Shown here: positions 1-54,577 of the stretch, in pieces
How the letters are laid out: every line of letters starts with the position of its first letter
Numbering within the stretch: the stretch's first letter is position 1
From: Lachnospiraceae bacterium
Lineage (GTDB): Bacteria; Bacillota; Clostridia; Lachnospirales; Lachnospiraceae
DNA: 54,577 bases
Assembly (NCBI GenBank): GCA_017408025.1
Contig: JAFQVJ010000017.1
Span: forward strand, 1 to 54,577
Reading direction: 5' to 3'
Position numbers and translations under genes: made by a program
The notes under the pieces: model-generated
Database searches by the model: none
The model's input: the letters and a program-made list of their open reading frames with translations, nothing else
What the model was told of the DNA's origin: nothing

Positions 1-593
1 CCAACTGCCAATTCTAGTGCAAATACAATATTTGGAACGAGAAACATAATAATATTCTTCTTAAACATCTTTGCCAGCCAGAACAATACCAAAAATAGGC
101 TTAAAAACAGAAAATCCAAAGCTTCTGTCACATATATTATATTTCCTGCAGAAGCCTTCACAGAAGAGCCATAATATATATTCCAATCTCTAATATATAA
201 ACGCAGTGCTTCTTCTAAGCCTGACAGGATATGGGCACCCTTTTCGCCCAGCCCCAGATACAATGTACATATAAAAATGCCAATTACTAAAATCCCCCAG
301 CGTATAGCTCTGCCAAGCTTCCTATCTACATAATAAGAAAACTCCATAAATATGCCTACTATAGCTATCATAAAAAAAGCAAAAACTATTGTACCTACTG
401 TATATGAAGACCAGCTATAAATATCCTCCAGCATAGTGCGTGCAGAAATCATAAATATAAGCATGCAAACAAGACCCAGAAGAAGCTCTGACATACTAGA
501 CATTATCTTCTGGGCAATATGGACTTTATATCGTCTATCTTCGATGTTTTCCTTCCATCGTATCTTTTTCTTTATTTTCTGCGCCTTTTTCAC
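1..593 (-). CDS. Multi-pass membrane protein, N-terminal part (probable transglutaminase-like protein)
   Basis: This reading frame is open to the window edge, so only the first 197 codons are visible. It starts at a GTG 27 bases after the DUF58 stop; the first in-frame stop upstream lies a few codons before it, so this is the earliest possible start. The visible part has a basic start (VKKAQKIKKKIRWK) and about five hydrophobic segments. No catalytic domain is visible. MoxR and DUF58 genes are commonly followed by a membrane protein with an external transglutaminase domain, and the membrane-rich N-terminus fits that family. The function is inferred from position only; the coding call itself is solid. 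Confidence 0.7.
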   Translation of the reverse strand, partial: MKKAQKIKKKIRWKENIEDRRYKVHIAQKIMSSMSELLLGLVCMLIFMISARTMLEDIYSWSSYTVGTIVFAFFMIAIVGIFMEFSYYVDRKLGRAIRWGILVIGIFICTLYLGLGEKGAHILSGLEEALRLYIRDWNIYYGSSVKASAGNIIYVTEALDFLFLSLFLVLFWLAKMFKKNIIMFLVPNIVFALELAV

Positions 594-620
594 CTTTTTA
601 TCCTATCCATCTATACAATA

Positions 621-1715
621 TTATAATATAATTTCCATCTGGGATAATGACTTTTCCAAATCACTTTCAGAAAGCTTTACATATATCTCTTCACCCTTTT
701 TTAATACCAAGTTTTCATCTATGGACAACGTCCACACATAAGGCTCATGACGATATTTTTCTTTATATCTGTCAATTATGGCCTCCTTTGATGTTTCAAA
801 CTTCACTTTCATCAGTAATTCTATAAAATAAAACAGACTTTCCTCATTATCAACTCTCACTCGCTTTATATCCATCTCATCAAGGGCATACCACACCACA
901 TAATGTGGGCATCCGGCATCAATCAGCGAAAATGATATACTTGTAACCGCTTCTATATATGCAAGAGTATTCTTTTTTGCCTTTTTATTTACATGATAAT
1001 CTAAAAACAAAATGATGGGACATGCCTTTGGAAACGAATGCTCCTTTACCATGATTTCATCCTGCTTTGCGCTCATCTTCCAATGAACATTTTGCAATCT
1101 GTCTCCTTTTTGGTATTCCCTTACCTGAAATAATTCACTGTTATCGTGACCAGGCGTATGTTCATCATATACATCAGCCTCACCATAAAAGTTTTTCACA
1201 GCCAGTGTCAGTCTCACCGGAACATCATGCATTGTAGGCATTACCTGAATACGCCCCATCCTTCTAACTTGAACACATACATGAAGAAGCCCGGTAATAT
1301 CATATATTCTCAGCTTTTTCAATGTAACTTCATAATTGCCAGCGCCTGGAAAAATAACACTTTTCGTAAAAACATTTTGTCCACGAAGAACCTCCGAAAG
1401 CTTCATCCATGATTTTTTCTTTATTCCACTCAACGTATCTTCCACTACAATTAACGCTTTCGCCCTCATCAATGGAACAACGCTCTTATTTTTAATGATT
1501 ACCTTAACTAAGTTCGCTTTTCCTGGTTCAGAAATACCAATAGGCACTTCCACCTTTCCTTTTATAGTAAATTTTCTAAATAAGAGATAACACAAGGACA
1601 CAATTAAATAGGCTATCTCCACAAACCCTAACAGCATTATACATGGATTCTCATACATCATAGAAAGATCTAATGTCTCTAAGATTATTACCAATAAAAC
1701 GATATAACTAAACAT
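621..1715 (-). CDS. DUF58 family membrane-associated protein
   Basis: The 364-residue protein has two N-terminal hydrophobic segments (about 2-20 and 25-46), then a beta-rich region and the DUF58 signature at about 198-217 (VREYQKGD, then VHWKMSAK). DUF58 proteins usually act with a MoxR AAA ATPase, and the MoxR gene lies directly upstream, overlapping by 8 bases, which suggests translational coupling. GGAG precedes the ATG. The family has been linked to envelope assembly or maturation of surface complexes, but the molecular role is not established. Family confidence is high; function is open. Confidence 0.9.
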   Translation of the reverse strand: MFSYIVLLVIILETLDLSMMYENPCIMLLGFVEIAYLIVSLCYLLFRKFTIKGKVEVPIGISEPGKANLVKVIIKNKSVVPLMRAKALIVVEDTLSGIKKKSWMKLSEVLRGQNVFTKSVIFPGAGNYEVTLKKLRIYDITGLLHVCVQVRRMGRIQVMPTMHDVPVRLTLAVKNFYGEADVYDEHTPGHDNSELFQVREYQKGDRLQNVHWKMSAKQDEIMVKEHSFPKACPIILFLDYHVNKKAKKNTLAYIEAVTSISFSLIDAGCPHYVVWYALDEMDIKRVRVDNEESLFYFIELLMKVKFETSKEAIIDRYKEKYRHEPYVWTLSIDENLVLKKGEEIYVKLSESDLEKSLSQMEIIL

Positions 1716-2667
1716 GATACTCCGATCTTTGCATATATGATGCTGGCTGTCTTACCTGTGAAAGAATTTCTTCCAATACTGCTGCTTCTGATACATGGGC
1801 CACTCTGGCTTTTGTATTCAATACTATTCTATGCTTAGCTATATCTAAGAATATCTGGGCAACATCCTCTGGCAATACATAATCACGCCCCTGAAGATAT
1901 GCCCATGCTCTTGCCATACGAACACAGGCTATAGACCCTCTAGGACTAAGTCCCAATTCAATGTATGCATGTTCTCTGGTTGCCTGTGACAACATGGCTA
2001 TATATGCAAAAAGCTGGTCATCCACAAATACTTTTTCCACCTGTTCTTTCATCATTATCAATTGATGCATACTGAGGACTGGTTGAACCTGCAATACAGA
2101 TGATACGGCTTTGCCCTTTAATATCTCCACTTCATTCTTTAAGTCTGGATAACCCATACTCATACATATCATAAATCTATCCAACTGCGACTCTGGCAAC
2201 AGCTGAGTTCCTGAGCTTCCCTTTGGATTCTGTGTCGCCATAACTATAAATGGTTCTGGAACTGCTCTGCTCTTGCCTTCTACAGTAACCTTTCCCTCTT
2301 CCATAACCTCCAAGAGTGCTGATTGTGTCTTTGGAGATGTTCTATTAATCTCATCAGCAAGAAACAGGTTGCACATAACTGCACCTTGATAATACACAAA
2401 TTTTCCTGTTTCCTTCTGATACATATTAAATCCAACAATGTCTGCTGGCATAACATCTGGTGTAAACTGCATTCTATGATTTACAAGGGATAATGCCTTT
2501 GAAAAAGCCATTGCAAGTGTTGTCTTTCCCACACCCGGCACATCCTCTATCAATATATGTCCTCCTGCCAATATAGCTGCAAATGCTTTAAAAATGCAGT
2601 CATCTTTTCCTGTAACCACTTTTCTTATTTCATTCACTACATTGTACACAGATTCGTTGTGACGCAC
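1708..2667 (-). CDS. MoxR-family AAA+ ATPase
   Basis: This 319-residue AAA+ ATPase has Walker A (PGVGKTT, about 44-50), Walker B (LFLADEINRT, D105 E106) and the MoxR stretch SALLEVMEEG, followed by a C-terminal lid domain. The length is typical of the family. The start is a GTG with GGAGG nine bases upstream. It begins 13 bases after the deacetylase gene and overlaps the DUF58 gene, so the four genes probably form one transcript. MoxR ATPases are thought to act as chaperones for partner complexes; here the partners would be the DUF58 protein and the downstream membrane protein. Confidence 0.93.
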   Translation of the reverse strand: MRHNESVYNVVNEIRKVVTGKDDCIFKAFAAILAGGHILIEDVPGVGKTTLAMAFSKALSLVNHRMQFTPDVMPADIVGFNMYQKETGKFVYYQGAVMCNLFLADEINRTSPKTQSALLEVMEEGKVTVEGKSRAVPEPFIVMATQNPKGSSGTQLLPESQLDRFMICMSMGYPDLKNEVEILKGKAVSSVLQVQPVLSMHQLIMMKEQVEKVFVDDQLFAYIAMLSQATREHAYIELGLSPRGSIACVRMARAWAYLQGRDYVLPEDVAQIFLDIAKHRIVLNTKARVAHVSEAAVLEEILSQVRQPASYMQRSEYHV

Positions 2668-2680
2668 GCTGTTCTACCTC

Positions 2681-4372
2681 CTAATTATTAACCCCATGAT
2701 GTACCATAGGTGTATTTTCTGTCATTGGCAAAAAAGTATATCCATTTGCCAATCCCCACGCAACTATCTGTTCTACTGCTTCAACGCTAAACTTCTTGAT
2801 ATCATGCTGCAAAACAACAGATACATTGCAATTCTTTATACCATTTATAACATTTGTAGCAACCTGACTTGCCGTTGTAGCTCCACCTGCATCTCCACTA
2901 CTTACATTCCAATCACAATACAGGTACCCTCTATAAGCCAATCCCTGAGACAATTTAGTCATTATGCCTACGCAATATTTTTTGCTAATAGCATTTGATG
3001 TTCCACCTGGGAAACGTACAATCTTTGGCTCCACTCCAGTTTGTGCTACTACCAAATCATGAATTTTCTGTAAATCGGCATAATATGCCTCTTCACTTCT
3101 ATAAATATCTTCATATGAGTGACTATATGTGTGCAAAGCTATAGTATGACCTCGTCTATATGCCTCACCTATAAGATTAACATAATCCGGACGTTGATTA
3201 GTCACAAAAAAAGTAACCTTAACACCGAATTTGTCAAGTATATCAAGTAATTGGGATGTATATGCACAAGGTCCATCATCAAATGTCAAATACACTACTT
3301 TGTTACCAGGATTAATAACATCCACTTCCATTTGCTTTTCAAATACATATACACTTCTAGTCACTTCAGATATATTTCCACTGTCATCTGACACATGATA
3401 TTTCAAGCTATATGAGCCCGCCTTAGATGTATCTACATTTCCATCTACAACTATTTTTTCTGATATGTCCCCTTCCAGGTTATCTGTGGCGGTGCAACCT
3501 GGATCATCAAATACATCGCCTATTTTTACATATATATTGCTATCGCCATTTAATGACATAACAGGTGGAGTCATGTCCGCAACCGTAACGTTTCTCTCGA
3601 TTTCGGTCACATTTCCAGAGGAATCTGATACACTATATTTTATAATATAGATTCCACATGTGTTTGCATCTACAGTTCCCTCAACTATCACACTCTGAGT
3701 CAAATCACCGTCACAATCATCATATGCCTGATAGCCATTTTCCACGTATGTCGTTCCCACTGTAATGGAGCTATACGCTTCTCCATTTAATGTTATTGTT
3801 GGCGCAATCACATCCTTATAAATTATAGTTCTCTCTGCAATAGCTGTATTTCCCTGACTGTCAGTCACAACATAAGAAACCACACCATCTTTCTCAGCTC
3901 TAACAACATGTTCTGTTACATCTCCATCATAGTTATCGATTGCAGTATAACCTTCCTCTACATATTCTGCCTTAGGGCTGGTAAAATTATCCGGATTACT
4001 CACTAATTCTATGGTTGGCGATGTTGTATCCTCCACTACTATGGTTACATTACTTTTACTTATCATGTCTTTGTATCCTGCTTTATATGTAACCTCATAG
4101 GTTCCCAGTTTTTTCAGTTCATACTCACCTTCAATGGTCACCTTTACCTCTGTGCCATTTCTATTAAAAATAGTACCTTTGTATATGGCTTTTACCTCTG
4201 GTAATTCCGTATCTACACCATATTCCATATGTATTACAGTTCCATCTTCTATGCCTATTTGCAGACTATACTGGTCATTGTAAAGATACGGAAACAAAAA
4301 AATTGCTACTAAAAATAGTAGTAATCCAATTATACATATACATATAGTTTTTTTACTCTTTAGTATCCTCAT
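2681..4372 (-). CDS. Membrane-anchored polysaccharide deacetylase with Ig-like repeats
   Basis: The 563-residue protein has an N-terminal membrane anchor (about 8-30), three or more Ig-like repeats of the DUF5011 type (roughly 110-345; each has a DNYDGDVT-like turn and a VSDSSGN-like strand) and a C-terminal NodB domain. The NodB motifs are visible: TFDDGP (about 363-368), HTYSH (414-418) and RFPGG (453-457), matching the catalytic Asp, the metal-binding Asp/His residues and the Arg/Pro motif of carbohydrate esterase family 4. It probably deacetylates cell-wall glycan outside the membrane. I chose the ATG with GAGGGG upstream rather than a TTG 24 bases earlier. It appears to be the first gene of the MoxR operon. 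Confidence 0.9.
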   Translation of the reverse strand: MRILKSKKTICICIIGLLLFLVAIFLFPYLYNDQYSLQIGIEDGTVIHMEYGVDTELPEVKAIYKGTIFNRNGTEVKVTIEGEYELKKLGTYEVTYKAGYKDMISKSNVTIVVEDTTSPTIELVSNPDNFTSPKAEYVEEGYTAIDNYDGDVTEHVVRAEKDGVVSYVVTDSQGNTAIAERTIIYKDVIAPTITLNGEAYSSITVGTTYVENGYQAYDDCDGDLTQSVIVEGTVDANTCGIYIIKYSVSDSSGNVTEIERNVTVADMTPPVMSLNGDSNIYVKIGDVFDDPGCTATDNLEGDISEKIVVDGNVDTSKAGSYSLKYHVSDDSGNISEVTRSVYVFEKQMEVDVINPGNKVVYLTFDDGPCAYTSQLLDILDKFGVKVTFFVTNQRPDYVNLIGEAYRRGHTIALHTYSHSYEDIYRSEEAYYADLQKIHDLVVAQTGVEPKIVRFPGGTSNAISKKYCVGIMTKLSQGLAYRGYLYCDWNVSSGDAGGATTASQVATNVINGIKNCNVSVVLQHDIKKFSVEAVEQIVAWGLANGYTFLPMTENTPMVHHGVNN

Positions 4373-4464
4373 ATCTATTCCCCTCAATATTGTCAAATAA
4401 ATTATTAATCTTTAGTTTCTGCATTTATTTTAACATATACTATTTTTTTTACAATATAAAGAAA

Positions 4465-4502
4465 CTCCAAAAGTTAATTTTTTTTTGACTTAACTTTTGG
4501 AG
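4465..4502 (-). terminator. Terminator-like hairpin after the thiamine transport operon
   Basis: Two 13-base arms (CTCCAAAAGTTAA and its complement) are separated by a T-rich loop of 12 bases, just past the ATPase stop codon. On the minus strand the hairpin is followed by TTTCTTTATATT. It probably ends the thiamine operon transcript. Confidence 0.75.
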
Positions 4503-4512
4503 AACTCAGTTA

Positions 4513-5253
4513 TTATAACGCTTTAAGTATCCTCTTCTTATACTCCATATATTCAAATGAAAATGCGAATTCTTCATCTCTGGGTTTATGCTGTTTTATA
4601 CATATCTCGTCCCTTATGACACCTGGTTTTCCTGACAGTACATATATCCTGTCAGACAAATATATAGCTTCATCTATATCATGGGTAATGAATATGGTGG
4701 ACATATCTATTTTCTTCATCATATCAAGGTACCACCTGTGCATAGCTGATTTTGTAAGAGTATCAAGGGCACTAAAGGGCTCGTCCAGAAGAGAAACTCC
4801 ATTTGAAGACATATAGGTTCTAAAAAATGCTGCTCTTTGCCTCATTCCACCAGATAACTGACACGGATATTTATATTCACAGCCTTCCAATCCAAATTCC
4901 TTGAATAAAGGCTTAACCTTTTCCCTTGCTTCACTTTTTTTCATTCCTTGTATAACACATGGTAGTGACACATTATCTATTATCTTCTTGTGTGGAAGAA
5001 GCAAATCCTTCTGCAACATGTAACTTACACTTCCCGGTTTTCCAGTGATGTCCTCACACTTTAAGAATACTTTGCCTTCATCAGGAGCTAGAAGACCTGA
5101 CAGTATGTTGAAAAGTGTAGTTTTCCCTACTCCGCTGACACCCAAAAGGGACACTATTTCACCTTTTTTCAGCTCAATACTTATATCTTCTACAACACTC
5201 ACATTATCGTATGATTTTGTAATATTTTCAGCCTTCAATACTGTCATATCCAT
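4513..5253 (-). CDS. thiZ: ABC transporter ATP-binding protein (ThiZ-like)
   Basis: This 246-residue ATPase has Walker A (GVSGVGKTT, 38-46), the signature LSGGMRQR (133-140) and Walker B SLLDEPFSALD, and resembles the nitrate/sulfonate/taurine/HMP importer class. It is the last gene of a four-gene operon under a TPP riboswitch, next to a ThiY-like binding protein and a ThiX-like permease, so it most likely powers uptake of a thiamine pyrimidine precursor. GGGAG precedes the ATG; a second ATG two codons later is also possible. The substrate is inferred from the riboswitch and neighbours. Confidence 0.88.
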   Translation of the reverse strand: MDMTVLKAENITKSYDNVSVVEDISIELKKGEIVSLLGVSGVGKTTLFNILSGLLAPDEGKVFLKCEDITGKPGSVSYMLQKDLLLPHKKIIDNVSLPCVIQGMKKSEAREKVKPLFKEFGLEGCEYKYPCQLSGGMRQRAAFFRTYMSSNGVSLLDEPFSALDTLTKSAMHRWYLDMMKKIDMSTIFITHDIDEAIYLSDRIYVLSGKPGVIRDEICIKQHKPRDEEFAFSFEYMEYKKRILKAL

Positions 5254-5276
5254 CTTCTCTCCCGCTATTGTATCAT

Positions 5277-6314
5277 TTATTCTGGCAGATATTGGTTGGT
5301 AAATCCTACACCTGTCAAATCCCTTGTTGTAAGCTTATTTTCATAGAGCCATGTATAAAAACTATTCCATCTTTCTTCGTCTATAACACCAAAGCTCTTA
5401 GCATCATCAATATACTGCTTAGATATATACTCCTGACTTTTATATACAAGCTCTTCATTTGCCTTAAGGGAGCCTGTCTCATCACCCTCTATAAGCATTT
5501 TTGCTGCTTCCTCTGGGTTTTTGGCCGCATATTCATAGCCCTTGACTGTAGCTTCCATAAACTTCTTTGCAACATCTGGATTCTTCTCTAGGAATTCATT
5601 ATTTGCAAGAATAATAGGTGTATAGTAGTCAAGCTCACTGCTGATATCCTTAAAGTACCAATAATCACACTCAACATCTTTTATCTCAGCGTTTATACCT
5701 GACCATCCGTAGAATACCCACACTGCATCAGTTTGTTTTGCCGCCAATGCCGCTGGCTCATCAGTTATGACATTTGGTATAAGTGTAACCTTACTAAAAT
5801 CACCACCGTCGTTCTTCATAACATACTCAATCATAGCAAGCTCTATAGGTGAATCCCACGTTGAATACTTTTTTCCCTCAAGTCCCTTTGGAGTATCCAT
5901 ACCTTCACCAGCTCTTGATATTATACCCGATGTATTGTGCTGTAAGATTGCCGCTACTGCTGTAACTTCCAATGGCACTTCCATATCATACGCTGCAGCA
6001 ATTGTATCCTGGGCGTTTATGGCGAACTGCGCCTGACCAGAAGCACAACTCTGTACAGCACCATCCTCTGGTGGCTGAACTATGGTAATATCTATACCTG
6101 CCTCTTTATAATATCCCAGCGCATCTGCCACATAGAGGCCTGTGTGGTTTGTATTTGGTGTCCAGTCAAGACAAAATGTTATCTCTACAAGACCATCTTC
6201 GTTCTTGCTCAGCTCTTCCCCATCATTTCCACATGCTGTAAGCATGCATGCACTCATTATTACAATCATGGTTACCGCAATAAATCTTTTTATATTCTTT
6301 ATATATTTTCTCAC
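5277..6314 (-). CDS. thiY: ThiY/NMT1-like substrate-binding lipoprotein
   Basis: The 345-residue protein has a lipoprotein signal with lipobox LTAC (Cys28) and an NMT1/THI5-like periplasmic-binding fold. The mature part opens with ITFCLDWTPNTNHTGLYVA, typical of pyrimidine-precursor (HMP or formylaminopyrimidine) binding proteins, followed by YYKEAGIDITIVQPPEDG. It overlaps the upstream permease gene by 4 bases. With the TPP riboswitch this points to salvage of a thiamine precursor at the outer face of the membrane. Whether the ligand is HMP, formylaminopyrimidine or another pyrimidine cannot be read from the sequence. Confidence 0.9.
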   Translation of the reverse strand: MRKYIKNIKRFIAVTMIVIMSACMLTACGNDGEELSKNEDGLVEITFCLDWTPNTNHTGLYVADALGYYKEAGIDITIVQPPEDGAVQSCASGQAQFAINAQDTIAAAYDMEVPLEVTAVAAILQHNTSGIISRAGEGMDTPKGLEGKKYSTWDSPIELAMIEYVMKNDGGDFSKVTLIPNVITDEPAALAAKQTDAVWVFYGWSGINAEIKDVECDYWYFKDISSELDYYTPIILANNEFLEKNPDVAKKFMEATVKGYEYAAKNPEEAAKMLIEGDETGSLKANEELVYKSQEYISKQYIDDAKSFGVIDEERWNSFYTWLYENKLTTRDLTGVGFTNQYLPE

Positions 6315-7093
6315 TGTTCTTTACTCCTTTTTTCAGCCAATATCCATGGCATGGATATGGTCTTAATCACATTGACAAGTAACATGAGAAGTAAGCTTAT
6401 AATGACAATAAATATGATAACTGCGAACATTCTATCGAACGCATACGCCTTCTTTACTCTTGTCATATATACGCCAAGTCCTTCAAAGCCACCGAGCCAT
6501 TCAGAGATTACTGCTCCAACAACTGCATAAGATGTAGACACCTTCAAGCCTGAAAAGAAATGCGGTAATGCTGCCGGAATCTTAACATGTGTAAATATTC
6601 TATATCTCCCAGCTCCCATGGCACGCATCAAATCTATATAATCCCTGTCCACGCTCTTATAACCATCCAGTAGTCCAACTGCTATAGGAAAAAATGTTGT
6701 TATAGCCACAAGGGTAATCTTGGGTTCCATCTCAAATCCCATCCACAGCACGAGCAATGGTGCTATGGCTATGGTTGGAATAGTCTGGGTGATGATCATA
6801 ATAGGATATAGAGCCTTATGCATGATAGTCCATCTGTCCATAACTGTAGCTATAATAAATGCAAAAGCTATTCCTATAAGCAAGCCATAAAAGGCTTCCA
6901 CAAGTGTGACCCCTGCATGCATCATAATAAGTTCAAAATCCTCTATAAATGCTTTCATCACATCAGACGGTGACGGTAACATATATGACGGAACTATACC
7001 TGTCACACTTAATATATGCCACAACAACACTACAAGACCAATTGAAACTATAGCTGGTATTTTATTGGTGATGCTTTGTAACCTTCTTCTCAA
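6311..7093 (-). CDS. thiX: ABC transporter permease (ThiX-like)
   Basis: This 260-residue permease of the BPD_transp_1 type has about six membrane segments and the EAA-loop stretch around DLMRAMGAGRYRIFTHVKIPAALP (split here only by reading; it is continuous at about residues 150-172). It is the single membrane component between the binding protein and the thiamine-binding protein genes. The start is uncertain: the reading frame opens at a TTG lying 32 bases inside the upstream gene with no clear ribosome site, and no ATG occurs before the first membrane segment. Translational coupling to the upstream gene is likely. Confidence 0.87.
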   Translation of the reverse strand: MRRRLQSITNKIPAIVSIGLVVLLWHILSVTGIVPSYMLPSPSDVMKAFIEDFELIMMHAGVTLVEAFYGLLIGIAFAFIIATVMDRWTIMHKALYPIMIITQTIPTIAIAPLLVLWMGFEMEPKITLVAITTFFPIAVGLLDGYKSVDRDYIDLMRAMGAGRYRIFTHVKIPAALPHFFSGLKVSTSYAVVGAVISEWLGGFEGLGVYMTRVKKAYAFDRMFAVIIFIVIISLLLMLLVNVIKTISMPWILAEKRSKEQ

Positions 7094-7358
7094 TTGTAAG
7101 TACTTCTCCTTCCGGTTTATATGAAATCTTCACATATGTGTTCATGCTCTTGCAACCTGCCTTGGCAGCAACCAGCTGACAATTCTTTACTATCTCCATC
7201 AGCTCATCATATTCTCCCTCTATAGAGGTCTCGCATGGACCAACATAATAGCTTAAACCTGTCGACTTGATGTAAGCTATAACCTCATCTACTATACGTA
7301 TTACCTCGTTTTCATCCTGTGTTCCTGGCAATACCTGAATTGCAACACTTGCGTTCAT
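7062..7358 (-). CDS. Thiamine-binding protein, MTH1187/YkoF-like family
   Basis: This 98-residue cytoplasmic protein has the MTH1187 family fold signature: VAIQVLPG at the start, then VDEVIAYIKSTGLSYYVGP, TSIEGEYDELMEIV and a C-terminal VKISYKPEG strand. Proteins of this family (formerly DUF77) include thiamine-binding domains such as YkoF. It is the first gene after the TPP riboswitch, with AAGGAG before the ATG, and it overlaps the permease gene. It may buffer thiamine or its pyrimidine, or sense it; the exact ligand is inferred from the riboswitch context. Confidence 0.88.
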   Translation of the reverse strand: MNASVAIQVLPGTQDENEVIRIVDEVIAYIKSTGLSYYVGPCETSIEGEYDELMEIVKNCQLVAAKAGCKSMNTYVKISYKPEGEVLTIEKKVTKHHQ

Positions 7359-7389
7359 AATGTTTTCTCCTTAATAATAATAAGTAATA

Positions 7390-7405
7390 AAAAAAGGCCT
7401 TTTTT
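7390..7405 (-). terminator. Possible riboswitch expression-platform hairpin
   Basis: A perfect 16-base palindrome, AAAAAAGGCCTTTTTT, lies between the TPP aptamer and the first start codon and is followed by T-rich sequence on the minus strand. It is short, so the stem could be part of a longer structure. It is the only terminator-like element seen between aptamer and gene. Confidence 0.45.
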
Positions 7406-7458
7406 GACGTGTTTTCCCATTACCCGCACCAAAAAAAGCTCTCTGACTATCTCATTTC

Positions 7459-7540
7459 ACTCCCTACGACGGTATGAACCGTATCAGGTTAGCGGGTCCG
7501 GCCACTAAGCCATCTCAGCCGCGTACGCGACTCCCCGGGA
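7459..7540 (-). promoter_or_regulatory. TPP riboswitch (THI element)
   Basis: Read on the minus strand, the segment has the conserved thi-box landmarks in order: GGGGAGTCGCG, GGCTGAGATGGC, GACCCGCTAACCTGAT and a terminal CCGTCGTAGGGAG. The P1 closing bases, the CUGAGA pyrimidine-sensing core and the ACCUGAU/GUAGGGA helix region are all present. It lies about 100 bases upstream of the thiamine-binding protein gene and should repress the four-gene transporter operon when thiamine pyrophosphate is high. Confidence 0.96.
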
Positions 7541-7567
7541 AAATATTTATTAAATTTGTACTCGCTC

Positions 7568-7596
7568 AGTATACACCAGTGCTCCACATTAGGCAA
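7568..7596 (-). promoter_or_regulatory. Promoter of the TPP-riboswitch operon
   Basis: On the minus strand TTGCCT and TATACT are separated by exactly 17 bases, with the -10 about 28 bases upstream of the aptamer. This fits a housekeeping sigma-A promoter for the thiamine operon. Confidence 0.7.
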
Positions 7597-7601
7597 GCAC
7601 T

Positions 7602-7648
7602 TTTTCATTGTATAGGAAAGTTCTTGAAACTTTCCTATACAATGAAAA
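7602..7648. repeat. Palindromic repeat, TTGTATAGGAAAGTT family, copy 1
   Basis: Perfect 21-base arms (TTTTCATTGTATAGGAAAGTT would be one; core TTGTATAGGAAAGTT) flank the 5-base loop CTTGA. The same core arm recurs at 50996, 51640 and 51772 and in degenerate form after the tRNA-Arg gene. It sits between the end of the 85-residue protein gene and the thiamine operon promoter. Confidence 0.85.
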
Positions 7649-7671
7649 TAAGATGAGGATTCGTATAATAT

Positions 7672-7929
7672 TTAATTATCAAAATCTATTGTATACTTTT
7701 TCTCGCCCTCTGTAATTGTCAGTATAGAAAGATTGAAGTTATCCTCCATAACTGTCACTGTGTACTCAAATACCACATCATCAAAGAATTTTGACAGCAT
7801 GATATAGCTTCCCGGCTCCTTGTCATCTATCTGCTCACACAGATCGTCATAGACATCTCTTCCACTGACTTCTCTTTCAAAGCCTGATTCCTTGATTTTT
7901 GCTTCAATTGCTCTGTATAATTCTTCCAT
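7672..7929 (-). CDS. Small conserved-looking acidic protein, unknown function
   Basis: I do not recognise this 85-residue protein. It is acidic, with an N-terminal helix (MEELYRAIEAKIKESGF) and then alternating strands ending in ILTITEGEKKYTIDFDN; no signal peptide or membrane segment is visible. I chose the ATG preceded by GAGGAAG rather than the ATG 21 bases earlier, whose context is poor. It lies 56 bases after the CapA-like gene on the same strand and may share its transcript. A small cytoplasmic alpha/beta protein is the most that can be said. Confidence 0.65.
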   Translation of the reverse strand: MEELYRAIEAKIKESGFEREVSGRDVYDDLCEQIDDKEPGSYIMLSKFFDDVVFEYTVTVMEDNFNLSILTITEGEKKYTIDFDN

Positions 7930-7985
7930 ATGTCTTCCTCGCCTTTTCATATAATATATAATTTTGATATAAACTTCTAAAAATA

Positions 7986-9269
7986 TTATTCTGTGATCTG
8001 CTCCTCTTTAGATGAATTCTTGTCACATACCACATCATTGTAATATAAATCCCCAAATACGTCTATGCAAATCTGTTCACAATATTCTATTGAAAATGAA
8101 GAATCCTGTTTCTCCATTTCATTTAGTGCCTCAAGTTCTGGTGTATAATCCTCCAGTCTGTATGTAGTAATCTTTCCGCTTCCTTCTACTAAGTGTGTAA
8201 CCAGTGGTTCTACACCATATTTTTCAATCCATACATCCTCACCATCAGTTGTAAGTGTGACCTTTGCCATGGCACCAAGCATTCTGGCTGCTGCCCCTGT
8301 ATGGTCACCACTTGTAGCATTGATAAAGTTTCCGATAGAATAATACACCAATGTATCGTTTCCATTTACACCTTCAACCCATTTCACTGGCTCTACAACA
8401 TGTGGATGGGTTCCTATAACAAGGTCCACTCCCAAATCAGCCAAAAACTGTGCTTTTTTCTGCTGGTCCTTAGTCTCTTCAAATACATATTCTGTTCCCC
8501 AATGAGGGCAAACTATGATAAAGTCCGCCATAGTCTTAGCCAGCTCTACATCAGCCTTTATAGCATCCTCATCCCACATGTCAACAGCATATGGCATATC
8601 TGATGGGAGAGCTATTCCATTGGTTCCATATGTATAGTTAAGTACGGCAATTTTTATGCCTTCTACCTCTTTAACATAAATTTCCTCTGCATCCGTCTCC
8701 GTGTCATGTATTCCAAGAACTCCTATCTCAGGGTAATTTTCTTCCCAGAATGACAGACATGAAAAAATCCCCTTTTTACTCTTATCAAGTGCATGATTTG
8801 TAGCGTGAAGCACTACATCAAAGCCTGCATCCACAAGACTGTCTCCCACTTCAAATGCACCATTAAATGCTGGATATCCAGACAATCCCATATCTCTTCC
8901 ACCTAATATAACCTCTTGATTAACTATGGCTATGTCAGCCTCTGAAATGTCATCCTTAACCTGCGCAAACATATGGTCATAATTGTATGTGCCATCCTCC
9001 ATCAAACCACTCTCATTTACACGGTCATGAAGAAGAATATCTCCAACCATGATTATGTCAATACTTATAGGCTGCTGCTCTTCCGTTACTTGCTCTGTGT
9101 CCCCTTCTGCCCCATCTGTTTTTATATCTTCTGTCAATTCTCCTGTCAGTTCTCCTGACTGTGCTACAGTTCCTGCTACTTCTGCAGTTGGCTCGTTATT
9201 TTTATTTGAGCAGCCTACTATAGCAATTGCAGTCATAATTCCTACTATAAACGATACTTTTTTCTTCAT
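7986..9269 (-). CDS. CapA-family lipoprotein (PGA_cap metallophosphatase fold)
   Basis: The 427-residue protein has a lipoprotein signal with Cys20 (AIAIVGC), a Thr/Glu-rich linker to about 70, and a PGA_cap domain. Visible motifs are MVGDILLHDRV, ADIAIVNQEV, DVVLHATNHALD, VCPHWGTEY and GTHPHVVEPV, which supply the metal-binding Asp, Asn and His residues. Homologues include CapA of poly-gamma-glutamate capsule synthesis, but no capB/capC genes are nearby, so a capsule role is unsupported. It likely acts outside the membrane on an envelope or capsule-related substrate. GAGG precedes the ATG. Confidence 0.88.
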   Translation of the reverse strand: MKKKVSFIVGIMTAIAIVGCSNKNNEPTAEVAGTVAQSGELTGELTEDIKTDGAEGDTEQVTEEQQPISIDIIMVGDILLHDRVNESGLMEDGTYNYDHMFAQVKDDISEADIAIVNQEVILGGRDMGLSGYPAFNGAFEVGDSLVDAGFDVVLHATNHALDKSKKGIFSCLSFWEENYPEIGVLGIHDTETDAEEIYVKEVEGIKIAVLNYTYGTNGIALPSDMPYAVDMWDEDAIKADVELAKTMADFIIVCPHWGTEYVFEETKDQQKKAQFLADLGVDLVIGTHPHVVEPVKWVEGVNGNDTLVYYSIGNFINATSGDHTGAAARMLGAMAKVTLTTDGEDVWIEKYGVEPLVTHLVEGSGKITTYRLEDYTPELEALNEMEKQDSSFSIEYCEQICIDVFGDLYYNDVVCDKNSSKEEQITE

Positions 9270-9340
9270 GTTGTAACCTCATTTCTTTATTGTTGTCTTC
9301 ATCTAAAAATGTATATTTTTATGATAACATTAACATTCTT

Positions 9341-10021
9341 TTATCTAATTTTTAATTCCTTGAGATAAGTCTTCTGTTCAGCTGTTATTCTGTAGCTTTC
9401 CACAGCTTTTTGTATAGTTTTATTGTGAGTCCATACATCAAGCCTTCTCTCCTGCAGCACCCTCACAGCTTCATCATACTGTTTCGCAAGTGCTGTGGCA
9501 AAATACCACGCAACCATCATTTTTATGTAATACTCGTCCGACCTTACTGCTTCTACCAGATGAAAATACTCCACGTCAAATTCTTCATCCAAGTAATATT
9601 TCATCAGCATACCAATAGCAAAACGTACCTTGTATGTTTCATCTGATTTAATCCATACCTTTATACGCTTCATTAGCTCTGGCAAATGCTTTTTAAATAC
9701 CTTAGGAGACATCATATCGCAGGTTGCCCAGTTATCTACATAAGTCAAAAATATTTCTACTCTTCTGACAGCCTCCTCATAATCCTTAATTCCTTCCAGC
9801 AAAAAAGCATGTAGATTGTTTTCCTCATAAAATTTATGGGGAAGTTCATCTAAAAACTCCTTACTTTCCTCCGTTTTTGCATATGCCTTGGCAAATTTAC
9901 GAAGCTCTGGTGTCCTTATACCTATAATTCTTTCTTTATCCACTGTTGGCATAAGCCTGCTATGAAAATCCCTATATTCCAAATCCTGCATCTCAAATAA
10001 TTTCTTCTGTAATTCTGTCAT
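9341..10021 (-). CDS. AlkD-like DNA alkylation repair protein
   Basis: This 226-residue HEAT-repeat-like protein matches the DNA alkylation repair family (AlkC/AlkD): RIIGIRTPELRKFAK near the start, FLTYVDNWATCDMMSPK in the middle and a VAWYFATALAKQYDEAV segment. The family excises alkylated bases by a non-flipping glycosylase mechanism, though many short members are untested. The start MTELQKKL was chosen over upstream in-frame codons because it follows AGGATAGGG and gives the usual family length. Its first 29 bases overlap the radical SAM gene, so the two are probably coupled. Confidence 0.85.
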   Translation of the reverse strand: MTELQKKLFEMQDLEYRDFHSRLMPTVDKERIIGIRTPELRKFAKAYAKTEESKEFLDELPHKFYEENNLHAFLLEGIKDYEEAVRRVEIFLTYVDNWATCDMMSPKVFKKHLPELMKRIKVWIKSDETYKVRFAIGMLMKYYLDEEFDVEYFHLVEAVRSDEYYIKMMVAWYFATALAKQYDEAVRVLQERRLDVWTHNKTIQKAVESYRITAEQKTYLKELKIR

Positions 10022-10952
10022 TTTTATCAACCCTATCCTTTTCTTTCCTACAGCCTTCACCCTCAAACGATGGTATGAAACTCTCCTTACAAGTTTCTCC
10101 CTCTTGTATATAAGCATTTTCCACACCAAGCTCCACCGCATAGTCTATAACTTTATCGTATTCGCGATCAGTTATGCTTCTTCCAAGCTCTGGATAGCGT
10201 TTCATCCTGTCAGTCTTCACTGGTGTGTATTGATTCATTATACTTATGTAAATATCGTCTCCGTAATTTTTATACAAGTACTCAATAACATTTTTTGAAT
10301 CCTTCGTATGTGCCGGCAATATCATATGGCGTACTATAATACCTTTTTGAAGCATTCCTTTTTCGTCAAATATAGTCTTTCCAACCTGACGAACCATCTC
10401 TTTTATAGCTTCCCTTACTACTGTGACATAATCAATGGCTTTAGAATACTTAAACGCCAACTCCTTGTCAAAATACTTCATATCAGGTAGGTACACGTCT
10501 ATAAGACCGTCAAGCTCCCTTAACATCTCAACTCTTTCATATCCACTTGTGTTATATATAAATGGCAGCGAGAAGTCTTTAGCTTTAGCCCTTTTTATAG
10601 CTTCTTTTATATGTGGCATATAATGTGTCGGCGTTACAAAATTGATATTATTTGCTCCCTTTTCTTCCAACTCAAAAAATATCTCCACAAGTCTGTCTAC
10701 ATCCACCTCTACACCATACTGTGACTTCCCATCAGAGATGGCATAATTCTGGCAAAATACACAGCCTAACGTACACCCTGCAAAAAATATAGTTCCAGAA
10801 CCATTTTCTCCTGATATACAAGGCTCCTCCCAATAATGGAGGGCAGCCCTTACTATTTTACATTTATCCGTACTGTTACATGCGCCAGTTGACGTACTCC
10901 TATCTACGCCACAGCTACGAGGACACAATATACAATTACTATATCGCTTCAT
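9993..10952 (-). CDS. Radical SAM protein, PflA-like (COG1313 type)
   Basis: The 319-residue enzyme begins with a Cys-rich stretch (CILCPRSCGVDR) and carries the radical SAM cluster motif CTLGCVFCQN (Cys-x3-Cys-x2-Cys), then family motifs INFVTPTHYMPHI and YNTSGYE, LPDMKYFD and IVRHMILPAH. It resembles proteins annotated as putative pyruvate formate-lyase activating enzymes, but no glycyl-radical enzyme gene is adjacent, so the target is unknown. AGGAGG seven bases before the chosen ATG settles the start; an ATG 24 bases upstream lacks a ribosome site. It is followed by the overlapping AlkD-like gene. Confidence 0.88.
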   Translation of the reverse strand: MKRYSNCILCPRSCGVDRSTSTGACNSTDKCKIVRAALHYWEEPCISGENGSGTIFFAGCTLGCVFCQNYAISDGKSQYGVEVDVDRLVEIFFELEEKGANNINFVTPTHYMPHIKEAIKRAKAKDFSLPFIYNTSGYERVEMLRELDGLIDVYLPDMKYFDKELAFKYSKAIDYVTVVREAIKEMVRQVGKTIFDEKGMLQKGIIVRHMILPAHTKDSKNVIEYLYKNYGDDIYISIMNQYTPVKTDRMKRYPELGRSITDREYDKVIDYAVELGVENAYIQEGETCKESFIPSFEGEGCRKEKDRVDKNDRITEEII

Positions 10953-11034
10953 AAGTAACCTCCTGCATTGACACACCTTTCATTTAACCCTATAATGTTT
11001 TTTGCACTTTGAATTTTATAATAAGGAGAATCCC

Positions 11035-11931
11035 ATGTCAAATATGAATGTAAATAATATAGATACAAATGGCAATAAATATGCTACTGAACAGAGGCTG
11101 CAAGACAGAAACATAATACAGATAACTGATTTCAATGCACCTGAGCTTGATATATACGCCCGTTACACAGAGGTTCAGCTACTAAACCGACACAACCCTG
11201 AAAAGGGAATGTTTATCGCTGAAAGTCCTATAGTGGTTGAGCGTGCATTAAATGCAGATTGTGTTCCTGTGTCCTGCCTCATAGAGACTAAGCATATTGA
11301 AGGACAGGCAAAACATATAATAGACCGTCTTGGTAACATTCCTATCTATACAGCTGAATTTAATGTGCTCACACAGCTTACAGGCTTTCCTCTGACACGA
11401 GGTATGCTCTGTGCTATGAGAAGACCAATATTGCCAAGCCTTGAAGCTGTCTGCAATAACGCAAAAAGAATTGCTGTTCTCGAAAATGTTATGAACCCTA
11501 CAAATGTAGGAGCTATATTCCGTTCTGCTGCCGCCCTTGGCATCGATGCTGTACTTCTTACACCTGCATGTAGCAATCCTCTATATAGAAGAGCTATCAG
11601 AGTCAGCATGGGGACAGTATTCCAGATACCTTGGACATTCTTAGGCGACGAAGCAACAGGCCAGCCATCAACTGACGTTGCCACACTTAAGAGTCTTGGC
11701 TTCAAGACTGCCGCCATGGCCCTTACAGACAACTCTGTATCCATCGACAATCCCGAACTTATGTCAGAGGACAAGCTTGCTCTTATTCTTGGAACAGAGG
11801 GTGAAGGCTTGGCATATTCAACTATTGAAAACTGCGATTATACTGTTAAAATACCTATGTCACATGGAGTTGATTCACTTAATGTTGCTGCCGCCAGTGC
11901 TGTAGCCTTCTGGCAATTAGGGCACAGATAA
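11035..11931 (+). CDS. SpoU/TrmH-family RNA 2'-O-methyltransferase
   Basis: This 298-residue protein has the SPOUT methyltransferase motifs: NVMNPTNVGAIFRSAAAL, ILGTEGEGL and IPMSHGVDSLNVAAASA, the last two forming the knotted SAM site. An N-terminal RNA-binding substrate domain (RYTEVQLLNRHNPEKGMFIAE, about 28-48) precedes it. It likely methylates a ribose in rRNA or tRNA. The ATG follows AAGGAG at good spacing; an upstream in-frame ATG lacks one. It is divergent from the radical SAM gene and converges on the response regulator gene. Confidence 0.92.
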   Translation: MSNMNVNNIDTNGNKYATEQRLQDRNIIQITDFNAPELDIYARYTEVQLLNRHNPEKGMFIAESPIVVERALNADCVPVSCLIETKHIEGQAKHIIDRLGNIPIYTAEFNVLTQLTGFPLTRGMLCAMRRPILPSLEAVCNNAKRIAVLENVMNPTNVGAIFRSAAALGIDAVLLTPACSNPLYRRAIRVSMGTVFQIPWTFLGDEATGQPSTDVATLKSLGFKTAAMALTDNSVSIDNPELMSEDKLALILGTEGEGLAYSTIENCDYTVKIPMSHGVDSLNVAAASAVAFWQLGHR

Positions 11932-11938
11932 AACTTAT

Positions 11939-12607
11939 TTAAAATCTTTTCAAATAATATATAGCCAGCTGCGTTCTATCTCTAAGACCAAGCTTTTCTA
12001 GTATTGTGCTGATATAATTCCTTACAGTGCCCTCACTTAAGTATAGATTCGCAGCTATCTCTTTATTATTTAATCCCTGAGCCACCTGCTCCATTACCTC
12101 AAGCTCTTTCTTTGTCAAATCATCTCTTAAGACTTCTTCTCCTCCACATGCACTACGAACACCATCTCCCTTTGGACTATCACATGTATTATCCGACTTA
12201 GCCATAAGATTAGGTATCTTTGATATAACCTGTCCACCAAATACACTCTGTCCACTGTACGCAGCCTTAAGTGCCGGAATGATGCTCTCAAAATCCTGCT
12301 TTAACAGATATCCTCTTGCTCCAAGATGTAAAGCCTTGATGATATATTCATCATCTGAAAATGTTGTCAGAAACAAGATATTGGCATCCTTGTAATCTGC
12401 AAAAATCTTCTCGGCAGCCTCAAGTCCTGTCATAATATCCATACGAATATCCATGAGAAGTACATCCGGCTTATGTTCATTATAAAGCTTTACAGCCTCT
12501 TCTCCATTATTGCCTATAGCCACAACCTGTATATCACTGTCACTCTCTAATATAGTCTTTAAAGACATTGTTACAAATATATCATCATCAACTACTAAAA
12601 CGCGCAT
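11939..12607 (-). CDS. NarL/LuxR-family response regulator
   Basis: The 222-residue regulator has a receiver domain (VLVVDDDIF at the start, phospho-acceptor D53 in LLMDIRMD, switch residues LTTFS and conserved Lys in LLKQD) and a C-terminal LuxR-type helix-turn-helix (LTKKELEVMEQVAQGLNNKE, then LSEGTVRNYIS). It is the last gene of an operon that also encodes a histidine kinase, two ABC-2 permeases and an ATPase, so it probably controls the exporter in response to an envelope signal or compound. Confidence 0.95.
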   Translation of the reverse strand: MRVLVVDDDIFVTMSLKTILESDSDIQVVAIGNNGEEAVKLYNEHKPDVLLMDIRMDIMTGLEAAEKIFADYKDANILFLTTFSDDEYIIKALHLGARGYLLKQDFESIIPALKAAYSGQSVFGGQVISKIPNLMAKSDNTCDSPKGDGVRSACGGEEVLRDDLTKKELEVMEQVAQGLNNKEIAANLYLSEGTVRNYISTILEKLGLRDRTQLAIYYLKRF

Positions 12608-12713
12608 CTTTAACCTCTTCCATTTTCTGAAATTCTATTATGTAATCTCTTTACCTAATCACAGTTGCCTATATAACTTGGATATATAACCGGGATTAAA
12701 CTAAAATCTACTC

Positions 12714-13796
12714 TCATGCAACCTTTGGTATGGATATAAATATTTTAAATCCATTAGTATTAGAAAATCTTATATTCCCCCCAAAAGCACCAATACGCTC
12801 CCGCATATTTTCCAAACCGATTCCTGTCTTATCTTCATTAGTCTTTTTACAAGAACCATTGTCTTCTATTAACATCTGATAAAGTGCCGGATGCTCTCGC
12901 ATTACGATAGACACTCTGTTACCATCGCTATGCTTAACAGTATTGGTCAAGGCTTCCTTAACTATCGCTATAAAGCAGTACTTTAGCTCCTTTGACAAAT
13001 GTGCTCCCATATCATAATCAAGCTCTATCTCAAGGGTATTAAACTCTTCTATTATCTCATTTACCATATATTCAAGGTCTAAAGAATCATCCTTAAGATC
13101 ATGTACACTCTCTCGTATATTGTTCATGGCCGTGTCTAGTGAATCCTTCAAGCCCCTTAATGGTGCATCAAGCTTTTCATCCTTGTTAATAGCCAATATA
13201 GCTCCAAGCTGTAATATTGACCTTGATAACATGTGCCCCACATGATCATGAATTTCCCTTGCTATACGATTACGCTCTGCAAGAGTAGCAGCATGTATCT
13301 CGTAATCCTGCTTTCTTATAAGCTCCTCGTGATTTTGTTTATTTTTCTGTTTCAGATAGGACTCTTCATCCTGTAGATTATGAATTTTTTCCCTTAAGGC
13401 ATTCTCTCGCAATGTTCTCATACCTATTACAATTGCCACTGCCATAAAAGCCACAATAGTCCACACCTCTTTTGATAATATTCCATACTTCATACTTTCA
13501 GTATATGCGACTATCATTATAACCATCTGCACAGGAATCATAATATACTGTCTGACGCTGGCACATTCGTACGCAATAAGTGGATAAAATGCCGCAAATT
13601 CTGGCTGTACAAAAGAAATAACTATAAATATAGCTGCAACAACGGTCGTAGCAATCTTATTATTAAAATAGATAAACATACCTTCCATAATGATAACAGC
13701 AAGAATCAGGCAGACCATTATGTAGTCTACCTGATTCTTATTAAACATCAATATGGAAACACAAAATAATAATATTCTATCTAAAAGTGATGCCAT
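12714..13796 (-). CDS. Sensor histidine kinase, HisKA_3 type
   Basis: The 360-residue kinase has four to six membrane segments in the first 125 residues, a coiled coil (about 130-165), the HisKA_3 dimerisation motif with phospho-His183 (RNRIAREIHDHVGHML) and an HATPase domain (EALTNTVKHSDGN, DNGSCKK, GIGLENMRERI). There is almost no extracellular domain, so the signal is probably sensed within the membrane or through the ABC partner. GAGGGAAG precedes the ATG. It pairs with the adjacent NarL-type regulator, with 106 bases between them. Confidence 0.94.
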   Translation of the reverse strand: MASLLDRILLFCVSILMFNKNQVDYIMVCLILAVIIMEGMFIYFNNKIATTVVAAIFIVISFVQPEFAAFYPLIAYECASVRQYIMIPVQMVIMIVAYTESMKYGILSKEVWTIVAFMAVAIVIGMRTLRENALREKIHNLQDEESYLKQKNKQNHEELIRKQDYEIHAATLAERNRIAREIHDHVGHMLSRSILQLGAILAINKDEKLDAPLRGLKDSLDTAMNNIRESVHDLKDDSLDLEYMVNEIIEEFNTLEIELDYDMGAHLSKELKYCFIAIVKEALTNTVKHSDGNRVSIVMREHPALYQMLIEDNGSCKKTNEDKTGIGLENMRERIGAFGGNIRFSNTNGFKIFISIPKVA

Positions 13797-13856
13797 CTTC
13801 CCTCTATTCCTATCTTAATCTTACATTGTTTTTTTCTTATGAAGTACAGGCTTGCT

Positions 13857-15050
13857 TTATGCCTCTTCTCTCTTATGTCTAAGTACCGCAAGGCCTACGC
13901 AGAAGAATGCTGCCGCAAACAATAGCTGTATTCCGCATGCTTTAGAAAACTCACCTACATTAACATCAGAGAATGTTTCTATATCTATAATAGCATTATT
14001 TGCCTGAATATACCAGTAAGTTGGTGTAAATCTTGCTATATTTTTCATTGTATCGCCCAAAAGCTCCAATGGAACGAATATACCACCAAGGAATGAGAAA
14101 GCAAGCGATATAATAGTTGCAAATGAACCCATAGTTGCAGAGTTTTTGAATAAAAATCCGCCAAAATAAGTTACACCTAAGCATACCATCAGGAAACAAA
14201 GGGTTAATATGAAGTAATATACCATCGAAGCCAATGACATTGCGCTTCCATAAAGTATTACAGCCATAATGTTAAACAAAACAAGTACTACTATACCAAA
14301 TGTCACAACACCTAAAAGCATCTGCATACTGTGGCTCTTAAAAGTCTGAGCTGATACATTTATACGCATCTTCACATCCTTCTTTCCAAACGTTATAAGG
14401 ATTGGACCCAAGGTTGATATAACTATTGCCAAAAAAACGTATGACATATACTGATAAAAGTAATATTCGGAAGGCTTATTGGCAATTGAACTTGAAGATA
14501 TAGGATTACCATCTACCTCTTTCTTTTCTATATCCGATAAAAGCTCCACCTTCACATCCTCCCTAAGTGTTTCTTCTGTCTTATCTATAGCCTCTGACAT
14601 AGAAAAGCCTGCTGCTATATATGATTTAATTGTCTGCATATAGCTCTCTACTTCCATATCCATATAATAGCCCTGAGCTGAATCAGCCACCTTATAGTTC
14701 TCATATGCCATATCATTGCCACCCGCTATGGCCTCTTCAAATCCCTCTGGAATTATAAGAATATAGTATACCGAACGATAATACAATGAGAGTCTTATGG
14801 CTTCTTCCTCATCTTCAACCTCTACATATTCATTCTTCTCCGACAGATAACTCTTCATGGCCTCACCCAGCTCACTGTCATCTCTGTTGAATACTGTAAA
14901 GTTTATCTCCTCATCCTTATATATCTTCTCGTCATTTTCTTTATTCTGAGATGCAGACATAATACATATAACCATGAATATTACAAAATATATCATTGCT
15001 GAAGGGCAATTCTTTAATGCTATCTTTAAAAACGCCTTATAAGTTTGCAT
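13857..15050 (-). CDS. ABC-2 type transporter permease
   Basis: This 397-residue ABC-2 permease has one N-terminal membrane segment (about 14-30), a large external domain (about 35-210) and five or six C-terminal membrane segments, including a GGIFVPLELLGDTMKNIARF loop typical of drug-exporter permeases. It overlaps the upstream permease gene by 14 bases and has AAGGAGGG before its ATG. The two related permeases probably form a heterodimer driven by the upstream ATPase. The exported compound is unknown. Confidence 0.9.
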   Translation of the reverse strand: MQTYKAFLKIALKNCPSAMIYFVIFMVICIMSASQNKENDEKIYKDEEINFTVFNRDDSELGEAMKSYLSEKNEYVEVEDEEEAIRLSLYYRSVYYILIIPEGFEEAIAGGNDMAYENYKVADSAQGYYMDMEVESYMQTIKSYIAAGFSMSEAIDKTEETLREDVKVELLSDIEKKEVDGNPISSSSIANKPSEYYFYQYMSYVFLAIVISTLGPILITFGKKDVKMRINVSAQTFKSHSMQMLLGVVTFGIVVLVLFNIMAVILYGSAMSLASMVYYFILTLCFLMVCLGVTYFGGFLFKNSATMGSFATIISLAFSFLGGIFVPLELLGDTMKNIARFTPTYWYIQANNAIIDIETFSDVNVGEFSKACGIQLLFAAAFFCVGLAVLRHKREEA

Positions 15051-16209
15051 ATTTTTCCCTCCTTAAGATAAATATTGATGCAACAGCTAACACTACTGTC
15101 CATATACCTGCGGATACTATACATGTTACGTACATGTCCATATCATCATAGGCACATATTGAATAAAAGCAATCAGAAATAATGGCTGCTGGATTAATTC
15201 TGTTAATTATAGGACAATTCTCTTCTATTATGAACTTCATATTGCCCATCATAAGTCCTGCAAGGAAGTTTAAAAGCATAATCACTGCCATCTGTATTCC
15301 TTCTTTTGCGCTCTGCTTCCCCTTCAATATAACTCCGAAGAAGTATCCAATAGCTACGCCCAGTAATGATGCCATAAAGCTTGCCAGCACTATAAGACCA
15401 TATTTGTCACCCAGATCTACACCTAATATCATTGTAAGATATACCAAAAGTACCGCAAATAATATTTCAACCAGTGTCACCGCCGCCAAGTACTCTGATG
15501 CAACCATCATCATCTTCTTAGTTGGTGATGATGCTCTTCTGATACCAACTGGAGACTGATCCGCCTGACAATGTACAGTATTAAGCAAACCATAGCTCGC
15601 GCCAAACATACATGTCATGGCAAACAGCGCAAAGTAATACTGATTGTATATGTCCATATTTTTAGCGTTTACACTCAATTCAGTACCAAGGCTTTCCTCA
15701 CTGTACAACTCAGCTATAACATCCTGAACAGACTGAGGATCATTAGCTATAGCGTCTGCTATAACAGCCGCACCATGCTTATATGTATTGATGACATTCT
15801 TAAAAATAGTCTGACTAATACCTGTTCCAGAAAACGCTATAGACATATCTGTACCATTTTCCCCTGCTGCAATAATGAGTGCTCCTACAGCCTTTCCATC
15901 TTCAATAAGCTGCATAGCTTCATCATAATCTGTATAGGTAACATCAAATAACTCCCTATCCTCCATAGCCTGTAGGAATGAATTAAATGCCTCGTCAGCC
16001 TTCACTATTTCCTCTGAAGACTGTGTCACCTCTTTATCTGCTGTAATCACAACATTTATAGTTTCTACATTTTCTGTCATCTCTGTAATATCAGAAAATG
16101 CCATAAAGAAAAATGTTCCCAGAATAATCGGAAAGGCTCCTTGCCATAATAAAAGATATTTATTTTTCAGTAGCACTTTTACTCTGTACTTATATAAATG
16201 CCAAAACAT
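15037..16209 (-). CDS. ABC-2 type transporter permease
   Basis: The 390-residue protein has the same architecture as its downstream neighbour: one N-terminal segment (about 20-36), a large external domain (about 40-195) and C-terminal membrane segments with the loop NPAAIISDCFYSI. It lies 12 bases after the ATPase gene, and AGGGG precedes its ATG. Together with the neighbour it should form the membrane channel of an export system, of the kind often under NarL-type two-component control. Confidence 0.9.
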   Translation of the reverse strand: MFWHLYKYRVKVLLKNKYLLLWQGAFPIILGTFFFMAFSDITEMTENVETINVVITADKEVTQSSEEIVKADEAFNSFLQAMEDRELFDVTYTDYDEAMQLIEDGKAVGALIIAAGENGTDMSIAFSGTGISQTIFKNVINTYKHGAAVIADAIANDPQSVQDVIAELYSEESLGTELSVNAKNMDIYNQYYFALFAMTCMFGASYGLLNTVHCQADQSPVGIRRASSPTKKMMMVASEYLAAVTLVEILFAVLLVYLTMILGVDLGDKYGLIVLASFMASLLGVAIGYFFGVILKGKQSAKEGIQMAVIMLLNFLAGLMMGNMKFIIEENCPIINRINPAAIISDCFYSICAYDDMDMYVTCIVSAGIWTVVLAVASIFILRREKYANL

Positions 16210-16221
16210 ATTAAATCACCC

Positions 16222-17160
16222 CTAATCTCTAAGTTCTTTTCCAGTAATTTCAAGGAATACGTCATTTAATGTTGGAAGCTCTGAGTAAACTCGGCCAAAC
16301 TGAATATCCTTTGCTTTGAAGAAATCAATCAGTCTCACAAGATTTCTCTGTCCCTTTGTATAATGAATCTTAAGATGATTATCCACATACTCTACCTTGT
16401 ATACATGTGGAAGCGCCTTTACTTCCTCTATAAGCTCCTTTGATGCATCAAGAATTTCTGCCTGAATCATCTCTCCTGTCTTAATCATATCCTTAAGCTG
16501 TTCCTTCGTGCCGATAGCAAGGTTTTTTCCCTGATCCATGATTGCTATTCTTGTACAAATCTGCTCAACCTCTTCCATGTAGTGAGATGTATATATAATG
16601 GTTGCGCCATTTTTGTTAAGCTCCTGTATACCCTCAAGAATCTTGTTTCTACTCTGTGGGTCAACTGCAACTGTAGGCTCGTCCATGAATATAAGCTTTG
16701 GCTTATGTGCAATACCGCACGCTATATTTAGTCTTCTTAAAAGTCCTCCCGAAAGCTTCTTTGGCAGGAATTTTCTAAACTCCTCAAGTCCTGCAAATGC
16801 AATCGCCTCATCTACATACTGCTTTCTAAGCTTCTTATCCTTTATGTATAATCCACAGAAGTAATCAATATTTTCCTGAACTGTAAGCTCATCAAATACC
16901 GCCACATTCTGAAGAACTACACCGATATCCTTCTTCGATTCATAGCTGCTGGCATCCATTGGCTTGCCAAATACCTTTATGCTTCCTTTATCATATTTCA
17001 AAAGTCCCAATACACAGCTGATAGTTGTAGACTTTCCGCTTCCATTTGGTCCTAAGAGACCAAATATCTCACCTTCTTCTATCTCAAGATTAAAATGATC
17101 TAATGCTACTAGCTCCTTGTATCGTTTTACAAGATTTTCTACTTCTATTACTTTACTCAT
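16222..17160 (-). CDS. ABC transporter ATP-binding protein (exporter type)
   Basis: This 312-residue ATPase has Walker A (GPNGSGKST), Q-loop VLQNVAVFDEL, signature LSGGLLRRL (the usual Gln after GG is replaced by LL), Walker B LIFMDEPTVAVDP and the H-loop TSHYMEEVE, plus the C-terminal extension common to ABC-2 drug exporters. I chose the ATG of MSKVIEVENL, 39 bases inside the longest frame, because AAAGGA lies upstream and homologues start here. It opens the five-gene exporter and two-component operon. Confidence 0.92.
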   Translation of the reverse strand: MSKVIEVENLVKRYKELVALDHFNLEIEEGEIFGLLGPNGSGKSTTISCVLGLLKYDKGSIKVFGKPMDASSYESKKDIGVVLQNVAVFDELTVQENIDYFCGLYIKDKKLRKQYVDEAIAFAGLEEFRKFLPKKLSGGLLRRLNIACGIAHKPKLIFMDEPTVAVDPQSRNKILEGIQELNKNGATIIYTSHYMEEVEQICTRIAIMDQGKNLAIGTKEQLKDMIKTGEMIQAEILDASKELIEEVKALPHVYKVEYVDNHLKIHYTKGQRNLVRLIDFFKAKDIQFGRVYSELPTLNDVFLEITGKELRD

Positions 17161-17217
17161 ATCATCATGTCCTTTCCCTGATAAGTTTTTGCTTTTCATC
17201 AGTTTACGTTAATATAT

Positions 17218-17306
17218 TACCAAACGGTAAATGTATGTGGTAGTGAAAATTGTCACAATTCTTTGATTAATTCCTGCATTGTAGGTATATGACATTTGTC
17301 ATATAC
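17218..17306 (-). promoter_or_regulatory. Candidate operators upstream of the ABC exporter operon
   Basis: Three inverted repeats lie upstream of the ATPase gene: TTACC-4-GGTAA (17218-17231), a 13-base AATTGTGACAATT palindrome near 17252, and GTATATGACA / TGTCATATAC with a 2-base spacer at 17285-17306. NarL-family regulators bind such dyads, so one may be the site of the downstream response regulator. No clear -35/-10 pair could be fixed. Confidence 0.45.
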
Positions 17307-17494
17307 TATTAAATTATATTATAAAAATCATGTTTTTTCGTGGTGTTCTTTTTCTACATATAAGGAGTATAAATGAATACACATGATACTGTTTTCAGCT
17401 CTTAAGATTAACAGACAATTTCTTTATTCTAACCATTATACAAGGAGATTGATATTTACTTCTATTACTTTATCACCAAATAGAACAAATCGTA

Positions 17495-17538
17495 GTTTTG
17501 GAGCGACAAATCATTTTATACACTTGTCGCTCCAAAAC
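17495..17538 (-). terminator. Terminator-like hairpin after the alcohol dehydrogenase remnant
   Basis: Perfect 15-base arms (GTTTTGGAGCGACAA and its complement) are separated by 14 bases, 20 bases beyond the stop codon of the remnant. It is probably the old terminator of the decayed gene. Confidence 0.65.
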
Positions 17539-17558
17539 ATGAATTATATATTTAGATT

Positions 17559-17723
17559 TTACATCAGCTTATTATAAAGCTCAACTATCTCTTCTACAGA
17601 CGTGTCTCTTGGATTACCAGGACGGCACGCATCTGCGTAAGCTGATTCTGCAAGGAACTGAATATCTTCCTGAATATATTTTATTTTGTGGAATAAAACC
17701 CTTTGCAACGAACCTAAACACAT
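17559..17723 (-). pseudogene. C-terminal remnant of an iron-containing alcohol dehydrogenase
   Basis: The minus strand encodes IQEDIQFLAESAYADACRPG followed by NPRDTSVEEIVELYNKLM and a stop. This is the recognisable last 40 residues of an iron-dependent (class III) alcohol dehydrogenase. Upstream of it the frame gives only a few codons with no dehydrogenase similarity back to an ATG, and the NAD- and iron-binding domains are absent. The fragment is well conserved at residue level, which suggests a recent deletion. The following 15-base hairpin is probably its terminator. The remaining intergenic sequence up to 17770 holds nothing else I can identify. Confidence 0.8.
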
Positions 17724-17772
17724 GATTATTATTACATAATACGCGTCATATATATTTTTAACTGCTTTTTGT

Positions 17773-18489
17773 CTATTTTACAAAAATAGCTACAGCACTT
17801 AAATTGTCATTATCTCTTTTTGCACGTTTATGTATAATCTTTAACATCTTACCTATCCATTGCTGAGGTGTCTTGCACCCTTTTAACACCTTTACCATTT
17901 CATTTTCTTGAATGTATTCCCAAAAACCATCTGTGCATAGAAGTATAGCATCATTTTCCTGCACTTCAACTGGCTCGAATACATTTAAAATTTTCAGTTT
18001 GGGCGATAATCCTATAACCTTGGTTAGTTTATTTCTATCTTCATGAAATCTCATGTCTTCTTTTTTTATCTGTCCCATATCTACACATGCCTGAGTAACA
18101 GAGTGGTCCTTGGACTGAAATATAATCTCTTGATTTCTAAAGTAATACATTCTACTGTCTCCAACATTAAGATAATTAAATCTATTCTCAATAACAAATC
18201 CAGCTACTACTGTAGATGCCATATCTCCAAGACTATTATTTTCGTCTTTAGCCATGCATATTGCTGTGTTAAGTTCCTGAATCAGAGTATGCATCGTTAA
18301 ATTTTCTATATCTTTTATACTTTCAGATCTTTTTAGAATGTAATCAACTACCATTTCTGATGCCACTTCACCACATTGATGTCCACCCAAGCCATCTGCG
18401 ACTACAAAAGTATCTTTCACTACACCAACACAATCTTCATTGTGATTCCTTCCGCCCTTATCCGAATATTTTCCCACAAATATTTCCAT
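17773..18489 (-). CDS. PP2C-type protein phosphatase
   Basis: This 238-residue phosphatase has PP2C metal-site motifs: GGRNHNEDCVGVV (E18 D19), VVADGLGGHQCGEVAS (D32 G33), MASTVVAGFV, LCTDGFWEY and a C-terminal RDNDNLSAVAIFV. It should dephosphorylate Ser/Thr phosphoproteins in the cytoplasm. It starts 7 bases after the FHA-protease gene, so it almost certainly reverses the action of the kinase encoded at the head of the same operon. Confidence 0.95.
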   Translation of the reverse strand: MEIFVGKYSDKGGRNHNEDCVGVVKDTFVVADGLGGHQCGEVASEMVVDYILKRSESIKDIENLTMHTLIQELNTAICMAKDENNSLGDMASTVVAGFVIENRFNYLNVGDSRMYYFRNQEIIFQSKDHSVTQACVDMGQIKKEDMRFHEDRNKLTKVIGLSPKLKILNVFEPVEVQENDAILLCTDGFWEYIQENEMVKVLKGCKTPQQWIGKMLKIIHKRAKRDNDNLSAVAIFVK

Positions 18490-18496
18490 TTCTCAC

Positions 18497-19738
18497 CTAT
18501 CTTCTTGTTACTATAAATTTAGTATTCTCGCTTCCCAAATAGAAGGAATCACCATCAGAAAGCTCAACAGGTGTTTCCACACTTACTTTGAGTCCTTTAT
18601 TTATAAATGTTCCATATGTAGACCCCTTATCCACAATAACAAGCATTCCATTCTGATTTTTCACCATACAATGATAACCCGATACACCCTCTGCATCTAC
18701 TGGAAGGACTATATCACATCTTTTCGGATCACGACCTATATACAGCTCTGTTTCAACAACAAATTCTTCATTTTTTAATGCCCCCGCCACACATTTTAAT
18801 GCTGGCATAGTATTTACAACAGCCACCGTCTTTGATATATCACTTGATTTTTCTCTCATCTCGCTGTTTACAGTTCTATTCTCTTTAACAGATGCAACAA
18901 TCTTCTCTTTGTTTTTATTTACAAACAAGAATACCACTATTGCCAAAATAATACCGCTAATTACGATATCAACACCTATTACCACAATTCCAAAAACGTT
19001 TACATCTTCTGTAGTTGTATAAGGAACCTCTTCTACATCTATTATTCTTAATAATTCATCTATACACACGGCATAATAAGATGTATCATCACTCAAATCC
19101 GTTATGCTAAATGTGTTTATTCCAACTACTTCTCCCGCTTCATTTACCAATGGTCCACCCGAATTTCCACTAGTTATCTGCAAATCAAGCATATAAACAT
19201 CACGTTCTCCAATCATTGTTTGCTTTGAAATCAAACCACTAGTTGTAACTATATCACTTTTATCATATTTTAGATAATCGTTATTGACAGCCGCTCTCCC
19301 CGGAAATCCTAACGAATAATGTGTTGTATTAATATCTACATCAACATTTTTTCGAATTTTAAGAGGTGTTACTTCTGTTGTTGGTTCTGGCAAGCGTAAA
19401 ACTGCTATATCCTTTTCGGCATCATAACGATATATTTGTGCACTTACATACCTATTGGCAGCAGCCGAAAAATATACATTTACATTACTCGCCTTCTCAC
19501 CATCCTCATCAAATACAACATGATAGTTTGTAACAATAAATGAAACTGGTTCTCCACTCTCTCCAATGGCAAATCCGGAACCCTGACCTTCGTTAGTAGC
19601 AATACACACTACTCCATTTTTTGCTTCCGCAAAGGTTTCTGGAAATTCATCATAAGGGTATATAAACACAAACACACAAATATTAATTATTATTAACACC
19701 GCACTCAATATAATAGCTCTCATTTTATTACTATTCAT
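18497..19738 (-). CDS. Membrane-anchored trypsin-like protease with cytoplasmic FHA domain
   Basis: The 413-residue protein has a signal anchor (about 7-27), an external trypsin-like domain with His73 (VTNYHVVF), Asp110 (EKDIAVLRL) and Ser193 (GNSGGPLVNE), a second membrane segment (about 248-273), a basic linker and a C-terminal FHA domain (YIGRDPKRCDIVL, then S and H of VSGYH and GTFIN). The protease would be outside and the FHA domain, a phosphothreonine reader, inside. Residues 301-308 (ISKTVAVV) in the linker match the threonine repeat of the adjacent kinase. It lies 12 bases after the kinase gene. All catalytic residues are present, so active proteolysis is likely; the substrate is unknown. 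Confidence 0.93.
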   Translation of the reverse strand: MNSNKMRAIILSAVLIIINICVFVFIYPYDEFPETFAEAKNGVVCIATNEGQGSGFAIGESGEPVSFIVTNYHVVFDEDGEKASNVNVYFSAAANRYVSAQIYRYDAEKDIAVLRLPEPTTEVTPLKIRKNVDVDINTTHYSLGFPGRAAVNNDYLKYDKSDIVTTSGLISKQTMIGERDVYMLDLQITSGNSGGPLVNEAGEVVGINTFSITDLSDDTSYYAVCIDELLRIIDVEEVPYTTTEDVNVFGIVVIGVDIVISGIILAIVVFLFVNKNKEKIVASVKENRTVNSEMREKSSDISKTVAVVNTMPALKCVAGALKNEEFVVETELYIGRDPKRCDIVLPVDAEGVSGYHCMVKNQNGMLVIVDKGSTYGTFINKGLKVSVETPVELSDGDSFYLGSENTKFIVTRR

Positions 19739-19750
19739 CTTATCTTCCTC

Positions 19751-22036
19751 CTATGGTAACTGTAATATGTAATTCCATTCAGTAATATCAGGGTCATCAT
19801 CGCCCCATACACCATCTTCCATAAATCCTTTTAAGCATATTCCCATATAATCACCCATATACCCAGAACTTGCGTTATATGCAGTAAGTTCTCCATATGG
19901 CATTCCTGCCACCCATGTACACTGATAATATATTTCTGCAAAATCGTACCCACGCCAATTACTAGAAGAAAAATCTATAGTCGTGGCTGCACCATCCTCT
20001 GCTGTTCCACCGCCTATCAACGCATATGCAAACGTACCCAATCCGTTTGGCACTCCATTACTCCACTGACCACTGTAATAAGCACTTGTTTTTTGTATAT
20101 CAGTGTATGGTGACTGTATAATATCACCTATAAATTTTCCTTGTCCATTTGGTTTACCATTTTCAATATAACCTGTATATTTTCCTGGATAAGTCTCACC
20201 AAATATAGTTAATTCATATGCCTTATTTGTTACATAATTTGATGGTGTTGTCGTTTCTTTAACCGTTGTTGTTTCCTTAGGTGTTGTCGTTTCTTTAGCT
20301 GTTGTCGTTTCTTTAGCTGTTGTCGTTTCCTTAGTTTTCGTTGTTTCTTTTGTTTTCGTTGTCTCCTTTGTTGTAGTCTCGCCAACATCTACAGATACCA
20401 ATTCACTACTTTCCAATACTGTAGTTGACTCCTCTTTATTAGTTGAGCTCTCTTCAGCATTGGTTTTTTCCGCATCTGCATATGTCGTATGCTGTGTCGT
20501 TGTCTCGCCGTTATCTGCCATATATGAGGTTGTATCTTTAACCGTCTTTCCAACTGCTCCCATACCAGTATTACTACTATCATCATTACCTAAGAAAAAT
20601 AATGCACATACACCAAGCGCAACAACCGTGGTTATAGCAACGCAACACACAACTATACCTTTTCTAGTTTTTATAAAAGATATTATACTTTTCTCTTCAA
20701 TACCGTGTTGATTCAAAGCTACAGTTTGTCCAATATCACCCTGACTTGATGCTGCCACTGTTTCTCCTATTTCACTGTCATCACTTTGGCTTGATACCGC
20801 TACCGTTTCTCCGATTTCACTGTCATCACTTTGGTTTGATACCGCTACCGTTTCTCCGATTTCACTGTCATCACCTTTGTTTGATATCGCTACCGTTTCT
20901 CCGATTTCACTGTCATCACCTTTGTTTGATATCGCTACTGTTTCTCCGATTTCACTGTTGTTACCTTGGCTTGATACTGCCACTGTTTCTCCTATATCTT
21001 TTACTACGCCCTTATCTTCCATCATAGAAACAGTCGTTTCATTCTCTTGATTTATTAATGGAATAGGCTTTATATCTAATGAATTCAACGCATTCTTAAG
21101 TTCAAATATGTTTTGATATCTATTTTCAATACGAACCTCCATACATTTCTTCACTATATTCCACAGTTCTTTATCTACTCCATATTCATCTGCATTCCCT
21201 ATGTCCGAATCCTCTATTCGTTCTGTCGCATCATCAGGTGCATTTCCAACCAGGCTATAATACATCGTCGCACCCAAAGCATAAATATCACTCCAAGGTC
21301 CTTGTTTGCCCTTGCGTTGATATTGTTCTAATGGTGCAAATCCCTGTTTTAATATTACAGAAAGACTTCTCGATTGTTCAATAAGAACTTGTCGTGCTGC
21401 ACCAAAATCAATCAGTTTCACTCCTCCATCTTTCATAATATATATATTGTCTGGCGCAATATCTCTATGCAAAACATTCATACTATGAGTAATTAATAAT
21501 GCATCTGTAATTTTATTCACAACATAAAGAAGCTGTCCCTGACTAAGCTTGTTATTATTCTCTTTAATAAACGTTTTCAAATCACAACCTTCCAGATATT
21601 CCATAACAAAATATACGGTATCATTTTCACGGAATATCTCGAACACGCTTACTATATTGGGGTTACCATTAAATTTAGAAACCGTCTTAGCTTCCTCATA
21701 AAACTTCTCCGCGCCATTTACAAAACTGTCAAACTGTTTCTCATCAGTTACCGACACTTCTTTTTTCCATGTATCTCGATGTGCAATGCCACTAGGATAG
21801 TATTCTTTCACTGCAACAACTTTTTTGTTTCTGGTATCATATGCTTTATACGTTATGCCAAATCCACCTTTACCCAACACCTGTCCAACAACATAGTCTG
21901 TGTTAAGAACTGTTCCAACAGGTAGGTTTCCAACACTAGGCTTATATTTAGAACGCTTATAACCACAGCATTTACAAGGCTCACTTTTTATCTCGGAAAA
22001 GCAATTATCACATAGCCTCTTCTTTCCTATATTCAT
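19751..22036 (-). CDS. Transmembrane Ser/Thr protein kinase with ETVA repeats and external MORN repeats
   Basis: The 761-residue kinase begins with a small zinc-ribbon-like Cys cluster (C9, C12, C21, C23, C24), then a Hanks kinase domain (GKGGFG loop about 55-60, K77 in VAVKEYY, HRDIAPDN with D192, DFG at 210-212, GFAPLEQY activation segment). Residues 348-441 hold seven tandem IGETVAVS-like repeats of about 15 residues. A membrane segment (about 460-482), a Thr-rich KETTT linker (553-598) and external MORN-like repeats (YPGKYTGYIENGKPNGQGKF, YYSGQWSNGVPNGLGTF) follow. AAGGAG precedes the ATG. It heads the operon with the FHA-protease and PP2C genes, and probably couples an extracytoplasmic signal to phosphorylation. 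Confidence 0.93.
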   Translation of the reverse strand: MNIGKKRLCDNCFSEIKSEPCKCCGYKRSKYKPSVGNLPVGTVLNTDYVVGQVLGKGGFGITYKAYDTRNKKVVAVKEYYPSGIAHRDTWKKEVSVTDEKQFDSFVNGAEKFYEEAKTVSKFNGNPNIVSVFEIFRENDTVYFVMEYLEGCDLKTFIKENNNKLSQGQLLYVVNKITDALLITHSMNVLHRDIAPDNIYIMKDGGVKLIDFGAARQVLIEQSRSLSVILKQGFAPLEQYQRKGKQGPWSDIYALGATMYYSLVGNAPDDATERIEDSDIGNADEYGVDKELWNIVKKCMEVRIENRYQNIFELKNALNSLDIKPIPLINQENETTVSMMEDKGVVKDIGETVAVSSQGNNSEIGETVAISNKGDDSEIGETVAISNKGDDSEIGETVAVSNQSDDSEIGETVAVSSQSDDSEIGETVAASSQGDIGQTVALNQHGIEEKSIISFIKTRKGIVVCCVAITTVVALGVCALFFLGNDDSSNTGMGAVGKTVKDTTSYMADNGETTTQHTTYADAEKTNAEESSTNKEESTTVLESSELVSVDVGETTTKETTKTKETTKTKETTTAKETTTAKETTTPKETTTVKETTTPSNYVTNKAYELTIFGETYPGKYTGYIENGKPNGQGKFIGDIIQSPYTDIQKTSAYYSGQWSNGVPNGLGTFAYALIGGGTAEDGAATTIDFSSSNWRGYDFAEIYYQCTWVAGMPYGELTAYNASSGYMGDYMGICLKGFMEDGVWGDDDPDITEWNYILQLP
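20714..20995 (-). repeat. Tandem 45-bp coding repeats (IGETVAVS units)
   Basis: Six to seven near-identical units encode SEIGETVAxSxxxDD. The DNA units are about 45 bases and highly similar, so they can expand or contract by slippage. Every unit keeps the Thr-Val-Ala core. Confidence 0.9.
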
Positions 22037-22076
22037 TTTATCACACTCCTTATATCACGAATACATTCTATACACA

Positions 22077-22105
22077 ATTATATAACTAATTCACGCCAAT
22101 AGCAA
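22077..22105 (-). promoter_or_regulatory. Promoter of the kinase operon
   Basis: On the minus strand TTGCTA and TATAAT are separated by exactly 17 bases, about 40 bases upstream of the kinase start codon. Confidence 0.7.
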
Positions 22106-22159
22106 CAAGATTTTAGACAAAAGGTGACATATAAAAATAATTATGAGAATGTTTATAAA

Positions 22160-22202
22160 GAAAAAATGCAAATAAAAAGAAACCCTTAGGGGTTTCTTTT
22201 TC
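22160..22202. terminator. Bidirectional intrinsic terminator, copy A
   Basis: AAAAAGAAACCC, a 3-4 base loop and GGGTTTCTTTTT form a GC-capped hairpin with A and T tracts on both sides. About 42 bases, starting AAAAAATGCAAATAAAAAG, are repeated at 22319. The region between the kinase gene and yebC holds only these terminators and the structured element at 22238. Confidence 0.8.
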
Positions 22203-22237
22203 CTTCCTTCCCCTTATTTACCTTTTCTCTCCTCTCT

Positions 22238-22303
22238 AAACTCAGCTCGAGCTTCGCTCTTTATCTCCTTCGGAGATAGGCACTTCGTGCCTTAGCTGAG
22301 TTT
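22238..22303. repeat. Four-way-junction element with three TTCG-type hairpins
   Basis: A perfect 10-bp closing stem (AAACTCAGCT / AGCTGAGTTT) encloses three consecutive hairpins: GAGC-TTC-GCTC, TATCTCC-TTC-GGAGATA and GGCAC-TTC-GTGCC. Almost every base is paired, on either strand. It is flanked by two copies of the same terminator. Confidence 0.85.
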
Positions 22304-22305
22304 AT

Positions 22306-22385
22306 CGTGGGACGAGTAGAAAAAATGCAAATAAAAAGAAACCCTTAGGGGTTTCTTTTTGCTTGCATTTATTTCTACTCGTCCC
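22306..22385. repeat. Large inverted repeat copying the yebC 3' end, with terminator copy B
   Basis: The left arm TGGGACGAGTAGAAA..AAATGCAA is the reverse complement of the yebC stop region (right arm ends at 22385), with one or two mismatches. The loop holds the second copy of the AAAGAAACCC / GGGTTTCTTT terminator (22319-22361). The whole is an 80-base palindrome that overlaps the yebC stop codon. Confidence 0.8.
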
Positions 22386-23103
22386 AGTTGTGATATACTG
22401 CTTGGACGTCGTCGTCCTCATCAAGTAAGTCTAAGATTCTGTTAATCTTCTTGATATCATCTTCTGATGTTAATTCTACATAATTCTGTGGAAGCATTGT
22501 TACTTCGGCTGAAACCATTGGGATTCCTTCCTTCTCAAGTGCCTGGCGTACTGTCTCGCAATCGTCTGGTGCTGTGAGAATCTCGAAGCTGTCTTCTTCT
22601 TCTGCGAAGTCCTCTGCCCCTGCATCAAGAGCTGTCATCATAATTGTATCTGCGTCTAACTGGCACTCTTCCTTATCAATAATTATCTGTCCCTTCTTAT
22701 CAAACATATACGATACACAGCCAGTTGTTCCTACATTTCCGCCACCCTTTGTGAATGCGTTTCTTACGTTTGAAGCTGTTCTGTTTCTATTATCTGTAAG
22801 TGCATCAACGATAATAGCTGTTCCGCTAGGACCGTATCCCTCGTATGTAACTACTTCGTAATTAACTGAGTTTGCATCACCAGCTGCCTTCTTAATACCT
22901 CTGTCGATTGTATCATTTGGCATATTATTAGCCTTTGCCTTTGCAATAACGGCTGCGAGCTTTGAGTTGTTTGCCGGGTCTGGACCACCCTCTTTAACTG
23001 CTACTGCGATTTCACGACCGATAATTGTGAAAATCTTACCCTTTGCAGCGTCGTTCTTCTCCTTCTTATGCTTAATGTTGGCAAATTTTGAATGTCCTGA
23101 CAT
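22375..23103 (-). CDS. yebC: YebC/PmpR-family regulator
   Basis: The 242-residue protein is full length and shows the family start [20 protein letters not shown] followed by [14 protein letters not shown] and [21 protein letters not shown], and an acidic tail. YebC proteins bind DNA in some species and recent work links them to relief of ribosome stalling at proline motifs; either role would be cytoplasmic. AAGGAG precedes the ATG. An unusual palindromic duplication of its own 3' end lies immediately downstream. Confidence 0.97.
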
Positions 23104-23147
23104 TTCTTTCTCTCCTTATCCTTTAGATATGTTTAATTTATCAGTTA

Positions 23148-24506
23148 TCACTGATTGTCTTCTTTTTCATCCTCCTGCTGCTCCAATATTGTAGCTCGCA
23201 CAAGAGATATCATCTTTCCTTCTATAGCAAGTATCTCATACCTGCAATTCTCTGTGTTGATAACAATATTGTCACCTATATCTTCTTCTGAAGGAATTCT
23301 TTCGAGCTTACTTATAAGATATCCATTTAATGTGTCGTAATCTTCTTCATCAAACTCAATCTTAAGCTCATTTTCTATATCATCAAGAGGTGTTGTCCCC
23401 TTAATCACATACGTGTTGCCATTTTGATGTACAATGTTCGTATCCTCTTCATCATACTCATCAAATATATTTCCTACTATTTCTTCAAGAATATCCTCCA
23501 TTGTCACAATTCCAGCAGTCTGACCATACTCATCAATAACGATAACCATATGATTCTTTTCTTTCTGCATCTCTTCGAACAGTGTATCGATATTCCTCGT
23601 CTCTGGTATAAATTTCGGCTCACGCATGATATCGACCAACTCTTTCATTGGTCTATTTAGCATGTCGCCTTCCTTATAACATGTAAATATGTCCCTGATA
23701 TGAACTATACCTATGATATTGTCAATATCCCCATCATATACTGGAAATCTTGAATTAATCTCATCTACAACAAACTCCACTGTCTCAGCAAGTGTCATAT
23801 TTCCGTCAATGGCAACTATATTTGTTCTATGAGTCATTATTTCCGAAGCCTCTTTTTCATCCATTTCAATAATGTTTGAAATCATCTCAGCTTCCTGTTC
23901 CTCAAGAACGCCTTGCTCATGACCTTCATTAACAATGGACATAATCTCTTCTTCTGTAACATTTTCGGTTTCATCATAGTAATCTATACCAAATATTTTT
24001 AAAATAAGCTTTGCAAAGCCTGTTGCAGTAATAGAAATAGGCGCAAGCAAAGTAACCATAACATTTACTATTCCTATTAATCTCCTAGTCCACTTATCTG
24101 GATTTCTTCTTCCTATATTCTGAGGAACTATAACTCCAACAGCCAAAAGAGCTATCAACATTCCAAGCACAATTATCACATATGCTGCAACAGTAAGTAT
24201 GGTACTATTCACATTGTCAAACTGCTTTTCCAGCGCCCTATCAAGAATACTACCATATAATCTTATCTGATAAAAGCCTACTGCTATGGCAAATGATATG
24301 CCCGTAAGCTGCACAGATGTGATAAAACGCCTTGGCTTCTCAACTATTTTCAGAATTTTCTTTGCTTTTTTGTCTCCGTCTGCCACTTGGATCTCAAGTT
24401 CATTTTCATTAACGTTCTGACATGCTTCTCCAAAACAGTACATTATAAAATTAACAATCAAAACTATTACAAATAAAATTAACCCTCGTATGGGACTACC
24501 GTCCAT
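23148..24506 (-). CDS. CNNM/HlyC-CorC family membrane protein with CBS pair
   Basis: The 452-residue protein has an N-terminal CNNM transmembrane domain (three or four segments in about 1-180), a cytoplasmic CBS pair (EASEIMTHRTNIVAID, VYDGDIDNIIGIVHIRD, MVIVIDEYGQTAGIVTMED) and a C-terminal CorC_HlyC domain (DYDTLNGYLISKLERIP). Family members are implicated in magnesium or cobalt efflux and are often annotated as hemolysins without evidence. The start is uncertain: I use the ATG of MDGSPIRG, with GAGGAG 12 bases upstream; an in-frame TTG lies 30 bases further up. Confidence 0.9.
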   Translation of the reverse strand: MDGSPIRGLILFVIVLIVNFIMYCFGEACQNVNENELEIQVADGDKKAKKILKIVEKPRRFITSVQLTGISFAIAVGFYQIRLYGSILDRALEKQFDNVNSTILTVAAYVIIVLGMLIALLAVGVIVPQNIGRRNPDKWTRRLIGIVNVMVTLLAPISITATGFAKLILKIFGIDYYDETENVTEEEIMSIVNEGHEQGVLEEQEAEMISNIIEMDEKEASEIMTHRTNIVAIDGNMTLAETVEFVVDEINSRFPVYDGDIDNIIGIVHIRDIFTCYKEGDMLNRPMKELVDIMREPKFIPETRNIDTLFEEMQKEKNHMVIVIDEYGQTAGIVTMEDILEEIVGNIFDEYDEEDTNIVHQNGNTYVIKGTTPLDDIENELKIEFDEEDYDTLNGYLISKLERIPSEEDIGDNIVINTENCRYEILAIEGKMISLVRATILEQQEDEKEDNQ

Positions 24507-24620
24507 TGTGTAATCAATCTCCTCTCTTGTTAACAAACAGCCCGCTTACAACCTTCTTGCATCTGGATAGTACTACAATACAACAATCTTGTCTTTTGCC
24601 AGATGCGTATAACACAAAAC

Positions 24621-24654
24621 GAGTTAATGACTAATATCTACTAATCATTAACTC
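24621..24654 (-). terminator. Terminator of the acpS-nnr-alr-mazF cluster
   Basis: GAGTTAATGA and TCATTAACTC form 10-bp arms around a 14-base loop, about 50 bases past the mazF stop; on the minus strand CGTTTTGTG follows. A second, longer-looped pair GCATCTGG / CCAGATGC (24559-24606) lies next to it. Confidence 0.7.
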
Positions 24655-24703
24655 ATAAAATATACCATAAATCACCCTAGCTCGTCAACACTTGCGCAAT
24701 CCA

Positions 24704-25045
24704 CTATAGTTCTAAACTCACTATTAAAGCCTGATTTACTCTGTCCATAATATTTCCTTCCAGGTGGCAAACCTTATCTTTCAGACGTTTTTTATCTATA
24801 GTTCGAAGCTGCTCCAATAATATTACAGAATCCTTTACTATATCGTAATCATTTGAGTTAAGCTCAATATGCGTTGGCAATTTTGCTTTATTCATTTTGC
24901 TAGTAATAGCAGCTACTATAACAGTAGGACTATGCTTATTCCCCGTATCGTTCTGTATTATTAATACCGGTCTTATACCTCCTTGCTCAGAGCCAACTAC
25001 CGGTCTTAAATCAGCGTAATATATATCTCCTCTTCTAATAACCAC
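24704..25045 (-). CDS. mazF: MazF/NdoA-type mRNA interferase toxin
   Basis: This 113-residue protein matches PemK/MazF toxins of the B. subtilis EndoA type closely: [40 protein letters not shown] and the [15 protein letters not shown] strand that carries the catalytic Thr. It is expected to cleave mRNA at a short sequence. I take the GTG with AGGGG 8 bases upstream, which matches the usual start MVIRRGD; another GTG lies 9 bases earlier. It follows alr as in Bacillus, but the antitoxin gene normally found between alr and mazF is missing from the 152-base gap. Confidence 0.94.
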
Positions 25046-25197
25046 TTCTAACACCCCTGATAAATATGTAACATTTCAGAACCATAAAAGTTTCAAGATA
25101 GGCTCTGAAAAGTATTTTCTTTTATATACTCATTATCTCCGGGTATTTCTTACTTATTCAAAAAATTATATTATTTTTCAAAGTTTATTTAAAAACT

Positions 25198-26382
25198 CTA
25201 AATAATCTCATACTCATCTATAAAATAGTCCTTCATGCAGACAATTTTTCCATTCCTATAATACACTCTTGGAATTCTCTTGCCCAAATCGCATACAAAC
25301 TCATAATTGAATGTACCTGCAAGCTCAGCAAGCTCCTCCACTGATATATTTTCTTCTCCATCCTTGCCGATAAGTGTAACAACTTCGCCTTCTTTCACAT
25401 CCAAGCCGGACACATCCACCATAAACTGATCCATACACACTCTGCCAAGAATAGGGCATTTCTTTCCTTTAATGAGAACATATCCTTTATTTGAAAGATT
25501 TCTTGGATAACCGTCACCATACCCTATTGGTATAGTTGCCACTTTCGTCTCCCTATCTGTCACATAGGTTGAACCATAGCTTATACCTATTCCCGCTGGC
25601 AATGTTTTCACAAATATCACGTGGCTCTTTAGTTCCAATGCCGGGCGTAATGCAACTGCTTTCTTATTTACTTCATCCGATGGATACATGCCATAAAGAG
25701 CTATACCAGCTCTAACCTCTGTCATATTGGCAGCTGGCATATCTATAATACCTGCACTGTTTGAACAATGTACAAGTTTGATATCCACACCTTTTTCAAA
25801 GAGACATCTGACAAAACCGGTAAATTTTTCTAACTGACCATTTGCCATTGTCTTATCTGCACTATCTGATGATGCAAAATGTGTAAATATACCTTCTATC
25901 TCTATTTTACTAAGATTTGATATCTTTTTCACCATTTCAACAGACTGGTCATTTACCATAAATCCTATACGACTCATACCCGTATCCACCTTTATATGGA
26001 TATACGCTGTCTTTCCCAACTCTGTAGCGGTCTTTGATATGAGCTCAGCCATCTCATAGCTAAATACACTCATTCGCACATCATTTAATATGGCATCTCT
26101 CACTCTATGCTCATAGATAAATCCAAGAATGTATATTGGCTTCGTAATGTTATGTCTTCTTAGATTAAGTGCCTCGTCTATTGTAGCCACAGCATATGCA
26201 GATACAAGTTCATCTATAGTTTTCGCCACAGGCACAGCTCCGAAACCATATCCATCTGTCTTTATAACAGCAACCATCTGTGTTCCTTCTGCTGTATTAT
26301 CACTCAATTCTTTCATATTTGTATAAATATTATCAAGATTTATACTTGCGTAAACTCTATAGTATTTATCAATACTTTCCAT
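25198..26382 (-). CDS. alr: Alanine racemase
   Basis: The 394-residue enzyme is PLP-dependent and interconverts L- and D-alanine for peptidoglycan. Lys41 in VAVIKTDGYGFGAV is the PLP-binding lysine, GISYGSTYV holds the catalytic tyrosine of the second domain, and RVCMDQFMVDVS and GTFNYEFVCDLGKRIPRVYY are family-typical. The length is as expected. It lies 44 bases after the NAD(P)HX repair gene and ends in TAG, which shows UAG is a normal stop in this genome. Confidence 0.97.
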   Translation of the reverse strand: MESIDKYYRVYASINLDNIYTNMKELSDNTAEGTQMVAVIKTDGYGFGAVPVAKTIDELVSAYAVATIDEALNLRRHNITKPIYILGFIYEHRVRDAILNDVRMSVFSYEMAELISKTATELGKTAYIHIKVDTGMSRIGFMVNDQSVEMVKKISNLSKIEIEGIFTHFASSDSADKTMANGQLEKFTGFVRCLFEKGVDIKLVHCSNSAGIIDMPAANMTEVRAGIALYGMYPSDEVNKKAVALRPALELKSHVIFVKTLPAGIGISYGSTYVTDRETKVATIPIGYGDGYPRNLSNKGYVLIKGKKCPILGRVCMDQFMVDVSGLDVKEGEVVTLIGKDGEENISVEELAELAGTFNYEFVCDLGKRIPRVYYRNGKIVCMKDYFIDEYEII

Positions 26383-26426
26383 AAGACCACATTACTCCTT
26401 CTTTGTATTTACGTTTTTTAGCCAAA

Positions 26427-28139
26427 TTATTTCTCCTTCAGTTCTTTTAATACTGCTGGAATACTGTTTAAAATATCTGTAGCTGTCATAGATGTCTCTC
26501 CTATAACTTTTGCAGCCATGTCACCTGCAAGGCCATGTATATATGTAGCAATTGATGCTGCCAGAAATATCTTTTCGTTATCTTTATCAGAAGAAGCTTC
26601 GTATTCACACATACCTCTCACATCCACTCCACCTGCAATAACCGCCGCAACTATGCCCGTCAATATATCTCCGGAACCGCCTGTTGCCATACCAGCATTT
26701 CCAGACGTGTTGATGCAAATCCTATTATTACACTTATCTCCACAAGATTCAATACCCAAAATAACGGTTGTTGAATCCTTCTGTATAACATTAATATTAT
26801 GCTCATAAGCATATGAACCAGCCACACCTATGATATTCTCAGCTATAGTCCTTGTACTTTTCCCAAAAAGTCTGGCCGATTCACCTATGTGAGGTGTAAT
26901 GACAGTCTTTTTATGGTAATACTCCTTAAGCTGTGGATTCTCTGCTATTATATTTAGTCCATCTGCATCTATTATTATGCTCTTATCCTTATCCCTAGCC
27001 ACACGCATTGTATGTTTCAAGAGTAGCTTTGCAGTTTCTCCCTTTGATATTCCAGGTCCAACTACAACTACATCAGCCCATGACACATTTTCTTCTAGCA
27101 TCTGCATCATATTTTCCTCAGATTCATCTGTATCATATACATTTATCATAGCTTCTGGTATCTTATTGTATATGAGGTCTCTATTGTCTTTATGGGTAAT
27201 AATCTTGACAAGACCACATCCCAGCTTACACGCCGCCATAGCAGAAAAATATGCAGCCCCATACACATTTTTCGAACCGGCAACTATCAGTATTTTACCA
27301 TAATTTCCTTTATTAGAATGTTGATTTCTCTTCGTTATCTGATATAATTCATCCTTATTCACAGCTCGACATAAATCACTTTTATCAAGTCCTTTCAGAT
27401 ATGCTTTTTCAGGAAAACCTATATGCTCCACCACAATTTTTCCAGCAATATCTTTTCCTTTGTACAATAAAAGACCTGTTTTTAATGCACCAAATGTAAA
27501 TGTTATATCAGCATTTATAGCCGTCCCCATAACTTTTCCTGTATCAGCACAAAGTCCAGACGGAATATCCATAGCATAAACCTTTACTGCACCTTCACAA
27601 GAATCTTGACCTTTTCGCGTTTCGTTTACACACTCTATAACATCAGCATACAAGCCTTCCACATTCCTAGTGAGACCAATTCCAAAGATTGCATCAATGA
27701 TGCAATCATAATCCCGTATTTCATCTCTTATAATGCCTCTCAGCTTATTATATGTGTTATTCTTGTCCATCGATACATGGGATTTTTCACTATTACTACT
27801 TACAATTCTTTCAAGGTGTTTAACCGATACTTCGCAATTTATGGCAATGTTTCTTTGCTCAACCCACTGCTTCGTTGCCTTAGTTTCATCCCCTATCCAT
27901 AGAACATCTGCCTTATATCCAGCCAGACATAACATTCTTGCCAACGCTATTCCATCTGCACCATTATTTCCTGTTCCACAAATACATAGAAACTTACTTT
28001 CCTTAGAAAAATGCTTTTCCATATATGAAAACACCGAAAAAGCTGCACGCTCCATAAGAACCATTGATGGTATACCTATCACATTCATGGTGTAACTGTC
28101 GACTTTTTTCATTTTGCTTCCATATACTATCTTATCCAT
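26427..28139 (-). CDS. nnr: Bifunctional NAD(P)HX epimerase/dehydratase
   Basis: The 570-residue protein fuses a YjeF_N epimerase domain (about 1-230; CGTGNNGADGIALARML, FGIGLTRNVEG) to an ADP-dependent NAD(P)HX dehydratase domain of the ribokinase superfamily (about 265-565; GNYGKILIVAGSKNVYGAAY, VVVGPGISK, TGNAGMATGGSGDILTGIVA). It repairs hydrated NADH and NADPH. An insertion with many polar residues (about 95-130) in the epimerase part is longer than usual. It sits between acpS and alr, a common arrangement in Firmicutes. Confidence 0.95.
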   Translation of the reverse strand: MDKIVYGSKMKKVDSYTMNVIGIPSMVLMERAAFSVFSYMEKHFSKESKFLCICGTGNNGADGIALARMLCLAGYKADVLWIGDETKATKQWVEQRNIAINCEVSVKHLERIVSSNSEKSHVSMDKNNTYNKLRGIIRDEIRDYDCIIDAIFGIGLTRNVEGLYADVIECVNETRKGQDSCEGAVKVYAMDIPSGLCADTGKVMGTAINADITFTFGALKTGLLLYKGKDIAGKIVVEHIGFPEKAYLKGLDKSDLCRAVNKDELYQITKRNQHSNKGNYGKILIVAGSKNVYGAAYFSAMAACKLGCGLVKIITHKDNRDLIYNKIPEAMINVYDTDESEENMMQMLEENVSWADVVVVGPGISKGETAKLLLKHTMRVARDKDKSIIIDADGLNIIAENPQLKEYYHKKTVITPHIGESARLFGKSTRTIAENIIGVAGSYAYEHNINVIQKDSTTVILGIESCGDKCNNRICINTSGNAGMATGGSGDILTGIVAAVIAGGVDVRGMCEYEASSDKDNEKIFLAASIATYIHGLAGDMAAKVIGETSMTATDILNSIPAVLKELKEK

Positions 28140-28193
28140 TGATTTATTTACCTTTCAAAAGCAATTGTTTATAATCCGAACATTTTTCCAAAA

Positions 28194-28553
28194 TTATTTT
28201 TCAAGCACCGCCATAGCTGCGGCGTGATCCTTTGTATCTGTTATGGATACATATATTGCTGTTGCGCCTATTTTTTCATAAATTTCCTTTGCGCCGCCAT
28301 ACAAATTTACATATGGTTTTCCCAATTCATCCCTCAACACTTCTATATCCTTTGTCTCAAATCCTCTGAATCCAGTACCAAATGACTTTGCTACAGCTTC
28401 CTTAACTGCAAAGTTTCCCGCCAGTGTTGCCGCTTTTCCTGCACACAATTCAATTTCCTTTTCGGTATAGCAACGCACTAAGAAGGCTTGTTTTTCACAA
28501 GCCTTCTTAACACGTTCAATTTCTATCATATCATTACCAATGCCCAATATCAT
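28194..28553 (-). CDS. acpS: Holo-[acyl-carrier-protein] synthase
   Basis: The 119-residue enzyme transfers phosphopantetheine from CoA to acyl carrier protein. Motifs GIGNDMIEIERV (metal-binding Asp) and LAGNFAVKEAVAKSFGTGF (metal-binding Glu and the Lys of KEA) are intact. The start is the ATG of MILGIGND, preceded by AAAGGTG; a GTG nine bases earlier is possible but has no ribosome site. Its ribosome site falls at the edge of the 63-bp triplicated repeat that fills the space to the upstream gene. Confidence 0.95.
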   Translation of the reverse strand: MILGIGNDMIEIERVKKACEKQAFLVRCYTEKEIELCAGKAATLAGNFAVKEAVAKSFGTGFRGFETKDIEVLRDELGKPYVNLYGGAKEIYEKIGATAIYVSITDTKDHAAAMAVLEK

Positions 28554-28557
28554 ATAT

Positions 28558-28747
28558 GACACCTTTACCTTTTTCTCAGTATCTACGTTTTTAGCAAAAT
28601 TCCTGCGGAATTTTGGTCATGACACCTTTACCTTTTTCTCAGTATCTACGTTTTTAGCAAAATTCCTGCGGAATTTTGGTCCATGACACCTTTACCTTTT
28701 TCTCAGTATCTACGTTTTCAGCAAAATTCCTGCGAAATTTTGGTCAT
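28558..28747. repeat. Three tandem 63-bp direct repeats upstream of acpS
   Basis: Copies occupy 28558-28620, 28621-28684 and 28685-28747 and are nearly identical. Each contains a hairpin AAAATTCC-TGC-GGAATTTT. On the minus strand each copy ends AAAGGTGTC, and an ATG follows that opens a 9-codon reading frame (MTKIPQEFC in the first two). The third copy covers the stop codon of the upstream gene and the first provides the acpS ribosome site. Confidence 0.93.
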
Positions 28748-29364
28748 GACTGTTCTCTGTACTTTTTGTAATCTCTGATTATATCACTGTCTACCATATC
28801 TAGAAGATATTTCTCCATCATTGCATTTTCTTCCTTCTTCTTCTGCAACAAAAGTACTCTCTTCTTAAGCTCAATACGAGTCTCATTTATCCAACTCTCA
28901 AGCACTTCTATATCTTCTTCATTTTCCTCGTAGCTATCTAATATTTCATCCATACTTTCAAGCATAAGCTGCGCATTAATTTCAGCCATATTATCAGGAA
29001 TGTCCAACTCTTCATCCTCAAGAAGAATAAGCTTGTCATTTATATCATCTATAAGTTCCTTGCTCTTTTTAACCTTTTTATCTGCACGGCTATCCTCAGG
29101 TGAATCCATATTTTCGACTATTTCCTGCATAAGCTGCTTCTTTATACGTTTCAAATCTTTTCTATCGTTGGTTATCCCACCTTGTCTCTTTATAATATCA
29201 TTGAGTTGCTTTTCAAGCTTAGCAATATTTGAAGGCTTATCAGGTGTATTAAATATCGCCTGCCACTTTACATCCAGTGTCAACGGTGGAATATGCTTTC
29301 TCTTAATTTTTTGTACAATATCTTCAAATTCTATGTAATCTTCATCGACTCTTCTCTTTGCCAT
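28744..29364 (-). CDS. Coiled-coil cytoplasmic protein, unknown function
   Basis: I do not recognise a named family. The 206-residue protein is highly charged and almost entirely helical, with heptad-like stretches (about 55-105 and 150-195) and no signal peptide or membrane segment. It starts MAKRRVDEDYIEFEDIV; GGAGGG at 8 bases decides this ATG over one 24 bases upstream. Its stop codon lies inside the third copy of the 63-bp repeat. Its place between rex and acpS does not indicate a role. Confidence 0.75.
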   Translation of the reverse strand: MAKRRVDEDYIEFEDIVQKIKRKHIPPLTLDVKWQAIFNTPDKPSNIAKLEKQLNDIIKRQGGITNDRKDLKRIKKQLMQEIVENMDSPEDSRADKKVKKSKELIDDINDKLILLEDEELDIPDNMAEINAQLMLESMDEILDSYEENEEDIEVLESWINETRIELKKRVLLLQKKKEENAMMEKYLLDMVDSDIIRDYKKYREQS

Positions 29365-29446
29365 ACCTTTCCCTCCGTTTTTTTCCATTTCATAGCAATG
29401 ACTTTTTATCTGCTTTATCTTATATCAATACAATCTTTTTACAGCA

Positions 29447-30070
29447 TTACTTCTCAAGCATGTATGAAATTCTCATAAGACTTTCAGACAAATGCACACT
29501 CTCAACTATAACATTGTCTGGAACATTTAAATCTGTGTGGGCAAAGTTCCAAAATGCCTTAACTCCCAATCGTGCAAGTCTCTCAGCTACATTTACGGCC
29601 TGAGTCTTTGGAATAGTAAGTGCAACTATATCTATCTGATGTTCCATAGCAAAATCTTCTATTTCTTCAAGATTTCTAACTTCTATGCCACGTATAGTCG
29701 ATCCCTTAAGCTTAGGATTGATATCAAAAATACCCTCGATAATAAATCCACGCTTTTCAAAATTGGCATAATTCGCTATAGCTCTCCCTAAGTTTCCTGC
29801 ACCAATAATAACTACTGTATGCTTCTTATCAAGACCTAAAATCTTACCAATTTCCATGTATAAATGCTTAACGTTATATCCATATCCCTGTTGCCCAAAT
29901 CCACCAAAATTATTCAAATCCTGACGTATCTGAGATGCAGTTACCTTCATACGGCGACTCAGCTCATTGGATGAAATTCTCTCCACTCCCATCTCTATAA
30001 GCTCGCCTAAATGTCTGTAATATCTTGGCAACCTTTTTACAACTGCACTGGAAATCTTATTATCAGCCAC
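29447..30070 (-). CDS. rex: Redox-sensing transcriptional repressor Rex
   Basis: The 207-residue repressor has an N-terminal winged helix (VKRLPRYYRHLGELIEMG, MKVTASQIRQDLNNFGGFG) and a Rossmann domain (VVIIGAGNLGRAIANY) that senses the NADH/NAD+ ratio. Rex usually represses fermentation genes such as alcohol dehydrogenases and butyrate-pathway genes. The start is a GTG with GGAGGAGGGAG directly upstream. Length and motifs are typical. Confidence 0.97.
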   Translation of the reverse strand: MADNKISSAVVKRLPRYYRHLGELIEMGVERISSNELSRRMKVTASQIRQDLNNFGGFGQQGYGYNVKHLYMEIGKILGLDKKHTVVIIGAGNLGRAIANYANFEKRGFIIEGIFDINPKLKGSTIRGIEVRNLEEIEDFAMEHQIDIVALTIPKTQAVNVAERLARLGVKAFWNFAHTDLNVPDNVIVESVHLSESLMRISYMLEK

Positions 30071-30255
30071 TGCTCCCTCCTCCTGGACGCATCTTACGTA
30101 TACTTAAGTCTTGTCCTATCACTGTTATGCTACATTTTATTATAAATGCAACAGCTTAGCTTGTCAAATATTTAACGTTGCTCTTTCCCCTAAAATATGG
30201 TACTCTAAAGCTTGGCTATATTTGTCGTATACATATAGATTTGGAGGAGAAAACC

Positions 30256-32217
30256 ATGATACTTTCATGTAGCAATATATCTAAAACATTTGATGATAAT
30301 ACCGTACTTTCAAACTGTTCGTTTCATGTGGAAGACCATGAAAAAACAGCCATTGTCGGTGTAAATGGAGCGGGTAAATCAACTCTTCTCAAAATCATCA
30401 TGAAAGAATTGAGTGCTGACACTGGTGAAGTAGTTATATCTAAAGACAAAACCATTGGTTATCTTGCACAGTATCAGGATATTGATACCGATAACACAAT
30501 CTATGATGAGCTTCTCACAGTAAAACAGTTTCTTATAGATATCGAAAACCGTATACGCTCTATTGAGCATGAAATGAAAAATGTTTCAGGTGATGAGCTT
30601 GAATCGCTTATGAATACATATACACGTCTTACTCACCAGTTTGAAGACAATGGAGGGTATGCTTACAAGAGTGAAATCGTCGGTGTATTAAAAGGACTTG
30701 GTTTTACAGATGAGGATTTCTCTATGAAGATTTCTACTCTTTCCGGTGGGCAAAAAACCCGTGTTTCTTTGGGTAAGCTACTTTTATCAAAGCCAGATAT
30801 CATCTTATTAGATGAACCTACAAACCATTTGGATATCACTTCCATCAGCTGGCTTGAAGGTTTTTTATCTAATTATCCTGGCTGTGTTATTATCGTGGCC
30901 CATGACAGATATTTTCTTGATAAGATAGTTACAAAAGTAGTTGAAATTGACCGTGGCTGTGTGACAACATTTTCCGGCAACTATTCTGATTATGCTACAA
31001 AGAAAGCTATGCTCCGCGAAAATGCTATGAAAGCATACATAAACCAGCAGAGAGAAATCAAACATCAGGAGGAGGTTATCGCAAAGCTTCGCTCCTTCAA
31101 CCGCGAAAAATCCATTAAACGTGCAGAAAGTCGTGAAAAAATGCTTGATAAAATCGACGTTATTGATAAACCAATAATGACAGATAACAGCATGAAATTC
31201 ACACTTGAGCCAAAGGTTTTGAGTGGAAATGATGTACTAACTGTTACAGATATTTCTAAATCTTTTGGTGACCTGAATCTTTTCAAAAATGTCAGCTTTG
31301 AAATTAAGCGCGGCGAACGCGTTGCCATCATCGGCAGTAATGGTACAGGAAAGACAACAATACTGAAAATTATAAATGAAATAATCTCTGCTGACTCTGG
31401 TGAAATTAAAACAGGCTCAAAGGTTAATATAGGCTATTATGATCAGGAACACCATGTTCTCGACATGGAAAAAACCATATTTGATGAAATATCAGATGCA
31501 TATCCAACCATGACTGGAACTGAGATTCGTAATGTTCTGGCGGCATTTCTATTTACTGGTGATGATGTTTTTAAACTTATTGGCGACTTAAGTGGTGGTG
31601 AAAAGGGACGAGTATCTTTAGCAAAGCTTATGCTTTCCAATGCCAATTTCCTTATCCTCGATGAGCCTACAAACCATCTGGATATGGATTCAAAAGAAAT
31701 TCTTGAAAATGCACTTTTGAATTATACTGGTACAGTACTGTATGTATCCCATGACCGTTATTTTATAAACAAAACTGCTACTCGTATACTTGACTTAGAA
31801 TGTGGCATGCTTGTAAATTACACAGGAAATTATGATTATTATATGGAAAAGCATGATATCCTCTCCCCTGCCTTGAATCCTGAGAAATACGGCCTCGTTT
31901 CCACGAATAGCCCTTCTGATTCTTCAGTAAAGTCTAATTCCGATTCAATTAACGCCACATCTACTGCCTCATCAAAGCAAGACTGGCAGGCTATGAAGGA
32001 AGAACAGGCAAAGGAGCGCAAACGCCAAAATGATTTGAAAAAAACAGAGGATGAAATATCTAAAACCGAAGCTGAAATTGCAGCTCTGGATGAAGAGCTG
32101 GCTAAAGAGGACGTCTACTCTTCTTCTGTTAAATGTATGGAGGTTCATAAGGAACAACAGGCACTCAAGGATAAGCTTGATGCACTATACGAAAAATGGG
32201 ATGAGCTTATGTCATAA
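30256..32217 (+). CDS. ABC-F family ATPase
   Basis: The 653-residue protein has two ABC domains in tandem without membrane segments: first Walker A GVNGAGKST with signature LSGGQKTRVSLGKLL and LLDEPTNHLD, second GSNGTGKTT with LSGGEKGRVSLAKLM and LILDEPTNHLD. A charged linker (about 230-300) joins them, and a C-terminal coiled coil (about 570-650) follows. ABC-F proteins act at the ribosome, in translation rescue or antibiotic protection; this one resembles housekeeping types such as YdiF/Uup. The ATG follows GGAGGAG; the frame extends 78 bases further upstream without a ribosome site. It is divergent from rex. Confidence 0.94.
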   Translation: MILSCSNISKTFDDNTVLSNCSFHVEDHEKTAIVGVNGAGKSTLLKIIMKELSADTGEVVISKDKTIGYLAQYQDIDTDNTIYDELLTVKQFLIDIENRIRSIEHEMKNVSGDELESLMNTYTRLTHQFEDNGGYAYKSEIVGVLKGLGFTDEDFSMKISTLSGGQKTRVSLGKLLLSKPDIILLDEPTNHLDITSISWLEGFLSNYPGCVIIVAHDRYFLDKIVTKVVEIDRGCVTTFSGNYSDYATKKAMLRENAMKAYINQQREIKHQEEVIAKLRSFNREKSIKRAESREKMLDKIDVIDKPIMTDNSMKFTLEPKVLSGNDVLTVTDISKSFGDLNLFKNVSFEIKRGERVAIIGSNGTGKTTILKIINEIISADSGEIKTGSKVNIGYYDQEHHVLDMEKTIFDEISDAYPTMTGTEIRNVLAAFLFTGDDVFKLIGDLSGGEKGRVSLAKLMLSNANFLILDEPTNHLDMDSKEILENALLNYTGTVLYVSHDRYFINKTATRILDLECGMLVNYTGNYDYYMEKHDILSPALNPEKYGLVSTNSPSDSSVKSNSDSINATSTASSKQDWQAMKEEQAKERKRQNDLKKTEDEISKTEAEIAALDEELAKEDVYSSSVKCMEVHKEQQALKDKLDALYEKWDELMS

Positions 32218-32229
32218 GCTCATCCCATT
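32195..32229. terminator. Palindrome over the ABC-F stop codon
   Basis: AATGGGATGAGCTTATG and its complement form 17-bp arms with a single-base centre, covering the last codons and the stop of the ABC-F gene. It probably acts as a terminator or 3' stabiliser between the convergent genes. Confidence 0.65.
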
Positions 32230-32264
32230 CCTTGTATTCACATACAATATATAATCATTACTTA

Positions 32265-33653
32265 TTAAAGCTCTATGCCTAACTTCTGGCATGTTGAATT
32301 GATTATTTCTAAAAGTTCTTCGTCTGTAATTACTGTTACACGACCTGTCTCGTACTCATTGTCAACCCAGCTCTTTACTTCCTTTACAAGCTCTGATTGC
32401 TTGTCGACTCTCCTATCATCCTTAAGCTTGAAATATGTGTTAATCCAATGAGCAATTCCTGCAAGACCTGATGTGTTTGAAACTGCTACAAGTACTGGTC
32501 TATTAAGAATCTTCTCTGTATCAAATATATTATATATTTCCTCATTTTTCAATAATCCATCTGCATGAATACCAGCTCTTGTTACATTGAAAGCTGAACC
32601 GACAAAAGGAGTTCTTGATGGCACCTTATATCCTATCTCTTTCTCAAAGTATTCTGCCATCTCAGTGATAACTTCTGGTCTCATACCATCCATTGTTCCA
32701 CGAAGCTGTGCATACTCAAATACCATTGCCTCAAGAGGTGTATTACCTGTTCTCTCTCCGATTCCAAATAAAGAACAGTTTACGCCACTAGCTCCATAAA
32801 GCCATGCTGTAGTTGAGTTTGTAACTGCCTTATAGAAATCATTATGACCATGCCATTCAATCTGCTCACTTGGTACTCCACCATGTGTCTTTAAACCATA
32901 TATGATACCCTGTACAGAACGTGGAATAACTGCACCTGAAAAGTTTACACCATATCCCATTGTATCACAGGCACGAATCTTAACAGGAATCTTATATTCT
33001 TCCTGAAGCTTCATAAGTTCAAGACAAAACGGAATAACAAAACCGTGAATATCTGAACGTGTTATATCTTCCAGATGACATCTTGGTGCAATACCTGTCT
33101 CAAGACATTCTCTTACTATGCTTAAGTAATGCTCCATACACTCTCTTCTAGTCATCTTCATCTTATAAAAAATATGATAATCAGAGCAGCTTACCAGAAT
33201 ACCTGTCTCCTTTATTCCAAGGTCTTTAACAAGCTCAAAATCCTTCTTGCTTGCACGAATCCAGCTTGTAACTTCTGGAAACTCATAGCCCCTTTCCATA
33301 CATTTATAAACCGCATCTCTATCTTTCTTACTATAAAGGAAAAACTCTGATGCTCTGATAATACCCTTAGGACCACCAAGATCATGGAAATAGTCGAACA
33401 ATCTTACTATCTGCTCTGCTGAATATGGTGCTCTTGACTGCTGACCATCTCTGAATGTTGTATCAGTAATCCATATGTTATCCGGCATACAATGAGGAAC
33501 TATTCTATCATTAAATGCAATCTTTGGAACTTCAGTATATGGAAAAAGATTTCTAAATGTATTTGGCTCATCAACATCTACCAAATGATATATATGTTCT
33601 TCCAATTGCAAAAGATTTGTATGTGTATCATATTTAACTTTTCTATTATCCAT
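32265..33653 (-). CDS. Homocitrate/isopropylmalate/Re-citrate synthase family enzyme
   Basis: This 462-residue enzyme belongs to the HMGL-like/DRE-TIM acyl-CoA transferase family: WITDTTFRDGQQSRAPYSAE, RASEFFLYSKKD, CHLEDITRSDIHGF, the metal-binding HGHNDFYKAVTNS and GERTGNTPLEA. The Phe in DTTFRDGQQ and the long N-terminus distinguish it from ordinary LeuA and resemble clostridial Re-citrate synthases. No leu genes are adjacent. It therefore may make citrate (towards 2-oxoglutarate) rather than isopropylmalate, but substrate choice cannot be decided by eye. The ATG of MDNRKVKY follows GGAGGGAG. Confidence 0.85.
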   Translation of the reverse strand: MDNRKVKYDTHTNLLQLEEHIYHLVDVDEPNTFRNLFPYTEVPKIAFNDRIVPHCMPDNIWITDTTFRDGQQSRAPYSAEQIVRLFDYFHDLGGPKGIIRASEFFLYSKKDRDAVYKCMERGYEFPEVTSWIRASKKDFELVKDLGIKETGILVSCSDYHIFYKMKMTRRECMEHYLSIVRECLETGIAPRCHLEDITRSDIHGFVIPFCLELMKLQEEYKIPVKIRACDTMGYGVNFSGAVIPRSVQGIIYGLKTHGGVPSEQIEWHGHNDFYKAVTNSTTAWLYGASGVNCSLFGIGERTGNTPLEAMVFEYAQLRGTMDGMRPEVITEMAEYFEKEIGYKVPSRTPFVGSAFNVTRAGIHADGLLKNEEIYNIFDTEKILNRPVLVAVSNTSGLAGIAHWINTYFKLKDDRRVDKQSELVKEVKSWVDNEYETGRVTVITDEELLEIINSTCQKLGIEL

Positions 33654-33747
33654 TTTTTCTTCTCCCTCCATTACTCCATATAAATTGTCTACACTATTTT
33701 ATACGATAATTGATTTCTTGTCAACAATTTATTGCATTAAAGCATAA

Positions 33748-33787
33748 AAGGAGACCGCAATAAATTTTCTCCATTACGATCTCCTTC
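33748..33787 (-). terminator. Hairpin after the chemoreceptor gene
   Basis: AAGGAGA-CG and its complement pair with one mismatch around a 19-base AT-rich loop; on the minus strand TTTT follows, and on the plus strand a long T-rich tract follows. It probably ends the chemoreceptor transcript. Confidence 0.55.
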
Positions 33788-33801
33788 TTTTTTTATTTTA
33801 T

Positions 33802-35625
33802 TTACAGCTTGAATTCCTGTATACACTGATTAAGACCTTCTGCCAGGCCAACAAGCTCCCTTGTCTCATTACTGCACATATCAACTATATTTGATAACTC
33901 TGACATTGAGGCTGAGGTTTCTTCAGTTGATGCAGCATTTTCTCCGGCTATAGCAGCAAGATTTTCAATACTTGTAGCTACAACTGTCTTAAGCTCATTA
34001 AGATTGCCCATCTCTGTTTTTATGGCTATTATAGCATCATTTACTGATGCTATTTCATCATTAAGAGAGGTAAACATCTTCTGTGTATCTACAATTTTTT
34101 CGCTTTGAGCTGTCATTATACCCTTAACATTATTCATTGTCTCTACACTATCATTTGAATTTTCGATAAGCTTATTGACTATATCCGCAATCTTTTCTGC
34201 AGATTGTCTCGACTGGTCAGCAAGATTTCTAATCTCATCAGCTACTACAGCAAAACCTCTTCCATTTTCACCTGCCCTGGCTGCCTCGATAGAAGCATTA
34301 AGTGATAAGAGATTTGTCTGGCTTGCTATATCTGCAATAAGATCTGTCGCTGCTTGAATCTCAAGTGCTGACTGGTTTGTAAGATTTGTCTGCCCCTGTA
34401 CAGTATTAACTGATGCCATAGTCTTCTCATTAATATGACTTAATTCTTCCAAAGTATTTCTTGCCTGATCACTATAGCCAGTCATCTTCTTCGAACTTTC
34501 ACCAAGATTTTCAACATTTGATGATGCTTCCTCAATAGCATTACCCATGTTAACCATCTCATTTTTTGCAGTCATAGTTTCATCTGCCTGAGAAGTTGCT
34601 CCATTTGCAATTTCGTCGACTGCAATATTGACATTTCCCATTGTATCAGTAATTCTTCCGAAAGACTCTCCAAACTTGTTGGAAAACTCTGCCAATGATT
34701 TTGATGCATCAAAAATTCTTGTAACGACATCCTTGAAGTTGTTAATTATCAGCTGAATACCTCTTGCCATATCACCAACTTCATCTTTTCTAGCCACCAT
34801 CTTACCATCAAGTTCAAAGTTAAGATACCCTTTAGATACCTTTTCCATGTGGCCAACTGACTTGCGAATAGTCTTTATAATCATTCTTATAAATAATGCA
34901 AGCAATATAATAGCTAAAACCACAATTGCCAATATAACTACTGCAATAATGACAAGATAAGTTGCTATATTTGACCAAGTCTCATCCTTGTTTACTGCAA
35001 CTAATACTATTCCACGTACACTACCATCCTCTGCTTCTGCATAAGACATATAATATCCGTAATATGTCACACCATCTACATCTAAGCTACTTGTGAAGTA
35101 ATATCCATCCTTATTTACAGCTTTTACAACTTCATCACTTAATGTGAGCTTAAGATTGTCTGAACCGTCAGAATTCTTATATGATGATATGTATGCCTTA
35201 CCATCATAAAACACCGATGTATATGTTCCCATTTCGTCGCGCATTTCATATATGTAGTCTTTCTCATATGCCAGACTCATCATACCCTTGTAAAGCATTC
35301 CATCATCGCTAATATTATAATCACTTGCACTTAAGCTTCCATAATGACTTTCTACAGCATAAGCCGTAGTTTCAAGCTTGTCCTCCACCAAAACATTAGC
35401 AAGACTATTCATACATATGAGAACTGTAACTATAATCGCAACTGTTAATACGGACATGGCTGCTACAACTATACCCACTATCTTTCCTGTAAGCTTAACG
35501 CCCGCTTTCTTTGGAGTTTTTACTGTTTTTGCACCCTTTACTTTTTTGGGTTCCTTTATAATTTTTTGATTTTTTTCTTTGCCCATCTTCCCTGCGTCAG
35601 ATTGAGCCTTCTGTTTCTTTTCCAT
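33802..35625 (-). CDS. Methyl-accepting chemotaxis protein
   Basis: The 607-residue receptor has two membrane segments (about 47-73 and 221-248) around an external sensor of about 145 residues that looks like a single Cache-type domain ([33 protein letters not shown]), then HAMP and a signalling domain with the hairpin tip [20 protein letters not shown]. The first 46 residues form an unusual Lys-rich cytoplasmic tail before the first membrane segment. AGGAGG precedes the ATG. No other chemotaxis genes are present nearby, as usual for stand-alone receptors. Confidence 0.95.
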
Positions 35626-35820
35626 ATTTACCTCCTATACTTAGCATTTGCCTTTAATCCCACTCAACATTATTTTTAATTATATCATAATTCTACAAGA
35701 AAATCTATGAATATTATAACTATAAAATATTTTTTTAGAATTTATTTAATTTTACATGGAAGTGTGTAGAACCTTTATACACAGATCAGGGTGTCAAAAG
35801 CCCTAATGCTATACAACAAA

Positions 35821-35844
35821 AGGACTATCACATTGGATAGCCCT
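35821..35844 (-). terminator. Hairpin after gdhA
   Basis: On the minus strand AGGGCTATC and GATAGTCCT pair with one mismatch, followed by TTTTGTTG, 37 bases past the gdhA stop. The rest of 35626-35881 shows only AT-rich sequence and a small AGGG / CCCT hairpin. Confidence 0.6.
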
Positions 35845-35881
35845 CTCATAATTTGTCTATACAATTTTCAACTAAGAATTA

Positions 35882-37231
<1,350 letters not shown>

Positions 37232-37414
37232 TTAATACGCGTCGTCAAAAGCGACTATATTAGAACTTTTTTAATTCCGGGGTTAATTATAATACATCTT
37301 TTTTTCCAATTCAAGTATTTTTGCTTTAACGTGTTAAATTATTTCTTATATTAGATATAAGAATTGCTTATATCTTACCTTGTATCATATAACTGTATTT
37401 CTGTGGAACAAATC

Positions 37415-37452
37415 GGACAAGTCTGCATCAAATCTCTAAATCCCTCATTCAT
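37415..37452 (-). repeat. 38-bp dispersed repeat with possible CPxC mini-ORF, copy 1
   Basis: It matches 46927-46964 at 32 of 38 positions. On the minus strand it opens ATG AAT GAG GGA TTT, and here the frame continues for 25 codons (MNEGFRDLMQTCPICSTEI, then a short tail) to a TAA at 37375. The ATG overlaps the stop of the upstream membrane protein gene as ATGA. Confidence 0.6.
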
Positions 37453-38510
37453 AAGGATTTTCCCGTTTTGCCGAGACAAGCACGGTCAGCTTTAGCTGAC
37501 ATATTCTTTTCTTCCATTATTCTTTCAAGCTCTTTCATATTTTTTTTACAAGTCTCTATTTCTATATAAATAGACCTTTTTCTTCTTTTATAAGCAATAT
37601 AAATCGCCAGCTTATGTGACGAATTTATAAACCTAGACCAAACACCACCTATCCCTATGTACATAAAAACACAACCAACCACTTTTAAAACTAATGCTAC
37701 AACACCCAAAATTGTTCCACGAAAATAGCTAGCATCTCCCACTAAAAGTAAGAATCCTAAAACAAAAATAACAATCATTACATTGCTAGATTTCCTTTCT
37801 GCAATCTGTTCTGTTAGAAGATTTTTTAAATTATCATTTTCACACATCCATTCGTTTCTAATATTATGTGTTTGAGTAAAATATTCAAAGTTGTATTCAT
37901 CATATTTATTAGATTTTATATCAACATTTGGTACACAACCTTTCACACCGCCAATTATACGATAAATAACTATCGATAGTAGCAAAAAAACAATCCCCTT
38001 ATATAATCTATTATTTTTTTCTTCTGGTAGTTCCGTTTGCATAATCGCACTAGTAAGAATAAGTTTGTCATTATCGAAATAATCTATTTCATCTGTTCCT
38101 ATAAATAAATCTTTATTAAACGCAAATCCACCATATGGCGCGCTAATCATTTGTCCTTGAAAATATACCTTACCCTGAGACAAATTTTTCAACTTTTCTT
38201 TCGTGTCCTGTTCAGTTACTATAACCTGAATATAGCGGTTTTTTTGCTCGTTATCTATATGCTCTATCAAAATTGTATATATTTCATATTCAATACTACC
38301 ATCAACATATACTTCTTTATCTATATAATCATCTATATAAAACGATGCATACTCTCCAACACAAAAATCTTCTAATCCTATTTCTTCTAATGTATTTCCT
38401 TCTTTATGAGAATCTTGCCGCATACTGTGCCACACACATATAATTTGTATACCATATATCATCATTGCAAATGCCATAAAGAGCCCTATTTTTTTTAAGT
38501 ATCTAATCAT
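37449..38510 (-). CDS. Membrane protein of the peptide-ABC cassette, unknown function
   Basis: I do not recognise this 353-residue protein. It has an N-terminal membrane segment (about 6-27), an external or cytosolic beta-rich domain (about 40-160), a segment near 168-185 and a pair near 240-290. Its ATG lies within the end of the ATPase gene (overlap 8 bases) with AAGG upstream, so it is translated with the ABC cassette. The last 16 residues (SAKADRACLGKTGKSL) fall in repeat-like DNA containing GTCAGCTAAAGCTGAC, so the original C-terminus may have been replaced. It could be an immunity or accessory factor. Confidence 0.75.
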   Translation of the reverse strand: MIRYLKKIGLFMAFAMMIYGIQIICVWHSMRQDSHKEGNTLEEIGLEDFCVGEYASFYIDDYIDKEVYVDGSIEYEIYTILIEHIDNEQKNRYIQVIVTEQDTKEKLKNLSQGKVYFQGQMISAPYGGFAFNKDLFIGTDEIDYFDNDKLILTSAIMQTELPEEKNNRLYKGIVFLLLSIVIYRIIGGVKGCVPNVDIKSNKYDEYNFEYFTQTHNIRNEWMCENDNLKNLLTEQIAERKSSNVMIVIFVLGFLLLVGDASYFRGTILGVVALVLKVVGCVFMYIGIGGVWSRFINSSHKLAIYIAYKRRKRSIYIEIETCKKNMKELERIMEEKNMSAKADRACLGKTGKSL

Positions 38511-39174
38511 TATGAACCTTAATCTTTCCATCTTCTATTTCGATAACTCTATTGCACTTTTTCGCAACTTTCTGGTCGTGAGTTATTATAATAACGGTTT
38601 TGCCCATTTTATTTACCCGAATAAAAGCTTCCATAATCTCATCTCCTGTTTTACTATCCAGTGCACCTGTAGGCTCATCAGCCAAAATCATATCATTTCC
38701 CGCTGCCAATGCTCTTGCTATTGCACACCTTTGTTGTTGGCCTCCTGAAATCTGTGTAGCATATTTTTTCGTAAGTTCAGATATACCCATAAGTTCTAGC
38801 TTTTCATTAACAATTTTCTTTCGTTCCTTTTTAGATATATTTCTTGCCAAAAGAGGTAACTCTACATTTTCATATACCGTATAATCCTTCATCAATGCAA
38901 AATTCTGAAAAACAAAACTTATATGTTCTTTTCTAAATGCGTTCAACTGACCTCGTTTTAATGCGCTAACTTCACACTCATTATATTCATACTTACCACC
39001 TGTAAGCGAATCCATACAACCTATAATATTAAGCAACGTTGTTTTGCCAGATCCACTTGGTCCCATTACCGCAATCATTTCTCCATCTTTTATCTCGAGA
39101 CTAATTCCATTAAGTGCATTTGTCTTAATACCTTGCGTTTCATATATTTTTGTAACATTATTTAATCTTATCAT
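38503..39174 (-). CDS. ABC transporter ATP-binding protein, MacB/LolD type
   Basis: The 223-residue ATPase has Walker A GPSGSGKTT, Q-loop FVFQNFALMKDYTV, signature ISGGQQQRCAIARALA and Walker B ILADEPTGALD, with the D-loop typical of the MacB/LolD/BceA group that pairs with FtsX-like permeases. It begins 2 bases after the second permease stop. ATPases of this group serve peptide export, peptide immunity or lipoprotein handling. The upstream secreted-peptide gene favours a bacteriocin-type role; this is inference. Confidence 0.93.
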   Translation of the reverse strand: MIRLNNVTKIYETQGIKTNALNGISLEIKDGEMIAVMGPSGSGKTTLLNIIGCMDSLTGGKYEYNECEVSALKRGQLNAFRKEHISFVFQNFALMKDYTVYENVELPLLARNISKKERKKIVNEKLELMGISELTKKYATQISGGQQQRCAIARALAAGNDMILADEPTGALDSKTGDEIMEAFIRVNKMGKTVIIITHDQKVAKKCNRVIEIEDGKIKVHND

Positions 39175-39176
39175 CT

Positions 39177-40445
39177 CTACGTTATCTCCCTAATTAGTTT
39201 AGACGGTGTATTTCTATTTATTATTATTAATGGCACAATCGTTGACGCTACCATAATAAGTAATCCAATTCCTATCACCTGATATATTACTATACCGTTA
39301 AGTACTGCTAATTCATTTGAAAAAGTAACTGTTTTATCAAATACAAGACTATAGTAACACCTTGCAAATGAGTATGCCGTCATTATTGCAAGGATTGTTT
39401 TAACAAGATTTTCTAATATCACTATCAGTGCCACATCTTTTCTTGTTACGCCATTTGCATACATAATACCATACATATTCATAGAATCAATTATTGTAAC
39501 AGACTGAATACATATACTCACTAATACTGTTGTAATAGTTATAATTATAGCAATATCCAAAATCATCCCTACCACATAATTCATTGGTTTATTATATATT
39601 TCCAAACTTTTTTCGGCATTAAAAAAAGATATATCTTCTCTTGCAAGACCATATTTCTCAGCGATTTCAATTATTTCATTATGTATCTCTTCTACTGTAT
39701 GTTTTTTATCTATCGCATAACTAACATAAGGTCTTGAATATTGGTAATCCTCCATTGGATACATAATAAAAATCTCATAATCGCAATTTATAATTTCTAT
39801 TTCCTGCGGATCTACAAGTTTTGTTTCAACAAACTCTTCGCCTTTTTCAAGTATTCCGGCTACAATATATCTCACTTTAGTACCATTCTCTAGTTCCTTT
39901 ATATACTCTGAACCAACCGGAATATCCTTATAAGCATTTCCTAACACTAGATATGCAGTATCCGTCGGCTGATTTTTTGAAATATCAATCTTATCTACAT
40001 AATCAAATTTATAATATGGCAACAAGCTTACTTGAATTTCTCTCATTCTCAAGCCATTATTCATATTTGTATATGTTTTATTTGAATTGCTTGCCTGAAT
40101 TTCTCCAAGCTTCCCTTCAAAAACTGTATTTTTTATAGTTTGTACTCCTGAACATCCAAACCCAACTGCAAGAAACCCATCTAAATTATGTACTTCTTTT
40201 ACAAATTCTATAATCTGTTCTTCTGTTAAACTAGCATTTTCAAAATCTATCGCCTCACACTTTTTTGCAGGTGCTGACAATATATTTTCACACTTATTCA
40301 GTACATATTTTTGTTTATTATATTCTATTAAAACCTGTCCTATCAATACAAAAATAATAACCTGTAAAAGCACTACTATTGCTAATTTCTTTTTACTCCT
40401 AGACATATTATCTAGCGAAAACTTAAATATATTCTTTATACTCAT
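39177..40445 (-). CDS. FtsX-like ABC permease
   Basis: The 422-residue permease has one N-terminal membrane segment (about 20-40), a large external domain (about 45-285) and three C-terminal membrane segments, as in MacB/FtsX permeases. The start ATG overlaps the upstream permease stop (TAATG), with GGAGG upstream, so the two permeases are translated together and probably form a heterodimer with the ATPase. Confidence 0.88.
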   Translation of the reverse strand: MSIKNIFKFSLDNMSRSKKKLAIVVLLQVIIFVLIGQVLIEYNKQKYVLNKCENILSAPAKKCEAIDFENASLTEEQIIEFVKEVHNLDGFLAVGFGCSGVQTIKNTVFEGKLGEIQASNSNKTYTNMNNGLRMREIQVSLLPYYKFDYVDKIDISKNQPTDTAYLVLGNAYKDIPVGSEYIKELENGTKVRYIVAGILEKGEEFVETKLVDPQEIEIINCDYEIFIMYPMEDYQYSRPYVSYAIDKKHTVEEIHNEIIEIAEKYGLAREDISFFNAEKSLEIYNKPMNYVVGMILDIAIIITITTVLVSICIQSVTIIDSMNMYGIMYANGVTRKDVALIVILENLVKTILAIMTAYSFARCYYSLVFDKTVTFSNELAVLNGIVIYQVIGIGLLIMVASTIVPLIIINRNTPSKLIREIT

Positions 40446-41551
40446 TACAGCACCTCCTTCATACTACTTGCAGGTGCTATTCTAATTACTTTTGATACTT
40501 GTAATGCTACAGTAACAAAAACTACTATAATACCCATTACAAAAACTTTAGCCACATCTTCCAATACAGCTTCATTTATCAAATTTGCGCCTTTAACTGC
40601 ATTATATATTACCTGCATTAAAAAACCAAATAATATTGACACTATCAAATACTTAAATAAATCCTTTATTAATAAATTAAGAATCTGAAATAAATTATAA
40701 CCATATGCTTTTCTTATGGACAACTCTATATATCTATTTATTATCCACAAATTGGTTATTGCAAAACAATTAAACAAGCAACATAACACAACCAAATATA
40801 TAGTATTTTCTCTAAAACCATCTATAGCATCATTAACTGCATGAACACTTGGATCTATGCGTTCTTCCAATAAATAAATATCTATTTCTTTACTTTTAAA
40901 TTCATTAATCAAATCTTCTATATCTTCTCTGTAATCATAATTATCACTTTGATAACAACAATAATAGTTCGAATAATTATCCGAACTCTTTCTTATATAT
41001 TCATTGTAATCTCTCTCATTCAGTGATTCAGCAAAAGCTATTACTGTATAATCTATATTGTCCGCTACTTCTTTTTGTAACACACCTACTATCTTATACT
41101 CTACTCCTAATATAGTAATGTATCTATCCTTTCCCTTTACACATGCCTCTTTATAAATATCATATCCTACTACAACTACCGGTTGACTATCATCTATTTC
41201 CAGTGCTGGATATTTTCCAGAACTCAACTCAAACTTTAATTCTTCCTCGTACTGCACCAACCCATACACTACAGTCTCCATATTAATTTCCTTAATATAT
41301 GCCGACTCATTATTGATATATATATTTCCTTTGCCAATTATTAATTCTTTAATGTTTATTTCATTTTCTTTGTTAGGTGTCTCTATATAAATATTTATGT
41401 CTTGATTGTATCTATTCCTATCATTAACTTTAACATCCATAGCCTTCAATATAGACACAGTATTAAACAACATAAACATTAAAATACTGAAACCTATTAT
41501 CATTAATATACCTATAGGTATATTTCTAAAATATTTTTTTATATTATACAT
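40445..41551 (-). CDS. FtsX-like ABC permease
   Basis: The 368-residue permease has a first membrane segment at about 14-34, an external domain (about 40-235) and three C-terminal membrane segments; WIINRYIELSIRKAYGYN in the cytoplasmic loop is the conserved MacB-type stretch. The ATG 8 bases after GGAG is preferred to a GTG two codons earlier. It directly follows the interrupted peptide gene, 48 bases away. Confidence 0.87.
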   Translation of the reverse strand: MYNIKKYFRNIPIGILMIIGFSILMFMLFNTVSILKAMDVKVNDRNRYNQDINIYIETPNKENEINIKELIIGKGNIYINNESAYIKEINMETVVYGLVQYEEELKFELSSGKYPALEIDDSQPVVVVGYDIYKEACVKGKDRYITILGVEYKIVGVLQKEVADNIDYTVIAFAESLNERDYNEYIRKSSDNYSNYYCCYQSDNYDYREDIEDLINEFKSKEIDIYLLEERIDPSVHAVNDAIDGFRENTIYLVVLCCLFNCFAITNLWIINRYIELSIRKAYGYNLFQILNLLIKDLFKYLIVSILFGFLMQVIYNAVKGANLINEAVLEDVAKVFVMGIIVVFVTVALQVSKVIRIAPASSMKEVL

Positions 41552-41599
41552 ACTCACAACTCCTTGTAATATATGTTAATAAAGATTATTTTTCCTTTC

Positions 41600-41995
41600 T
41601 TAATTATCTTGTACTTTTACCGATATATCGTCTTTATCTGTTTCTAAAGTTGTCTTAACACTTGAAAAATACCAATGTTTTGTACATTCCTCAGAAGTAT
41701 GCACGACATCATCAAAAACACTTAAGCGCCCTAGCAAACTTAAATATCCAATAGTTGATGTCGCATCTTAAGCTTTCGATAATCCTTCAGCATCACTTCC
41801 CATCAAGGCTACATATGAGCGCCCACGATGCATGCCCCATCCACTTTCAACAATAAGTGAACTTACATAACCCTTAATATTCCCTTCATAATCATAACCA
41901 AATTTATCAGCTGTATTTGTCGCAAAAACTATTGTCACATTCATCAACACTAATACACATATCAATGCAATTAATTTAATTCTGTGTTTTTTCAT
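41600..41995 (-). pseudogene. Secreted small protein, possible bacteriocin precursor, with in-frame UAA
   Basis: The frame has AAAGG before ATG and a clear signal peptide (MKKHRIKLIALICVLVLMNV, cleavage near VFA-TN), then TADKFGYDYEGNIKGYVSSL and GWGMHRGRSYVALMGSDAEG. A TAA stands at codon 76, and the same frame continues through DATSTIGYLSLLGRLSVFDD to SVKVQDN and a final TAA, 131 codons in all. The second part looks coding: it keeps the phase and has no further stop. A secreted Gly/Tyr-rich protein ahead of two FtsX permeases and a MacB-type ATPase resembles lactococcin 972-type bacteriocin loci, but I see no diagnostic sequence match. It could also be a truncated but functional 75-residue product. 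Confidence 0.65.
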
Positions 41996-42034
41996 TTTTC
42001 CTTTTACCCTTAAATAATCTTTATTAATTATACA

Positions 42035-42063
42035 ATTTTATCTCTCTCTATATATATTGTCAA
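42035..42063 (-). promoter_or_regulatory. Promoter of the peptide-ABC cassette
   Basis: On the minus strand a consensus TTGACA and TAAAAT are separated by exactly 17 bases, about 40 bases upstream of the peptide start codon. Confidence 0.75.
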
Positions 42064-42156
42064 GTTTCCTAACCTCAAATCATTATCATTTGCAACAAAA
42101 GTCGTGCTTTCAAAAAGCATTTCCCTTTATTACACTTTCGTCTACAACAATCATAA

Positions 42157-42495
42157 TCACTGTTTAATGACACCTACGATTATGAGGATGCTTTATTTCG
42201 TGTTGACCCTAAATTAAAAGATTTTCGAGACATAAAAGAACTATATATTCAATTCAACTCACGTAATGATGGAAAACCTATAAGTGCTCGTAGCGAACTA
42301 GATGAATTCATTTCTATATATCAAGCTTCTGATTATGATATCTTTAAAGATTTGGGTAACCTTCTTGAAAAATACAAAGATTATACCATCAATTCATTTA
42401 TTATGGTTGAGAAACATGAGGTTGGAAAAGTCTATGACAGTAGACTTTCAAACTGACCAATCGAATCTCCCAACCGAAAAGTAACAATTATTAAG
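42157..42495 (+). pseudogene. Decayed ISL3-family transposase, C-terminal part
   Basis: The plus strand encodes YDYEDALFRVDPKLKDFRDI, KELYIQFNSRNDG and further on RLSN-stop-PIESPNRKVTIIK, the familiar C-terminal part of ISL3-type transposases (intact copies read SNGPIE). The Gly codon is TGA, and the N-terminal DNA-binding and most of the catalytic domain are missing. No terminal inverted repeats could be found. It marks past insertion between the peptide cassette and the 62-residue protein gene. Confidence 0.8.
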
Positions 42496-42518
42496 CAACA
42501 ATCAAAGGAGAATTACAC

Positions 42519-42707
42519 ATGGACAATTATTGTGCTTTTGGCAAAAACCATAAATGTATGAAATGGCTAGATTATGAATTAACAAGACAAGAACTCAAAG
42601 AAGCTGATGAACTTTGTCATGGAAACTGGATAGAAATACAACGCCTCAAAGAAAGATTTCATATATTAGAAAGCTTACTAAACGAAGCTAATATTACAAT
42701 TTCGTAA
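42519..42707 (+). CDS. Small cysteine-containing protein, unknown function
   Basis: The 62-residue product MDNYCAFGKNHKCMKWLDYE continues as a charged helical tail. It has three cysteines (5, 13, 33) and AAAGGAG eight bases before the ATG, the best evidence that it is translated. It is not similar to any family I recognise. It follows the ISL3 remnant on the same strand and may have come with, or been trimmed by, that element. Confidence 0.6.
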   Translation: MDNYCAFGKNHKCMKWLDYELTRQELKEADELCHGNWIEIQRLKERFHILESLLNEANITIS

Positions 42708-42729
42708 CAATTTTAACCAAATTTAATAA

Positions 42730-42753
42730 GGCTAGCATTTTCAAACGCCAGCC
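42730..42753 (+). terminator. Hairpin after the 62-residue protein gene
   Basis: GGCTAGC and GCCAGCC pair (one G-U-type mismatch) around a 10-base loop. There is no T tract, so termination is uncertain. The following 110 bases are AT-rich and contain several ACCATC/ACTATCAAA-like words. Confidence 0.4.
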
Positions 42754-42865
42754 CATCAATCTAGACCATCAAATCAAACCATCAAAAACTAATCGTAAAA
42801 ATCTACCAAACCATCTAAAACTTTGGCAAACTATCAAAAAGTTTGATTATCCAAAATCTGTTATT

Positions 42866-43960
42866 CTATTGTGGTGCAGCTGTTGTTGTCTCCTCTGAAC
42901 CGCCTGTTGTCTCACTGGATGATGTATCAACAGTCGCTTCCTCGCTAGTCTGTGAACCTGTACTTATCATAATATCATATACTTTCTTAAGCTCTGCATC
43001 CTGGCTAAGGGCTGTATTGAGTCTACTCTCAACCTCAGCCTTTTTCTCACTTATCAACTCAATCTTAGACGCACCAGCTATATAGCTATCGATTTTTTCT
43101 CCAACTGTTATATTATGAATTATATACCTGTTATTTACAGAATCATATTTCACAATAAATGTCTCGGCACTTGGTGCCAATGTCTGAATATTATATAATT
43201 TTGCCTCATATGTTACAAACACAATATATGCATTCTCAATTGCACTTTCCAACTTATAACATTCAATATTCTCGTACAACTCAATATATTTTTGTCGACT
43301 CTTGTACTTTTCAACATTGATATTTGTAGTATCATCTACAACTAATGCAACAGCTTCCATATCAGCCTTGATATAAGCTGCGTCTATATAACCCACTATT
43401 AGTGAATGAATATCCGAGTCTTCTGCTTCTGGAATTATGGTTGGCTTCTCTGTAGTTGTCTCAAGCTCACCTGCGGATGTTTGCTCCTCAACAGGCGCTG
43501 ATGTCTTCTGCTTATCCCCACTATCCTTATTATCATAAGGATATGTGGCAACTATAGCTATAACAAGCAACACTACCAGACATATCAACGCACTAAAAAG
43601 TATTTGCATAGCATTCTTATCATATACTTCAAGCCATTTTGAATACAGCTGTTTCAGCTTATCAACAAATGCCGATGAATTCCCTGATTTCGGTTGTTTT
43701 TCCTTCTTCTCTTTTGCATTTTTTTGACGCTGAGCTCGTTTATCATTTTTTCCTTTTTGATTCTTATTCTGATTGTGGTTAAGTCTTCGTCTACTTTCAG
43801 CGACCACATCAAAATCACGACTTAAAAACTCATGTATATCTTCATCATCACTTAGATCCCATTCTTTCAGATCCGATCCTGAGTTATTTACCATCTCATC
43901 TAGTATATCATCTATATTTTCATTATCTATATTATCTTTGCTATCAAAATCTTTTCTCAT
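42866..43960 (-). CDS. Single-pass membrane protein with acidic N-terminus, unknown function
   Basis: The 364-residue protein has an acidic start (about 1-50), a Lys/Asn-rich stretch (about 55-95), one membrane segment (about 117-137) and a Thr/Glu-rich external stalk followed by a domain of about 130 residues that resembles an NTF2-like fold (IVGYIDAAYIKADMEAVALV). The end is Ser/Thr/Glu-rich. AAGGAG precedes the ATG. I do not recognise a named family. It appears to be monocistronic. Confidence 0.8.
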   Translation of the reverse strand: MRKDFDSKDNIDNENIDDILDEMVNNSGSDLKEWDLSDDEDIHEFLSRDFDVVAESRRRLNHNQNKNQKGKNDKRAQRQKNAKEKKEKQPKSGNSSAFVDKLKQLYSKWLEVYDKNAMQILFSALICLVVLLVIAIVATYPYDNKDSGDKQKTSAPVEEQTSAGELETTTEKPTIIPEAEDSDIHSLIVGYIDAAYIKADMEAVALVVDDTTNINVEKYKSRQKYIELYENIECYKLESAIENAYIVFVTYEAKLYNIQTLAPSAETFIVKYDSVNNRYIIHNITVGEKIDSYIAGASKIELISEKKAEVESRLNTALSQDAELKKVYDIMISTGSQTSEEATVDTSSSETTGGSEETTTAAPQ

Positions 43961-44105
43961 ATTTTCTCCTTAAATCATCAACAAATGTATAGTAAAATCT
44001 ATATATAACTTTAACTTCGATACTTTCATTCATTAAGAAATTGTATTAAAAAGAACACAACACACATTTATATTAGCAAAGATAATAAAAAAAATCAATA
44101 AGCTA

Positions 44106-44135
44106 TTGCTTTTATTAACTTTTGAAGTGTATAAT
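44106..44135 (+). promoter_or_regulatory. Promoter of tRNA-Arg
   Basis: TTGCTT and TATAAT are separated by 18 bases, with the -10 ending 9 bases before the tRNA. Confidence 0.75.
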
Positions 44136-44144
44136 ACATAGGTC

Positions 44145-44220
44145 GCGCACCTGTAGTCTAATGGATAGAACGCACCCCTCCGGAGGGTGTAATGTGGGTT
44201 CAATCCCCGCCAGGTGCGCT
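44145..44220 (+). tRNA. tRNA-Arg (CCG)
   Basis: A 7-bp acceptor stem (GCGCACC / GGTGCGC), the D arm, the anticodon stem CACCC / GGGTG with loop CTCCGGA (anticodon CCG) and a T arm (GTGGG-TTCAATC-CCCGC) are all present. It reads CGG. CCA is not encoded and the base at the discriminator position is T, which is unusual for tRNA-Arg. Confidence 0.93.
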
Positions 44221-44290
44221 TTTTGTATAGGATTAGGGCTTTTAATACCCTAATCTGTATAGTAAAGCTATGGAAACTTTCCTACACAAC
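44221..44290. repeat. Degenerate copy of the TTGTATAGGAAAGTT palindrome after tRNA-Arg
   Basis: TTTTTGTATAGGA at the start and GGAAACTTTCCTACACAAC at the end match the two arms of the dispersed palindrome; the middle contains a separate hairpin GATTAGGG / CCCTAATC, which probably serves as the tRNA terminator. Confidence 0.6.
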
Positions 44291-44314
44291 AAAAACGCTC
44301 CGCAAAGCTGGTTT

Positions 44315-45271
44315 CTATGGATTTCTCCATTTTATTCCTTTTCCTCTTTCATATATATATATCGTATCTGATAAAACTTCACGAGGATCCAATTCTTTCT
44401 CATTTACATCTTTAACAAGATTACACAATTCTGCGTAATCTATTTTTTTATCTTTTCTCAAAATCATCACTTCGTGTATACTACTAGGAATAATGTATAA
44501 ATCCGACTGCATTTTTTCTGCTATTGTTTCCATAACATCATCAAACAAAAGATACACTGCGCCATCCATCTTATTTGAATTTGTCAGTACATACATTGTA
44601 TCTTTTTCTGACATTTCTATAGCTTCAATAGATTGTACCAATGCGTAATCCAATTCCTCATCATTACCCACATTATGTTGATAATGTTTAACCTTATCGT
44701 ACAATATTTCTTTCATCACATCACTCATTGTGCTAAATCTATATGGCATTTTTTCTCTTGTATTATTTATAGCATCCTTAAATAATGCATCCTCATCCAT
44801 ATCCCATATCTTCAGATGACCATTTGATATATTCATAGTTGCGTTGCTTATGCCATCATCCTCAATTCTGAGAAATGCAACCATCGACAAATCATAATAG
44901 TTAAGATGTGGCATATCCTGCAATAGTTCTTCATTCATAGCCGTATTGATTACTTTCACAAACAAACTATCTTTCATCTGTTTATAGTCCATAAGCTTCT
45001 TCGAATCCAGCTCCACTCCATCCTTATATTTCTCATACTGAACCATTATGGACAAACAAATATCAGTTATGTTCTTTCCTTCTTTATAGCTGTCATAATA
45101 TTGTTCCAGATATACAGATGGTGCAATATATCTTCCTTTTTGCAATATTACAATCGCCTCATATGCAACGTGATTATTTTTCAGCACACGCTCTAATTTG
45201 ACGTCATAGCCGTCACCCATCATTCTTTGAAGTTCATTTTTAATACTTTCACAAAATTCAATATATTTCAT
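44315..45271 (-). CDS. DUF5688 family protein
   Basis: The 318-residue protein matches the layout of DUF5688 proteins, which are common and often multicopy in Lachnospiraceae: MKYIEFCESIKNELQ at the start, a KNNHVAYEAIVI strand, IAPSVYLEQYYDSYKEGKN, and PSSIHEVMILRKDK near the end. No signal or membrane segment is visible. The function is unknown. The chosen ATG lacks a strong ribosome site; an in-frame TTG is two codons upstream. The family assignment is from memory of the pattern and not a search. Confidence 0.8.
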   Translation of the reverse strand: MKYIEFCESIKNELQRMMGDGYDVKLERVLKNNHVAYEAIVILQKGRYIAPSVYLEQYYDSYKEGKNITDICLSIMVQYEKYKDGVELDSKKLMDYKQMKDSLFVKVINTAMNEELLQDMPHLNYYDLSMVAFLRIEDDGISNATMNISNGHLKIWDMDEDALFKDAINNTREKMPYRFSTMSDVMKEILYDKVKHYQHNVGNDEELDYALVQSIEAIEMSEKDTMYVLTNSNKMDGAVYLLFDDVMETIAEKMQSDLYIIPSSIHEVMILRKDKKIDYAELCNLVKDVNEKELDPREVLSDTIYIYERGKGIKWRNP

Positions 45272-45387
45272 TTTCAATTTATATCGGGGATTGTGTTTGA
45301 TTTATATTTTATAAAAATTGATTAAAGATAATATTATAGTAATTGTTTTCGAAAGGTTTGTCAAGGGATATTGAAATTTTGGTCACT

Positions 45388-45660
45388 GCGCTCGCAATCG
45401 CAGTATTCGCAACTCTCGAGCTTCGCTCTTCGTTGCTCATACTGTATTTTTTCCATTTTTATACGTGTAAACTCGATTGCTTTGCTTCTTCGAAGCGCTC
45501 GCAATCGCAGTATTCGCAACTCTCGAGCTTCGCTCTTCGTTGCTCATACTGTATTCTTTCCATTTTTATACGTGTAAACTCGATTGCTTTGCTTCTTCGA
45601 AGCGCTCGCAATCGCAGTATTCGCAACTCTCGAGCTTTGCTCTTCGTTGCTCATACTGTA
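45388..45660. repeat. 107-bp tandem repeat, about 2.5 copies
   Basis: Units start at 45388, 45495 and 45602 and are almost identical. Each holds nested stems: CAGTAT / ATACTG around GCAAC / GTTGC around GAGC-TTC-GCTC, plus GCTTC-TTC-GAAGC at the unit boundary. It lies between the DUF5688 start and the efp terminator. GC is higher than in the flanks. No convincing gene is contained. Confidence 0.95.
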
Positions 45661-45670
45661 CGTTCGTCAA

Positions 45671-45710
45671 AAAAATAGCAGTTTTCGTGCAAGCACGAAA
45701 CTGCTATTTT
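45671..45710 (-). terminator. efp terminator
   Basis: AAAATAGCAGTTTTCGTG and its complement form a strong hairpin with one bulge and loop CAAG, flanked by A and T tracts, 19 bases past the efp stop. Confidence 0.88.
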
Positions 45711-45728
45711 CTTGACTCACTGTTTACA

Positions 45729-46286
45729 CTACACTCTTGAAAGGTATTCGCCTGTTCTTGTGTCAATCTTGATAACATCATGTGTTTCTACGAATAATGG
45801 AACATATACTGTAGCACCTGTTTCTACGATTGATGGCTTTGTAGCACCTGTAGCTGTATCGCCCTTGAAACCTGGCTCTGTCTCTGTTACTTCAAGTTCT
45901 ACGAACAATGGTGGCTCGATAGCGAATACGTTACCGTTGTGCGAACAAACCTTAACCATCTCGTTTTCCTTAACGAACTTTAAGGCATCGCCAACTGCAT
46001 CTTCTGTCAATGCAATCTGCTCATATGTCTCTGTATCCATGAAGTTGTATAAATCACCATCTGAATATAAATACTGCATTTCTCTTCTATCGATACGAGC
46101 CTGTGGGAACTTTTCTGTTGGTCTAAAGCTCTTTTCAATAACACCGTTTCCTGTGATACTCTTAAGCTTTGTTCTAACGAAAGCAGCGCCCTTACCTGGC
46201 TTTACATGCTGGAACTCGATAATCTGATAAATGTTGTTATCCATCTCAATTGTGATACCATTTCTAAAATCGCCTGCTGTAATCAT
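45729..46286 (-). CDS. efp: Translation elongation factor P
   Basis: The 185-residue protein has the three-domain EF-P layout: [16 protein letters not shown] at the start, the loop [16 protein letters not shown] with Lys32 at its tip, and C-terminal [20 protein letters not shown] and [23 protein letters not shown] relieves ribosome stalling at polyproline. AGGAGG precedes the ATG. It follows aroK on the same strand and has its own strong terminator. Confidence 0.98.
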
Positions 46287-46354
46287 AAAAAATATTTCCT
46301 CCTAAATGTCGCATAAGCTGTATTCATTTTATAATAGTACATACTTTTTTTCAA

Positions 46355-46867
46355 CTATTTTTTTGAAATTTTATCCATTATTTCGGCACAAATTTCGGAT
46401 ACCGACTTATTATCGGTGACAACTATCACATCTGCCACTGCAAGATAACGGTCTTTACGCTTGTTCATAAGCTCTGTTATAAACTCCACATTCATATTTC
46501 CATTTAGTATTGGTCTGTCTGTTGAATTCTTTACTCTCTCAAGAGTTGTCTCAGGTGTAGCTGTGAGAAGTACTATTGTTCCACCAGCTTTCATGTGCTC
46601 CACATTCTCATCCTTAACCACGACGCCACCACCACATGATACGATTCGATTCTTACTCTGCATTATCTCTATAAGACATTCTGTCTCTTTCTTTCTGAAA
46701 TATTCCTCACCATGCTGTGCAAACATATCATTGATAGACATTCCTTCCTTCTCCACAATGTAGGCATCCATATCAATTTCTTCCATGCCTGTCAGCTTAG
46801 TAAGCTCTCTTGATACTGTTGTTTTTCCTGCCCCCATAAAGCCTATGAGCAAAATATTGTTTTCCAT
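46355..46867 (-). CDS. aroK: Shikimate kinase
   Basis: The 170-residue enzyme phosphorylates shikimate in aromatic amino acid synthesis. Walker A GFMGAGKTTVSREL, the substrate-binding EEIDMDAYI, VSCGGGVVVKDEN and the lid ERVKNSTDRPIL are present. AAAGGA precedes the ATG. aroD lies upstream and aroE about 3 kb away on the other strand, so three shikimate genes occur in this window. Confidence 0.96.
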   Translation of the reverse strand: MENNILLIGFMGAGKTTVSRELTKLTGMEEIDMDAYIVEKEGMSINDMFAQHGEEYFRKKETECLIEIMQSKNRIVSCGGGVVVKDENVEHMKAGGTIVLLTATPETTLERVKNSTDRPILNGNMNVEFITELMNKRKDRYLAVADVIVVTDNKSVSEICAEIMDKISKK

Positions 46868-46926
46868 GTTTTATTATTCCTTTCTCTGTATTATATATTA
46901 AATTGTTTAAAACAACATAACAACCT

Positions 46927-46964
46927 GGACAAGTCCACTTAAACTCCCTAAATCCCTCATTCAT
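46927..46964 (-). repeat. 38-bp dispersed repeat, copy 2
   Basis: This copy, between aroD and aroK, again encodes MNEGFR and then FKWTCPGC on the minus strand; the frame runs on into aroK in another phase. GGACAAG at one end and CTTGCAAG nearby suggest an imperfect palindrome. Confidence 0.6.
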
Positions 46965-47021
46965 GAGAGACTTGCAAGCCTTAGTTCTCCTGTTTTCTAT
47001 ATCACATCAATAGTGTCAGTG

Positions 47022-47780
47022 CTATTCCTCTACAACACCTAGAATATCTTTAAGCTGCCCTGCTTCCACCTGTCCGGGTGCTGATGCCAGTTCCTTTGTT
47101 TTGGCTCCAAATGTCATCGCTGATCCAAACACTCCACCACCTATGCGGCTTACAATACCCAGTCTTCCCATTGACATTGATATAATCGTCATCTCTGGAC
47201 ACTGGCTTTTTGCATCATATGTAGCTTGGAGTAGATTCAGTACATCCTGCTCACTCTTTGGCATTACTGCAATTTTAGACACATGGGCTCCTTTCTTTTT
47301 CATAGTAAGAAGTCTATCAACTATAACATCCTTTTCTGGTGTTTTTCCAAAATCATGATTGGATGCAACCACTTTCACTCCATATTTCTCAGCCTTTGCT
47401 ACAATTTCTTCCAGCAACCCTTCGCCCATAAAAAGTTCAACATCAACAGCACCTGCTTTTTGCTGTTTTATAACACTTCCTATTAGAATTTTATAATACA
47501 AGGTATCAATGGCTTTCTCTCCACCTTCATTTTTCGTTCTGAATGTAAATAACACAGGCTTATCTTGAAGTACATCTGTCAGCTTGTCTAACACATCAAG
47601 AACCTTTTCATTATTCATTACATCCTCATAGAAATCTGCTCGCCATTCTATAATGTCCGCCACAGAATTCTTAAGCTCCTCCCCCTCCTTCAATATTTCT
47701 TCTTTAGTCTTGGCTATAATTGGAAGACAGATTTTCGTTCCGCCTGCCCCAAGCTCAACATTCTTTATAAATGTACTCAT
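47022..47780 (-). CDS. aroD: Type I 3-dehydroquinate dehydratase
   Basis: The 252-residue enzyme has type I family motifs: ICLPIIAKTKEE at the start, IIEWRADFYEDV, FTFRTKNEGGE, the catalytic His in VVASNHDFGKTP and the Schiff-base Lys in SKIAVMPKSEQD, and MGRLGIVSRIGGGVFGSAMTF near the end. It dehydrates 3-dehydroquinate in the shikimate pathway. AGGAGG precedes two adjacent ATGs; the second has better spacing. It ends in TAG. Confidence 0.96.
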   Translation of the reverse strand: MSTFIKNVELGAGGTKICLPIIAKTKEEILKEGEELKNSVADIIEWRADFYEDVMNNEKVLDVLDKLTDVLQDKPVLFTFRTKNEGGEKAIDTLYYKILIGSVIKQQKAGAVDVELFMGEGLLEEIVAKAEKYGVKVVASNHDFGKTPEKDVIVDRLLTMKKKGAHVSKIAVMPKSEQDVLNLLQATYDAKSQCPEMTIISMSMGRLGIVSRIGGGVFGSAMTFGAKTKELASAPGQVEAGQLKDILGVVEE

Positions 47781-47799
47781 CATTTGCCTCCTGAATAAT

Positions 47800-48531
47800 C
47801 TACAATAATATTCCTATGATAATGGCAGCTACAATAGCCAATACTGACACACCTGCAATAATTACTATTACAACACCATGCTCTCTCACAAACTCCTTTA
47901 ACCTGTCAAATATAGTGTAATCCTCATATTCATCCATTTCCTCATCATTGTAAGCTGTATGAAAAGGATTATCATCATTCATATCTTCTGAGAAATCCAG
48001 ACTCATGTATCTATCATATTCTTCCTTACGCATCTTGCGATACTCTTCCTCCGTCATTCCTGGAGGTGTATTTTTTTTATTATATATATTCTCGTCAATA
48101 TCTTTTAAATTCTTGTACCGTTCCACATTTACAGATGAAGTTTTTTTCCCTTGCTTCTTTGTCTCCATTCGCGCCTGCTCGACTCTTACTCTTGCCATCT
48201 CCAACCTATCATAATCGATAAATGACTTCTTCTCATTTTTTTTGTGCTTACGTTTCTTCTTATCCCGAATATTATAAACCACGTATGACAATAAAACAAT
48301 TAAGCATAATACACCTATTCCTAATATGGCATTTTTTGCACCTTTATATATTTCTCGTGCTTCAGCTGTAGAGTTTCCTGTAATCTCTTTTATAATTCTC
48401 TCTCCGCCCTTAAGCCATGCTATCAGTATTGCAAATACAAAAAAAGATGATAAAATCGCAAGGACTGTAAATAAATCTTTTCTTTTTTGCCTTTGCATTT
48501 CCTTTTCTTCTTCACTTAACTCTTTCTTCAT
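47800..48531 (-). CDS. Membrane protein with charged cytoplasmic loop, unknown function
   Basis: The 243-residue protein has a Lys/Glu-rich start, two membrane segments (about 18-38 and 68-87), a long charged middle (about 90-205, with RKMRKEEYDRYMSLDF) and a C-terminal membrane segment (about 222-243) with few residues outside. GGGAAGGG precedes the ATG, which overlaps the dinB stop as ATGA, so it is coupled to dinB. I recognise no family. Confidence 0.78.
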   Translation of the reverse strand: MKKELSEEEKEMQRQKRKDLFTVLAILSSFFVFAILIAWLKGGERIIKEITGNSTAEAREIYKGAKNAILGIGVLCLIVLLSYVVYNIRDKKKRKHKKNEKKSFIDYDRLEMARVRVEQARMETKKQGKKTSSVNVERYKNLKDIDENIYNKKNTPPGMTEEEYRKMRKEEYDRYMSLDFSEDMNDDNPFHTAYNDEEMDEYEDYTIFDRLKEFVREHGVVIVIIAGVSVLAIVAAIIIGILL

Positions 48532-49727
48532 TTCCCTTCCCCTTTCATAAACACTGCTCTTTTTATAGCTCCTGAACCGTATTTATTCCTTATAGAATCA
48601 ACTGCTTTATCTACTGCTTCTAACTTCTCATAATCAGTATTATCAAATAGATTAATCTGTCTGGATGCAGATTCTCTGCTAACCTTTCCAACCTGAATTC
48701 CCAACAATCGTATAGGTGTTCCATCCCACAGTTCATCAAACAGCTGACACGCAGCTTCATGAATCTCTGAAGTCAGATTGGTTTGACTATTTAGCATCAT
48801 CTGATGAGAACATTTCTGTAAATTAAAATCCTTAATAGTCACAGATACTGATTCCGCCACAACACCATCTGCTCGTATTCGCCCTGCCACTTTTTCTGCC
48901 AATGATAATAATACCATCTTAGCAGTGCTCTCATCTGACACATCAAATGGAATAGTTGTGGAATTGCCATAGCCTTTGTTTTCTTCAGGCTCTGTTTCTA
49001 CCATGGACATATCCTTGCCATTTGCAAATCGCCAGATAGCTTCTCCCTGCTTCTTTAGATTTGAGCGCAATATGTCTATATCAGTTTTTGCCAACTCTCC
49101 TATGGTGTGTATGCCAAGCTTTGAAAGAGCGTTTGTTGTAGACTTTCCTACATATAATAAATCACCCACTGGCAACGGCCACATTTTCATCTCTATCTCA
49201 TCTGTATACAGAGTATGTATCTTGTCTGGTTTCTCAAAGTCAGATGCCATCTTTGCAAGCAATTTGTTGTCAGATATGCCTACATTTACGGTAAAACCTA
49301 ATTCTTCCTTTATACGATTTTTAATGGTTTCTGCCGCCTTAATAGGCTCTCCAAAAAGTCGTTCTGTGCCTGTCATGTCCATAAATGCTTCATCTATACT
49401 ATATTGTTCTATATCAGGCGTGTAATCTCTAAGAATATTCATAAAGCTTTCCGAATATTCAGTGTACATCTTGTGATTAGGCTGTACTATAGTCAAATCT
49501 GGACATTTCTTCAACGCCTCCATTATGGATTCACCTGTTTTTACACCGAAATTTTTAGCTAACGTGGATTTTGCCAATATAATTCCATGCCTTTTAGACT
49601 TATCACCGCCTATAGCCGATGGAATATCTCTAAGGTCAATACCTTCTTCGCCTCTTCGCTTTCTGTCGGCAGCCTCCCAGCTCAAAAAAGCAGAATTGAC
49701 ATCTATATGAAATATTACCTTTTTCAT
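48528..49727 (-). CDS. dinB: DNA polymerase IV (Y-family)
   Basis: The 399-residue polymerase has the Y-family motifs IFHIDVNSAFLSWEA and EQYSIDEAFMDMTG with the metal-binding Asp/Glu residues, a thumb helix-hairpin-helix (LLYVGKSTTNALSKLGIHTI) and a little-finger domain ending near LFDNTDYEKL, which is a plausible beta-clamp-binding site. It performs translesion synthesis. The ATG of MKKVIFHIDV follows GGGAGG; an in-frame ATG 30 bases upstream is not needed. Confidence 0.96.
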   Translation of the reverse strand: MKKVIFHIDVNSAFLSWEAADRKRRGEEGIDLRDIPSAIGGDKSKRHGIILAKSTLAKNFGVKTGESIMEALKKCPDLTIVQPNHKMYTEYSESFMNILRDYTPDIEQYSIDEAFMDMTGTERLFGEPIKAAETIKNRIKEELGFTVNVGISDNKLLAKMASDFEKPDKIHTLYTDEIEMKMWPLPVGDLLYVGKSTTNALSKLGIHTIGELAKTDIDILRSNLKKQGEAIWRFANGKDMSMVETEPEENKGYGNSTTIPFDVSDESTAKMVLLSLAEKVAGRIRADGVVAESVSVTIKDFNLQKCSHQMMLNSQTNLTSEIHEAACQLFDELWDGTPIRLLGIQVGKVSRESASRQINLFDNTDYEKLEAVDKAVDSIRNKYGSGAIKRAVFMKGEGK

Positions 49728-49945
49728 GCTGGGTCCTCCCTCTAATATGTGACGCATTAAATTACATTAATGTAAAGTATATCACAAAGCTTTATTAGTT
49801 TAAAGACTTAAACTGTTGACATTAAAAATAATATATTTTATTATAGCTTTAAACGGTCAATTCGTACAGAAAATTTTACTCTATACGTGACTTTTAATAT
49901 TTTATAACAAAAATTCGCTACATGCGACAGAATGGAGATATGATT

Positions 49946-50812
49946 ATGAGTCAGAATATTACAGGTCATACAGTGCTGACAGGTCTTCTAGGAACACCTG
50001 TAGCTCACAGTATTTCACCTCTTATGCACAACGAAGCATTTAACCAGTTAGATCTTGACTACGTTTACCTTTGCTTCGATGTAGGAACAGACACATTAAA
50101 GACTGCTGTAGATGGTTTGAAGGCTCTCGGAGTTCGCGGTTTCAACTGCACTATGCCAGATAAAAACCTTATGTGTGAATTAGCAGATAAGCTTTCACCA
50201 GCTGCTGAAATGATAGGTGCTGTAAATACGGTTGTAAATGATAACGGACTCCTCACAGGTCACAACACTGACGGTGTAGGCTACATGATGGCTGTTAAAG
50301 ATGCCGGATATGATATAATCGGCAAAAACATGACACTTATGGGTGCTGGTGGTGCTGCCACAGCTGTATGTGTACAGGCAGCCCTCGATGGAGTTGCTTC
50401 TATAAATGTTTTCAGTCTTAAAGACCAATTCTGGGACCGAGCTGTCAAACTTGTAGATACTATCAACGCTAAGACTTCTTGTAAAGCTTCATTATACGAT
50501 ATAGCTGATACAACTTCCCTTAAAGCGAGTATAGATAACAGCTACATACTCACAAACGGAACATCTGTAGGTATGGCTCCTAATGTTGACAACTGTATAA
50601 TCAAGGATATATCCTTCTTACACGAAGGTCTTGTAGTATCAGATGTTATCTACAATCCAAAGGAGACAAAGCTCTTAAGACTTGCCAGGGAAAATGGCTG
50701 TAACACATTCAACGGTCTATATATGCTTCTCTATCAGGGTGCTGAAGCATTCAAGATATGGACGGGCAAGGATATGCCAGTAGATGTGATTAAGGAGAAG
50801 TTTTTCTCGTAA
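49946..50812 (+). CDS. aroE: Shikimate dehydrogenase
   Basis: The 288-residue enzyme reduces 3-dehydroshikimate with NADPH. Motifs are GTPVAHSISPLMHNEAF (shikimate site), GFNCTMPDKNLM with the catalytic Lys, GAVNTVVNDNGLLTGHNTDG and the nucleotide-binding LMGAGGAATAVC. GGAG lies 8 bases before the ATG; an in-frame ATG 24 bases upstream has no ribosome site. It is on the opposite strand from aroK/aroD and is followed by the palindrome-rich region. Confidence 0.96.
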   Translation: MSQNITGHTVLTGLLGTPVAHSISPLMHNEAFNQLDLDYVYLCFDVGTDTLKTAVDGLKALGVRGFNCTMPDKNLMCELADKLSPAAEMIGAVNTVVNDNGLLTGHNTDGVGYMMAVKDAGYDIIGKNMTLMGAGGAATAVCVQAALDGVASINVFSLKDQFWDRAVKLVDTINAKTSCKASLYDIADTTSLKASIDNSYILTNGTSVGMAPNVDNCIIKDISFLHEGLVVSDVIYNPKETKLLRLARENGCNTFNGLYMLLYQGAEAFKIWTGKDMPVDVIKEKFFS

Positions 50813-50926
50813 TAGTATACTTCAGATTTAAATTTTAAAGGTCGAGGACATTTTTTAATATGTATAGACCTCTTTCAAATCATCACAGAAAAAGAGTAGA
50901 GTCATGAGGGACTTGCTCCACTTTGC

Positions 50927-50988
50927 GAGCACTTGCACATAAAGAAGATGTCAGCTTCAGCTGACATCTTCTTTATGTGCAAGTGCTC
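50927..50988. repeat. Perfect 30-bp inverted repeat
   Basis: Arms of 30 bases (ending ATGTCAGCT and starting AGCTGACAT) pair perfectly with only a 2-base centre. It lies 115 bases after aroE, between convergent aroE and tRNA-Leu, and is too long for an ordinary terminator. Confidence 0.95.
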
Positions 50989-50995
50989 ATCTTAT

Positions 50996-51040
50996 TTTTA
51001 TTGTATAGGAAAGTTTCGAGAACTTTCCTATACAATAAAA
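50996..51040. repeat. Palindromic repeat, TTGTATAGGAAAGTT family, copy 2
   Basis: Perfect 20-base arms around the loop TCGAG, flanked by A/T runs so that it could terminate in either direction. Confidence 0.92.
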
Positions 51041-51041
51041 A

Positions 51042-51065
51042 AGCTCATTGCTTTCGCAATGAGCT
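51042..51065 (-). terminator. Terminator of tRNA-Leu (AAG)
   Basis: AGCTCATTGC / GCAATGAGCT with a GAAA tetraloop on the minus strand, followed by TTTTTTATTG. Confidence 0.88.
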
Positions 51066-51072
51066 CATCCAG

Positions 51073-51154
51073 TGCGGAAAAAGGGACTTGAACCCTCACG
51101 TCTGTTGACACATGATCCTTAGTCATGCCTGTCTGCCAATTCCAGCATTTCCGC
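51073..51154 (-). tRNA. tRNA-Leu (AAG)
   Basis: Acceptor stem GCGGAAA / TTTCCGC with discriminator A, D arm CTG / CAG, anticodon stem CATGA / TCATG with loop CTAAGGA (anticodon AAG), long variable arm and T arm GAGGG-TTCAAGT-CCCTT. It reads CUU, and more leucine codons if A34 becomes inosine. CCA is not encoded. Confidence 0.95.
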
Positions 51155-51198
51155 ATATCGTCTTGTTAAGATTTTGTTTTTCTCAACCCGACCTCAAT

Positions 51199-51227
51199 AT
51201 AATATCAGATACCCCTACAAATGTCAA
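51199..51227 (-). promoter_or_regulatory. Promoter of tRNA-Leu (AAG)
   Basis: On the minus strand TTGACA and TATTAT are separated by exactly 17 bases, about 45 bases upstream of the tRNA. Confidence 0.8.
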
Positions 51228-51336
51228 CAACTTTTTTTAAAATTTTCATTGTTTTTTGATTTGTTTCTGAAACCATGTATTTTTGCTACTTTATATGTAT
51301 TTGATACAATTATAATCAATTCTTTTCTTTTTTTCA

Positions 51337-51365
51337 TTGACTTTACCCTAAGGTTTAGATATAAT
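51337..51365 (+). promoter_or_regulatory. Promoter of tRNA-Leu (CAG)
   Basis: TTGACT and TATAAT are separated by exactly 17 bases, 28 bases upstream of the tRNA. Confidence 0.82.
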
Positions 51366-51393
51366 ATTTTTGCTGAAGATATTTCAGTGGCAT

Positions 51394-51477
51394 GCAGTTG
51401 TGGCGGAATTGGCATACGCGCATGATTCAGGTTCATGTCCATGTACTTGGGTGAGGGTTCAAGTCCCTTCAACTGCA
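51394..51477 (+). tRNA. tRNA-Leu (CAG)
   Basis: Acceptor stem GCAGTTG / CAACTGC with discriminator A, anticodon stem CATGA / TCATG with loop TTCAGGT (anticodon CAG), long variable arm and T arm identical to that of the neighbouring tRNA-Leu. It reads CUG. CCA is not encoded. Confidence 0.96.
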
Positions 51478-51523
51478 CTTCTACTAAAGGAAAATACTTT
51501 GAAATACTAACGACAATATACAT

Positions 51524-51612
51524 ATATACATAAGATAACTCACTAATGATAATTGTACAGATATACATAAGATAACTCACTAATGATAATTGTACAGATA
51601 TACATAAGATAA
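51524..51612. repeat. 37-bp direct tandem repeat, 2.4 copies
   Basis: Units at 51524-51560 and 51561-51597 are identical; a third copy is cut after 15 bases by the terminator hairpin. The unit begins ATATACATAAGATAACTCAC. It lies within the presumed tRNA-Leu (CAG) primary transcript. Confidence 0.95.
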
Positions 51613-51645
51613 AACCGAGGTGATACACACCTCGGTTATTTTTTA
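51613..51645 (+). terminator. Terminator of tRNA-Leu (CAG)
   Basis: AACCGAGGTG / CACCTCGGTT around a 5-base loop, followed by ATTTTTTATT. Confidence 0.9.
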
Positions 51646-51687
51646 TTGTATATGAAATTTCTCGAAACTTTCCTATACAATAAAAAA
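51640..51687. repeat. Palindromic repeat, TTGTATAGGAAAGTT family, copy 3 (one arm diverged)
   Basis: The right arm is canonical (AACTTTCCTATACAA); the left arm has two changes (TATATGAAATTT), so the stem has two mismatches. Confidence 0.85.
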
Positions 51688-51688
51688 T

Positions 51689-51771
51689 AATCTTGCTTGC
51701 AAGATTCTCCGCCTACGGCGGGTCGCTTTAGCGACATCTTCCTATCCGCCGTAGTGCGATCCTTAGCGGAG
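51689..51771. repeat. Multi-hairpin structured segment
   Basis: In order: AATCTTGC / GCAAGATT; an outer CTCCGC / GCGGAG stem; inside it CTACGGCGG / CCGCCGTAG (9 bp); and inside that GTCGC-TTTA-GCGAC. It is GC-rich compared with its surroundings and sits between palindrome copies 3 and 4. Confidence 0.7.
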
Positions 51772-51822
51772 CGTTTTTGTTTAATAGGGAAGTTTGAAGA
51801 ACTTTCCTATTAAACAAAAACG
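51772..51822. repeat. Palindromic repeat, TTGTATAGGAAAGTT family, copy 4
   Basis: 23-base arms with one mismatch; the core here reads TTTAATAGGGAAGTT / AACTTTCCTATTAAA, and the loop is TGAAG. Confidence 0.85.
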
Positions 51823-51853
51823 AACTCCACTCTTGCTTTCACATGAGTGGAGT
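51817..51853 (-). terminator. Terminator of the gap-pgk-tpi operon
   Basis: ACTCCACTC / GAGTGGAGT around a 12-base loop, followed on the minus strand by TCGTTTTTG, 27 bases past the tpiA stop. Confidence 0.82.
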
Positions 51854-51879
51854 CCATCTTCATACTATTTTTCTTTTAC

Positions 51880-52632
51880 TTATTTATTGTAATTAACAAT
51901 CTTACCGAAATCTGGCTTAAGTGAAGCACCACCAACTAAACCACCATCAATATCTGCCTGTGCAAATAATTCTGGTGCACTTGCTGCTGAAACACTTCCA
52001 CCATATTGAATACGAATTGCTGCTGCTGTTGCATCATCATATATTTCTGCGATACATGCACGAATAGCAGCACAAACTTCCTGAGCCTGCTCAGTTGTAG
52101 CAACCTTACCTGTTCCGATAGCCCAGATTGGCTCATAAGCGATAACTGCTGTCTTAGCCTGATCTGCTGTTACATTAAGGAATGCAATTTTAATCTGCTG
52201 GCGAATCCAGTCAATAGTAATACCCTGCTCTCTCTGTGTTAAAGACTCACCACAGCAGATAATTGGTGTAATACCATGCTCGAAAGCCTTAAGAACCTTC
52301 TTATTTACTGTCTCGTCTGTCTCAGCAAAATACTCTCTTCTCTCTGAATGGCCAATGATAACATACTTAACACCTACATCATTCAGCATTGCAGGAGCGA
52401 TTTCGCCTGTGTAAGCGCCACTCTCCTCAAAGTACATATTCTCAGCACCGATGTTGATATTACTACCCTTTGCTGCCTCCATAGCTGGAATAATGTCGAT
52501 AGCTGGAACGCAGAATACTACGTCAACTTCGTCATTTGCTACTAAAGGCTTTAATTCGTTTACTAATGCAACTGCCTGGCTTGGAGTCATGTTCATCTTC
52601 CAGTTACCAGCAATAATTTTCTTTCTTGCCAT
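51880..52632 (-). CDS. tpiA: Triosephosphate isomerase
   Basis: The 250-residue enzyme has the family motifs [12 protein letters not shown] (catalytic Lys), [12 protein letters not shown] (catalytic His), [15 protein letters not shown] (catalytic Glu) and the phosphate-binding IQYGGSVSA and [16 protein letters not shown] precedes the ATG of MARKKIIAG; the frame extends 33 bases upstream without a ribosome site. It is the last gene of a gap-pgk-tpiA glycolytic operon; a 15-base palindrome (GTGGGCG-T-CGCCCAC, 52700-52714) lies in the gap to pgk. Confidence 0.98.
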
Positions 52633-52797
52633 TTTGTTTCTCCTTATATTTTTATAGCATCTCACCCTTCGATAGATTTCATTCTGAAATTATCTCAACG
52701 TGGGCGTCGCCCACTAAAGTTAAACAACTCCTTAGAAAATTAAGCAAGCTTATTTCCTAAGTCTTTCTTTAACTTTGATTGGCTCGTTGCTTTCACG

Positions 52798-53994
52798 CTA
52801 CTTATCGTTTGCTGCTGCTACGCCTGGAAGTTCCTTACCCTCAAGGAACTCAAGTGAAGCACCACCGCCCGTAGAGATGTGTGTCATCTTATCACCGAAG
52901 CCTAATGTGTTTACAGCTGCTGCTGAATCACCACCACCGATGATTGTTGTTGCGTCGATATCTGCTAATGCCTTAGCTACAGCGATTGTACCCTTAGCAA
53001 AGTTTGGCATCTCGAAGCAACCCATTGGTCCGTTCCAAACAACTGTCTTAGCATCCTTGATAGCATCTGCGAAAAGCTCTGCTGTCTTTGGTCCGATGTC
53101 AAGACCTTCCATATCATCTGGAATTCCACCACGCTCAACTACCTTGAAGTTAGCATCGTTAGAGAAATCATCAGCTACTACGTTATCAACTGGGATAAGT
53201 AACTTAACGCCCTTCTCTTCTGCCTTCTTAAGCATGTTTACAGCATATTCCTTGTAATCTTCCTCAAGTAATGACTTACCTACAGGCTCACCTAAACCAG
53301 CCATGAATGTATAAGCCATACCACCACCGATGATAAGTGTATCAACCTTATCAAGTAAGTTCTCAATAACTGGAATCTTTGAAGAAACCTTAGCACCACC
53401 TAAGATTGCTACGAATGGTCTAACTGGATTATTTACAGCGTTACCAAGGAATTCGATTTCCTTCTGCATAAGGTAACCAACTACAGCTGTGTCAACAAAC
53501 TGTGTAACACCAACGTTTGAACAATGTGCTCTATGAGCTGTACCAAAAGCATCATTTACAAATACATCACAAAGTGAAGCTAATTCCTTGCTGAAAGCTT
53601 CGCCGTTCTTTGTCTCTTCTGCTCTGTAACGTGTATTCTCAAGAAGAATCACATCACCATCCTTCATAGCTTCTACAGCAGCCTTTGCGTTTGGTCCAAC
53701 TACCTCTGGATCAGCTGCAAACTTAACTTCCTGTCCCAAAAGCTCTGTTAATCTCTTAGCAACTGGGGCTAAAGATAATTCAGGCTTTGGCTCTCCCTTT
53801 GGCTTACCAAGATGTGAGCAAAGGATAACCTTTCCACCATCATTAATTAACTTCTTAAGAGTAGGAAGAGCTGCAACAAGACGGTTCTCGTCTGTTATGT
53901 TTAATTCAGCATCTAATGGAACGTTGAAATCGCAACGTACCAATACTCTTTTGCCCTGTACATTAATATCATCTACTGATTTCTTATTAAGCAT
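52798..53994 (-). CDS. pgk: Phosphoglycerate kinase
   Basis: The 398-residue kinase is complete: [10 protein letters not shown] (substrate site), [55 protein letters not shown] and the nucleotide-binding [15 protein letters not shown] and GGGDSAAAV. It makes ATP from 1,3-bisphosphoglycerate. AAAGGAG precedes the ATG. It lies between gap and tpiA and ends in TAG. Confidence 0.98.
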
Positions 53995-54148
53995 TTTTAT
54001 GCTCCTTTCTATTTTTATATTGTATTAATAAAACATAAAAATCAAAGTTTGCTTGCAAACTTTCTGCGCCTGAGTGATATTGCGAAGTAATTATTCACCT
54101 TTTGTGAAGTGCGCATATACTATCCTTTAATTGTTTTATAAAACAATT

Positions 54149-54183
54149 AAAGGGTCCAGTCCCGTTATGGAACCGGACCCCTT
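54149..54183 (-). terminator. Hairpin after gap
   Basis: On the minus strand AAGGGGTCCGGTTCC pairs with GGGACTGGACCCTT with two mismatches, followed by TTAATTGTTTT; an AT palindrome (TTTAATTG..CAATTAAA) follows. It may give partial termination between gap and pgk. Confidence 0.7.
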
Positions 54184-54215
54184 AGGCCATTCTTGCGAAT
54201 TATATAAGCTTAAAC

Positions 54216-54577
54216 TTATGCTAACTCTGAGAAGTACTTAATTGTTCTAACCATCTGGCTTGTGTATGAGTTCTCGTTATCATACCAAGAAACAACCTGT
54301 ACCTCATATGTGTCATCATCAACCTTGCAAACCATTGTCTGTGTTGCATCGAATAATGAACCAAATCTCATACCAATGATATCTGAAGAAACGATTTCAT
54401 CCTCATTGTAACCGAATGACTCGTTAGCTGCTGCCTTCATAGCTGCGTTGATACCATCAACAGTTACGTTAGCACCCTTAACTACTGCTGTTAAGATTGT
54501 TGTAGAACCTGTAGGAGTTGGTACTCTCTGAGCAGATCCGATTAACTTTCCGTTTAACTCTGGGATAACTAAGCCGA
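54216..54577 (-). CDS. gap: Glyceraldehyde-3-phosphate dehydrogenase, C-terminal part
   Basis: Only the last 120 codons are in the window; the frame is open to the edge. Motifs are [60 protein letters not shown] and the C-terminal [20 protein letters not shown]. The WYDNENSYT variant, in place of the more usual WYDNEWGYS, and [10 protein letters not shown] are typical of a gut Clostridia subgroup. The catalytic Cys lies outside the window. It heads the gap-pgk-tpiA operon. Confidence 0.97.

Follow-up and report, generated by a model that had tools for sequence, protein, structure and literature searches.

Three genes lay in the same direction on the minus strand of the window (the whole stretch of 54,577 nucleotides of Lachnospiraceae DNA that was analysed), in the order kinase, trypsin-FHA protein and PP2C phosphatase, with gaps of 12 and 7 bases in the list of open reading frames. 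The genes and their features were as follows.

17773..18489, minus strand: PP2C phosphatase, 238 aa (Pfam PP2C_2, E 7.9e-14)
18497..19738, minus strand: membrane-anchored trypsin/HtrA-like protein with a cytoplasmic FHA domain, 413 aa (ORF, Pfam, structural relatives)
18533..18742, minus strand: FHA domain, residues 333-402 (Pfam, E 3e-15)
18815..18838, minus strand: ISKTVAVV, residues 301-308, with T304 as the proposed phosphoacceptor (motif analysis)
19118..19582, minus strand: Trypsin_2 domain, residues 53-207 (Pfam, E 5.8e-24)
19751..22036, minus strand: Ser/Thr protein kinase, 761 aa (ORF, Pfam, hydropathy)
20021..20077, minus strand: the better of two MORN stretches found, residues 654-672 (Pfam)
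20237..20383, minus strand: Thr-rich KETT stalk, residues 552-600, outside by inferred topology (tandem repeat, translation)
20597..20656, minus strand: kinase transmembrane (TM) segment near residue 461 (hydropathy)
20711..20995, minus strand: seven IG[EQ]TVAxx repeats, residues 348-442, a proposed phosphothreonine docking array (repeat and motif analysis)
21074..21916, minus strand: kinase catalytic domain, residues 41-321 (Pfam Pkinase at 48-307, E 2.6e-35; HRD and DFG motifs)

The original prediction had described a TM kinase with seven IGETVAVS-like repeats, a trypsin-TM-FHA protein carrying ISKTVAVV at residues 301-308, and a PP2C; open reading frames, Pfam and hydropathy agreed on all three. 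The span assigned to it, 18497-22036, omitted the PP2C gene named in its text. The phosphatase scored 175.5 bits against the Stp1-type model, under the cut-off of 230. An RNA family search over 17100-22600 matched nothing, and promoter-like sites did not exceed those in shuffled sequence (28 versus 25.0).

From its N terminus, the kinase consisted of CxxC pairs (zinc-ribbon-like by eye), the kinase domain, the seven-repeat juxtamembrane array, one TM segment, the Thr-rich stalk and the MORN ectodomain. If the kinase domain is cytoplasmic, the position of the TM segment places the array on the cytoplasmic side. The repeats started at residues 348, 363, 378, 393, 408, 423 and 435; five read IGETVA[VI]S, the sixth IGETVAAS and the seventh IGQTVALN. 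Pfam found MORN instead of PASTA repeats in this protein and no TPR among matches up to E 1, and the PASTA-kinase equivalog model matched the kinase part alone, at 146.8 bits against a cut-off of 450. At the DNA level the array was a 45-bp tandem repeat of 5.7 copies with 90% matches, and its copy number therefore arose by duplication. Pairwise comparison of six copies of the IGETVA core gave 33 synonymous and 0 non-synonymous codon differences, and the rest of the repeat unit, compared in five copies, gave 0 and 32, respectively. The core of the array is thus kept while the spacer drifts. The pattern GGNGARACNGTNGCNNTN matched five times in the assembly (about 91% complete), each time within this kinase.

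In the protease, the catalytic-type motifs NYHVV, KDIAVLRL and GNSGGPL were present, supplying the His-Asp-Ser triad motifs by which HtrA/Deg proteases are recognised, and solved Deg/HtrA proteases were the best structural relatives, from E 2.5e-12 (by sequence comparison). Pfam, with matches taken up to E 1, gave no PDZ domain. The best NCBIfam match, MarP_fam_protase, stayed below threshold (69.5 of 250 bits), and the OdhI model reached 17.8 bits against a cut-off of 200. Pfam found no DUF6382 in the FHA protein, which carried Trypsin_2 instead. ISKTVAVV was placed between the second hydrophobic segment (about residue 251 by hydropathy) and the FHA domain, T304 being 15 residues ahead of the HMM-defined start of that domain. 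The motifs that define phosphothreonine binding by FHA domains are given as GR, SxxH and NG in the part of the source available (PMC1262709). Of these, the protease had GR at 335-336 and SGYH at 353-356; its N380 was followed by K381 and then G382, not directly by G. Taken alone, the single linker motif was unremarkable, since T[VI]x[VILMF] occurred in 15% of shuffled linkers and TVA in 4.5%.

Threonine motifs ahead of FHA domains were then counted across proteins. A set of 31 loci (L167-L197) was hand-picked, with linkers unseen, from the best-scoring part of the FHA list and so was not a random draw; 30 linkers were used, L193 being left out with 10 residues after TM trimming. T[VI].[VILMF] occurred in 16 of these 30 against a shuffle mean of 1.5, and 0 of 1000 shuffles reached 16; the serine version occurred in one (2.3 expected). 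Two further FHA-linker sets gave 12/58 (4.0 expected) and 7/29 (2.6 expected), one linker set being weak in that 7 of 1000 shuffles reached its count and 22 of 1000 did so with a stricter pattern. Around threonine in the 117 linkers of these three sets, we found V at +1 64 times (23.4 expected), L at +3 69 times (20.2) and an acidic residue at -1 73 times (49.5), whereas L at +3 of serine was at expectation (26 versus 25.4); the linker sets include related proteins (DUF6382-FHA, zinc-ribbon-FHA), so that these counts are not independent, and some motifs may fall inside the first FHA strand. All five DUF6382-FHA proteins examined had the same kind of linker motif. In zinc-ribbon-FHA linkers, T[VI].[VILMF] was present in 15/20 (2.2 expected) and its serine version in 2/20 (2.2), while T[VIM][AGP], a pattern chosen after these linkers had been viewed, was present in 20/20 (5.4 expected) and its serine version in 3/20 (4.9). 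The juxtamembranes of 25 TM kinases contained the T motif eight times (2.4 expected) and the S motif twice (3.2). Leaving out the window and L115 kinases gave 6/23 (1.8 expected) and 2/23 (2.4), respectively, and [GE]T[VI] was not enriched in these 23 (3 versus 1.8 expected). Judged from sequence counts, the segments ahead of FHA domains, the TM-kinase juxtamembranes and the zinc-ribbon-FHA linkers all show enrichment of Thr-specific motifs of this type but not of their serine versions.

Co-occurrence of the genes had been proposed as a check: a kinase and a PP2C lay on the same strand within the fetched stretch for 15 of the 17 trypsin-FHA ORFs, the window included. The prediction was not borne out in its original form, the linker motif being missing from the six nearest full-length trypsin-FHA homologues (L088-L093); the TVA motifs in four of these six loci were on a separate small zinc-ribbon-FHA protein. 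Searched with the protease, five of seven same-genus genomes showed a single weak match (E 1.5e-6 to 2.4e-5), which covered the trypsin part alone, and no relative was found in the genome contigs searched with its sequence. MORN-like ectodomains, which in the original prediction might sense the cell surface, occurred on two other fetched kinases, L093 (by Pfam) and L055; others bore DUF5050, YARHG, LRR or TPR. Most of the homologous kinases fetched had no array.

Arrays did recur in different kinases. The L115 locus comprised a PP2C, an LRR kinase and a TM-FHA protein, whose gene directly followed that of the array kinase. Unrelated to the window kinase, the LRR kinase carried four [IMV]GETV[LV]LS repeats at the same place, with 21 synonymous and 3 non-synonymous differences in the core and 2 and 39 in the next eight codons. 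Further array kinases were found in Collinsella (12 copies) and Desulfococcaceae (8 copies plus 2 variants). Among the matches listed in a scan for triple ETV, a kinase domain was present in 5/44 in-frame loci versus 0/75 others, or 4/43 versus 0/75 (p 0.016) when two of the five, which are one and the same MAG, were counted once. Long GETV arrays were rare: at a threshold of E 0.1 the array profile picked up 14 of 397 family genomes, of which three (G000, G113 and G321) had E below 0.01.

Several candidates from these searches were set aside. The fetched stretches of the array-profile matches in G321, G234 and G142 (L158, L160, L161) held no kinase, FHA, trypsin or PP2C; that of G033 (L159) held a PP2C truncated where the stretch ends, and that of G152 (L162) a kinase away from the match. 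Nothing was found in the stretches fetched for tblastn-level matches in G237, G189, G173 and G070 (L116-L119; L119 is G070:C77, which the array profile had also matched). In relatives of the L115 kinase, the 200 residues past the kinase domain held no tandem array of this sort (L163-L166), and 230 residues of L122 held none. Looser sites were seen in L163 (three KTV/ETV) and L166 (one ETVGV).

The anatomy, the gene linkage, the conservation of core versus spacer, the Thr-specific enrichment and the reappearance of arrays in kinases that otherwise differ are supported by the data. The reading we favour, for which the chances appear evenly balanced, is that the locus encodes a phosphothreonine docking switch similar to PknG/GarA, but multivalent and wired to an external HtrA-like protease. 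The ectodomain would gather kinases, leading to autophosphorylation of the tandem IGE-T-VAV threonines, and the protease FHA domain would dock on the phosphorylated array, bringing several proteases under one kinase cluster. Docking could make the kinase phosphorylate the linker residue T304 faster, by analogy with GarA and TIFA, and pT304 might then bind its own or a neighbouring protease FHA domain, resulting in release from the kinase or chaining of proteases. Such clustering would alter, through the TM segment, the activity of the external protease, which is the weakest step; the PP2C, by its gene linkage, would reset the motifs. A docking switch on a shared TVA motif had been part of the original prediction. 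The Thr-specific enrichment, the kept core, the L115 array and the PknG precedent speak for it at the level of sequence, and the missing linker motif in the six nearest homologues speaks against it.

The array may instead recruit other FHA proteins, for example ones encoded elsewhere in the genome, with the protease FHA domain answering only its own or a neighbour's linker; the motif match would then reflect the taste of one kinase, not competition for one domain. We regard this as rather unlikely. Six FHA matches were present in the assembly (about 91% complete), the DUF6382-FHA proteins at C16, C29 and C45 bear TTVL, TVIL and TTIL, and the nearest homologous loci carry their TVA motifs on the zinc-ribbon-FHA protein. 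However, the protease FHA is the sole FHA gene in the run, 12 bases from the kinase gene, and a TM-FHA gene again directly follows the array kinase in L115. It is less probable that the array is an autophosphorylation buffer or activity switch, in which many acceptors set a threshold and which no FHA domain reads. Juxtamembrane autophosphorylation has reportedly been published for mycobacterial kinases, which counts for such a buffer, as do motif-like sites in L162 and L047, kinases whose fetched stretches showed no FHA ORF; the enrichment of T-V-x-aliphatic beside FHA domains, on Thr and not Ser, fits an FHA reader better.

Functionless, neutral expansion of the 45-bp repeat in a flexible linker would agree with its tandem DNA structure and with the absence of an array from most of the homologous kinases fetched. 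This explanation is disfavoured and very improbable, in that core differences were all synonymous, spacer differences all non-synonymous, and arrays recur in different kinases. Least probable, and hardly to be expected, is that the set is a type VII secretion accessory whose protease acts on secreted proteins. T7SSe clusters combine a TM kinase (TseD) with a PPM phosphatase (TseF) and an FHA protein of the DUF6382 type (TseJ), according to the available part of the source (PMC11217815), and in the same genome an EssC-like gene lies near a kinase, a PP2C and a DUF6382-FHA protein at C16. Yet phmmer found no EssC-like ORF in the window, and the trypsin-FHA stretches that were searched, most of them 7 to 20 kb long, showed none either, the EssC-like matches being confined to L045/L046, L059, L062, L130, L164, L166 and L169.

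More broadly, and tentatively, tandem E-T-V-x-aliphatic arrays could serve kinase-PP2C-FHA clusters of bacteria in general as a phosphothreonine scaffold code, a possibility we hold doubtful. Carried on the kinase or on the zinc-ribbon-FHA protein and arisen repeatedly in separate lineages, the arrays would build multivalent, possibly condensate-like membrane clusters, which in the window would gate an external protease from the cytoplasmic side. We know of no substrate or reader for most kinase-phosphatase-FHA clusters in Clostridia and other bacteria; if the docking switch is real, these clusters would gain a predicted phosphosite and its reader from sequence alone, and intracellular phosphorylation would have a route by which it could control an enzyme outside the cell. 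Given the enrichment on Thr and not Ser, short peptides would allow a direct test of the prediction.

Compared with known systems, the window protease resembles HtrA/DegS and MarP-type membrane proteases in placing a trypsin-like domain outside the membrane, and differs from them in having no PDZ match and, as its extra domain, a cytoplasmic FHA. In animals, TIFA, acting with ALPK1, has a phosphothreonine ahead of its own FHA domain and undergoes head-to-tail joining and condensation, as the accessible part of the source describes (PMC10865109). TIFA is an adaptor with no protease, unlike the window trypsin-FHA protein. To our knowledge, ALPK1 carries no array matching that of the window. The clustering of kinase, phosphatase and FHA component is shared with the T7SSe/T7SSf set as far as that source portrays it, but no EssC-type ATPase was found in the window and trypsin replaces DUF6382. 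For PknG, the portion of the source at hand reports that autophosphorylated threonines in a disordered N-terminal extension of the kinase dock the GarA FHA domain, and that OdhI/GarA has its own phosphorylatable ETTS motif (PMC8546545). As in this actinobacterial system so described, the window FHA protein has a Thr phosphoacceptor-type motif ahead of its FHA domain, in a putative phosphoacceptor role. PknG has different sites, which are not repeated, together with a TPR scaffold, whereas the window kinase has a near-identical tandem array beside its TM segment, and, unlike GarA/OdhI, the window FHA domain is linked through the membrane to an external protease. Having no TPR and scoring below the OdhI cut-off, the window system is not a member of this family, but it may work like PknG/GarA.

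Three genes on the minus strand, separated by gaps of 12 and 7 bases in the ORF calls, encoded products whose domains were all confirmed with Pfam:

19751-22036, minus strand: 761-aa kinase
18497-19738, minus strand: 413-aa trypsin-FHA protein
17773-18489, minus strand: 238-aa PP2C

The kinase had N-terminal CxxC pairs and the HRD and DFG motifs. Residues 348-442 held seven copies of an IG[EQ]TVAxx repeat, and beyond them came one TM near residue 461, a stalk rich in threonine, and MORN repeats. In the trypsin-FHA protein, an N-terminal hydrophobic segment preceded the trypsin domain, which had His, Asp, and Ser motifs of catalytic type and whose closest relatives of solved structure were Deg/HtrA proteases. 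After a second hydrophobic segment near residue 251 came ISKTVAVV (301-308) and then the FHA domain, where GR and SxxH were present and N-K-G stood in place of the usual NG. Membrane topology was derived from hydropathy and domain logic. The original prediction of a seven-repeat TM kinase, a membrane trypsin with ISKTVAVV before its FHA domain, and a PP2C was borne out by the ORFs, Pfam, and motif positions.

Upstream of the kinase gene lay a three-armed hairpin element (22210-22325, minus strand; fold -43.6 kcal/mol, z -5.47) with no Rfam match, and 22205-22330 matched only itself in its own assembly. The element was bracketed by a terminator-like hairpin present in two copies (22174-22201 and 22333-22360, minus strand), suggestive of a duplication or insertion between the kinase gene and ORF 22375-23103, which was YebC-like by eye. 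Further tandem repeats in the window were at 28556-28750 (63 bp x 3.1), 45388-45660 (107 bp x 2.6), and 51519-51612 (37 bp x 2.5).

Since the kinase array was a tandem repeat at the DNA level, its copy number alone proved little. The divergence pattern said more: in pairwise comparisons of the first six copies, all 33 differences in the IGETVA codons were synonymous, and in the remaining nine codons of the unit (five copies compared) all 32 were non-synonymous; the pairs are not independent of one another. All 5 matches to the array motif pattern in its own genome assembly fell in this kinase. A single motif in the protease linker (the segment before the FHA domain) was expected in 15% of shuffled linkers and therefore needed support from other genomes.

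The trypsin-FHA protein was matched in 20 of 397 same-family genomes, its own included (E up to 1e-14), and stretches around these matches and other FHA genes were fetched for linker comparison. The expected co-occurrence of kinase, trypsin-FHA protein, and PP2C held in the first set of fetched stretches, where a same-strand kinase and PP2C were near 15 of 17 trypsin-FHA ORFs, the window included; neither was found on the same strand in two stretches (L098 and L099). One locus (L093) repeated the whole combination, its kinase with 12 MORN stretches. Conservation of the TVA motif was upheld in part. Protease linkers carried the searched motif pattern in 5/17 cases (window, L049, L097, L102, and L096, the last with GETSVL twice as well), and it was not found in those of the six nearest full-length homologues (L088-L093). 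Each of these six loci contained a small zinc-ribbon-FHA protein, which in four (L088, L089, L091, and L092) bore TVA motifs such as VGKTVAASSVGKTVAAV; in L090 the kinase juxtamembrane segment contained SETVPA, SETVSA, and GETVPD.

Across FHA linkers, the motif T[VI].[VILMF] exceeded expectation from shuffled sequences. For a set of 31 stretches from the best-scoring part of the FHA match list, chosen before the linkers were seen, it occurred in 16 of 30 usable linkers (1.5 expected; 0/1000 shuffles reached 16), and the serine version in 1/30 (2.3 expected). Linkers gathered via the protease gave 12/58 (4.0 expected) and a third set 7/29 (2.6 expected; 7/1000 shuffles reached 7). Some of the proteins in the three sets are related, so the counts are not independent. 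Valine at +1 and leucine at +3 from threonine were about 3x expected, an excess not found around serine in the linkers. All five DUF6382-FHA proteins scanned (L043, L044, L045, L174, and L177) had such a linker motif; proteins of this type are known from T7SSe and T7SSf (PMC11217815). Such enrichment suggests that a threonine motif is under selection close to FHA domains, its putative binding partners.

Twenty zinc-ribbon-FHA proteins were found by pattern, and T[VI].[VILMF] was present in 15 of their linkers and its serine version in 2, against 2.2 expected in each case. The pattern T[VIM][AGP], picked after the linkers were seen, occurred in 20/20 (5.4 expected), with 48 sites against 6.4, and its serine version in 3/20 (4.9 expected). 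Together with the homologous loci, these counts indicated that the motif recurs per gene cluster and not per single protein. The small family, present in many loci (e.g. L088 6326-6865 and L126 6167-6868) with T[VIM][AGP] between ribbon and FHA domain, looks like a putative dedicated phospho-scaffold. A second kinase/PP2C/FHA cluster was seen on another contig of the same genome (L043 3596-16659), with a DUF6382-FHA protein (linker GGTTILVEE), a zinc-ribbon-FHA protein (DKTMPLM), and more PP2C ORFs.

Among 25 TM kinases with juxtamembrane segments of at least 20 residues, the threonine motif occurred in 8 (2.4 expected) and its serine counterpart in 2 (3.2 expected). When the window and L115 were excluded, the values were 6/23 (1.8 expected) and 2/23 (2.4 expected), and [GE]T[VI] was not enriched (3/23; 1.8 expected). 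L115 had the order PP2C, LRR-tailed TM kinase, and TM-FHA protein, its kinase with four [IMV]GETV[LV]LS repeats ahead of the TM; codon-pair differences were 21 synonymous and 3 non-synonymous in the repeat cores, and 2 and 39 in the next eight codons. A contig scan across genomes for three ETV-x-hydrophobic motifs gave at least 119 loci. Among the matches listed, the repeat was in frame in an ORF in 44, and a kinase domain was in the locus in 5/44 versus 0/75 of the others, or, with L251 and L301 counted once because they come from one MAG, 4/43 versus 0/75 (p 0.016). In the first of these kinase-bearing loci, Collinsella L246/L331, a PP2C stood ahead of a 1176-aa kinase whose N-terminus bore twelve [GD][EQ]T[VI]T[VI] repeats, and the locus also had an FHA gene. 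The others are described next. A 903-aa Desulfococcaceae kinase (L299, 311-3022) had a QETVA repeat in eight copies plus two variant units (QETLAI and HETATI) ahead of its kinase domain; a cyclic-nucleotide-binding domain followed that domain. In the kinase of Lachnospiraceae AC3007 (L259), two segments of the kinase match were separated by a region with three ETVLL and three TVPM motifs. In L251/L301, four ETVLL motifs and one ETVFI were in a TM protein truncated by the contig end, with a kinase beside it; the L251 genome also encoded a trypsin-TM-FHA protein flanked on both sides by PP2C genes, plus a kinase.

The literature searches, within the partial texts they returned, gave no description of this kinase-array/trypsin-FHA/PP2C combination. 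The closest report among them described kinases, phosphatases, and FHA proteins as recurrent members of T7SSc-j clusters, which may mean phosphorylation control; the parts of that account consulted did not mention the linker motif (PMC11217815). According to two other papers, PknG phosphorylates itself on threonines of a disordered extension, and these anchor an FHA domain, its activity toward OdhI being about 45-fold above that toward an FHA-less peptide per the authors (PMC8546545), and in TIFA an upstream phosphothreonine leads to head-to-tail assembly of FHA proteins (PMC10865109). By analogy, the system most likely works like its precedent, the PknG/GarA pair. Phosphorylation would cluster or release the protease, with clustering, release, and self-binding as alternative modes, and PP2C would reset the system. 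TIFA illustrates a use of an upstream phosphothreonine other than PknG/GarA docking. Unlike in PknG/GarA, the putative dock here comprises seven repeats next to the membrane, and a TM connects the FHA domain to an HtrA-like protease predicted to lie outside.
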